Shown: in pieces, positions 1-39,221 of the stretch
Layout: every line of letters begins with the position of its first letter
Numbering within the stretch: the stretch's first letter is position 1
Assembly: GCA_020725555.1 (NCBI GenBank)
Contig: DYEU01000007.1
Coordinates: 1-39,221, forward strand
Origin: Desulfatibacillum sp.
GTDB taxonomy: Bacteria; Desulfobacterota; Desulfobacteria; Desulfobacterales; SpSt-501
Direction of reading: 5' to 3'
DNA: 39,221 bases
Made by a program: the position numbers and the translations under genes
The notes under the pieces: generated by a model
What the model was told of the DNA's origin: nothing
The model's input: only the letters and a program-made list of their open reading frames with translations
Databases searched by the model: none

Positions 1-138
1 AAGTCCCCCGGCGGCGGGCTCGAGCCCTACGAGATCGACAAGGTCATCGGCCGCACCACCCGCGTCCCCCTCCAGCAGGACCAGGCGATCTCCTTCGACA
101 TCCTGAACGGCGCCGAATCCTGGAAACAGGTCGCCTGA
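1..138 (+). CDS. NeuB-type nonulosonate (sialic/legionaminic acid) synthase, C-terminal fragment
   Basis: Only the last 45 codons are inside the window; frame 1 is open from base 1 to the TGA at 136-138. The peptide contains GGGLEPYEIDKVIGR followed by a segment ending in the IL-NGAESW tail. This is the pattern of the C-terminal SAF (antifreeze-like) domain of NeuB/LegI/PseI, which condense a 6-carbon sugar with phosphoenolpyruvate to make 9-carbon nonulosonic acids. The stop overlaps the start of the next gene by one base (TGATG), so the two are translationally coupled. With the SDR and the cytidylyltransferase downstream, the order matches a synthase-PtmA-PtmB type cluster. The catalytic barrel lies outside the window, so the exact sugar cannot be read. 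Confidence 0.8.
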   Translation, partial: KSPGGGLEPYEIDKVIGRTTRVPLQQDQAISFDILNGAESWKQVA

Positions 139-947
139 TGGATCTCTTCGGCCTCGAGGGGGAAGTCGCCGTCGTCACCGGCGCCTTGGGGAAACTCGGG
201 CCGGTGTGGGTGGAGACGCTTCTTGCAGCCGGCGCCTGCGTCTATGCGCTCGACCGCCCGGGCCAGCCGCTTTCCCCCGAGTTCGCCCGCCTGCAGGATG
301 CGGCCCCGCCGGCGCAACTTGCCCTCGGCAGGGCCGATGTGCGGCGGCGCGGCGAACTCGAGGAGGCCTTGCGCGACTGCCGCAGCCGCTTCGGGACACC
401 CAGCGTGCTCGTGAACAACGCGGGCGTCGACACCCCGCCCTCGGCCGCGGGCGGGGGTCGGCGGATCGAGGAGATCCCGATCGAGGAGACCTTGCGGGTC
501 TTCGAGGTGAACACGGCCGGGCTGTTTCTCTGCAGCCAGGTCTTCGGGGCGGCGATGAAGGAAGCCGGCCGCGGATCGATCATCAACATCGGCTCCCTCT
601 ACGCCACCGTCTCCCCCGACGCCCGTTTCTACGACCACCTCGCCTGCGACCCGCCCTTCGTCAAGCCTCCCGCCTACGGCGCCTCGAAAGCCGCGGTGCT
701 CAACCTGACGAAATACTTGGCCACCCACTGGGCGCCCTTCGGCATCCGCGTGAACGCCCTCTCGCCCGGCGGCGTCCTGGGCGGCCAGGACGAGGACTTT
801 CGGCGCAAGTTCTGCGCGCGGGTGCCCCTGGGACGCATGGCCGTAGCGGACGACCTCCGCGGACCGCTTCTGTTCCTCGCCTCCCGGGCCTCCGCCTACG
901 TGACCGGCGTCAATCTCCAAGTCGACGGGGGGTTCACGCTCTGGTGA
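138..947 (+). CDS. SDR-family oxidoreductase, PtmA-like (nonulosonate pathway)
   Basis: The 269-residue protein is a classical short-chain dehydrogenase/reductase. It has the nucleotide-binding TGALGKLG (residues 14-21), NNAG (93-96), a catalytic Ser near 153, the Tyr180/Lys184 pair in YGASK, and a C-terminal VDGG. The spacing between the Ser and the Tyr is long. Together with the SPGGV and VTG-N-VDGG ends it resembles PtmA, the SDR of the Campylobacter legionaminic acid (ptm) flagellar-glycan locus. It probably carries out an NAD(P)-dependent step in making the amino-sugar precursor or the nonulosonate. It starts inside the synthase stop codon (TGATG) and is followed after 31 bases by the CMP-sugar synthetase, so all three look co-transcribed. 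The SDR assignment is secure; the PtmA subgroup is inferred from context and resemblance. Confidence 0.85.
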   Translation: MDLFGLEGEVAVVTGALGKLGPVWVETLLAAGACVYALDRPGQPLSPEFARLQDAAPPAQLALGRADVRRRGELEEALRDCRSRFGTPSVLVNNAGVDTPPSAAGGGRRIEEIPIEETLRVFEVNTAGLFLCSQVFGAAMKEAGRGSIINIGSLYATVSPDARFYDHLACDPPFVKPPAYGASKAAVLNLTKYLATHWAPFGIRVNALSPGGVLGGQDEDFRRKFCARVPLGRMAVADDLRGPLLFLASRASAYVTGVNLQVDGGFTLW

Positions 948-978
948 CCCCCCGGGTCCGCCGCCGAAGAGAACGGCC

Positions 979-1755
979 ATGCACCCCGAGCCCTCCTGCA
1001 TCGCCCTGATCCCGGCCCGTTCGGGATCCAAGCGCGTCGCCGACAAGAACATCCGGCCTCTCGCCGGCCACCCGCTCATCGCCTACACCATCGCCGCCGC
1101 CCGGCAGAGCGGGGTCTTCCGCGACGTCGTCGTCTCCACCGACTCGGAGCGCTATGCGGCCATCGCCCGCCACTACGGGGCCGAAACCCCCTTTCTGCGC
1201 CCGGAGGAGATCTCCGGCGACACCTCCCCGGACATCGAGTGGGTGGACTACACCTTGCGGCGGCTCGCCCGGGAGGGACGCCGCTACGAGTGCTTCAGCA
1301 TCCTGCGGCCGACGAGCCCCTTCCGACTGCCCGAAACCATCCGCCGGGCCTGGTCCGAATTCCGGGCCGAGTCCGGGGTGGATTCCCTGCGCGCGGTCGA
1401 GAAGTGCAGCCAGCATCCGGGCAAGATGTGGATCGTGCGCGGCCGGCGCATGATGCCCCTTCTGCCCTTCGGGCCCGAGGACCGCCCCTGGCACAGCAGC
1501 CAGTACCCCTCGCTGCCGGTGGTCTACGTGCAGAACGCAAGCCTCGAGATCGCCTGGACGCGGGTCGTCTTCGAGACGGGGACGATCGCCGGACACGTCC
1601 TCATGCCGTTTTTCACCCGCGGCGCCGAGGGGCTGGATGTGAACCACCCCGAGGACTGGGAGCTCGCCGAGATGCTGCTTAGGCGCGGGGAAGCCCGCCT
1701 CTGCACGATCGACCGACCCGCCTTTCCCGGCGGGACCGGAGCCGCCCCGGCATGA
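979..1755 (+). CDS. CMP-nonulosonate cytidylyltransferase (NeuA/PtmB-like)
   Basis: This 258-residue protein begins with the nucleotidyltransferase signature IPARSGSKRVADKN (residues 11-24). The motif binds CTP in acylneuraminate cytidylyltransferases. Further family patterns are the 'DVVVSTDSE' strand and the 'LRPTSPFR' segment. The enzyme activates a 9-carbon acid sugar (sialic, legionaminic or similar) as its CMP form in the cytoplasm so that a glycosyltransferase can add it to a surface glycan. It lies just behind the synthase and SDR, which supports a nonulosonate substrate rather than Kdo. Its stop overlaps the next start (ATGA at 1752-1755). Which nonulosonate it uses cannot be told from the sequence alone. 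Confidence 0.88.
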   Translation: MHPEPSCIALIPARSGSKRVADKNIRPLAGHPLIAYTIAAARQSGVFRDVVVSTDSERYAAIARHYGAETPFLRPEEISGDTSPDIEWVDYTLRRLAREGRRYECFSILRPTSPFRLPETIRRAWSEFRAESGVDSLRAVEKCSQHPGKMWIVRGRRMMPLLPFGPEDRPWHSSQYPSLPVVYVQNASLEIAWTRVVFETGTIAGHVLMPFFTRGAEGLDVNHPEDWELAEMLLRRGEARLCTIDRPAFPGGTGAAPA

Positions 1756-2489
1756 ACGACCTGCTGCGCCATTTCCAGGAAAACCGCGGGGGGCTGATTC
1801 ACAAGTGGTCCCACTACTTCGAGGTCTACGACCGACACTTCGCCCGGTTCCGCGACCGCCGGTCTGTGCTGCTGGAATTCGGGGTCTCCCACGGCGGCTC
1901 CCTTCAGATGTGGAAGGCGTATTTCGGGGAACAGGCCGTCATCTACGGCGTGGACATCAACCCGGCCTGCAAGGCCCTCGAGGAGGAGCGGATCCATATC
2001 CGCATCGGCGATCAGGGCGACCGCCGGTTTCTGCAAGAGCTGAGAAACGAGCTCCCCCCGGTCGACATCCTGATCGACGACGGCGGCCATACCATGGAGC
2101 AGCAGATCGCCACCTTCGAGGTCTTTTTCCCGCACGTCGCCCCCGACGGCCTCTATGTGTGTGAAGACTTGCACACCTCCTACCGCCCCAAGTTCGGGGG
2201 GGGCGTCCGCCGGCGCGGCACCTTCATCGAATTCGCCAAATCGCTGATCGACGCCCTCCATGGCTGGCATTCCCGGCAACCGCGCCGCCTGTCCGTCACC
2301 GAGTTTACGAAAACGGCCTTTGCCCTGCATTTCTACGACAGCATGCTCGTGATCGAAAAGCGTCCGCGGGAGGAGCCCACCCACGTCCGCAGCGGGAACC
2401 CCCGCATCGCACCGTTCCGGGTGCCGCCCCGCCGGCCGCTTTTCGGCCGCCTGGCCGATCGCTGGGTCAAATTCACGGGACGGCTCTGA
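1752..2489 (+). CDS. Class I SAM-dependent methyltransferase (glycan-modifying)
   Basis: The 245-residue protein has a Rossmann-type SAM-binding start, LEFGVSHGG (residues 41-49), an acidic strand end VDIN (67-70) and a IDDGGH motif (108-113). These are typical of the macrocin-O-methyltransferase / CmcI-like group often found in surface-polysaccharide loci. It probably O-methylates a sugar of the glycan built by this locus. The start overlaps the previous stop by four bases, so it is translated with the cytidylyltransferase. No membrane segment or signal peptide is visible, so it acts in the cytoplasm on a nucleotide sugar or lipid-linked intermediate. The acceptor is unknown. Confidence 0.75.
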   Translation: MNDLLRHFQENRGGLIHKWSHYFEVYDRHFARFRDRRSVLLEFGVSHGGSLQMWKAYFGEQAVIYGVDINPACKALEEERIHIRIGDQGDRRFLQELRNELPPVDILIDDGGHTMEQQIATFEVFFPHVAPDGLYVCEDLHTSYRPKFGGGVRRRGTFIEFAKSLIDALHGWHSRQPRRLSVTEFTKTAFALHFYDSMLVIEKRPREEPTHVRSGNPRIAPFRVPPRRPLFGRLADRWVKFTGRL

Positions 2490-2518
2490 ACCTCCCGCGC
2501 GGTCCACAAGGAAGCGGA

Positions 2519-4114
2519 GTGCGCCTTCGCCGACTGCTGCCGCAATCGCTTTTCCCCGGGGGCCTCATCTGGCTGCTGCCGGCATCGGCCCTGATGAACG
2601 CCGCGGTGCTGTGCCAGCGATGGGACACGGCCGTCAATCACGACGCCCTGACCTACATCGCGGCCGCCCAGAAAATCGCCGCAGGGCAATTCGCCGAGGC
2701 CGCGGCGACTCACCCGGTCGTGATCTACCCGCTGCTCATCGCGTTCTTCCGGGCCTTCCTGCCCGACTGGGTCTCCGCCGCCCGGCTGGTCTCCTGCCTG
2801 GCCGTCGTGGCGGCCGTGGTTCCGGTCTACCTGCTCGCGCGCGATCTCTTCGGGGAACGGGAGGCCCGCTGGGCGGCACTCGCCTTCATGGTTTCCCCGG
2901 AAGCCCTGCGTTTCTCCTTCCAGGTCGTTCGCGACCCGCTCTACACCCTGTGTTTTCTCGGCTTTCTCCTCTGGGGCTCCCGCACGCTGGCATCCGGATC
3001 CCTGCGGCAAAGCCTGCTTGCGGCCCTGGCCGCCCTGCTCGCCCTCCTCGTGCGCCCCGAGGGCGCCGTCGCCTTTCCCCTCTTCGTGGGGTTCTGCCTC
3101 GTCCGGGCCCTGCTTCGGCCGCGGGAATGGAAACGGCGCCTGAAGCCCGCGGTCTCGTGGGCCGCCGCGCTCTGCGCCGTGACCGCGGCCGCCTGGCTCG
3201 CCGTGCCGGGGTGGTTTCCCGTCACCGCGCGGGGCAACCCCTACTCCCACGGCTACCTGCTCGACCTGTGGCGGGGGGAGGGGCTTCAGAACCTCGAGCG
3301 GATCAAGAACCGGCTCGAGGCCATGGAGCAGGAGAGCCCCTACGAGATCGCGGGGGAGAATTTCGCGAGCATCGCCCGCAAACTCCTCCCCTGGATCTAT
3401 CTCGGGGGGATGATCGCCGGCGGCATGAAGGCCGCCTCGTTCTCGACCGCCCTTGCCGCGGTCCTCGGGCTTTCCCGCTTTCGCGCAAGCCCCCGCCACG
3501 GCTTCGTCCTCTGGACGGCCGCGGGCTATGCCGTCTTCATTTTTCTCTTCGTCCTCTACCGCGATTTCTTCGACACCCGCTTTCTCTGGGTTCCGCTGGC
3601 GGCCCTCATGCCCTGGGCCGGGCGGGGCGTCTCGCGGCTGCTGTCCGGGCTTTCCGGCCTCCGCGGGGGGGTCCTCCTGTCGTGGGCGGCGGCGGCGCTT
3701 TTTCTTCTCATCCCGCTCAGCAAATCCAACCACCTCTGGGTGAGCCGCCCGGACGCCCTGATCGAGGCCGCCGCCTGGCTGGCCGGCTGGGACGAGCTTC
3801 GCGGCGCCCGCTGGATCGCCACCGACGACCGCATCCCCTTCTACGCCAACGGCCAGCAGCCGCCGCCCCCCGCGGAGATCCGGTGTCGCAAGGTATTCAC
3901 TCTCGACGTGGCCTGCCTGGAGAACGCCGCGATGCGGGAAGGGATCGAGGTCGTGGTCGTCTTCGCCGAACGGGGGCGGCAGGAGGCGCCGCGCGCCCTG
4001 GAGGGGTACGATGCGGTGCGGGAGTTTAGCGACGGCAGGCAGAGCGTCCTCGTGTTCCGGCGCTCTCCGTCCGGGTCTCCGGCCGCCCGGACCTCACCCG
4101 GCGGCGGGGCGTGA
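2519..4114 (+). CDS. GT-C superfamily membrane glycosyltransferase (PMT/ArnT-like)
   Basis: This 531-residue integral membrane protein starts at a GTG. After the first membrane segment comes an acidic loop with Asp36, Asp42 and Tyr46 (RWDT-NHDALTY), the place where GT-C enzymes keep their catalytic Asp. About ten hydrophobic segments follow, then a soluble C-terminal domain from about residue 415. Such enzymes transfer sugars from polyprenyl-phosphate donors to acceptors on the periplasmic side. The gene lies 29 bases after the methyltransferase and closes the plus-strand glycan operon. Its last 21 bases overlap the 3' end of the convergent methyltransferase gene. Substrate and acceptor cannot be predicted. 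Confidence 0.72.
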   Translation: MRLRRLLPQSLFPGGLIWLLPASALMNAAVLCQRWDTAVNHDALTYIAAAQKIAAGQFAEAAATHPVVIYPLLIAFFRAFLPDWVSAARLVSCLAVVAAVVPVYLLARDLFGEREARWAALAFMVSPEALRFSFQVVRDPLYTLCFLGFLLWGSRTLASGSLRQSLLAALAALLALLVRPEGAVAFPLFVGFCLVRALLRPREWKRRLKPAVSWAAALCAVTAAAWLAVPGWFPVTARGNPYSHGYLLDLWRGEGLQNLERIKNRLEAMEQESPYEIAGENFASIARKLLPWIYLGGMIAGGMKAASFSTALAAVLGLSRFRASPRHGFVLWTAAGYAVFIFLFVLYRDFFDTRFLWVPLAALMPWAGRGVSRLLSGLSGLRGGVLLSWAAAALFLLIPLSKSNHLWVSRPDALIEAAAWLAGWDELRGARWIATDDRIPFYANGQQPPPPAEIRCRKVFTLDVACLENAAMREGIEVVVVFAERGRQEAPRALEGYDAVREFSDGRQSVLVFRRSPSGSPAARTSPGGGA

Positions 4115-4804
4115 AAGCCACTCGGCCAGGCGCTCCGGCGCCATCAGGTTGAGCAGCTCCCGGCGGTTGGCCGCGAGGTCCTCGTAGCCCATGCGCTCGA
4201 GCTCGGAGGGGGAGAGCCGAAGGCGGCGGCCCGGTTCCCCCCGCACGATGACGCCGATCCCGTGATCGCAGTCCAGAACGCCGATCCGCAGGTCGTCGCG
4301 CTCGATCCGCAGCCGGACGATCGTCTTCCAGACGTCTCCGCTCCAGCATCCCGCCCGCGGAACCTCCCGCCGCTCGGCCGCTTCTTGCCGCGACCCGGCC
4401 GGCGTCGCCTGGGCGGCGGAGGCCGGGCTGCAGTCGTGCATGAGGATCACGCCCTTCGGGGAAAGATGCCGCAGGCTGTTGGCGACGTCCTTCCAGCTCT
4501 GCTCGTGGGTGTGCAGCCCGTCGACGAAAACCACGTCCAGCCCCGGCAGGCGCTCGAGGCGTTGCCGGCGGCGTTCGAAGAATTCGTCGCTGGTCATCTC
4601 GTAGTACTCGTTGAAGAGGTTGTACGGGTCCCGCAGCCAGGCGCCCGCCCTGCGCTTCAGGGAGATCTTCAGCACCGGGTCGACGGCGAGCTTCTTGCGC
4701 GCCCTCACCCGGAGAAAGAGCTTGCCTTTCTTGACCCCGATTTCGAGGTAGGTCCGGCCGTGCCGTTGATCGATCACCGCCTGCACGACATCCCGTCGAT
4801 CCAT
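4094..4804 (-). CDS. Class I SAM-dependent methyltransferase (Methyltransf_24-like)
   Basis: This 236-residue protein has the SAM-binding strand YLEIGVKKGK (residues 19-28), VDPV (41-44), a VDGLH motif (94-98) and HDCSP (123-127). These are typical of small methyltransferases found in cell-surface sugar loci. A Ser/Ala/Glu-rich stretch near residues 128-145 departs from the usual fold and is probably a surface loop. It follows the GT2 gene on the same strand after 36 bases, so the two likely form a minus-strand operon running towards the plus-strand glycan operon. It is a second glycan methyltransferase, unlike the one at 1752-2489. The acceptor is unknown. Confidence 0.72.
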   Translation of the reverse strand: MDRRDVVQAVIDQRHGRTYLEIGVKKGKLFLRVRARKKLAVDPVLKISLKRRAGAWLRDPYNLFNEYYEMTSDEFFERRRQRLERLPGLDVVFVDGLHTHEQSWKDVANSLRHLSPKGVILMHDCSPASAAQATPAGSRQEAAERREVPRAGCWSGDVWKTIVRLRIERDDLRIGVLDCDHGIGVIVRGEPGRRLRLSPSELERMGYEDLAANRRELLNLMAPERLAEWLSRPAAG

Positions 4805-4840
4805 CGCGTTGGTCTCCGGCGATCCGGCGGTCCGCGGCCC

Positions 4841-5794
4841 TCAGGCTTCGCCGCGGCGGGACCGGATCCGTTTCTTGATCCGTTTCATCCAGGGTTTCTT
4901 CCCGTGACGCCATTCGTGGTAGGAGCCGATCCAGGTCCCCTCGCCGTATTTGCCGATCCAGCGGGCGAAGTACGAGGCGGCGAGATTGAGCCCGAGAAGC
5001 CGCCGGCTCAGGCGGCCGGCACCGCGCCGCAGGCAGCAATTCCAAAGCAGGGCCCCGCCGTTCACGAGCGGCCAGGGCAGGTGGACATACCAGGGAACGG
5101 TGGACCCGAACAGGGCCTCCCGCTGCCGCGCGACACTGAATTCCGCGGTTTTTCGCCGGTGCCAGAGGACTTCCGGCACCTGGACGAAATCGCCGTCGAG
5201 CGAAAGCTCGAGCAGCAGCACGACGTCGGGGGTCAGCAGGCGCCGAAACACCCCGGCCCGCTTCAGGGCCTCGAGGCGGAAGAGCCCGTAGACCATCTTG
5301 CCGAACCCCTTCGCCTCCCGGCAGACCGCCTGCACCCGCCGCCGGGGCGAAAGCCCGATCGTGGAAAAGCGATGCACCTTCTTTTTCCTGCGCCGGCTCC
5401 CGTCGGCCTCGAGGTGGGCGGTGAGGGGATAGGCGAGAACGGCCGACGGGTGCTCATCGAGCGCCGCCACCAGCGCCTCCAGCCATCGGGGTTCGTGGAG
5501 GTCGTGGTCGCTCACCCAGGCGAAAAATTCGGCCTCGCCCGCGGCCTCGACGCAGGCGCGCCAGTTGTCGATCATTCCCCGGCGCACCGGGTTGGCGGTA
5601 TAGGCGATCCGCGGGTCGCTCCGGGCGTAAGCCTGCACAATCCGCCCCGGCTCGGGTCCGGTGGAATCATCGAAGGCGACCAGGCGGTAGTGGGGATAGG
5701 TCTGGCGGGCGAGCGCCTCCAGCGCCTCGCGCAGCGCGTGGGTCTGGTTGTACACGGGCATTCCCAGACAGACCCGAGGGGAGAGGGGCACCAT
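4841..5794 (-). CDS. GT2-family glycosyltransferase
   Basis: The 317-residue protein has the GT-A fold signature of family 2 glycosyltransferases. It begins with VCLGMPVYN (residues 8-16), has a DDS at 42-44 and a DXD-like SDHD at 95-98 for metal and nucleotide-sugar binding. It transfers a sugar from a nucleotide donor during glycan assembly at the inner face of the membrane. I placed the start at ATG 5794 because the family alignment begins there. The frame stays open upstream to 5944, but that extension lacks any family signature and overlaps a promoter for the divergent gene. The basic C-terminus and lack of clear membrane helices suggest a peripheral protein. The substrate is unknown. 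Confidence 0.8.
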   Translation of the reverse strand: MVPLSPRVCLGMPVYNQTHALREALEALARQTYPHYRLVAFDDSTGPEPGRIVQAYARSDPRIAYTANPVRRGMIDNWRACVEAAGEAEFFAWVSDHDLHEPRWLEALVAALDEHPSAVLAYPLTAHLEADGSRRRKKKVHRFSTIGLSPRRRVQAVCREAKGFGKMVYGLFRLEALKRAGVFRRLLTPDVVLLLELSLDGDFVQVPEVLWHRRKTAEFSVARQREALFGSTVPWYVHLPWPLVNGGALLWNCCLRRGAGRLSRRLLGLNLAASYFARWIGKYGEGTWIGSYHEWRHGKKPWMKRIKKRIRSRRGEA

Positions 5795-5923
5795 GAAAGG
5801 AATCGGCTCCCAAGCAAGGTTCACCGGCGAAAAGCAACTGTTCGTATCCCATGTTCCCGGCCAAGGCAAGCCGCCGCAACCGCGAAGGCGCCATTGCCCA
5901 CACCCGACGGTCGGAAGTGAGGT

Positions 5924-5952
5924 TTGACAAAACGAGGAAAGCAAGGTAATTA
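5924..5952 (+). promoter_or_regulatory. Sigma70-type promoter for the surface-carbohydrate gene pair
   Basis: TTGACA at 5924-5929 and TAATTA at 5947-5952 are separated by exactly 17 bases, close to the sigma70 consensus. They lie in an AT-rich patch unusual for this window. Transcription would start near 5959, leaving a leader of about 23 bases before the ATG at 5982. The Shine-Dalgarno match there is weak. Confidence 0.6.
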
Positions 5953-5981
5953 GAGGGATTTACATTGTTGATGGATGTGAG

Positions 5982-7391
5982 ATGCGCCGCAGCCAACCCC
6001 TGCTGTTGATTCCCGTCGAAAACCAGGTCCGCGAGCTTGACCCGAAGCTGTTGCTCGCCTGCATCGCCGCCCGCCGCGGGTTTTCCTCGATCATCGGCGC
6101 CCGCCGCGACATGGAAATGCGGATCGACGGGTTTCCGCGCGCGATCTACCTCTCCAAGAGCATGACGGTCCGCAGCCTCCTCTTCTTCCAGGCGGCCGTG
6201 AAGTACGGCCACGACATCATCACCTGGGACGAGGAGGCGCTCGTCCATCTCCCGCCGGACACCTATTATTCGCGCCGCCTCCACCCGCGCGCCATCCGCT
6301 ATGTCAGCCACCTCTTCGCCTGGGGAGAGGAGAACGCGGAACTCTGGAGGGGCTACCCCCATCTCCCCCCGGGCATCCCCATCCACGTGACCGGCAACCC
6401 GCGAAGCGACCTGTTGCGCCGGGAGCTGCACGGCTACTACGCCGAGGATCTCGCCCGCATCCGTGCGGAGTTCGGCCCCTACCTGCTCGTGAACACCAAT
6501 TTCAACCACGTGAACGCCTTCGGGCCGGACATGAACCTCTTCAAGCCCGTCAAGCGGCCGGGGCGAAGGCCGCGCTTCGGCCGCGCGGCGCGGGGCATGA
6601 GCCGCGCCTACGCCGAGGGGTTGCGCGACCACAAACTCGCCGTTTTCCGCGACTTTCAGGAGATGATCCCGCGCCTGGAGGCGGCGTTTCCCGACTTCAC
6701 GATCGTGGTGCGGCCGCACCCGACCGAGAGCCACGACGTCTACCGCCGCATCGCGTCCGGTTGCCGACGGGTGCGCGTCACCAACGCCGGAAACGTCGTC
6801 CCCTGGCTGCTGGGGGCGACCGCCCTGGTGCACAACGGCTGCACGACCGGGGTCGAGGCCTTCGAGCTGGGCGTTCCCGCGCTGAGCTACCGGGCGACGG
6901 TGAACGAGGCCTACGACGCCGGCTTCTACCGGTTGCCGAACGCCCTGAGCTACAATTGCTTTTCCTTCGAGGAGCTCGAGGACACCCTGCGGCGGATCCT
7001 GGAGGGGAGGCTCGGACCGCCGGACGGGGAGGAGCGGCGCCGCCTGCTGCGCCGCCATCTGGCCGCTCCGGACGGCCCGCTCGCCTGCGAGCGGATCGTG
7101 GCGGTTCTCGAGAACATCGCCGCGGCGCAGGCCGCCTCCCCGCGCGACGGCTTTTTCGGGGGAATCGAGCGCCGCCTGACCTCCCTCGGGCTGAGCGCCC
7201 TGCGCACCGTCAAGTCGCTCCTTCCCGGATCCCACAACCGGCCGGAGTTCCAGCGCCACCGCTATCCCGGCCTGCCGCTGCCCGAGGTGGCGCAAAGGCT
7301 GGAGCGCTTCCAGAGCCTCCTCGGCGGGCCCCGCGTGCCGCTCGCGGTCGAGCCCGTCACCGAGACCATCTACCGCATCCGGGTGCCGTAA
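5982..7391 (+). CDS. Surface carbohydrate biosynthesis protein (TIGR04396-like), copy 1
   Basis: This 469-residue soluble protein has motifs reminiscent of GT-B fold transferases. They are an N-terminal IPVENQVRELD, VTGNPRSDLL near residue 137, a RPHPTESHD segment, and a late HNGCTTGVEA that would form the donor-binding helix. I believe it belongs to the surface carbohydrate biosynthesis family described in TIGRFAMs. The family is linked to O-antigen and nonulosonate loci, but its biochemistry is not defined. It is followed after 19 bases by a close paralogue (7411-8832), and the pair seems to have its own promoter at 5924-5952. A cytoplasmic glycosyltransferase role is inferred, not shown. 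Confidence 0.72.
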   Translation: MRRSQPLLLIPVENQVRELDPKLLLACIAARRGFSSIIGARRDMEMRIDGFPRAIYLSKSMTVRSLLFFQAAVKYGHDIITWDEEALVHLPPDTYYSRRLHPRAIRYVSHLFAWGEENAELWRGYPHLPPGIPIHVTGNPRSDLLRRELHGYYAEDLARIRAEFGPYLLVNTNFNHVNAFGPDMNLFKPVKRPGRRPRFGRAARGMSRAYAEGLRDHKLAVFRDFQEMIPRLEAAFPDFTIVVRPHPTESHDVYRRIASGCRRVRVTNAGNVVPWLLGATALVHNGCTTGVEAFELGVPALSYRATVNEAYDAGFYRLPNALSYNCFSFEELEDTLRRILEGRLGPPDGEERRRLLRRHLAAPDGPLACERIVAVLENIAAAQAASPRDGFFGGIERRLTSLGLSALRTVKSLLPGSHNRPEFQRHRYPGLPLPEVAQRLERFQSLLGGPRVPLAVEPVTETIYRIRVP

Positions 7392-7410
7392 CCCGAAAAC
7401 GACCGCGATC

Positions 7411-8832
7411 ATGGCCGCCGCCCCCCCGCTCATCATCCCCGTCGAGAACCAGGTGCGCGAGCTCGATGCGAAGCTCCTGCTCGCCTGCCTCGCCGCGCAA
7501 CGCGGCTTCGAGTCCATCCTCGGCTCGCACCGCGAGATCGACCTGCACATCGCCTCGTTTCCGCGCGGGCTCTACCTGAACAAAAGCATGACCGCCCGCA
7601 ACCTGAACATGTTCCACATCCTCGGGCGGCTCGGCCACCGCATCCTCACCTGGGACGAGGAAGCCCTCGTGCACCTGCCGCCCGAAATTTACTACTCGCG
7701 GCGCCTCTCCCCGGAGGCGATCCGCTTCGTCTCCCACCTCTTCGCCTGGGGCGAGGACAACGCCGAGCTCTGGCGCAACTGGCCGCACCTGCCGGCGGAG
7801 ATCCCCATCCACGTGACCGGAAACCCGCGCAACGACATGCTCCGCCCCGAGCTGCGCCCTTTCCACGAGGAAGAGGTCCGGCGCATCCGCGACCGCTACG
7901 GCGACTATCTCCTCGTCAACACCAACTTCAACCACGTCAACGCCTTCTTTCCCGCCCAGAACCTGTTCCGGCCCGGCACGGCGGAAGGGGGACGTCCCGC
8001 CTTCGGCAAGGCGGGCGTGGGCATGCCGCTCGACTTCGCCCGCGCCCTCCATGGGCAGAAATCGGCCGTGTTCCGAGCCTTTCTGCAGCTGATCCCCGAG
8101 CTCGCCCGGGCCTTCCCGCGGTGTTCCATCATCGTGCGGCCCCACCCCACCGAGGGGCAGTCCGTCTACCGGGAGGCCGCGCGGGGTTTCGCCAACGTGC
8201 ATGTGACCAACGAGGGCAACGTCGTGCCCTGGCTGCTCGGGGCGCGGGCCCTTGTGCACAACGGCTGCACGACGGGCGTGGAAGCCTACGTGATGCGCAT
8301 CCCGGCCTTCACCTACCGCCCCGCGGTCTGCGCCGCCATCGACGACACCTTCTACCGCCTGCCGCACGGGGTGAGCCACGCCTGCTTCACGGCCGAGGAT
8401 CTCGTCACGGGGCTTCAGGACGTTCTGGCGGGGCGGTTGGGGGCCGCCGGGGGGGAGGAGCGGGAACGCCTCGTCCGGCGGCACCTTGCGGGGATGGAGG
8501 GACCGCTGGCCTGCGAGCGGATGCTGGAGGTCATCGCCGGGATCGCCGCCCGGGAACCGGCTCTCCCGGGGCCGCCGCTTGGCAGCCGGATCGCCGGCCG
8601 GGCCCTCGCCGCGGCGCGCCTGCTCGTCAAGCGCGCCAAGGCCTACCTTCCCGGCTCGCATGCGCCGCCGGAATTTCACCGCCACCGCTACCCCGGCATC
8701 CCCCCGGAGGAGCTGGCCTCAAAAATCGGGCGCCTCACGGCCGCCATCGGCACAGGGCCGCCCCCCCGGGCGGAGTGGATCGCCCCGCACATCGTGAACA
8801 TCCGGCCGCCCGAGGGCGGGCGGCCGGCTTGA
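7411..8832 (+). CDS. Surface carbohydrate biosynthesis protein (TIGR04396-like), copy 2
   Basis: This 473-residue protein is a paralogue of its upstream neighbour. By eye well over half of the positions match, including ENQVRELD, TWDEEALVHLP, VSHLFAWGE, HVTGNPR, LLVNTNFNHVNAF, RPHPTE and HNGCTTGVEA. The two differ mainly in the insert after the NFNHVNAF strand and in the linker before the conserved C-terminal 'LPGSH-PEF-RHRYPG' motif. This is the pattern of an old tandem duplication followed by divergence, perhaps towards different sugars. It is co-oriented with copy 1 at a 19-base gap. Function is inferred only as part of surface-glycan assembly. Confidence 0.72.
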   Translation: MAAAPPLIIPVENQVRELDAKLLLACLAAQRGFESILGSHREIDLHIASFPRGLYLNKSMTARNLNMFHILGRLGHRILTWDEEALVHLPPEIYYSRRLSPEAIRFVSHLFAWGEDNAELWRNWPHLPAEIPIHVTGNPRNDMLRPELRPFHEEEVRRIRDRYGDYLLVNTNFNHVNAFFPAQNLFRPGTAEGGRPAFGKAGVGMPLDFARALHGQKSAVFRAFLQLIPELARAFPRCSIIVRPHPTEGQSVYREAARGFANVHVTNEGNVVPWLLGARALVHNGCTTGVEAYVMRIPAFTYRPAVCAAIDDTFYRLPHGVSHACFTAEDLVTGLQDVLAGRLGAAGGEERERLVRRHLAGMEGPLACERMLEVIAGIAAREPALPGPPLGSRIAGRALAAARLLVKRAKAYLPGSHAPPEFHRHRYPGIPPEELASKIGRLTAAIGTGPPPRAEWIAPHIVNIRPPEGGRPA

Positions 8833-8844
8833 CAGGCTCGGGCG

Positions 8845-8864
8845 CCGGCGGCCATCGCCGCCGG
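8845..8864 (+). terminator. GC-rich stem-loop after the surface-carbohydrate pair
   Basis: CCGGCGGC and GCCGCCGG form a perfect 8-bp stem around a CATC loop, 12 bases after the stop of copy 2. No T-run follows, so it may be a pause site or a 3' end stabiliser rather than a true intrinsic terminator. Confidence 0.3.
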
Positions 8865-8948
8865 ATCGCCCGGGAAAACCGTTTCGCCCCCCGGCCGGAT
8901 CGCCGCGCCGCCGGGCAGGGACAACCCAACCCACGGAGAGGGATGGTC

Positions 8949-9809
8949 ATGAAAGTCCTCATTTTCGGTACGGGCAAATCCGGGACCACCGCCATGGTCT
9001 ACAAGGTTTCCGCCGGCCTGCCGCACTGCCACGCCTTTTCCGGCGGCAAGCCGGGCAAATACACCGGGAATTACGAAAACGCCGTCTACAAGCACACCTA
9101 CGAGGAGCGCAAGGGAAAGAGCTTCGAACTCTACGAGAAGCATTTCCGCGAGTTTCGCTACGACCGCAAAATCTGGATGGCGCGCGACCCGCGGGACGTT
9201 CTCGTCAGCCGGACGCTCTACCGCTTCCACAAGGGCCTTCTCTTCAATCGCCGGCAATTCAACGCGTATCTGGAGAAGATCCTGCAGAAAGAAACCGACC
9301 CGCGCGCGGTCCCCCTCGTCGACATCTGCCGCTACGCCGGATACTTCGGCTGGCCGGTCCCCGCCGAAGAGGTCGTGCGTGAAGAAACGACGCGCTACGC
9401 GCGGATGCGCGATTTCGTCAAGAGCCTGGACTCGAGCTGGTTCGTGTTCCGATACGAGGACATGGTGACCGGGAGGTTCGAGGAGATCAACCGCTATCTC
9501 GGCTTCGAGCTGAAACAGGAAGCCGAGGTCCCCCGCGGCTCGGGCAAGGACAAGGTCGTCCGCAAGAAAGCCTTCGGCGACTGGCGGCACTGGTTCACCG
9601 AGGAGGACATCCGCCTCCTCAAACCGGCCTATCTTCCCTACATGGAAGCGGTGGGCTATGACCGGGAGGACTGGTCACTTGCCCCCGAGCCCGTCATCGA
9701 GCCCCGCTTTTCCTCGGAGTACGTGAAAACGCTCGCCGCGAAGGGACACGCCAACATCTTCAAGCGCTTCTACGACAACCTCATGCAGCGCTACTACCGG
9801 CGCCGCTGA
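8949..9809 (+). CDS. PAPS-dependent sulfotransferase
   Basis: The 286-residue protein carries the two PAPS-binding signatures of sulfotransferases. The 5'-phosphosulfate loop GTGKSGTT is at residues 7-14 and the 3'-phosphate motif RDPRDVLVSR at 79-88. It would transfer sulfate from PAPS to a hydroxyl, most likely on the surface glycan given its place at the end of the glycan locus. ATG 8949 is preferred over the in-frame ATG 8943 because the GGAGAGG Shine-Dalgarno at about 8935 then has a normal spacing. A 116-base gap separates it from the previous gene. The C-terminal third contains charged segments with no recognisable motif. The acceptor is unknown. Confidence 0.78.
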   Translation: MKVLIFGTGKSGTTAMVYKVSAGLPHCHAFSGGKPGKYTGNYENAVYKHTYEERKGKSFELYEKHFREFRYDRKIWMARDPRDVLVSRTLYRFHKGLLFNRRQFNAYLEKILQKETDPRAVPLVDICRYAGYFGWPVPAEEVVREETTRYARMRDFVKSLDSSWFVFRYEDMVTGRFEEINRYLGFELKQEAEVPRGSGKDKVVRKKAFGDWRHWFTEEDIRLLKPAYLPYMEAVGYDREDWSLAPEPVIEPRFSSEYVKTLAAKGHANIFKRFYDNLMQRYYRRR

Positions 9810-9823
9810 GCCGGCCGGGAGGT

Positions 9824-10714
9824 TCACTCCCACACCAGCTCGACCAGCTGCAGGTCCACCCAGCCGACGAGCGGCACCTCGAAGCCGGCCGAGAGCGGCA
9901 CCCTGCCGTCGCGGCGGAGGACGAGCCGCGTGCCGTCCTTGAGAAATTCCTCCGCCTCCCCGCGGTAGGTGCCGACCGGGCGGGAGGACACGCGCAGACC
10001 GCAGGCTGCGGTCTTGCCGCTGCGGCGCTCGCGTGCGTCCCCCGCCTGTTCCAGGTAGTCGAAGGCGATCTCCTCGAGATCCTCCTCCTCGAGCTGCACG
10101 CGGTGCACCTGGCGTTTGTGGAAGACGCAAAGCGCCTCCTCGCCGGCCCTTTCCGCCCCGCCGCCCGCGAGCATGCGGTAAAACAGGCCCGAGGTCTCCA
10201 GCACCGAGGCGCACTCCTCGGGGAAGGGATAGCGGTGCTCGCCGGTCCGGGTCCATCTGGCCGGAGGCAGCTCCGCCTCGCGGGCCGTTGCGGGCTCGCG
10301 CTGCCGGCGGACGGCGCCCCGCGGCGAGAAGCGGAAGGCCTGCTCGTAATCCTTGAGCCCGCGCCGCGTGCGCAAAAGGAAGCAGGGCGCCGCATGCTCC
10401 GGCTCCATCCAGAGATGGTTCTCGATCCGGATCGCGCTCCGGCCGGGCAGCTCAAGGCGCAGCACGAGCGATAGGCGCAGCAGTCCGCCGGAGGTTGCGG
10501 CGCGGCACCGGGGGTGGGGCGGTGCGGCGGGAAACGCCTCCGGCGCCGGGGGTGCGGCGTGGCGTTCGATCTGCGCTTCCGCCACGATCCGGCCGCCCAG
10601 CCGCTCGGCCAGGAACATCGCGCGCACCGGGAGCCGGGGCCCCTCCGCGGCCGGGGCGGCGGCGCCCGAGGCCGATAGAATCAGCAGGGCCCACGCGAGG
10701 CCTCGGCCGCTCAT
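9824..10714 (-). CDS. Hypothetical exported protein
   Basis: I do not recognise this family with confidence; a DUF3108-like exported protein is one possibility. The 296-residue product starts with a signal peptide (a run of Leu/Ala ending near SGAAAPAAEG, about residue 24). The rest looks beta-rich, with alternating charged and hydrophobic residues and no membrane helix. It ends in 'VPLVGWVDLQLVELVWE'. The start at 10714 overlaps the stop of the upstream PEP-synthase-like gene by four bases (ATGA), so the pair is translationally coupled. The longer frame to 10771 would extend into that gene and is not preferred. A periplasmic or envelope role is inferred from the signal peptide only. Confidence 0.6.
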   Translation of the reverse strand: MSGRGLAWALLILSASGAAAPAAEGPRLPVRAMFLAERLGGRIVAEAQIERHAAPPAPEAFPAAPPHPRCRAATSGGLLRLSLVLRLELPGRSAIRIENHLWMEPEHAAPCFLLRTRRGLKDYEQAFRFSPRGAVRRQREPATAREAELPPARWTRTGEHRYPFPEECASVLETSGLFYRMLAGGGAERAGEEALCVFHKRQVHRVQLEEEDLEEIAFDYLEQAGDARERRSGKTAACGLRVSSRPVGTYRGEAEEFLKDGTRLVLRRDGRVPLSAGFEVPLVGWVDLQLVELVWE

Positions 10715-13293
10715 GCGCCACGCTCCTCGAGAAAGCGGTAATTTCCCCGGAAGAACTCCTCGACGTACCACTCGACCTGGCGGTCCTCGGAGAGGTGCAT
10801 GTCGAGCAGCCGCACCGCGCCCAGGAGCCGCCCGATCCGGTCGAGCGTCTCGAGGATCGCCGACTCCTCGTATTTCTTGAGCTCCCCGCGGACCAGATCC
10901 CCTTTCTGCTCGACCTTGAACCCCAGCCGCCGCAGGATCTGCGCGATCAAAAGCGCCCTGCGGGTGCGCCGGCCGAGGTCCGCCGCACCCCCCTTGAAGT
11001 AGAAGAGGATGTAGTTGTCGTTCACCTCCCGGCTGCAGAAGCTGTCGATGGTGGTGAAGTGGTAGCCGATGCGGGCGTTGAAATTGAGGTAGCGGCCGCC
11101 GACCAGCGCGTAGCTCGGCTCGCCCATGCGGGCCTCCCGGAGCGGGTCCCGGATGGCCGTCTGGGCGACGATGGAGGCGAGCCCGCTCCAGCTGAAGCCG
11201 ACGTTCTGCGACCAGTCGACCCCCTCGTGGCCCATTCCCTGGAGGAGCGCCCGGAAGGGGATCGAGGTCACGTCCTCGATCTCCGCGACCGCCCCCCGGC
11301 GGTCGGCCCGCAGCCCGTTGCCCAGGTCCACGGCGAGGATGCGGAAGGGCAGCCCGGCCCGCACCGGAACGGCGTGGATCGCGTCGGGGTCGAGCTGGTC
11401 ACCGAGGCGGAACATCTCCTGCATCGCCATCTCGTGGGCGAAGCGGATCACGTCGTGCAGGGTGCGGCAGCCGGCAGGGGTGAACTGATCGCTTTGGGGG
11501 TCGGTGAGGTGGAGCGGGGCGATGCGGCGCAGGACCGATTTCACCAGCTGGTGGGCGGGGCTCCCCCGCATGGGGTTCACGGGCGGGGGGGCGGCGAGAA
11601 GGGCGTCGACCCGGCCGCGGTAGACGACGCGGCGGGTCGCGTCCACGGTGATCTCCTCGCCGTGGGGGATGGCCTCGGTTGCGCCCCCCACGCCGACGAG
11701 CGCCGGGACCCGGAATTCGCGGGCGACCGAAGCCATGTGGCCCGTCACGCTGCCGACCTCGGTGACGAAGGCGCGCACCCGCCCCATCAGGGGGACGAAG
11801 CGGGGGGAGGTCTGGCGGGTGACGACGATCGCGCCCTCGGGAACGTGGTGGAGCGCGTGGTCCGAGCGCAGGACGTAGGCGGCGCCGGCGGCCGTGCCCT
11901 CGCTGGCGGTTTGGCCGCCCGCGACCAGCACCGGGTGCCGTGCGGGGTCGACCGCGGGGACGGTCCTCTCCGGCTCCGCGGGGCGATCCGCCTCCCGGCG
12001 GGCGAGCGGGCGGGCTTGGAGCAGAAAGAGGCGGTCGGCTTCGTCGAGCGCCCACTCGATGTCGAGCGGCACCCCGTAATGCGCCTCGAGCTTGAGGCCG
12101 TAGTCGACCAGCCGGCCGATCTGCTCGTCGCTCAGGCAGGGCGCCTCTTGCCGCTCGGCCGGCACGGCCTCCTCGCGCACGCCGCCCTCCGGGTCGAGCC
12201 GCAGCCGAGTCTCCTTGCGGGCGACTTGCCGCACCCGCACGCGCCGCTCCCGGCGATCGATCTCGTAGAAGTCGGTCGCCGCCGCCCCCTCGACCGCGTC
12301 CGCGGCCAGCCCCCAGACGGCGCTCACGAGCATCGCGTCGCGCTGGCGGTCGTGCGGGTCCCGGGTGTAGAGGACTCCGCTCACGGCCGCCGGCACCATG
12401 GCGATGCAGGCGACGCTCATGGCGACGTCCTGCTCGCGGTAGCCGCGGCGGCGGCGGTAGTAGATCGCCCGCGGGCTGTAGAGGCTCGCCACGACTTCCC
12501 GGTAGGCCCGGGCCAGCCCCTCCTCGGGGACGTTGAGCACGGTCGCGTGCTGGCCGGCGAAGCTCGCCTCCGAGTCTTCGCTGGTGGCACTGCTGCGCAC
12601 GGCGAGCCGGACGGTTCCTCCGCAGCGCTCGCCGAGTTCATGGGCGGCCCGCCGGATCGCCTGCTCGAGATCCGCCGGGAGCTCGGCCTCGAGGATCCGC
12701 TGCTGGACCTCCTCCGCGGCACGGGTCAACGCCTCGGTGTCGTCCAGGTCCACCTTGGCCAGGCGACGGGGGATGAAGTCGCTCAAGTCGTTGTAGTCCA
12801 GGAAGAGCTGGTAGGCGTAGGCGGTGATCGCAAAGCCGGGCGGCACGGGCAGGTGGACGCGGTTGGCGATCTCCCCCAGGCCGGCCGCCTTGCCGCCCAC
12901 CTCCTGGACGTTCTCCAGGCTCAGGCGCTCGAGCGGCTGGACGAACCCCGTATCCTCGAAACGGCGCTTGCGCAGGAGCTCGGAAAGGACCCCCTCGGCG
13001 ATGCGGCGGCTCGCCGCGGCGAGCTCCTCATAGCGCCCCCCGGAAAGGGCGTTCAGCCGCCGCACGATGGCGTCAACCTCGACCGAGAGGGCCTCGGCCT
13101 GGGTGACGATGTGGAGAAACGAAAACGGCTTGTCCTGGTAGACCGTGGATTCGAGGTCGGCGATGATCTCAAGGGCCCGGTTGTTCGCCTGGAGCAACTC
13201 CTTGAAGTTTTCGTACTTGTCCTGAAAGAGGTTCGCCTCGCGCTCTTCGTTGCGGGGCGCGCGCCTGCGGAACACCTCGAGCCAACGAAACAT
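10711..13293 (-). CDS. PEP synthase-like protein with unusual C-terminal domain
   Basis: This 860-residue protein has an N-terminal helical region (about 1-120). A pyruvate/ATP-binding domain like that of PEP synthase follows from about 125 to 440, with VGGKAAGLGEI and RSSATSEDSEASFAGQ. A swivelling phosphohistidine domain spans about 455-555, with the His in SVTGHMASVAREF. Normal PEP synthases continue into a PEP/pyruvate-binding TIM barrel. Here the last ~290 residues instead form a region with 'QNVGFSWSGL', 'YALVGGRYLNFNARIGYHF' and 'NDNYILFYFKGG', which I do not recognise. ATP binding and phosphotransfer to a His look possible, but the final acceptor is unclear. It is coupled to the exported protein downstream. 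Annotation as a plain pyruvate, water dikinase would be unsafe. Confidence 0.75.
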   Translation of the reverse strand: MFRWLEVFRRRAPRNEEREANLFQDKYENFKELLQANNRALEIIADLESTVYQDKPFSFLHIVTQAEALSVEVDAIVRRLNALSGGRYEELAAASRRIAEGVLSELLRKRRFEDTGFVQPLERLSLENVQEVGGKAAGLGEIANRVHLPVPPGFAITAYAYQLFLDYNDLSDFIPRRLAKVDLDDTEALTRAAEEVQQRILEAELPADLEQAIRRAAHELGERCGGTVRLAVRSSATSEDSEASFAGQHATVLNVPEEGLARAYREVVASLYSPRAIYYRRRRGYREQDVAMSVACIAMVPAAVSGVLYTRDPHDRQRDAMLVSAVWGLAADAVEGAAATDFYEIDRRERRVRVRQVARKETRLRLDPEGGVREEAVPAERQEAPCLSDEQIGRLVDYGLKLEAHYGVPLDIEWALDEADRLFLLQARPLARREADRPAEPERTVPAVDPARHPVLVAGGQTASEGTAAGAAYVLRSDHALHHVPEGAIVVTRQTSPRFVPLMGRVRAFVTEVGSVTGHMASVAREFRVPALVGVGGATEAIPHGEEITVDATRRVVYRGRVDALLAAPPPVNPMRGSPAHQLVKSVLRRIAPLHLTDPQSDQFTPAGCRTLHDVIRFAHEMAMQEMFRLGDQLDPDAIHAVPVRAGLPFRILAVDLGNGLRADRRGAVAEIEDVTSIPFRALLQGMGHEGVDWSQNVGFSWSGLASIVAQTAIRDPLREARMGEPSYALVGGRYLNFNARIGYHFTTIDSFCSREVNDNYILFYFKGGAADLGRRTRRALLIAQILRRLGFKVEQKGDLVRGELKKYEESAILETLDRIGRLLGAVRLLDMHLSEDRQVEWYVEEFFRGNYRFLEERGA

Positions 13294-13414
13294 GGCCTGC
13301 GGCTCCTTCTTGGGGGGACTCGCCCGAGGGCGGAAACGGGCGCTTGTCCCATGATAGCGGCTTGGGCGGCGGTTGCCAACCGTCCCTTTCCGGCCGGCCG
13401 CGCTGGCGGCGGAC

Positions 13415-13444
13415 TTGCCAGCGTGGGCGGCGTCGGCCTATAGT
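13415..13444 (+). promoter_or_regulatory. Candidate promoter for the aldehyde:ferredoxin oxidoreductase
   Basis: TTGCCA (13415-13420) and TATAGT (13439-13444) are 18 bases apart. The predicted start of transcription is about 25 bases before the AAGGAGG Shine-Dalgarno and ATG at 13478. It lies in the divergent gap between the PEP-synthase-like gene and the AOR gene. Confidence 0.4.
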
Positions 13445-13477
13445 CGAGCCCGAACCCTCACCGCGGAAGGAGGTTCC

Positions 13478-15358
13478 ATGAGCGGCGGATACACGGGACG
13501 CATCGCCTGGGTCGACCTCACGCGGCGCACGGCCGTGATCGAACCCTGGCCCGAATCCTGGGCGCGCTCCTTCATCGGGGGCTACGGGCTCGGCGTGCGG
13601 GCGCTCCTGGAGCGGCAGCCGGCGGGAGCGGACCCCCTCGGCCCCGAGGCTGTTATCGGCTTCACCACCGGACCGCTCACCGGCACCCAGGCGCCGACGG
13701 GCGGCCGCTACATGGCCTGCGGCAAGTCCCCGCTCACCGGCGGCTGGGGCGACGCCAACGCGGGCGGACGCTTCGGCGCCGGCCTCAAGGCGGCGGGATT
13801 CGACGCCCTCTTCGTCGCGGGCGTTTCCGATCGCCCCGTGTGGCTCGAGGCCGAGGGGGGGCGGATCGTCTTCCGGGAGGCGCACGACCTCTGGGGCTGC
13901 GATGCCATCGAAACCGAGAGCGAAATCCGGCGCCGCACGGGGGACCCCCGCACCCGCGTGGCCTGCATCGGGCCCGCCTCCGAGCGGCTTTCCCGGATCT
14001 CCGGGATCGTGAACGACGGGGGACGGATCGCCGCACGCTCCGGGCTCGGGGCGGTGATGGGCGCAAAGAAGCTCAAGGCGGTCGCCGTGCGCGGGGAGCA
14101 GCGCGTCCCCGTCGCGCGGCCCGAGGTCTTGGCCGAGCTCGCCCGCTGCTTCGCCCGCGAGATCCGCGGGATGGCCGGAATGCCCCAGGCGCTTCTGCGC
14201 CACGGGACCTGCGGCTTCACGGGCTCGCTGCTCGCCGGGGGGGCGACCCCGGTCAAGAACTGGCGTCTTTCCGGGGAGCGTTCCTTTCCCGGCGCGGAGC
14301 GCATCACCGACCCCGAGGCCGTGATCCGCTACCAGAAGCGCAAGTACGCCTGCAGCGGCTGCCCGATCGGCTGCGGCGGCATCTGCGAGGTGACCTCGGG
14401 CCCCTATCCCGTGGGCGAAGTCCACAAGCCCGAATACGAAACGCTCGCGGCCTTCGGCCCGCTTTGCCTCTGCAACGACCTCGAGGCCGTCTTCAAACTC
14501 CAGGACCTCTGCAACCGCAGCGGCCTGGACACGATCTCGGCCGGCCACGTGCTCGCCTTCGCCATCGAGTGCGGCGAGCGGGGCATCCTCTCCGCCGCCG
14601 ACACCGACGGCATCCGGCTCGCCTGGGGCGACGCCGCGGCGATGATCGCGCTGCTCGAGCGCATCATCCGGCGCGAGGGCATCGGGGATCTCCTCGCCGA
14701 CGGCGTCCAGGCGGCGGCGGAGCGGATCGGGCGCGGCGCGGAGGAATGCGCCGTCCACGTGGGCGGCCAGGAACCGGGGCTGCACAACCCCCTCTTTCTC
14801 CCCGGCCGGGGGACGGGCTTCGTCTGCGACCCGACGCCGGGCCGCCACACGGCCGCGCCGATGGCGCGCCTGGACGGCGGCGCCGGCGCCTTCGCCCCCT
14901 ACCCGGAGCTGCGCTTCGGCGCCTTCGAGCGCTACGCCGCCCAGGGCAAGGGCCCGATGAGCGCGCGCGCCTCCTGCTACCTCCAGGTGGGAAACTGCGC
15001 CGGGGTCTGCATCATGCCCTTCATGTTCTTCGGCAACTACCCGCTGATCGAGCTGTTGAACGCCGTGACGGGCTGGGCGGTTGACGTGGCCGAGGCGATC
15101 GAAACGGGGGCGCGCATCCAGACGCTGCGCCTGCTGTTCAATCTCCGCGAGGGGATCGACCCCGCCGCGGTGCGCCTCCCGGACCGCCTGCTCGGCAGGC
15201 CGCCGCAGACGGAGGGGCCCCTGGCCGGGGTTTCGATCGACCTGGACCCCCTGGTGCGGGATTTCCGGCGCGAGATGGGTTGGGACCCGGAGACCGGGCG
15301 GCCGCTCGCGGCGACGCTTGCGCGGCTGAAGATCGCCGGCCTCGCGGAGACCCGGTGA
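13478..15358 (+). CDS. Aldehyde:ferredoxin oxidoreductase (tungsten, AOR family)
   Basis: The 626-residue protein has the AOR N-terminal layout: YTGRIAWVDL, the GGYGLGV segment, a TGPLTGT region and the pterin-binding stretch with 'GRYMACGKSPLTGGWGDANAGG'. A CSGCPIGC cluster motif (CX2CX3C) at about residue 291, with a further Cys downstream, would bind one [4Fe-4S]. The family oxidises aldehydes to acids with ferredoxin, or the reverse, using a tungsten-bispterin site in the cytoplasm of anaerobes. The start at 13478 is fixed by AAGGAGG at 13467-13473; the frame is open upstream to 13373 without family signature. The gene stands alone with no adjacent ferredoxin. The aldehyde used, and whether it is a BamB-like variant, cannot be told. 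Confidence 0.85.
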   Translation: MSGGYTGRIAWVDLTRRTAVIEPWPESWARSFIGGYGLGVRALLERQPAGADPLGPEAVIGFTTGPLTGTQAPTGGRYMACGKSPLTGGWGDANAGGRFGAGLKAAGFDALFVAGVSDRPVWLEAEGGRIVFREAHDLWGCDAIETESEIRRRTGDPRTRVACIGPASERLSRISGIVNDGGRIAARSGLGAVMGAKKLKAVAVRGEQRVPVARPEVLAELARCFAREIRGMAGMPQALLRHGTCGFTGSLLAGGATPVKNWRLSGERSFPGAERITDPEAVIRYQKRKYACSGCPIGCGGICEVTSGPYPVGEVHKPEYETLAAFGPLCLCNDLEAVFKLQDLCNRSGLDTISAGHVLAFAIECGERGILSAADTDGIRLAWGDAAAMIALLERIIRREGIGDLLADGVQAAAERIGRGAEECAVHVGGQEPGLHNPLFLPGRGTGFVCDPTPGRHTAAPMARLDGGAGAFAPYPELRFGAFERYAAQGKGPMSARASCYLQVGNCAGVCIMPFMFFGNYPLIELLNAVTGWAVDVAEAIETGARIQTLRLLFNLREGIDPAAVRLPDRLLGRPPQTEGPLAGVSIDLDPLVRDFRREMGWDPETGRPLAATLARLKIAGLAETR

Positions 15359-15386
15359 GCGTCGCCGCAAAGCGGGGGGCGCATCC

Positions 15387-15403
15387 CCCGGGAGCTCCCC
15401 GGG
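15387..15403. terminator. Palindromic GC stem-loop between convergent genes
   Basis: A near-perfect palindrome centred on AGCT (CCCGGGAGCTCCCCGGG) lies in the 66-base gap between the AOR gene and the convergent acyltransferase gene. Its position suits a bidirectional terminator, but no T-run is present on either strand. Confidence 0.25.
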
Positions 15404-15424
15404 CGCCGGCCGGGGCCGCCGCCG

Positions 15425-16285
15425 TCAGCCCGCGGGCCGGTAAAGCTCGGGGTGGAATTCCTTCCAGCGGCGCATCATCCAGTGCCACTGCTCGGGGTGG
15501 CGGCGGATCGCCTCCTCGACGACGTCGGTGATCCGCTGGGTGTTGGCCAGGAGGTCGCGGCGCAGGTCCCCGGTGCGGAGCATCTCGAGCGGCTCCTCGA
15601 TCCGCACGTGGAAGGCCCCGTCCGCCTCCTGGAGGCAGAACACCGGCAGCACCGGGCAGCGGCAGCGCAGGCCCAGCATGGCCGCGGCCGGGGTGGCGGT
15701 CGCGCGCCGGCCGAAAAAGCGCACCTCGACCCCGTCCTTGCGGCGGGCCATGTCCACGAGGATGGCGAGCACCCCCCCCTCGCGGACGATGCGGGTCATC
15801 TCGGCCATGGCGCCTTTCTTGTAGAGGATGCGGCTTCCGAAGCGGGTGCGCGTGCGATGGAGGTACTGTTCGACCCAGCCGCGCTTGAACTTCTTGGCCA
15901 CCGCGGTGAGCGGCCGCCCGAAGCAGGCCGGGAGCACCTGCATGCCGACTTCCCAGTTGCCGAGATGCGCGGAGACGGCGATGAAGCCGCGTTGCGCCCC
16001 CACGGCGCGGATCGCCCGCTCCAGCCCCGAAAAGCGCACCCGGCGGCGGATGTCCTCGGGTTCAAAGAAGCTCATCTGCAGGAGCTCGACGAGGAGCCTG
16101 CCGTAGTGGCGCTCCACGGCCTCCTGCAACCGCCCGATCTCTGCGGGCGAGCGCTCCGGAAAGGCGAAGGCGAGGTTGCGGCGGATGACTCGGCGCTCCG
16201 CGGGCGCGAGCGCAAACAGGATCCTCCCCGCGGCGCGGCCGATCGCCGCGGCCGGCAACCGTTTGACCCAGGAACCGACGACCAT
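15425..16285 (-). CDS. LpxL/HtrB-like lipid A acyltransferase
   Basis: This 286-residue protein belongs to the lysophospholipid acyltransferase superfamily. HLGNWE (residues 107-112) is the HX4D/E catalytic motif, and 'HPEQWHWMMRRWK' near the C-terminus is typical of LpxL/LpxM lauroyl/myristoyl acyltransferases. The N-terminus has a moderately hydrophobic anchoring helix. The enzyme would add a secondary acyl chain to Kdo-lipid A, or a related envelope lipid, at the inner membrane. This supports an LPS-bearing host. It stands alone, convergent with the AOR gene and divergent from the universal stress gene. The chain length used cannot be inferred. Confidence 0.8.
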   Translation of the reverse strand: MVVGSWVKRLPAAAIGRAAGRILFALAPAERRVIRRNLAFAFPERSPAEIGRLQEAVERHYGRLLVELLQMSFFEPEDIRRRVRFSGLERAIRAVGAQRGFIAVSAHLGNWEVGMQVLPACFGRPLTAVAKKFKRGWVEQYLHRTRTRFGSRILYKKGAMAEMTRIVREGGVLAILVDMARRKDGVEVRFFGRRATATPAAAMLGLRCRCPVLPVFCLQEADGAFHVRIEEPLEMLRTGDLRRDLLANTQRITDVVEEAIRRHPEQWHWMMRRWKEFHPELYRPAG

Positions 16286-16443
16286 CGCTGCCCTTCCCTG
16301 TCCGGGCCGCGGACCCGCGGCACGTCGCGTCCGCGATCCGTCCCGCGCCGCGCTTCCGGGTTTTTCCCCCTGCGGCCCGCCGCCTGTTCATAGCCTCTTC
16401 GCCCGCCGGGGTAAAGGCCCGGCCGGAGGCGTCGGGGGGTTCC

Positions 16444-16484
16444 TTGCACGGCGGGGGGAAATGGGCTACACAAGCCCCATTTCC
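16444..16484 (+). promoter_or_regulatory. Candidate promoter with overlapping dyad upstream of the universal stress gene
   Basis: TTGCAC (16444-16449) and TACACA (16467-16472) lie 17 bases apart. The -10 box sits in the loop of an inverted repeat, GGAAATGGGCT / AGCCCCATTTCC (16457-16484, one bulged base). A dyad centred on a -10 box is a classic place for a repressor or redox-regulator site. The transcribed leader would be about 70 bases. Confidence 0.35.
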
Positions 16485-16551
16485 GCGTGCAGGGTGCGCG
16501 GTTCGAGGCCGCGGTCTTCGAGAAGGTCCATCACGCCGGCAGGAGGACCCC

Positions 16552-17088
16552 ATGAACGTCGAGCTTCCGCAATTCCGCAAGATCCTCTTCACCACCGATC
16601 TCTCCCAGCAGACCCGCCACGCCTTCAACTACGCGCTCAGCCTGGCCAACCAGTACGGGGCGGTGCTCACGATCCTCTACGTCATGGAGGACTTCTCGCC
16701 GAAGCAGACCCTCCACCTCCAGGGCTTCATCGGCGAGGAACGCTGGGAAGAGCTGCGCAAGGCCCACGAGCAGGAGATCCGCCAGATCCTGATCGGCAAG
16801 CAGCGTGAAGGCGCGATGATCCGCCAGGCGCTCGGCGAAATGTTCGACAGCGCCCGCAAGGAATTCGACGCCCGCAACACGCGCTCGGACGAAATCGTGG
16901 TCACCCAGGGCGACCCGGTCGACTGCATCATGCAGGAAGCGGAAGCCCGCAAGGTCGACCTCATCGTCATGGGCTACCACACGCGCGGCCGGCTCGAGGA
17001 AGCCGTGGTCGGCAGCGTGAGCCGCAGCGTCCTGCGGCGCAGCAAGGTGCCGGTCCTGCTCGTCCGGCTGCCGGAGATCGCGGAGTAA
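16552..17088 (+). CDS. Universal stress protein (UspA family)
   Basis: The 178-residue single-domain Usp starts with the strand 'FRKILFTTDLS' and ends with the nucleotide-loop region 'MGYHTRGRLEEAVVGSVSRSVLR' split over the usual strand-loop-helix. The classical ATP-binding pattern is G-x2-G-x9-G-S/T. The first Gly and the final G-S are present, but the second Gly position is Thr, so nucleotide binding may be altered. About 30 residues are inserted after the second strand, a charged helix around residues 55-95 seen in longer Usps. AGGAGG at 16541-16546 supports the start at 16552. It is a monocistronic gene with a candidate promoter and dyad upstream. A role in stress or starvation survival is inferred from the family. 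Confidence 0.85.
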   Translation: MNVELPQFRKILFTTDLSQQTRHAFNYALSLANQYGAVLTILYVMEDFSPKQTLHLQGFIGEERWEELRKAHEQEIRQILIGKQREGAMIRQALGEMFDSARKEFDARNTRSDEIVVTQGDPVDCIMQEAEARKVDLIVMGYHTRGRLEEAVVGSVSRSVLRRSKVPVLLVRLPEIAE

Positions 17089-17099
17089 AGGGGCCCGCC

Positions 17100-19658
17100 T
17101 CACCGCGGGCGGGGACGGGACGAGCCGCGTTTCGCGGGGGGAGCGGCCTGAAGGGGATCCTCGGGCCAGGGGTGCTTCGGATAGCGGCCCCGCAGCTCCT
17201 TGCGCACCTCGCGGTAGCTCCCCCGCCAGAACCCCGCGAGATCGGCGGTCACCTGGACCGGCCGCCCGGCCGGCGAGAGCAGCCGGATCGTGAGGGGAAC
17301 CCTGCCGCCCGCGATCCGGGGTGTGTCCCGGCAGCCGAAAACCTCCTGCAGCCTCGCGGAGACGGCCGGCGTCTCCCCGCCGTAGTCCACGCGCACACGG
17401 GTCCCGTTCGGCAGCCGGACCGCCGGGGGCGCCCAGGTGTCGAGCAGCCGCGCCTGCGAGGGCGAAAGCAGCGCCCGCAGGGCCTCCTCCAGGAGCTGCG
17501 GCGCGATCTCCGCCAAGCGCCGCATCCCCCGGATTCTCGGCTTAAGAAAGCGCTCCAGGTCCTGAAGCAGCGCCTCATCGGAAACCTCCGGCCACGCCTC
17601 GGCTCCCGCGCCGAGCCGGCGGAGGAAGCGGACCCGCCCCTGCAACTGCCGCGCGCCCTCGCCCCAGGGGAGGCCCGCCGGGCCCCGCTCCCGAATCGCC
17701 CCCCACAGGGCCTCCGCGACCTGATCGGGGTCCGGCCGGGGGTCGCTCTCCCGCCGCAGAACGAGGCTCCCCAGCCGCAGGAGCCTCTCCGCCCGCACCG
17801 CACCCGCCTCGCGGTCGAAGGCCACGACCCGCTCGGCGACGAGGCGATCCGCGAACTCCTCGAAGAGCAGCGTTTCGTCGCAGGCCGCGGCGAGAAGGAT
17901 GCGCGCCTCGCGGGGGTTTCCGTCCAGGACGGCCGCCACGAGGGTTTCCCGGCCCGCAAGCGGCTCGGCGCCGCCGAAGAATGCGCCCTGCCCGTTGGCG
18001 AGGAGGTAGCGCGGCGAAGCCCCCGGCCGGCGGCGGCCGATGCGGTCGGGGTAGGCGCGGCTGAGCAGGCGGCCCGCCTCCCCCGCCGGCTCCTCCCCTT
18101 CGGGGATCCCGAGGCGGCGCTCGAGGAGCGCGGCGAACGCCCGGCAGCGCCGGAGGGTCTCCCGGTCGACCTCCACCGGGGGCGCAGGCGACGGGGGCGC
18201 CGCTCCCGGATCGGAGAGCCACTCCAGCCGCAAGGCGAGATCGGCGTCGTAGCCCCCCGGCGGGAAGCGCAGGAAATCCTTCTCGCTCAGGATGGCGGCG
18301 AGCCGGCAGGCCGTCTTTCCGCGGCCCTCCGCGCGGGCCTCGAGCACCATGTGCGCCAGGCGGGGGTGGAGGGCGAGGGCGGCCATCGCGCGGCCGTGGG
18401 GGGTGATCCCTCCCTCGGCGTCCAAGGCCCGGAGCAGGCGGAGAAGCTCCACGGCCTGCCGCCAGGCCGCCTCCGGCGGGGCATCCAGCCAGGAGAGCCG
18501 GCCGGGGTCCCGCACCCCCCAGAGGGCGAGCTCGAGGACCAGCCCGGCCAGGTCGCTCTCAAGGATCTCCGGCCGGTTCTTCTCGGCCAGCCGCGCCTGC
18601 TCGGCCTCGCCCCACAGGCGGTAGCAGACGCCCGGCCCGGTCCTCCCCGCCCGGCCGCGGCGCTGCTCGGCCGCCGCCTGCGACACAGGCACCGTGACCA
18701 GCCGGGTCATGCCGCGCGCGGGGTCGAAGCGCGGAACGCGCATGCGCCCGCCGTCCACGACGCAGCCGATGCCCTCGATCGTGAGGCTCGTCTCGGCGAC
18801 GGAGGTCGCGAGCACGACCTTGCGCTTCCCGCCCGGGACGGGCCCGATCGCCCGGTCCTGCGCCGCCCGCGGGAGTGTGCCGAGCAGCGGGAGGAGAAGC
18901 CCCTCCCGGCCCAACTGCGACTCGGCGAGCATGGCGGCCACGCGGCGGATCTCGGCCGCACCCGGCAGGAAGACGAGAAGGCCGCCTGCGGCTTCGCGCG
19001 CGGCACGGCGCACGGCGTCGGCGACCTTGCGCTCGAAGGGCAAGGGACGCGTGTCGGGAACGTGGCGCACCGCGACCGGGAAGCTCCGCCCCGCGGCGCA
19101 AAGGACGGGCGCCCCGCCGAGGAGCGCGGACACCGGTCCGGCCTCGAGGGTCGCGGACATGACGAGCAGCCGCAGCTTGGGCCTCAGCGCCCGGCGCAGA
19201 TCGAGGCAGAGGGCGAGCCCCAGATCCGACTCCAGGTGCCGTTCGTGGAACTCGTCGAAGATCACCAGGCCGACCCCCTCGAGGCCGGGATCGGCCTGGA
19301 GCCTGCGCGTGAGAACCCCCTCGGTCACGACCTCGACCCGCGTGCGCGGCCCGACCCGGGACTCCAGGCGCACGCGGTAGCCGACCGTTTCCCCCACCCG
19401 CTCCCCCCGGAGCGCGGCCATGCGGGAGGCCGCCGCCCGCGCGGCAAGCCGCCGCGGCTCAAGCAGGAGAATCTTCCGGCCGGCAAGCCAGGGCTGATCG
19501 AGGAGAAAAAGCGGCACCACGGTCGTCTTGCCGGCGCCCGGCGGTGCAACCAGCACCGCGGCGCCCGCCCCTTCGAGCGCGCGGGCGAGCTCGGCCAGGA
19601 CGGAGGCGACGGGAAGGCCGCCTTCGCCCGCCGTTTCGCTTTCCATCGAAGTCGACAT
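17100..19658 (-). CDS. hrpB: ATP-dependent helicase HrpB
   Basis: The 852-residue DEAH-box helicase has the Walker A GAGKTT (residues 41-46), DEFHERH box (135-141), SAT (about 168-170) and the QRRGRAGR motif VI. It ends with the HrpB-specific C-terminal region ('FGCRDTPRIAGG', 'VTADLAGFWRGSYREVRKEL', 'YPKHPWPEDP'). HrpB is widespread in proteobacteria, but its cellular RNA substrate is poorly defined. I chose ATG 19658 because GGGAGAGG sits nine bases upstream; an in-frame ATG at 19667 directly abuts that Shine-Dalgarno. The gene converges on the universal stress gene with an 11-base gap and diverges from carB. Length and motif order are normal. Confidence 0.9.
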   Translation of the reverse strand: MSTSMESETAGEGGLPVASVLAELARALEGAGAAVLVAPPGAGKTTVVPLFLLDQPWLAGRKILLLEPRRLAARAAASRMAALRGERVGETVGYRVRLESRVGPRTRVEVVTEGVLTRRLQADPGLEGVGLVIFDEFHERHLESDLGLALCLDLRRALRPKLRLLVMSATLEAGPVSALLGGAPVLCAAGRSFPVAVRHVPDTRPLPFERKVADAVRRAAREAAGGLLVFLPGAAEIRRVAAMLAESQLGREGLLLPLLGTLPRAAQDRAIGPVPGGKRKVVLATSVAETSLTIEGIGCVVDGGRMRVPRFDPARGMTRLVTVPVSQAAAEQRRGRAGRTGPGVCYRLWGEAEQARLAEKNRPEILESDLAGLVLELALWGVRDPGRLSWLDAPPEAAWRQAVELLRLLRALDAEGGITPHGRAMAALALHPRLAHMVLEARAEGRGKTACRLAAILSEKDFLRFPPGGYDADLALRLEWLSDPGAAPPSPAPPVEVDRETLRRCRAFAALLERRLGIPEGEEPAGEAGRLLSRAYPDRIGRRRPGASPRYLLANGQGAFFGGAEPLAGRETLVAAVLDGNPREARILLAAACDETLLFEEFADRLVAERVVAFDREAGAVRAERLLRLGSLVLRRESDPRPDPDQVAEALWGAIRERGPAGLPWGEGARQLQGRVRFLRRLGAGAEAWPEVSDEALLQDLERFLKPRIRGMRRLAEIAPQLLEEALRALLSPSQARLLDTWAPPAVRLPNGTRVRVDYGGETPAVSARLQEVFGCRDTPRIAGGRVPLTIRLLSPAGRPVQVTADLAGFWRGSYREVRKELRGRYPKHPWPEDPLQAAPPAKRGSSRPRPR

Positions 19659-19850
19659 CGGCCGCATCCTCTCCCAGCATCCTTGCTACCACAGCCTTGC
19701 CTCCTCCCCAACCCCGCACGCCCGTGAAGCGGCGGACGGACTTGGGGAACGCGGGCCGGGATGCTCTACGCCGCCGCGCCCTGTCCGGGGAGCGCCCTGA
19801 CCCGTTGCGGAGGGGAAGGCCCAAGGCGCGGCGCCCTTGATTTTCCCCCC

Positions 19851-19868
19851 CTCTTGCCATAGCAAGAG
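19851..19868 (+). other. Stem-loop in the carB leader
   Basis: CTCTTGC-CATA-GCAAGAG forms a perfect 7-bp stem, followed by a short T-run (CCGTTTT). It lies about 80 bases before carB in the 288-base hrpB-carB gap. It could be a leader terminator or attenuator for carB. Nothing else in this gap is recognisable. Confidence 0.3.
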
Positions 19869-19946
19869 CCGTTTTCCGCCCTCCGGGAAGCCCGCCACGG
19901 CCAGGCCGGGCGATTTCCCAACCCGAACCGTTTCAGGAGTGACCGC

Positions 19947-22900
19947 ATGCCGAAACGCACGGACATCCGCAAGGTCCTCATCATCGGCTCGGGGCCGATC
20001 GTCATCGGCCAGGCTTGCGAATTCGATTACTCCGGAACCCAGGCCTGCAAGGCCTTGCGCTCGCTCGGGTACACCATCGTTCTGGTCAACTCCAACCCGG
20101 CCACGATCATGACCGACCCCGAGATGGCCGAGGCGACCTACATCGAGCCCCTCAACGCGGCGGTGCTCGAGGAGATCATCGCCGCCGAGCGGCCCGATGC
20201 CGTTCTCCCCAACCTCGGCGGCCAGACGGGGCTCAACCTCGTCTCCGAGCTCCACCGCAACGGGGCGCTCGCGCGCTGGGGCGTGCAGGTGATCGGCGTC
20301 AACCTGCAGGCCATCGAACGCGGAGAGGACCGCACGGCGTTCAAGGAAACCATGGCCCGGCTGGGAATCGAGACGCCGCGCAGCCGGGCGGTCGGCAACG
20401 TCGCCGAGGCCGAGGCCGTGGCCGAGTCGTTAGGCTACCCGGTCGTCGTGCGGCCGGCCTACACCCTGGGGGGGACCGGCGGCGGGCTCGTCCACACCCC
20501 GGAGGAGCTCCGCCGGATCGCCGCCCGCGGGCTGGCCGCCAGCCTGATCCACCAGGTGCTGATCGAGGAGTCCGTCCTCGGCTGGGAGGAGCTCGAACTC
20601 GAGGTGGTCCGGGACGCCAAGAACCGCAAGATCACCGTCTGCTTCATCGAGAACATCGACGCCATGGGCATCCACACCGGGGACAGCCTCTGTGTCGCGC
20701 CGATGCTCACGATCGGCCCGGATCTCCAGCGCCGCCTCCGGGAGGACTCCTACCGCATCGTGGAGGCGATCGAGGTCATCGGCGGCACCAACATCCAGTT
20801 CGCCCACGACCCGCAGAGCGGCCGCCTGGTCGTCATCGAGATCAACCCGCGCACCTCGCGCTCCTCGGCGCTCGCCTCCAAGGCGACCGGGTTCCCGATC
20901 GCACGCGTCTCCGCCCTGCTCGCCGCGGGCATGACCCTCGATGAGCTCCCCTACTGGAAGGGCGGGACCCTCGCCGACTACGAGCCCTCCGGCGATCACG
21001 TGGTCGTCAAGTTCGCGCGCTGGGCCTTCGAGAAGTTCCGGGGCATCGAGGACCGCCTGGGGACCCAGATGCGCGCCGTGGGCGAAGTGATGAGCATCGG
21101 GCGGACCTACAAGGAAGCCCTGCAAAAAGCCGTCCGCAGCTTGGAGATCGGCCGCCACGGGCTGGGGTTCGCCAAAAACTTCCATGACCTGCCGCTTGCG
21201 CGGCTGCTGGAGATGCTCTCCGTGCCGACGAGCGAGCGGCAGTTTCTGCTCTACGAGGCCTTGCGCAAGGGGGCGGAGATCGGGGCCCTGGCGCGCCTCA
21301 CGCACATCAAGCCCTGGTTCCTCGAGCAGATGAAGGACCTGGTCGCCCTGGAGGAGGAAATCCTCTCCCGGCGGGGGGGCCCGCTGCCGCCGGAGCTGCT
21401 GCGGCGGGCGAAGGAGGACGGCTTCTCCGACCGCTATCTCGCCGGACTTCTGGGCATCGCCGAGGGGGAGATCCGCCGCATGCGGCGCGCGGCGGGCATC
21501 GCGCCGGTCTGGCAGCCCATCCCCGTGAGCGGCGTCGAAAACGCCGCCTATTACCATTCCACCTACCACGGGGAAGACCGCGTCCCGGTCGACCGCCGGC
21601 GCAAGATCCTCGTCCTCGGCGGCGGCCCCAACCGCATCGGCCAGGGGATCGAGTTCGACTACTGCTGCGTCCACGCCGCCTACGCCCTGCGCGAGGCCGG
21701 CTGGGAAGCGATCATGATCAACTGCAACCCCGAAACGGTCTCCACCGATTACGACACGGCCGACCGGCTCTACTTCGAGCCGCTCACGGTCGAGGACGTG
21801 CTCGCGATCTATGAAAAGGAGGCCCCCGAGGGCGTGATCGCGCAGTTCGGGGGCCAGACCCCGCTCAACATCGCCCGCGAGCTTGCCGCGGCCGGGGTCC
21901 GCATCCTCGGCACCTCGCCCGAGGCGATCGACCTCGCCGAGGACCGCGACCGGTTCCGGGAGATGATGCAGCGGCTGGGCATCCCCATGCCCGAGGCCGG
22001 CATGGCGGGCGGCATCGAGGAAGCCCGCGCCGTGGCCCGGAGCATCGGCTACCCGGTGATCGTGCGGCCCTCGTACGTGCTCGGCGGCCGCGGCATGGAG
22101 ATCGTGCACGACGAGGGGATGCTCGAGGAGTACATGCGGGCGGCGGCCGAGGTCTCCCCGGAGCGGCCGATCCTGATCGACAAGTTCCTCGACAACGCGA
22201 TCGAAGCCGAGGCCGACGCGATCTGCGACGGAAAAAGCGCCTTCGTCCCGGCGGTCATGGAGCACATCGAGCTGGCGGGCATCCACTCCGGGGATTCGGC
22301 CTGCGTCATCCCGCCGATCAGCCTCGCCCCCAAGCACATCGACACGATCGGCGAGACGACCCGCCGCATCGCCGTCGAGCTGGGCGTCGTCGGGCTGATG
22401 AACCTCCAGTACGCGATCTTTGAGAACACGGTCTACGTCCTCGAGGCGAACCCGCGGGCCTCGCGGACGGTGCCGCTTGTCTCCAAGGTCTGCGGCATCT
22501 CCATGGCGAAAATCGCCACCCGCGTCATTCTCGGGGAAACCATCGCCGGGCTTGGCCTGCGGGAGCGTCGGATCCCCCATTATGGGGTCAAGGAGGCGGT
22601 GTTCCCCTTCAACATGTTCCCCGAGGTCGACCCCGTGCTCGGCCCCGAGATGCGCTCGACCGGCGAGGTGTTGGGGCTCTCCTATTCCTTCGGCCGGGCC
22701 TTCTTCAAGGCCCAGGAGGCCGCCTCGGGGCGGCTGCCGCTCGAGGGGACGGTCCTCTTCACCATCGCCGACCGCGACAAGAACGCGGCCATCGAGCCCG
22801 CGCGCCGCTTCCGCGAGCTCGGCTTCCGGCTCATGGCGACCGAGGGCACCCACCGGTTCCTCGAGGAAAAGGGGATCGAATCGATCCCGGTCCCCAAGCT

Positions 22901-23147
22901 CGGCGCCGGCCGGCCCGACCTCTTGGATGCGATCCGCGAGGGCCGGGTGCAGCTTCTGGTGAACACCCCGAGCGGACGCCGCGGCGCCGCGGACAGCTCC
23001 GAGATCCGCCGCGCGGCGATCCGCCACCGGGTTCCCTACATCACGACCACGGCGGCGGCGATCGCCGCCGCCAAGGGGATTGCGGCCCGCCGCGAGGGCG
23101 CCCCGCAGGTGCGCCCGCTGCAACGCTACCTCGCGGAAATCCGCTGA
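19947..23147 (+). CDS. carB: Carbamoyl-phosphate synthase large subunit
   Basis: This 1066-residue protein has the duplicated ATP-grasp layout of CarB. The first half begins GSGPIVIGQACEFDYSG (residue 14 on) and the second GGGPNRIGQGIEFDYC (about 555 on), each followed by its own ATP-grasp domain. An MGS-like C-terminal regulatory domain follows from about 930. The enzyme makes carbamoyl phosphate from bicarbonate, ammonia (supplied by CarA from glutamine) and two ATP, for pyrimidines and arginine. CAGGAG at about 19934 supports the start. No carA lies in the window. A PurF-like gene follows after 41 bases on the same strand and is probably co-transcribed. Length and motifs are normal. Confidence 0.97.
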   Translation: MPKRTDIRKVLIIGSGPIVIGQACEFDYSGTQACKALRSLGYTIVLVNSNPATIMTDPEMAEATYIEPLNAAVLEEIIAAERPDAVLPNLGGQTGLNLVSELHRNGALARWGVQVIGVNLQAIERGEDRTAFKETMARLGIETPRSRAVGNVAEAEAVAESLGYPVVVRPAYTLGGTGGGLVHTPEELRRIAARGLAASLIHQVLIEESVLGWEELELEVVRDAKNRKITVCFIENIDAMGIHTGDSLCVAPMLTIGPDLQRRLREDSYRIVEAIEVIGGTNIQFAHDPQSGRLVVIEINPRTSRSSALASKATGFPIARVSALLAAGMTLDELPYWKGGTLADYEPSGDHVVVKFARWAFEKFRGIEDRLGTQMRAVGEVMSIGRTYKEALQKAVRSLEIGRHGLGFAKNFHDLPLARLLEMLSVPTSERQFLLYEALRKGAEIGALARLTHIKPWFLEQMKDLVALEEEILSRRGGPLPPELLRRAKEDGFSDRYLAGLLGIAEGEIRRMRRAAGIAPVWQPIPVSGVENAAYYHSTYHGEDRVPVDRRRKILVLGGGPNRIGQGIEFDYCCVHAAYALREAGWEAIMINCNPETVSTDYDTADRLYFEPLTVEDVLAIYEKEAPEGVIAQFGGQTPLNIARELAAAGVRILGTSPEAIDLAEDRDRFREMMQRLGIPMPEAGMAGGIEEARAVARSIGYPVIVRPSYVLGGRGMEIVHDEGMLEEYMRAAAEVSPERPILIDKFLDNAIEAEADAICDGKSAFVPAVMEHIELAGIHSGDSACVIPPISLAPKHIDTIGETTRRIAVELGVVGLMNLQYAIFENTVYVLEANPRASRTVPLVSKVCGISMAKIATRVILGETIAGLGLRERRIPHYGVKEAVFPFNMFPEVDPVLGPEMRSTGEVLGLSYSFGRAFFKAQEAASGRLPLEGTVLFTIADRDKNAAIEPARRFRELGFRLMATEGTHRFLEEKGIESIPVPKLGAGRPDLLDAIREGRVQLLVNTPSGRRGAADSSEIRRAAIRHRVPYITTTAAAIAAAKGIAARREGAPQVRPLQRYLAEIR

Positions 23148-23188
23148 ATGCGCGGGCTCCCCCCCCCGGGAAAGGAGGCTCAACCTTC

Positions 23189-24592
23189 ATGGGCGGCTTG
23201 TTCGGCATCGCCTCGCGCTCGGATTGCACCGGCGACCTCTTCTACGGGACCGACTACCATTTCCACCTCGGAACCCGCTACGGCGGGATGGCGGTGCGCA
23301 ACGCGCAGGGGATCGAGCGCTCCATCCACAGCATCGAGAACAGCTATTTCCGGACGAAGTTCGAACCCGAGCTGCCGCACTTCCACGGCACCATGGGCAT
23401 CGGCGTGATCAGCGACACCGACCCCCAGCCCATCTTCATGGCCTCGCACCTGGGGACCTTCGGGCTCGTCACCGTCGGGAAAATCGCGAACATCGAGGAG
23501 CTGGTGCGGCGCGCCTTCGGCCGGCGCCGCTACTTTTCCGACACCTCCGGCTCCGGCATCAACCCCACGGAACTCGCGGCAAACCTCATCTGCGAGCACG
23601 ACAGCTTCGAAGCCGGCATCCGCGCCGCCCAGGAAGCGATCCGCGGCTCACTCACGCTGCTCTTGCTCGCCGAGGGGGGCGTCTGGGCCGCGCGCGACCG
23701 CCTGGGCCGCACCCCCCTCGCCCTCGGCCGCCGCGGGGACGCGGTGGCCGTCGCCTCGGAGACCTGCGCCTTCGCCAACCTCGGCTTCCGCACCGAAGCC
23801 TTTCTGGGCCCAGGGGAGGTGGTCTTTTTCGACGCCGAGGGCTGGGAGCGGAGAGTCCCGCCGGGGCGGGAAATGCAGATCTGCGCCTTCCTGTGGATCT
23901 ACTACGGCTACCCGGCTTCGGACTACGAGGGGATCAACGTGGAGGAGGCGCGCAACCGCTGCGGCGCCGCGCTCGCCCGCGGGGACGACACCGCGGTCGA
24001 TTTCGTGGCCGGGATTCCCGACTCGGGGATCGGCCACGCGATCGGCTACGCCTCGGAGCGGGGGATTCCCTACCGGCGGCCCTTCGTCAAGTACACGCCG
24101 ACCTGGCCGCGGAGCTTCATGCCCCAGAACCCGGCGATGCGCGATCTGGTGGCGAAGATGAAGCTCATCCCCGTCCGCAGCCTGATCGAGGGGAAACGCC
24201 TGCTCTTCTGCGAGGACTCGATCGTGCGCGGCACCCAGCTCAAGGACACGATCGGCACCCTCTACCGATGCGGGGCGCGCGAGGTGCACATGCGGCCGGC
24301 CTGCCCCGTCCTCATCCACCCCTGCGAGTTCATCAACTTCTCCACCTCCCGATCCACCCTCGACCTCGCCGGCCGCCGGGCGATCCAGGAGCTCGAGGGG
24401 GACTCGCCCCGCGATCTCGCGGCCTACGCCCGGGCGGGATCGCCCGAAAACCGGGCCATGGTGGAGATCATCCGCCGCCGCCTCAACCTCACCACCCTGA
24501 AATACCAGCGGCTCGAGGACATGGTGGCGGCCATCGGTCTTCCCCGGGAAACGCTCTGCACCCACTGCTGGGACGCTTCCAGCCGCTTCTGA
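23189..24592 (+). CDS. PurF-like amidophosphoribosyltransferase homologue lacking the glutaminase nucleophile
   Basis: The 467-residue protein has the two-domain layout of glutamine PRPP amidotransferase (PurF). It keeps the PRPP loop 'CEDSIVRGTQ' (about 341-350). It also keeps cysteines where B. subtilis-type PurF binds a [4Fe-4S] cluster: Cys232, Cys379, and Cys457/Cys460 in CTHC. However, it begins MGGLFGIAS where active enzymes have Cys right after Met, so the glutaminase nucleophile is Gly. The oxyanion-hole Asn-Gly also appears changed (VGK in VTVGKIANIEEL). The start is fixed by AAAGGAGG at 23171-23178, and no Cys-start alternative exists. It may use free ammonia, bind PRPP for another reaction, or be regulatory. 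It follows carB by 41 bases. Confidence 0.85.
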   Translation: MGGLFGIASRSDCTGDLFYGTDYHFHLGTRYGGMAVRNAQGIERSIHSIENSYFRTKFEPELPHFHGTMGIGVISDTDPQPIFMASHLGTFGLVTVGKIANIEELVRRAFGRRRYFSDTSGSGINPTELAANLICEHDSFEAGIRAAQEAIRGSLTLLLLAEGGVWAARDRLGRTPLALGRRGDAVAVASETCAFANLGFRTEAFLGPGEVVFFDAEGWERRVPPGREMQICAFLWIYYGYPASDYEGINVEEARNRCGAALARGDDTAVDFVAGIPDSGIGHAIGYASERGIPYRRPFVKYTPTWPRSFMPQNPAMRDLVAKMKLIPVRSLIEGKRLLFCEDSIVRGTQLKDTIGTLYRCGAREVHMRPACPVLIHPCEFINFSTSRSTLDLAGRRAIQELEGDSPRDLAAYARAGSPENRAMVEIIRRRLNLTTLKYQRLEDMVAAIGLPRETLCTHCWDASSRF

Positions 24593-24616
24593 AACCCGCC
24601 CGCGGTGCCGCGGGCC

Positions 24617-25540
24617 TCAGCCGCCGATCCGCACCTCGAAGCCGCAACCGGCGAGGAAAGCGCGCGCCGCCTCCACCCGGCCGGGGGAGGCGGCGGGCTT
24701 TCCCTCGAGGCGGTAGCGGCGCCCGAGGCGCCGGTACTTGGGCTCCCCCAGGCGGTGATAGGGCAGCAGGTCGATCCGCCGCACCACGCGGAGCGAGGCG
24801 ACGAAATCGGCCGCCGCGCCGAGCGCCCGCGGGTCGTCGTTTTCGCCCTCGATCAGCGGCATGCGGATCACCAGCTCCGCCCCCGCGTCCGCGAGGCGCC
24901 GCGCGTTTTCGAGGATCCGCTCGTTGCCGCGGCCGGTGAGCCGGCGGTGGGCGGCGGGGTCGGGGTGCTTGAGGTCGTAGAGGAAAAGATCCACCTCGGG
25001 GAGCAGCGCCTCGAGGACCTCCCAGTCCGCCTCGCCGCTCGTCTCCACGGCCGTGTGCGCCCCTTTTTCCTCGCGGCGGTAGCGCCGCAGGAGCTCGAGC
25101 GCGAATTCCGGCTGGGCGAGCGGCTCCCCCCCGGAGAGGGTGAGCCCGCCCCCCGAGTGCTCGGCATAGAGGGCGTCGCGGGCGACTTGGGCGAGCACCG
25201 CCTCGACGGTCATGCGGCGGCCGAAGATCTGGAGCGCCTCCCCGGGGCAGGCCTCGACACAGCGGCCGCAGGCGTCGCAGCGGCCGGGGTCGATCCGGCG
25301 CCCGCCGTCCGCAGCGGGGGCGATCGCCCGGGCGGCGCAAACCTCGAGACAGCGGTTGCAGCCGATGCAGCGCTCGGCGATCCAGACCGCCTCCGGATGC
25401 GCCCGCTGGGACTCGGGGTTGCAGCACCAGCGGCAGCGGAGCGGGCAGCCCTTAAGAAAGACCGTCGTCCTCAGTCCCGGGCCGTCGTGCAGGCTGAAGC
25501 CGCGGATGTCGAAGACCAGGCCGGTTGCGCCGCGAGTCAT
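24617..25540 (-). CDS. Glycyl radical enzyme activating enzyme (radical SAM)
   Basis: The 307-residue radical SAM protein has the activase cluster motif CX3CX2C (Cys32, Cys36, Cys39 in KGCPLRCRWC). Two ferredoxin-type 4Cys clusters follow in an insert (Cys58/61/64/68 and Cys88/91/94/98), then the SAM-binding GGGLTLSGGEP (130-140). It uses SAM and an electron to abstract H from the Gly of its partner enzyme, making the glycyl radical. The two-ferredoxin insert is usual for activases of the dehydratase/lyase classes and absent from classical PflA. Its start overlaps the stop of the partner gene by one base (TGATG at 25538-25542). The frame stays open beyond this start inside the partner gene, which is coincidental. 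Confidence 0.92.
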   Translation of the reverse strand: MTRGATGLVFDIRGFSLHDGPGLRTTVFLKGCPLRCRWCCNPESQRAHPEAVWIAERCIGCNRCLEVCAARAIAPAADGGRRIDPGRCDACGRCVEACPGEALQIFGRRMTVEAVLAQVARDALYAEHSGGGLTLSGGEPLAQPEFALELLRRYRREEKGAHTAVETSGEADWEVLEALLPEVDLFLYDLKHPDPAAHRRLTGRGNERILENARRLADAGAELVIRMPLIEGENDDPRALGAAADFVASLRVVRRIDLLPYHRLGEPKYRRLGRRYRLEGKPAASPGRVEAARAFLAGCGFEVRIGG

Positions 25541-27942
25541 CAGAGGCCGTGCTCGGCGCGCGAGAGGATTTCGAGCTGGATGTCGCGGCTGAGCAGGGTG
25601 AAGTAATCCGAGTACCCCGCGACCCGGATGAGGAGGTTGCGGTGCCGCTCGGGGTGATCCATGGCTTCGAGGAGGATCTCGCGGTCCACGATGTTGAACT
25701 GGACGTGGTGGCCCCCCTGGCTGAAGTAGCCGCGGATCAGGGCGGCGAGCTTGTGCAGGTCGCGGTCGGTCCGGAGCGCCTGGGGGCTGATCTTGAGGTT
25801 GAGCAGCGTGCCGTTGGTCCGCGCGTGATCGAGCTTCGCCACCGAGCGCATCGCCGCCGTGGGGCCCCGGCGGTCGTGGCCCTGGACGGGGCTCACCCCC
25901 TCGGAAAGCCAGGCCCCGGCGCGGCGGCCGTCGGGCGTCGCCCCGGTGAGCTCGCCTAAGGCGATGTGGCTCGTGGTGGGCAAGAGGTCCACCCAGTAGC
26001 GTGCCCCCTGGCAATCGGTGTGCCGTTCGACGGCCGTGCAGAACATCTCCTGGACGGCCACGGCGAGCGCGTCGGCGGCCTCGTCGTCGTTGCCGTAGTG
26101 AGGGGTCTGGTTCACGAGCGCAAGGCGCAGCGCCTCGTCCCCCTCCCAGTTCCGGTCGAGGGCCGCGATCAGCCGCTCCATGGAAACGGTCTGGCGCTCG
26201 AAGACGTGGGTGCGGATCGCCGAGAGGGCGTCGGCGACCGTGCCGACGGCCACCCCGGAGATCGTGGCGATCTTGTACCGCGAGCCCCCCGCGTGCCAGT
26301 CGGTCGCGGCGGCGACGCAGTCCTCGATCAGGGCGGAGGTGAAGGGCACGGGGCAGTGCTCGGCGTAGATCGTGCGCACGAGGTCGTCGTAGCGCACCTT
26401 GAGGGCGACGAAGTGCTCGACCTGGGTCCGGAAGGCCGCGAGCACGTCCTCGAAGCGGGAAAAGTCGCGCGGGTTTCCGGTCGCAGGGCCGAGCCGCTCG
26501 CCCGTCAGGCGGTCCACGCCGTCGTTCAGGGCGAGCTCGAGCGCCTTGGCGAGGTTGAAGTAGCCGCTCGAGGCCATGCGGTCCTTACCGTCGCAAAACC
26601 CGGCGACGCAGCCGTTCAGGCTGCTCGCGCGGGCGTCCTCGAGGCTCTTGCCGCGGTTCACCATGCCGAGGACGAGGACGTCGGCGTTGAACATCGCCGG
26701 CATGCCGGTTCCCAGCCGCAGCACCTCGCAGCAGCGCAGGAGGAATTTCGGGGCGGTGGCCGAGGCGATCTGCGCCGAGAGCCCGGGCTGGGGAAGACGG
26801 GTGTGCTCGAGGGCGTTGAGGCAGGCGTAGGAGAGCTCGTTCACCGCGTCGCGGCCGGTGCGCGTGAGCCCGCCGATGTTGAGGTTCTGGAAATCGGGGT
26901 AGGAGCTCGACGTCTGCGATTCCCCGGAATCCTTGGCGAGGGTGATCTCGTCGAACTTGACCCAGAGGCAGTCGATCAGCTCCTGGGCCTCGTCGGCCGT
27001 CAGCTCGCCGCGCTCGAGGCTTTCGCGGTAGAAGGGATGGAGGTACTGGTCGAAACGGCCCGGGCCGAAGGCATGGCCGGGGGTCTCGAGGTTGAGCACG
27101 AGGTGGGTGATCCAGAAGGACTGCAGGGCCTCGTGGAAGCCGCGTGCGGGGTGCTCGGGCACGCGGTCGAGGATCGCGGCGATCCGCTCGAGCTCCGCGC
27201 GGCGCAGCGGGTCCGGGGTGCCGCGGGCGATCCGCCGGGCCTCGGCGGCATGCCGCGCGGCGAAGCGGACCACGGCCTCGCAGACCCGGGCCACGGATTC
27301 GAGAAATCGGCTGCGGCCCGCAAAATCGGGGGCCCCCCGGTCGAGCCGTGCTTCGGCGGCTTCGACCTCGGCCAGGATCCCCCGCATCCCGAGGCGCAGG
27401 ACCTTCTCGTAGCCCGCCTGGATGTGCCCGATCGAACGCGACCGGAAGTAGTTGTAGATCACACCGCGCTCGTCGGCCCGCCGGATTTCCTCCGGGACGG
27501 CCTCCTCGATGCGGTCGGCGATCTGCCGCCCTTTCCAGAAGGGGAAGACCTCCGTGCGCAGGATGTGCTTGGTTTCCTCGCTCACGTGGAAGGGCGTGTC
27601 CTTGCGCGTGGCCAGCCGGTCGAGGTCGCGCTCGAGCCAGCTGCAGTTGATCTCGGGATAGACGGGTGACCCGCGCGGGGTGAGCGCTTTCATGCCGACG
27701 ATGAGCTCGCCCTCCTGGATCACCACGGGGTGCTCGTCGAGCACGCGGGCGAGCATCTTCGCCCGCCGCAGGGCGATCGGCTCCCCCTCGGTCTCCCGGA
27801 AGCTGCGGGTCACGGAGACCGCGCGGTGGGCGTGCACCTCGGGGCGGGTGTTGCGGTTCCGTTCGATGCCCCGCACCACCCGCGGCGTGGGGTGGTGGGC
27901 GGGATTCTCCGGGCGAGGGGTGTCGGCAGCGGCGGTCTTCAT
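25540..27942 (-). CDS. Glycyl radical enzyme of unassigned subclass (pyruvate formate-lyase family)
   Basis: The 800-residue protein has the C-terminal glycyl-radical motif RVAGYS (Gly776) followed by DYF and SRDIQLEI. A mid-sequence thiyl Cys445 lies in SSLNGCVAGFC. Most dehydratase, C-N lyase and C-S lyase members have Cys-x-Glu, where the Glu is a catalytic base. Here the second residue after Cys445 is Ala447. It is not the Cys-Cys pair of pyruvate formate-lyase either. Other recognisable blocks are GHAFGPGRFDQYLHPFY (about 289-305) and KDSGESQTSSSYPDFQNLN (about 337-355). It starts in the regulator stop (ATGA) with AAGGAGA seven bases before and is followed directly by its activase. No microcompartment genes are nearby. 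The substrate is unknown. Confidence 0.88.
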   Translation of the reverse strand: MKTAAADTPRPENPAHHPTPRVVRGIERNRNTRPEVHAHRAVSVTRSFRETEGEPIALRRAKMLARVLDEHPVVIQEGELIVGMKALTPRGSPVYPEINCSWLERDLDRLATRKDTPFHVSEETKHILRTEVFPFWKGRQIADRIEEAVPEEIRRADERGVIYNYFRSRSIGHIQAGYEKVLRLGMRGILAEVEAAEARLDRGAPDFAGRSRFLESVARVCEAVVRFAARHAAEARRIARGTPDPLRRAELERIAAILDRVPEHPARGFHEALQSFWITHLVLNLETPGHAFGPGRFDQYLHPFYRESLERGELTADEAQELIDCLWVKFDEITLAKDSGESQTSSSYPDFQNLNIGGLTRTGRDAVNELSYACLNALEHTRLPQPGLSAQIASATAPKFLLRCCEVLRLGTGMPAMFNADVLVLGMVNRGKSLEDARASSLNGCVAGFCDGKDRMASSGYFNLAKALELALNDGVDRLTGERLGPATGNPRDFSRFEDVLAAFRTQVEHFVALKVRYDDLVRTIYAEHCPVPFTSALIEDCVAAATDWHAGGSRYKIATISGVAVGTVADALSAIRTHVFERQTVSMERLIAALDRNWEGDEALRLALVNQTPHYGNDDEAADALAVAVQEMFCTAVERHTDCQGARYWVDLLPTTSHIALGELTGATPDGRRAGAWLSEGVSPVQGHDRRGPTAAMRSVAKLDHARTNGTLLNLKISPQALRTDRDLHKLAALIRGYFSQGGHHVQFNIVDREILLEAMDHPERHRNLLIRVAGYSDYFTLLSRDIQLEILSRAEHGL

Positions 27943-28679
27943 GTCGGGTTCTCCTTGGGCTTGCGGGCGGCGGCCCGTTGCATGATCCGGGTCGCCCGGG
28001 CGACGTGTTCGCGGGCGATCCGTTCGGCCCGCTCCCCGTCGCCGCGGCGCACCGCGTCCACGAGGGCTTCGAGCTCGGAGAGGGTTGCGCGGATCACGGC
28101 AAGGCTGCGCGGCAGGAAGGCCCGGATGTGTCGTCGGTGGACGTTGTGGTGCACGGTCTCCAGGAAAACGCGGTGCAGGGGGTTCCCGGCGAGGTGGGCG
28201 AGGGCGAGGTGGATGTCGCGGTCGGCCGCCATGAACTCCTCCCAGCGCGCCGGGCCCTCGGCCGCAAGCGCCGCGGCGCGCGCGAGAAGTTGATCGAGGG
28301 CTTTCCGGCCCCGGCCGCGGCAGCGCAGGGCGGCGCGGCGGGCGAGCAGGCCCTCGAGGTCCTGGCGGAACTCGGAGAGCTCCGCGAGCGTGACGCCCCG
28401 CGACTGGAGGAAAATCCGGAGCTGCTCGGCCATGGGCTCGGCGTTCACGGGCTTGACGAACACCCCGCCCCGCTGGCCCTTGCGAATTTCAACCAGCCCC
28501 TTCTGCTCGAGCACGCGCAGGGACTCGCGCAGCGTGTTGCGGCTGACGGCGAACTCGCGCTGCAACTCGCGCTCGGGGGGCAGGCGCTCGCCCTGGGCGA
28601 AGGCACCGCCCAGGATGGCTCCCTCGAGCTGCACGGTCACCGCCTCGAACGCCCGCTGGGGCTGAACGCGGCGAAACAC
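27939..28679 (-). CDS. FadR/GntR-family transcriptional regulator (FCD domain)
   Basis: The 246-residue regulator has an N-terminal winged helix-turn-helix (about 15-75; ERLPPERELQREF, SRNTLRESLRVLEQKGLV). An all-helical FCD ligand domain follows, in which Asp153, His157, His177/178 and His225 could bind a metal and so a carboxylate ligand. The start is GTG at 28679 behind GGGGAGG. Its stop overlaps the glycyl radical enzyme start by four bases, so regulator, enzyme and activase form one operon. A palindrome matching the FadR-family consensus lies on the promoter just upstream (28702-28714). Autoregulation and substrate-triggered release are therefore likely. The inducer is probably the enzyme's substrate or product, but this is inference. 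Confidence 0.88.
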   Translation of the reverse strand: MFRRVQPQRAFEAVTVQLEGAILGGAFAQGERLPPERELQREFAVSRNTLRESLRVLEQKGLVEIRKGQRGGVFVKPVNAEPMAEQLRIFLQSRGVTLAELSEFRQDLEGLLARRAALRCRGRGRKALDQLLARAAALAAEGPARWEEFMAADRDIHLALAHLAGNPLHRVFLETVHHNVHRRHIRAFLPRSLAVIRATLSELEALVDAVRRGDGERAERIAREHVARATRIMQRAAARKPKENPT

Positions 28680-28701
28680 CCTTCCCTCCCCTGTAAGGTC
28701 A

Positions 28702-28714
28702 ATGGTTCAACCAT
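28702..28714. promoter_or_regulatory. FadR-type operator of the glycyl radical enzyme operon
   Basis: ATGGTTCAACCAT is a perfect 13-bp palindrome. Its core fits TNGTNNNACNA, the known site of FadR/FCD-type GntR regulators. It overlaps the -10 box of the operon promoter and lies 23 bases before the regulator start, so binding should block transcription. Confidence 0.7.
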
Positions 28715-28738
28715 ACGATGCGGCTTTCGCCGCGTCAA
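28710..28738 (-). promoter_or_regulatory. Promoter of the regulator / glycyl radical enzyme / activase operon
   Basis: On the minus strand TTGACG (28738-28733) and TATGGT (28715-28710) are 17 bases apart. The -35 box overlaps the thiC stop codon, so the operon has its own promoter despite following thiC by only 55 bases. The -10 box lies inside the operator. Confidence 0.55.
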
Positions 28739-30060
28739 GGGGATCCCGCATCCATCGCGTCGGGTCCGGCGCAGGGCAAGCGGACCTGCAGCCGCACGGC
28801 GCAGAAGGGGCCGCACATCGTGCAGCTCTCGCCGCCTGCGGCATCGCTTCGCTCGAGCCGCCTCCGCACGAGCTCGGGGTCGATCGCCCGCTCGGCCTGG
28901 GCCTCCCAGTCCAGGCGGCGGCGGGCGGCGGCCATCTCCCGGTCCCGCACGGCCGCGCCGGGGATGCCCTTGGCGATGTCCGCCGCGTGGGCGGCGATGC
29001 GGGCGGCGAGGACGCCATGACGCACCTCCTCGAGGCCGGGCAGGCGCAGGTGCTCGGCGGGGGTGACGGTGCAGAGGAAATCGGCCCCCTCCCAGGCGGC
29101 GATCGCCCCGCCCACGGCGGCGGCAAGGTGATCCCAGCCGGGTGCGATGTCGGTCGGCAGCGGGCCGAGAACGTAGAGGGGAGCCCCCTCGCCGAGGCGC
29201 TTGGCGAGCCGGATGTGCTCGCGGATCTCGGCGAGCGGCACATGGCCCGGGCCTTCGATCATGACCTGGACCCCGGCGTCGCGGGCCCGGCGGGCACATT
29301 CCCCGAGGACGATCAGCTCCTGGATCTGGGCCGCATCCCCGGCATCGGCGAGGCACCCCGGCCGCAGGCCGTCCCCGAGGCTCAGAACGACATCCAGGCG
29401 GCGGGCGATGGCGAGGACGCGGTCGAATTGCTCGTAGAGCGGGTTTTCCTTCCCGCTCGCCCGCATCCAGGCGGCAAGAAGCGCTCCGCCGCGGCTGACG
29501 ATGCCGAGCTCGCGCGGAGCCCTCTCGAGAGCGGAAACGGCGGCCCGGGTCACGCCGCAGTGGACGGTCATGAAATCCACCCCCTCCTCCGCCTGCGCCT
29601 GCACGCTTCGAAAAAGATCCTCCGGGTCGAAGGCCTCGGGTCTCCGGTTGCGCCGTTCGGCCTCCACGGCGGCCTCGTAGACGGGGACCGTGCCCAGCGG
29701 CACCGGAACCTCGTCGAGCAAGCGGCGGCGCATCACGCGGAGGTCGCCCCCGATCGAGAGATCCATGATCGTGTCCGCGCCGGCCGCCACGGCGGCCTCG
29801 GCCTTGCGGAGCTCGACCAGCGGGTCCACCCGGTCCGGGGCGGTGCCGAGATTGGCGTTCACCTTGGTCCGCAGCCCGCGGCCGACGGCGACCGGCCGCG
29901 AGGCGGCGCGGTTGCGGTTTTTCAGGATGACGGCCGTTCCGTCCGCGACCCGTTCCCGAAGCGCCTCGGGGGAAATCCCCTCCGCGGCCGCGCAGAAGCG
30001 CATCTCCGGGGTGATGAGGCCGCGCAGGGCGGCTTCGCGCTGGGTGCAAGGGGTGGTCAT
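28735..30060 (-). CDS. thiC: Phosphomethylpyrimidine synthase ThiC (short form)
   Basis: The 441-residue radical SAM enzyme converts aminoimidazole ribotide to HMP phosphate for thiamine. Recognisable parts are 'TKVNANLGTAPD', 'ADTIMDLSIGGDL', 'DFMTVHCGVTRAAV', 'EGPGHVPLAEI', 'VLGPLPTDIAPGWDH' and the C-terminal cluster motif CTMCGPFC. It lacks the N-terminal extension of ~600-residue aerobic forms, like ThiC of many anaerobes. The cluster spacing here is CX2CX3C, one residue shorter than the classical CX2CX4C. The start overlaps the thi4 stop by four bases. It is under the TPP riboswitch at 30990-31078. Confidence 0.93.
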   Translation of the reverse strand: MTTPCTQREAALRGLITPEMRFCAAAEGISPEALRERVADGTAVILKNRNRAASRPVAVGRGLRTKVNANLGTAPDRVDPLVELRKAEAAVAAGADTIMDLSIGGDLRVMRRRLLDEVPVPLGTVPVYEAAVEAERRNRRPEAFDPEDLFRSVQAQAEEGVDFMTVHCGVTRAAVSALERAPRELGIVSRGGALLAAWMRASGKENPLYEQFDRVLAIARRLDVVLSLGDGLRPGCLADAGDAAQIQELIVLGECARRARDAGVQVMIEGPGHVPLAEIREHIRLAKRLGEGAPLYVLGPLPTDIAPGWDHLAAAVGGAIAAWEGADFLCTVTPAEHLRLPGLEEVRHGVLAARIAAHAADIAKGIPGAAVRDREMAAARRRLDWEAQAERAIDPELVRRRLERSDAAGGESCTMCGPFCAVRLQVRLPCAGPDAMDAGSP

Positions 30061-30851
30061 GGCCTTTCCTCCTTTCCCTCCAGGCGGGAGAGGATCCGCT
30101 CGGCCGCCCGGCGCCCCGAGAGCAGCATGCCGCCGAAGATCGGCCCCATGCGGGGCCCGCCGAAGGAGGCGTTCACGGCCATGCCGGCCACGTAGACCCC
30201 CGGGCAGATCTCCCGCGTGTTTTCGACCGTCAGCTGCTCGGCGCGCTCGGCCCACATCGACTGCTCGCCCAGCCGCTTTCCGGTCGCCGTGAAGAGGCGG
30301 ATCCCCGCCTTGCGCTCGATCACGGCCAGCACTTCGCTGTCGTGGCCGGTGGCGTCGACCACCCAGTCGGCGTGCACGGTGAGCGGGTCGACATGAAGGC
30401 CCGCGACCTGCACGGCGGACCAGTTGATGACCAGGCCGATCACCCGGCCCTCGCGCACCACGACGTCCTCGACACTGATCCCGTTCAGGATGTTCGCCCC
30501 GGCCTGCACCGCACGGAAGGCCAACGCGCTCACCGCCTCCACGGCATCCGCGGTGTAGCAGTTTTCCTGGAAGCGGCGCGTGCGCACGCCGAATTCCTCA
30601 AGGAGCCCGCGTGCCTCTTCCTGAACGACGATCTCGTTGAAGAGCATGCCGCCCCCCCACATGCCGCCGCCGATGCCGAGCTTGCGCTCGAAGAGGACGA
30701 CCCGCCGCCCCGCGCGCGCAAGAAAACAGGCGGCGACCAGGCCGGAGGGCCCTCCCCCGACCACCGCCACCTCGGTCCGCGTGCAGTCGAGGAACTTCTT
30801 GAGGTAGGTGGATACGATCGCTTGCGTGATGACGACTTCGTCCGGAACCAT
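30057..30851 (-). CDS. thi4: Thi4-type thiazole synthase
   Basis: The 264-residue FAD/NAD-binding protein has VVGGGPSG (residues 30-37), ERKLGIGGGMWGGGMLFN, DATGHD and the C-terminal MAVNASFGGPRMGPIFGGM. Thi4 makes the thiazole moiety of thiamine from NAD and glycine. In the region after DATGHD where yeast Thi4 keeps its sacrificial Cys, this protein has Ile in a Cys-free stretch, so it is probably a sulfide-using, catalytic form as in anaerobic archaea and bacteria. AAGGAGGA six bases before ATG 30851 fixes the start; the frame continues upstream through the riboswitch only by chance. It is the first gene of the thi4-thiC operon. No thiE, thiD or thiS is adjacent. Confidence 0.9.
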   Translation of the reverse strand: MVPDEVVITQAIVSTYLKKFLDCTRTEVAVVGGGPSGLVAACFLARAGRRVVLFERKLGIGGGMWGGGMLFNEIVVQEEARGLLEEFGVRTRRFQENCYTADAVEAVSALAFRAVQAGANILNGISVEDVVVREGRVIGLVINWSAVQVAGLHVDPLTVHADWVVDATGHDSEVLAVIERKAGIRLFTATGKRLGEQSMWAERAEQLTVENTREICPGVYVAGMAVNASFGGPRMGPIFGGMLLSGRRAAERILSRLEGKEERP

Positions 30852-30938
30852 GACCCATCCTCCTTGGTGTGATGAAAACGCAGGCTTCGAGGAGGCGGGC
30901 CGCGGACCGGGATCGAAACCGCGATGCAAGATGGCGGG

Positions 30939-30976
30939 AAAAGAAACGGGGCGTACCCTTTCCGAGGGTGCGCCCC
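30939..30976 (-). terminator. Intrinsic terminator of the TPP riboswitch
   Basis: On the minus strand GGGGCGCACCC and GGGTACGCCCC pair (one internal C-A mismatch, 7-base loop) and are followed by GTTTCTTTT. It starts 14 bases after the riboswitch core and ends about 88 bases before thi4. It is the expected off-switch when TPP is bound. Confidence 0.75.
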
Positions 30977-30989
30977 GACAGAAAAAATC

Positions 30990-31078
30990 CGTTTCCGCCG
31001 TCCCTACGCTGGTATTACCCAGGTCAGGTTCAAAGGGTCTGATCTCAGCCGTGCAAGCCGGCACCCCTCGGTCGAGAC
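30990..31078 (-). promoter_or_regulatory. TPP riboswitch (THI element) controlling thi4-thiC
   Basis: The minus strand shows the conserved THI-box series in order: GGGGTGC, GCTGAGA, ACCCTTTGAACCTGA, then CTGGGTAATACCAGCG and TAGGGA. These are the pyrimidine- and pyrophosphate-sensing arms of the thiamine pyrophosphate aptamer. The aptamer starts within about ten bases of the predicted transcription start. The boundaries are accurate to a few bases only. Confidence 0.95.
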
Positions 31079-31080
31079 AG

Positions 31081-31110
31081 AGGATAGCCAAGGCGGCCGG
31101 GCCGTGTCAA
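31081..31110 (-). promoter_or_regulatory. Promoter of the thi4-thiC operon
   Basis: On the minus strand TTGACA (31110-31105) and TATCCT (31086-31081) are 18 bases apart. Transcription would begin near 31074, right at the 5' side of the TPP aptamer. Between here and 31231 I see nothing else. Confidence 0.6.
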
Positions 31111-31231
31111 GTCCTTTGCGCCTCCTGCGTCCCGTGGTCCGGTCGGGTCCGGACCCGTGAGGCGCCTGCAAAACGAGTGGCACCTGCGGGAAGGCCGTGG
31201 GGGTCCGTCACGTGGAGGCTTCAGGGGGGAG

Positions 31232-31495
31232 TCAGTCCTCTTCTCTTGGGTTCTTGGGCTCGTGGGTGCGGATATCGTTTAAGATTTCCAGGATCGGCGC
31301 CCGGTTTTCTTCCGCGGCGCGGATCTCGCCCCAGCCCTGTTGCAACTGGAAAAGACCGTCATAGGCGGTGTCATGGAAGGAGCGTAGCCGATGGGGAATC
31401 CCGTATTGGGTGAGGAGCGAACTGACGAGTTGCGCTTCGATCGCATTTTCGATGACGGCGATCTTGACGAAATCGCTCTCGTTCGGGCTGCTCAT
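31232..31495 (-). CDS. DUF2007-like small protein
   Basis: The 87-residue protein has the layout of the DUF2007 'putative signal transducing protein' family: 'FVKIAVIENAIEAQLVSSLL', a short strand 'GIPHRLRSF', then 'WGEIRAAEENRAPILEIL'. The family has a small ferredoxin-like alpha/beta fold, and its role is not established. The tail is rich in charged residues. It lies downstream of the AbrB-like gene on the same strand, about 206 bases away. The gap contains only a short, poorly supported open frame (31492-31587). Confidence 0.65.
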   Translation of the reverse strand: MSSPNESDFVKIAVIENAIEAQLVSSLLTQYGIPHRLRSFHDTAYDGLFQLQQGWGEIRAAEENRAPILEILNDIRTHEPKNPREED

Positions 31496-31701
31496 CGGGG
31501 AAAGCGGATCGTGGGAAGGTAAGCCTCGGGGAATTTCAACGCGGAGCGCAAAAAACCGGAGAAAGAGAAAAGCGCTCGTTTGGCCATCCTCAGCTCGCCT
31601 GGAAGAGACGGCTTTTCGATAGCGGAAACGATCTGACGAAAGGGGGGCCGGAAACGGTACGCCCCGGCCCCTTGCCTTGGCAAACTGCGCAAGACTTCGT
31701 T

Positions 31702-32031
31702 TCAGATCTTTTTCAGACTGATTCCGGCCTTGGTCTTGCGCACAAGGAATCGGTCTTTGGCGCCGATCCCGAGGCTTGCCACAAGCTCTTTGGGCAAAAT
31801 GATGCTTCCTCTTTTTCCGACCGTCACTTCTTTGGTTTTGTCGGCCTTTCCGGCGCCGCGGCCGCCTTTGATCGCGGGAACCCGGCCCTCGGCGATCAGG
31901 GCGTTCATGTAAGCGGTTTTGAGCTGCATCGAGGTCTTGAAACCCATCTTTTTCATGATTTCCGCCTGCGGGATCTCATCTTCGATCATCTTGATCAATT
32001 TCCCGGCATCCAAAGCTCTTTTTCTGGGCAT
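31702..32031 (-). CDS. AbrB/MazE/SpoVT-type DNA-binding protein
   Basis: The 109-residue protein ends in a SpoVT-AbrB swapped-hairpin domain (about 68-109: 'VTVGKRGSIILPKELVASLGI', then DRFLVRKTKAGISLKKI). The N-terminal ~55 residues are helical and Lys-rich (KLIKMIEDEIPQAEIMKKMGF) and could be a second, helix-turn-helix-like DNA-binding part. AAGGAGA eight bases before ATG 32031 supports the start. No toxin gene is adjacent, so a free-standing regulator is more likely than an antitoxin. Three CGAATGA half-sites lie just upstream and may be its own operator. Base composition here is less GC-rich than elsewhere in the window. Confidence 0.78.
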   Translation of the reverse strand: MPRKRALDAGKLIKMIEDEIPQAEIMKKMGFKTSMQLKTAYMNALIAEGRVPAIKGGRGAGKADKTKEVTVGKRGSIILPKELVASLGIGAKDRFLVRKTKAGISLKKI

Positions 32032-32062
32032 GCGCGATTTCTCCTTCCTCGAATCTCAGAAA

Positions 32063-32126
32063 CGAATGAGGTTCCTTTGAAATTCCCTTCATTCGACAGC
32101 GTCCTATATCAGGATGCCCGAATGAA
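32063..32126. promoter_or_regulatory. Three CGAATGA half-sites upstream of the AbrB-like gene
   Basis: CGAATGA occurs at 32063-32069 (plus) and 32119-32125 (plus, extended to CGAATGAA). Its inverse TTCATTCG is at 32088-32095. The second and third form a perfect 8-bp inverted repeat with a 23-base spacer. Their place 30-95 bases before the AbrB-like start suggests an autoregulatory site. The rest of the 32032-32403 gap holds no gene I can support. Confidence 0.35.
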
Positions 32127-32403
32127 AATCAACACTTTTTCATCATTTTCGTTCAAAAATGTTTGCATGGCATGCATTCTCGCGCCGGTGCCTTGCAGGA
32201 AATAGGTTCGCCGTTTGTTGATGGCCGGGGGAAAACGATTTGACCGGTGATCGCAAAAATCTTTTTCGGGATTTCATCTTCAGGAAAACGACCTCGTTTT
32301 CCGTCGTGAACGTGCTTTTCGGGAAGACAAGAGGGATCTTATACCTCGAAGCCTCTGCCGCTCAGCACACGGCGGCGGATCCAAGGGGGATGCAGCGCGC
32401 GCA

Positions 32404-32429
32404 AATGATATATAAATGGACGTCCCCTA
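32404..32429 (+). repeat. 26-bp repeat, solo copy upstream of the TRAP operon
   Basis: The sequence begins AATGATATA and ends ATGGACGTCCCCTA. It matches the repeats at 36279-36304 (inverted) and 36529-36554 (direct) except for a few bases at positions 9-11. It resembles the right-hand end of the MITE-like element at 36281-36552, with a following TA, but no matching left end is found upstream. Confidence 0.75.
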
Positions 32430-32444
32430 TTTTGGGGGGAGAGA

Positions 32445-32473
32445 TTGACAGGGGCAAGGTTTTCCTTTAGAGG
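32445..32473 (+). promoter_or_regulatory. Possible promoter of the TRAP operon
   Basis: TTGACA (32445-32450) is followed after 17 bases by TAGAGG (32468-32473), a poor -10 box. It lies just inside the solo repeat and about 180 bases before the binding-protein start. The long leader (to 32651) shows no further feature. Confidence 0.3.
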
Positions 32474-32651
32474 GGGAACAGCCTCGAGGGGTCTTCAGCG
32501 ACAAGCGCGACAACCAGCGGCTGATTGGCGTTCAGTGCCCATGGGTTCCATGAAGGGCAGGCGGGAACGCATCCCGTTTCCCCATAATCAACGTCCTGCC
32601 GGCGCCTTTTCGGCGATGGCTGGGGCGATTCCCCAGGAAAGGAGACCGGGC

Positions 32652-33650
32652 ATGAAAAGAGGGAGTGCTTTCTGGCTCATCGCGTTGGGAATGGCGGCGA
32701 TGCTGCTGGGCGCCTCGGCACTCGATGCCGCGGCGGCAGCCAAAATCAAGTGGGGGGCAACGAGCGTGCGCTCCGGCCTCTACGCCAACACCGTGGCGCT
32801 CGGCGCCGCGGTGAACAAGGCCTACCCCAACGAGATCCAGGTCACCGTCGTCGAAACCGGCGGGTTCGTCGAAAATCTCGCGCGGATCCAGAAAAAATCG
32901 ATTCAGCTCGGCCCGGCCGACGGTTCCGCCGCCTACGCCGCCTACAAGGGGATCATCGACTACAAGGGAAAAGGGATGCCCGACCTGCGCTCGCTGTGGG
33001 GCGGCTACGTCACCCCCATCCACATCATCACCTCGAAGAAAAGCGGGGTGACGACCCTTGAAGGGTTGAACGGGCTCTCCTTCGCCATGAACCCCGGTAC
33101 CACCTCCGGCCGCGTGATCGAACTTTTCTTCGACGCGCTCGGCATCAAGCCCAACTACAAGATGATGGGGCTTGCGGCGAGCGTGGATGCCATGAAGGCG
33201 GGCGTCGTGGACGGCTGGTTCAAGGCCGGCTACAAAGATGCCGCGATCCTCGATCTTGAGTCCACGATGGACATCAACATCATCCCCATCACCAAAGAAT
33301 CAATCGAGAAGATGAACCAGAAGTACCCGCGCCACGGGTTGAGCATGACCGTCCCCGCGGGGCTCTTCAAAGCCTTGACCAAGGACCAGCTCAGCTTCGC
33401 CTACGTGGTGAGCGACTTCGTGCACAAGGATGTCCCGGAGGACGTGGTCTACAAGATCGTGAAGGCGGTCTGGGACAGCCGCAAGGAGCTGGTCGCCAAC
33501 CTCACAACGCTCAAGGAAGGCCGCTTCGACGAGATGTACCAGATGGCGATCGAATTCGGTCTCGGGGTTCCCTTCCACCCCGGGGCGGCCGCCTTTTACC
33601 GCGACACGCTCAAGGTGACGATTCCGCCTGACCTGGTCGCCCCCAAGTGA
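32652..33650 (+). CDS. TAXI-family TRAP transporter solute-binding protein
   Basis: The 332-residue periplasmic protein has a signal peptide (residues 1-30, cleaved near ALDAAAAA). It continues with the TAXI-type start 'IKWGATSVRSGLYANTVALGAAVNK'. Later family features are 'VTVVETGGFVENLARIQ', 'GYVTPIHIITSKKSG' and 'GLSFAMNPGTTSGRV'. TAXI proteins bind small organic acids or amino acids and deliver them to a fused DctQM permease, here 34353-36281. AAAGGAGA before ATG 32652 fixes the start. A stable stem-loop follows the gene and may keep its mRNA more abundant than that of the membrane parts. The ligand cannot be predicted. Confidence 0.88.
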   Translation: MKRGSAFWLIALGMAAMLLGASALDAAAAAKIKWGATSVRSGLYANTVALGAAVNKAYPNEIQVTVVETGGFVENLARIQKKSIQLGPADGSAAYAAYKGIIDYKGKGMPDLRSLWGGYVTPIHIITSKKSGVTTLEGLNGLSFAMNPGTTSGRVIELFFDALGIKPNYKMMGLAASVDAMKAGVVDGWFKAGYKDAAILDLESTMDINIIPITKESIEKMNQKYPRHGLSMTVPAGLFKALTKDQLSFAYVVSDFVHKDVPEDVVYKIVKAVWDSRKELVANLTTLKEGRFDEMYQMAIEFGLGVPFHPGAAAFYRDTLKVTIPPDLVAPK

Positions 33651-33683
33651 CCGGGGGGGCGCCGTACCCGCTTCGGGAGGAGA

Positions 33684-33711
33684 CCGGCCCACGGCCGTGA
33701 GGCCGGGCCGG
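33684..33711 (+). other. Stem-loop between binding-protein and lipoprotein genes
   Basis: CCGGCCC (33684-33690) pairs perfectly with GGGCCGG (33705-33711) around a 14-base loop. It has no T-run. Such hairpins after binding-protein genes often stabilise the upstream mRNA. This role is inferred. Confidence 0.4.
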
Positions 33712-33779
33712 CTCTCTCGAAGGGAGGCATCGTTCTTCAGGCAAAACCATCCTGCCTCATCTTTGGAAAGGGGGACATC

Positions 33780-34160
33780 ATGAAGGTCGGTCCTGTGTAT
33801 CGCCTCCTTGCACTCTGCGTTGCCCTCGGCGCGATCATCGCCGGATGCAGTGCTCCGGTCGCCACAAAAGAGTCAAACGCCCAGATCACCCTCACCCCGG
33901 CCGCCGGGAAAAAAGGAACCGCGCTCACGATCGAAGGAAAGGGCTTCCAGGCGGGTGAGGCGATCGACATCACGCTCGATCTGAGCGGAGGGAATCTCGT
34001 GGGCCTGGGGACGGAAAAAGTGGAAGAAATCAAGGCCGACGGCGCCGGGGCGTTCAAGGTGAGCTCCGGGATCCCCGTCAACGCCAAGCCCGGAACCTAC
34101 AAGGTGGTCGCGGAAGGAAACAAGGGAAGCAAGGCTCAGGCGCAACTGGTCGTCCAGTAG
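33780..34160 (+). CDS. Small lipoprotein with Ig/TIG-like domain
   Basis: The 126-residue protein has a lipoprotein signal (hydrophobic residues 8-21, lipobox IAGC with Cys22). A single beta-rich domain follows: 'ITLTPAAGKKGTALTIEGKGFQAGEAIDITL' split over strands, then 'VVAEGNKGSKAQAQLVVQ'. It looks like an IPT/TIG or Ig-like fold. It lies between the TAXI binding protein and the permease, co-oriented, so it may help dock the binding protein at the membrane. That role is inference; the family has no defined function. Start ATG 33780 follows AAAGGGGGA. Confidence 0.7.
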   Translation: MKVGPVYRLLALCVALGAIIAGCSAPVATKESNAQITLTPAAGKKGTALTIEGKGFQAGEAIDITLDLSGGNLVGLGTEKVEEIKADGAGAFKVSSGIPVNAKPGTYKVVAEGNKGSKAQAQLVVQ

Positions 34161-34352
34161 ACTTTCTGGCCGGTACGCCCCGCCTGAAAGCGGCTAAAGG
34201 CGGAGGCGTGCCGCCGTCTTTGCTTGGGTAAAGAAAAGGGGTGCAGGAAATCGACGATCAGGTTCGGGGCCGATCGCTTTTGCGGGCGCTCGGCAAGGCG
34301 TTATCGAACCTTCTCCATCAACCATCCCAGCAACCATCCCATAAGGTGATTC

Positions 34353-36281
34353 ATGCGCAAGCTGACAGGCGGTTGGGCGAAGCTTCTCAACGTGCTGGTC
34401 GCCGGCTGGAGCCTTTTTCTTCTGGTCACGGCACTCTACATGGCGTTGCATCCGCTGCTCATGGGGGCGATCTCGCTCATCTTCGGGCTGGCGATCGTCT
34501 TTCTCGTCTACCCCCTCCACCCCGGCAAGCTGGAAGCGAAAGGCGGTTGGGGACTGCTCCTCTTCGGGTCGAAAAGGGCACCGTCCCTCCTGGATCTCGG
34601 CCTGATCGTGGTCAGCGTCGTTCCCTGCATTTACATCATGGCCGACTGGGAGAGCATCGTCCGCTCGCCGGGGATGTACGAGACCTATCAGCTGATTTTA
34701 GGGGCAGGCCTCGTCGTGTGCCTGCTCGAGGGCACGCGGCGGGCGCTCGGGAACTCCATCCCCATCCTGGTCCTCTTCTTTCTCTTCTACGCCCTTTTCG
34801 GCTCCTACATTCCGGGCTCCTTCGGGCACGCGGGCTTCGATCTCGAGGAGATTCTCTACCAGCTCTACCTGATGAGCGAGGGGATCTGGGGCCTGCTCAC
34901 CGACATGACCAGCCGGCTGATCGCGCTCTTCGTCGTTTTCGGTCCCGTTCTCTTTGCGACCGGCGTCGGGAAAAGCTTCATGGACATCAGCCTGCTTCTC
35001 GGCGGCCGCCTCCGCGGCGGCGCGGGCCACGTCGCGGTGATTTCGAGCTCGTTTTTCGGGATGCTCTCCGGCTCCTCGGTCGCCAATGCCGCGACGACGG
35101 GCTCGTTCACCATCCCCACCATGAAGCGGTTGGGCTTCCCGGCGCCCTTCGCGGCGGGCATCGAGGCCTCGGCCTCCTCGGGCGGCCAGATCATGCCCCC
35201 CATCATGGGCGCCGGCTGCTTCATCATGGCCGAGTTTCTGAACATCTCCTACACCAAGGTCATGATCGCGGGCTTGATCCCGGCCATCCTCTATTTCGTC
35301 GGCATCTCCTGCGGCATCTGGGTCGAGGCGGGGCGGCACAACCTGGGAAAGCTCCCCGATGAGCTCATGCCCAAGGTGCGGGAGGTCTTCGGGCCGAAGC
35401 AGGTACTCACCTTCGCGCTGCCCGTCGGCACGCTGATCGTCATGCTCGCCCTCTTTCTCCCGCCGCAGATGTGTGCAGCCTGGGCCCTGGTCGTGGCCAT
35501 GGCCCTCTATCTTTTGCTGCAGTCGGAAACCCCGTTCGTCGAGAGGCTGAAAACGATCTGGGGCGGCTATTTCCAGGGGATCACCACCGCCCTCGCCTGG
35601 CTGATGGTCATGATGGCCTGCGTCCAGATGGCCGTGACCATAATCTCGCTCACCGGCTTCGGCGTGAAGGTCTCCCAGATCATCATCGACCTCGCGGGGA
35701 CGAGCCTTGTACTCGCGATCATCGCCACCATGCTGACCGCGCTCATCCTGGGAATGGGCATGACAACGACCGCGGCCTATGTCATCGCCGCCGCGGTGCT
35801 GGTCCCCGCGATGCAGGGTCTGGGGTTGCCGGCGCTCGCCAGCCACCTCTTCATCTTCTTTTTCGCAATCAAATCCGGCCTCACCCCGCCTGTGTGCATC
35901 ACCGTCTTCACCACCGCGGCCATCGCCGACAGCAACTGGTTGAAGACCGCCTGGGATGCGATGAAGCTGGGGATCGGCGGCTACATCATGCCCTTTTATT
36001 TTCTGTTCATGCCGGGTTACCTCTTCGAGGGGGAACTCTGGTGGATCCTTTACCTGATCTTCTCCGGGGCGGTCGCCATGCTCGCCATCGAAGCCGGCGC
36101 GATGGGCTTTTTCAAAAAACATTCGACCCCCCTGGAGCGTCTGATCTATTTCGCTGCGGGGCTGTTGATCCTCGGGCCCCTGGAGTACAGCATCGCGGGG
36201 TTTGTCCTCTTCGGCTTAGGCATCCTGCTTGAGCGCTGGGATCTCCCGATCCCCGTCCTCGGCAGACGCCCCAGCCCATAG
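34353..36281 (+). CDS. TRAP transporter fused permease (TAXI type, 4TM-12TM)
   Basis: The 642-residue membrane protein fuses the small (DctQ-like, about 1-150) and large (DctM-like) TRAP subunits, as is usual for TAXI systems. It has about sixteen hydrophobic segments. DctM signatures include 'GGGAGHVAVISSSFFGMLSGSSVANAATTG' (split across two helices), 'SASSGGQIMPPIMGAG' and 'IKSGLTPPVCITVFT'. It uses an ion gradient to import the ligand delivered by the binding protein at 32652. The stop TAG (36279-36281) is formed by the first bases of the MITE-like element; without the element the same codon would be TAA. A 192-base gap precedes the gene, containing an imperfect GC hairpin near 34170-34213. 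Confidence 0.88.
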   Translation: MRKLTGGWAKLLNVLVAGWSLFLLVTALYMALHPLLMGAISLIFGLAIVFLVYPLHPGKLEAKGGWGLLLFGSKRAPSLLDLGLIVVSVVPCIYIMADWESIVRSPGMYETYQLILGAGLVVCLLEGTRRALGNSIPILVLFFLFYALFGSYIPGSFGHAGFDLEEILYQLYLMSEGIWGLLTDMTSRLIALFVVFGPVLFATGVGKSFMDISLLLGGRLRGGAGHVAVISSSFFGMLSGSSVANAATTGSFTIPTMKRLGFPAPFAAGIEASASSGGQIMPPIMGAGCFIMAEFLNISYTKVMIAGLIPAILYFVGISCGIWVEAGRHNLGKLPDELMPKVREVFGPKQVLTFALPVGTLIVMLALFLPPQMCAAWALVVAMALYLLLQSETPFVERLKTIWGGYFQGITTALAWLMVMMACVQMAVTIISLTGFGVKVSQIIIDLAGTSLVLAIIATMLTALILGMGMTTTAAYVIAAAVLVPAMQGLGLPALASHLFIFFFAIKSGLTPPVCITVFTTAAIADSNWLKTAWDAMKLGIGGYIMPFYFLFMPGYLFEGELWWILYLIFSGAVAMLAIEAGAMGFFKKHSTPLERLIYFAAGLLILGPLEYSIAGFVLFGLGILLERWDLPIPVLGRRPSP

Positions 36282-36304
36282 GGGACGTCCATTGCGATAT
36301 CATT
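36279..36304 (-). repeat. 26-bp repeat, inverted copy (left end of MITE-like element)
   Basis: It reads TAGGGGACGTCCATT on the plus strand and ends in GATATCATT. It is the inverse of the copy at 36529-36554 with only two or three mismatches, and begins inside the permease stop codon. Confidence 0.85.
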
Positions 36305-36552
36305 AAAGCGGTCTCCCGACCTGAAGTTCCGCGAAACCCGACGCCCCTCCCTTCCCGGCCGAGATCCCCGACGGAAGGGATGGGCGGAGTGCCCGCCCGA
36401 TCGCTCCCGGCTTCGCTGGCTCCTTCGCGCATCGACTCGTTTCCCATCCCCGGTTTTCCCCGAAAGAGAAGGAAAAGCAGTCTCCGTCGTCTCGTCTTCG
36501 CCGCACGGCGGATCGTCAAAAATTCGAAAATGATATAACAATGGACGTCCCC
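36281..36552. mobile_element. ~272-bp MITE-like element with 24-bp terminal inverted repeats and TA flanks
   Basis: The ends are GGGGACGTCCATTG... (36281 on) and its inverse ...CAATGGACGTCCCC (to 36552), 24 bp each with two mismatches. Both ends are bordered by TA (36279-36280 and 36553-36554), as in elements moved by IS630/Tc1-type enzymes. The interior is GC-rich, has no convincing gene and shows no internal repeats. It sits in the permease stop codon. The family and the mobilising transposase are unknown, and none is in this window. Confidence 0.65.
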
Positions 36553-36554
36553 TA
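36529..36554 (+). repeat. 26-bp repeat, direct copy (right end of MITE-like element)
   Basis: It starts AATGATATAAC and ends ATGGACGTCCCCTA, in the same orientation as the solo copy at 32404-32429 and with two mismatches to it. It lies 111 bases before the cytochrome start. Confidence 0.85.
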
Positions 36555-36555
36555 A

Positions 36556-36663
36556 ATGGCCAACGGCCTCAAGTGGCTCAAACAAAATGCCGAAGAAGAA
36601 GCAAAGCCGGCAGGGCCTCCGTACATGCCGCGACGAAATCCGGGGCACACGAGGACAACCTGA
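36556..36663 (+). CDS. Possible 35-residue small ORF between permease and cytochrome
   Basis: The ATG at 36556 opens 35 codons (MANGLKWLKQNAEEEAKPAG, then a Pro/Arg-rich tail) ending at TGA 36661-36663, one base before the cytochrome ATG. Codon choice is GC-rich like neighbouring genes. Without the MITE-like element the permease stop and this start would read TAAATG, so it could once have been coupled to the permease. No Shine-Dalgarno is visible and I do not recognise the peptide. It may be a gene remnant. Confidence 0.25.
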   Translation: MANGLKWLKQNAEEEAKPAGPPYMPRRNPGHTRTT

Positions 36664-36664
36664 C

Positions 36665-37144
36665 ATGAGGCGTCGTAGAGATCATCTCTTCCTGGCAGCG
36701 ATTGTGGTCCTCCTAGCGGCAGCCGGGGCATTCCACGCCGGTGCCGCCGCGGAGAGGCAGGCCGTCTATGTCGGATCCGAAACCTGCGGGGGATGCCATG
36801 AAGCGCAATTCACAAGCTTCAGGGCCAATTCCAAAAAAGCCCACTCCTACGAAAACATCCGCAAAATGCAGAAAAAACTTACCCCGGAGGAATTCCGCGG
36901 CTGCTTCAAATGCCATACGACCGGTCACGGCGAACCCGGCGGTTTTGTTTCGATCGAGGAAACCCCGGCACTCCAGAACCCGGGCTGCGAGGTCTGCCAC
37001 GGACCCGGGAGTTTGCATGCTGCAAGCGGGGATCCCGCCGATCTGACGGGGAGGGTGTCCCTCCAAACCTGTGCCAAATGCCACAGCTCCGAGCGCGTGG
37101 CCGCCTTCGGCTTCAAGCCCATGCTCTACGCCGGTGCTCACTGA
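36665..37144 (+). CDS. Periplasmic tetrahaem cytochrome c (cytochrome c554-like)
   Basis: The 159-residue protein has a signal peptide (residues 1-29) and four CxxCH haem-binding sites: CGGCH 41-45, CFKCH 80-84, CEVCH 108-112 and CAKCH 136-140. Spacing and the motifs 'SETCGGCHEAQ', 'FKCHTTGHGEPGGF' and 'GCEVCHGPGSLH' place it in the cytochrome c554 / multihaem family. It would carry electrons in the periplasm. A chemoreceptor with its own haem site follows after 35 bases on the same strand, so the two may be co-expressed and act together in redox sensing. The length is short for c554 proper (~210 residues), so it is a related small form. Confidence 0.88.
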   Translation: MRRRRDHLFLAAIVVLLAAAGAFHAGAAAERQAVYVGSETCGGCHEAQFTSFRANSKKAHSYENIRKMQKKLTPEEFRGCFKCHTTGHGEPGGFVSIEETPALQNPGCEVCHGPGSLHAASGDPADLTGRVSLQTCAKCHSSERVAAFGFKPMLYAGAH

Positions 37145-37179
37145 GAGACGAGGCCGGCTGAAAGGAAACGGGTCCGGCG

Positions 37180-38754
37180 ATGAAAATCAACCCCGTCCGC
37201 CTTTTCCGGGAAACGCTCTGGATCCAGGTGGTGGGCCTTCTTAGCCTGATCCTCCTCCTCGTGATGGCCGGAATCGTCGCTTTCAATGTCCGCTCCCAGG
37301 ACGCCGCCCTGCACGAGCAGGGCCGGCTGAACAGCCGGATGTTGGCGGCTGCGGTGAAGGGGGCGACCTTCGACGCCCTGGCGTCGGGCCGCAACCGCGA
37401 GGTCGCCAAGCAGCTTGCGCGGCTCAAAGAAAATGCGCCCGGTCTGGAAGTCTCGATTTTCGATTTCAACCGCGTCATCTCCTTCAGCACGATCCCGGGC
37501 GCTGCGGGCAAGGAGCTGGATCTCTATCTTTCAGGCGGGTCGAGCCTCGAGGCCGTCCAGCGCATGCTCGCCAGCGGCCACGCCGCTGACGCACTCTTCG
37601 ACGAGAAGATCGGCGGCCAGGCCCACATCAGCCTGTTTCAGCCGATTTTGAACGAGCCAAGCTGCCACCATTGCCATGGAAGCTCGCGCAAGGTGCTCGG
37701 GGGCCTGCACGTGCGCATCTCGCTTGACGCCGCCATCCAGGCGGCAAGGGGCGCCCGCACCCGCAGTCTCTGGATCGCCGCCTGCGGGCTCTTCGCTTTG
37801 ATCCTTGCGGCCTATGTTCTCTTCCGAATCTTGGTCAACCGCCCGCTGCGGGGGGTGCTGGAAGTGGCCGCGGCCATGCGGCGGGGGGATGTAAGCCGCA
37901 CCCTCGAGGTGCGCGGCCGCACGGAGATCAGCCACATGGCGGCGCGCATTAATCTCGTCAACCAGTCCCTGTGTGCGATGATCGGGGAGATCCAGGCCGC
38001 ATCCCACAGCCTCTCCGCCTCCGCCGCCCAACAGGCGGCCTCGCTCGAGCAAGCGGCCTCCTCCCTGGAGGAGATGTCCTCCATGACAAGCCGCAACGCC
38101 CAGGAAGCCCAGGCGGTCGATGCCCTGATGCAAGCCGCGATGGGGGTCGCTGCGGAGGCCTCGCGTTCGCTATACGATCTCACCGCTTCGATGGCGTCGA
38201 TCGCCCAGGCCGGCGAAACGACCTCCCGCATCGTAAAAACGATCGACGAGATCGCCTTTCAGACCAACCTGCTTGCCCTCAACGCCGCCGTCGAAGCCGC
38301 GCGGGCCGGTGAGGCGGGCGCTGGTTTCGCCGTTGTGGCCGACGAGGTGCGCGCGCTTGCCCTGCGGACGGCGGAGGCGGCCCGCACCACCGCGGAACTG
38401 ATCGCGCAGTCTTCGAGAAAAATCGACGATGGGTCCGCAATCGCCTCCCGAACAGCCGCAGCCTTCACCGAGCTGGAAGGCTCGTTCAAGAATGCCGCCG
38501 CGCGGATGGCGGCAATCGCCTCCGCCTCCAAGGAACAGGCTGTGGGCATCGAACAGATCAACCGCGCCGTGGCCGAGTTGGAAAAAGCAACCCAGAACTC
38601 CGCCGCAACCGCCGAAGAGCTCGCCGCGGCCGCCGCGCAATTCCGAGTAAGCGGCACAACCGAGGCCGCTGGGCAAACAACCCCAACCGGTGCCCGGTCC
38701 TCTGACGATCGTAGCGCTTCTCACCGGTCAGTCCCCTTAGCAGGCTGTGGATAA
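37180..38754 (+). CDS. Methyl-accepting chemotaxis protein with c-type haem sensor site
   Basis: The 524-residue receptor has a first membrane helix (about 13-36) and a periplasmic domain of ~160 residues with a CHHCH haem-binding motif (162-166). A second helix (196-218), a HAMP region (about 219-270) and a cytoplasmic signalling domain follow, with the hairpin tip '[22 protein letters not shown]' split around residues 355-375. Haem c in the periplasmic domain suggests sensing of redox state or small gases, as in Geobacter haem-containing chemoreceptors. The cytochrome gene lies 35 bases upstream. The last codons (LAGCG then TAA) come from the left end of an IS at about 38741. The original tail has therefore been replaced, though the signalling core is intact. 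Confidence 0.85.
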
Positions 38755-39221
38755 AGTCGCCAAGAGTGTTTTTTGGCCTTGCCTCCGAAGAGTTATCATG
38801 CTAGGTATTTTTCGAGGAGCAATACCAAGCGACGGAGGAAGCACCCGCTCATGGCCCTTGGGCGACGCCGCAGTAGCCAACAAGAGCTTTTCGTCACCAC
38901 CGACCAGATCGCGCAAGCCCCTGCCCACCCGTTTTATTCGTGTCTGGAGCAGGTCTTCAAAGCCCATGGGTTTGACGCGTTCTGTGAGCAGCTTTGCCAG
39001 CCCTACTACGCGGAGGGCATCGGCCGACCGGGTCTTGCCCCCGGGGTTTACTTCCGGCTTCTGATGTTGGGCTACTTTGAGCGGATCCCGAGCGAGCGGC
39101 AGATTGCCTGGCGCGTGGCCGATTCGTTGAGTCTTAGGCGCTTTGTCGGATGCAGCCTGACCACGGCCACGCCGGACCATTCCACCATCAGCAAGACCCG
39201 AAGGCGGCTTCCACTTTCGGT
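38741..39221 (+). mobile_element. Insertion sequence, left part (IS1182/DUF772-type), cut by window end
   Basis: From about AGCAGGCTGTGGATAAAGTC the sequence changes in base composition and leads into a transposase. The start resembles the GGCTGTT-AAAA-type ends of IS1182 relatives, but the right end and target duplication lie outside the window. The exact left boundary is uncertain by about 10 bases. Confidence 0.6.
38851..39221 (+). CDS. Transposase, DUF772-type, N-terminal part
   Basis: The frame from ATG 38851 (with GGAGGA about 12 bases before) stays open for 123 codons to the window end. The peptide has the DUF772 pattern of IS1182/IS5-like transposases: GRPGLAPGVYFRLLMLGYFE, then PSERQIAWRVADSLSLRRFVG and TPDHSTISKTRRRL. 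The catalytic DDE part is beyond the window. It would move the IS that begins near 38741. No frameshift is seen in the visible part. Confidence 0.85.
   Translation, partial: MALGRRRSSQQELFVTTDQIAQAPAHPFYSCLEQVFKAHGFDAFCEQLCQPYYAEGIGRPGLAPGVYFRLLMLGYFERIPSERQIAWRVADSLSLRRFVGCSLTTATPDHSTISKTRRRLPLS

Follow-up and report, generated by a model that had tools for sequence, protein, structure and literature searches.

A PurF homologue lacking glutaminase signatures beside a second carbamoyl-phosphate synthetase large subunit: a probable ammonia-dependent entry to nucleotide synthesis

A homologue of PurF, PurF2, has been identified in a 39,221-nucleotide stretch of Desulfatibacillum sp. DNA (the window). 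The protein has lost its glutaminase signatures, keeps its PRPP and Fe-S sites and is conserved across phyla, and its gene follows, in an operon layout, that of a second CarB (CarB2) without an adjoining carA; some related genomes are without the glutamine-dependent set. Judged from sequence comparison, PurF2 is best read as an ammonia-dependent PRPP aminotransferase (probability about 0.55), and the position of purF2 next to a CarA-less second CarB probably lets these microbes begin nucleotides from free ammonia. PurF2 would convert PRPP and NH3 to 5-phosphoribosylamine (PRA) and PPi at its phosphoribosyltransferase (PRTase) domain, its glutaminase half being presumably inactive and still shaping the protein, and CarB2 would act as a carbamoyl-phosphate synthetase large subunit working without CarA. 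Together, the two genes would let the synthesis of purines and pyrimidines begin with free ammonium, not glutamine, in parallel with the glutamine-dependent carA-carB1-purF genes, with ammonium supply as the likely driver.

The purF2 gene, its protein and its relatives

The purF2 gene (23189..24592, +), recognized as an open reading frame with profile and phmmer matches and an AlphaFold2 model, encodes an intact protein of 467 aa with the N-terminus MGGLFGIASRSD (MGGLFG). It starts 41 bp behind the end of carB2, and a Shine-Dalgarno-like AAAGGAGG (23171..23178, +; read from the sequence) sits 10 nt 5' of its ATG, therefore an upstream start concealing a Cys is unlikely. The product matches B. 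subtilis PurF (1ao0) with an E-value of 4.9e-51 (phmmer) and reaches 185 bits to the NCBIfam model TIGR01134, below the curated cut-off of 350, which places it outside the PurF equivalog. Met-Gly-Gly (23189..23197, +) replaces the N-terminal Cys, the nucleophile of PurF. In comparison with 1ao0 and canonical PurFs, Arg26 is changed to Leu27, the oxyanion Asn101 to Val96 (23474..23476, +), the Asp127 region is altered and, in the alignment, the Arg73-Tyr-Ser-Thr-Thr-Gly loop is deleted. The retained elements are: (i) the PPi loop PDSG (277-280); (ii) the PRPP loop DSIVRGT (343-349), within EDSIVRGTQ (342-350; 24212..24238, +), where Gln350 stands for the canonical Thr; (iii) Cys232 (PurF Cys236; 23882..23884, +), Cys379 (PurF Cys382; 24323..24325, +), and Cys457 with Cys460 (24557..24568, +), by sequence a complete ligand set for a B. 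subtilis-type [4Fe-4S] cluster. The flexible loop of the PRTase domain, K301-P312 KYTPTWPRSFMP (24089..24124, +), is remodelled around a retained Lys301 and Arg308.

The AlphaFold2 model, built from 39 sequences, has a mean pLDDT of 88.9 and a pTM of 0.88, and its sole segment with pLDDT below 50 (residues 307-309) lies inside this flexible loop. Top structure matches, for which Foldseek was also used, are PurFs (6lbp, Z 41.7, rmsd 2.1, 428 residues; 1ao0, Z 41.5), and the model predicts the whole-chain PurF fold, an Ntn domain followed by a type I PRTase.

Homologues were collected at E<=1e-60 from 296 genomes of the phylum; the 78 carriers were divided by identity into 62 of group A, to which the window belongs, and 16 of clade B. 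A named genome scan yielded at least 594 PurF2 relatives, the best 80 of which span many phyla, and none was found in the viral contigs searched. The phrase "suited to anaerobes" in an earlier note on this DNA agrees with the generally known lifestyle of the taxa named among these best 80 of at least 594. The residue alignment comprised 121 group-A proteins (41 of the 62 from the phylum, the window included, and 80 from the named scan), 16 of clade B and 20 canonical PurFs.

Cys1 is absent from every group-A row (121/121). The start reads M[G/S]G in 41/41 phylum rows and [M/V][G/S]G in 78/80 rows of the named scan, the remaining two being one contig-cut and one VVG. The position of Arg26 is Leu or Met in all 121, all 121 have lost the Tyr-Ser-Thr-Thr-Gly that follows Arg73 and carry another residue for the Arg itself, and no Asn occurs at the position of Asn101 in the 120 rows printed (40/41 phylum, 80/80 named scan; one residue unprinted). 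On the other side of the molecule, the four Fe-S cysteines, PDSG, the flexible-loop Lys and Arg, and DS[IV]VRGTQ are each present in 121/121, leaving the PRTase site intact, and Glu is replaced by Leu three residues past Cys232 in 117/121. The claims of the earlier note that the nucleophile Cys is lost, that the oxyanion Asn is replaced and that the four cysteines and PRPP loop remain are thereby borne out by the alignment; the Gly whose conservation it proposed to check is shared as described, and a Cys hidden by sequencing error, which it had allowed for, is excluded, with Cys in 0/121 homologues.

Canonical PurFs retain Cys1, Arg26, Arg73, Asn101, the Asp and a Thr after RGT in 20/20. Clade B (16/16) retains Cys1 and Arg26, has lost the Arg73 loop, carries Ser for Asn101, and shows RGTQ together with a PPi loop changed to PMSG. 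Since Cys1 is present and the glutamine pocket is gone, clade B looks, from its residues, like an intermediate between canonical PurF and group A. In a tree of 104 rows, group A, clade B and canonical PurF are each monophyletic with SH-aLRT 100, by a quick method that carries a long-branch warning; because no outside PurF roots this tree, A and B are taken as sisters to the exclusion of canonical PurF on the basis of the derived traits they share. Treatment of clade B as an "active" glutaminase on the strength of its Cys was dropped, as the Arg73 loop and Asn101 are missing.

The mean pairwise identity of the dead domain in group A is 0.53, versus 0.56 for the live domain of canonical PurF, and that of the PRT domain is 0.62 versus 0.63. 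Across the 121 aligned proteins 74 positions are at least 98% identical, and the 78 phylum matches contain no internal stop. The Bacteroides genes BT0553-0556 were considered as a purF2 locus and rejected, BT0552-0553 being glutamate synthase in a published paper.

CarB2 and the gene neighbourhoods

The carB2 gene (19947..23147, +) encodes a full-length protein of 1066 aa which reaches 1345.8 bits to TIGR01369, above the cut-off of 1027, and is by this measure a CarB. It shares 52% identity over 1071 positions with CarB1, the carA-linked copy on contig C30, and its ATP-grasp residues appear retained against E. coli CarB (by eye, in the printed part of the alignment). The single carA of the genome over the cut-off lies on C30 adjoining CarB1; no carA adjoins carB2 in the window. 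The pairing with carB reported in the earlier note thus stands insofar as a full-length CarB adjoins purF2, but this CarB is a distinct second one and not the carA-linked copy. CarB by itself is able to use ammonia, and CarB2 is predicted to be independent of CarA; CarA from the carA-carB1 locus may serve CarB2 in trans where both occur.

With the window CarB as query, full-length matches in the 296 genomes split into an upper set of 1566-2370 bits (at least 66% identity, the window at the top) and a lower set of at most 1286 bits (at most 57%); two incomplete matches (G110 and G278; 1314-1394 bits) were counted as CarB2. So defined, CarB2 occurs in 104 of 296 phylum genomes. In the phylum listing it is present in 49/62 group-A genomes and missing from 13/62, and it is present in 15/16 clade-B genomes, the sixteenth (G130, L085) having a contig-cut CarB2 adjoining the gene; tests of CarB2/PurF2 co-occurrence ignore phylogeny and are descriptive only. 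The named scan revealed a CarB of at least 64% identity in 10/30 PurF2 genomes (one Desulfobacterales) and none in 20/30. The CarB2 of G060 (L208) has an N-terminal extension.

Clade B adjoins carB2 in 16/16 loci (L079-L094). Group A does so in 8/41 loci with flanks, some of them short (the window, L041, L045, L047, L051, L052, L057 and L074), with carB2 upstream, downstream or on the opposite strand; further carB2/purF2 neighbours are indicated by coordinates in G031 and G092, and in the named scan carB2 lies near purF2 in L102 and L133. In L083 (G278, a one-contig genome) carB2 is broken by one in-frame TGA; the gene is uninterrupted in G160 of the same genus. Among 93 purF2 neighbours scanned, CarB (7) and GuaA (6) were the most frequent, guaA adjoining purF2 in six loci, and no strong recurrent neighbour beyond CarB2 and GuaA was found in the wider synteny. 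Several loci place purF2 among purine genes (products assigned by eye): purL-purQ-purC-purE-purF-purF2 on an Anaerolineae contig (L128), purL-purF2-purF (L126), purF2 convergent with purF in Lokiarchaea (L118), and purF2 followed by a PurF-like gene (L124) or by purD (L156).

The order carA-carB1-purF on one strand was present in 7/9 relatives picked by suggestive coordinates (G118, G141, G258, G067, G202, G033 and G160), although a gap separates the carA of G258 from its carB1; the order in G066 is purF-carB1-carA, and in G185 carA and carB1 are there and purF is not. Given this order, carB2-purF2 resembles the carA-carB1-purF cluster minus both glutaminase functions.

Elsewhere in the window, and assigned by eye, ORFs at 24617-28679 (-), convergent with purF2, resemble a glycyl-radical activating enzyme, a glycyl-radical enzyme and a GntR-type regulator; a large protein at 10711-13293 (-) has an N-terminus like that of a carB2 neighbour in G122 and G040 (L181, L183); and the adjacent ORFs 5982-7391 and 7411-8832 begin alike (PVENQVRELD..KLLLAC.AA.RGF) and look like a tandem duplication.

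Presence and loss of the glutamine-dependent genes

The second, canonical purF that the earlier note suggested looking for does exist in the genome of the window (G000; 3.59 Mb, 35 contigs): it lies at C29:9419-10750, scores 506 bits and has the Cys, HRGQ, RYSTTG and HNGN. Contig C30 has the order argG-carA-carB1 (argG by eye), the canonical purF being on a separate contig. The search for canonical PurF covered 71 of the 78 carriers and 8 non-carriers; matches over the cut-off were found in 61/71 carriers, G000 included, and 7/8 non-carriers. A widespread replacement of PurF by PurF2 was considered and rejected: of the ten carriers without such a match, G016, G098, G145, G158 and G253 hold canonical-looking PurF fragments, G239 has a scar within a contig, and G124, G139 (both 90% complete), G219 and G293 show no canonical purF, for which gaps in the assemblies may be responsible.

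At E<=1e-30, carA was not detected in 19/296 genomes. It is missing at this threshold from 10 of the 12 CarB2 genomes with a single CarB match (G007, G030, G031, G076, G138, G139, G145, G174, G219, G238, G239 and G293), and the carA-negative list includes 0/92 of the CarB2 genomes with two; at most two CarB matches were scored per genome, and in G158 both are CarB2-like. Six genomes (G020, G036, G096, G228, G246 and G269) have no CarB2, no carA and no CarB match (E<=1e-200), therefore the excess among CarB2 genomes is modest (10/104 versus 6/192, Fisher p 0.03). Three more, G125, G130 and G287, are carA-negative with a CarB match outside the CarB2 list, that of G130 being probably the contig-cut CarB2.

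The remnants and absences come from draft assemblies, in which a single gap or misassembly could delete carA, carB1 and purF together, given how often the three adjoin. Of the two remaining genomes of the twelve, G138 (C144, L228) keeps carA as two short pieces that differ in frame and carB1 as its last, C-terminal third, around an intact guaA and beside an intact purF, and its CarB2 is intact; G031 has carA and a CarB1 at a contig edge. G030 has a C-terminal CarB1 fragment. In G219, G293 and, at 90% completeness, G139, purD is present and none of carA, CarB1 and canonical purF was seen; the purF2 homologues of G293 and G139 are of clade B. In G124 canonical purF is missing and carA present, and in G238 and G145 carA is missing and canonical purF present (as a fragment in G145).

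The relative G239 (99% complete, 180 contigs, 2.9 Mb) can be regarded as a natural experiment. A whole-genome search with TIGR01134 gave three matches: PurF2 at 190.9 bits, a piece of 45 positions at 48.2 bits, and one in a frame of 640 codons that is regarded as GlmS. The piece (L229:6625-6980, inside a 21.8-kb contig) consists of purF residues 6-47, a stop and carB1 residues 846-898, and continues with an apparent CTP-synthase (pyrG) C-terminus, by eye, all joined within a few hundred bases. No carA was detected (E<=1e-30), and carB1 and purF are represented by scraps only. PurF2 is intact and adjoins guaA, and CarB2 is also present. By tblastn over about 1.59 of the 2.9 Mb, purD, purH, purC, purL, purQ, purM, purN, guaA and guaB were found, purB was the weakest of the purine genes found (30% identity), and purE was not found with a single query. 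The dead PurF2 is thus the only full-length PurF found in G239, together with eight later purine genes.

These distributions bear on the reading of PurF2 as a PRPP-sensing pseudo-amidotransferase which tunes CarB2 or canonical PurF and so places nucleotide entry under PRPP control. The canonical PurF of 61/71 carriers fits a regulator, as do the adjacency to carB2 in 16/16 clade-B and 8/41 group-A loci, with varying gene order and orientation, and a dead domain conserved about like the live one (53% vs 56%). However, G239 and G219 show no full canonical PurF to regulate, G239 having the later purine genes, many carriers are without CarB2, and the PPi loop with the flexible-loop Lys and Arg is kept in 121/121, perhaps beyond the needs of binding. 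A sensor is thus unlikely, if by a narrow margin the likeliest of the alternatives. The earlier note had offered an ammonia-dependent enzyme or a protein that binds PRPP in some new role; the intact PRPP site and G239 favour the first, and the second is disfavoured.

Ammonia as substrate, precedents and implications

The nearest precedent for PurF2 is PurF' of the Crenarchaeota, which Brown et al. (2011, PMC3261824) suggest to be a PRPP aminotransferase that depends on ammonia. As described there, PurF' resembles PurF2 in being a Cys-less PurF paralogue that clusters with purine genes in genomes also encoding canonical PurF; G000 itself has the paralogue together with canonical PurF. Many PurF' have Ala or Val at the Cys site, whereas PurF2 has M[G/S]G, the loop deletion and RGTQ. 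Unlike PurF', the PurF2 family is bacterial and Asgard-archaeal, is sometimes beside CarB2, and has some carriers without full canonical PurF. A literature search, with most subscription journals outside its scope, found nothing on a bacterial PurF2 family and PMC3261824 as the sole match to the idea. A 2026 preprint on the oxygen sensitivity of B. theta (PMC13252398) discusses CarAB and does not contain the term purF.

Canonical PurF (EC 2.4.2.14; 1ao0, 1gph, 6lbp) shares with PurF2 the whole fold, the Fe-S cysteines and the PPi and PRPP loops; PurF2 differs in lacking the nucleophile, the Arg73 loop and the oxyanion Asn, and in scoring 185 against the cut-off of 350 bits. Likewise, CarB2 matches TIGR01369 as does the CarB of CarAB carbamoyl-phosphate synthetase, yet forms a separate score set with no adjoining carA. 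In E. coli PurF, replacement of the Cys by Ala or Ser abolished glutamine use and left ammonia use (Mei & Zalkin 1989, as cited in PMC3261824), and, according to PMC7056826, the ammonia channel of PurF requires a closed flexible loop. The remodelled flexible loop and lost glutamine loop of PurF2 therefore fit ammonia from solution as the probable nitrogen source. Against the ammonia-dependent reading, most carriers keep a canonical PurF (61/71), and CarB2 is not obligatory, being missing from 13/62 and 20/30 genomes.

The derived flexible loop and the Thr->Gln change of the PRPP loop could also mean a different nucleophile. PurF2 would then transfer phosphoribosyl to an acceptor other than ammonia, by analogy with beta-lactam synthetase, which reused asparagine synthetase. 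The changes do lie on the acceptor side (the loop, Thr->Gln in 121/121, Glu->Leu in 117/121), and beta-lactam and carbapenam synthetases occur among the fold matches; these are amidotransferase relatives like PurF2, with a dead glutaminase half, whose synthetase domain and chemistry differ. The purine-gene neighbours nevertheless point to PRA itself, as does G239, where a purine pathway is accompanied by PurF2 as the only full-length PurF found, and this second alternative is unlikely. It is improbable that PurF2 is fed ammonia by a separate glutaminase in trans and hence still depends on glutamine: guaA, with its own GATase, adjoins purF2 in six loci and more GATase-domain matches occur in the genomes searched for carA, but no dedicated glutaminase recurs among the 93 neighbours (CarB 7 and GuaA 6 at the top), and the Arg73-Tyr74 loop, whose Tyr is part of the usual ammonia channel, is deleted. 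PurF2 probably has no other glutaminase partner. That purF2 is a decaying relic or sequencing error, as the lost catalytic residues might suggest, has a negligible probability in view of at least 594 relatives, 74 positions at least 98% identical in 121 proteins and no internal stop in 78 matches.

The ammonia-dependent reading of PurF2 can be extended to the gene pair. We suggest tentatively, at somewhat less than even odds, that carB2 and purF2 make up a complete module by which both nucleotide pathways are entered independently of glutamine, formed from carA-carB1-purF paralogues minus both glutaminase functions, and that G239, G219 and G293 (in the last case with the clade B form, which keeps its Cys) have discarded the glutamine set and start from ammonia alone. 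If so, cells with only carB2-purF2 should resist glutamine analogues at both steps. The nearest models are PurF (below cut-off) and glutamine-hydrolysing CarB (above it), so that a name-based reconstruction would assign a glutamine donor. If the ammonia-dependent reading is true, glutamine-free nucleotide entry occurs in many bacteria and Asgard archaea, the majority from anaerobic groups, and models of nitrogen cost, like the responses predicted for glutamine analogues, would change. The family also offers a means of testing what was suggested for archaeal PurF' in 2011, namely that Cys-less PurF paralogues are ammonia-dependent enzymes.
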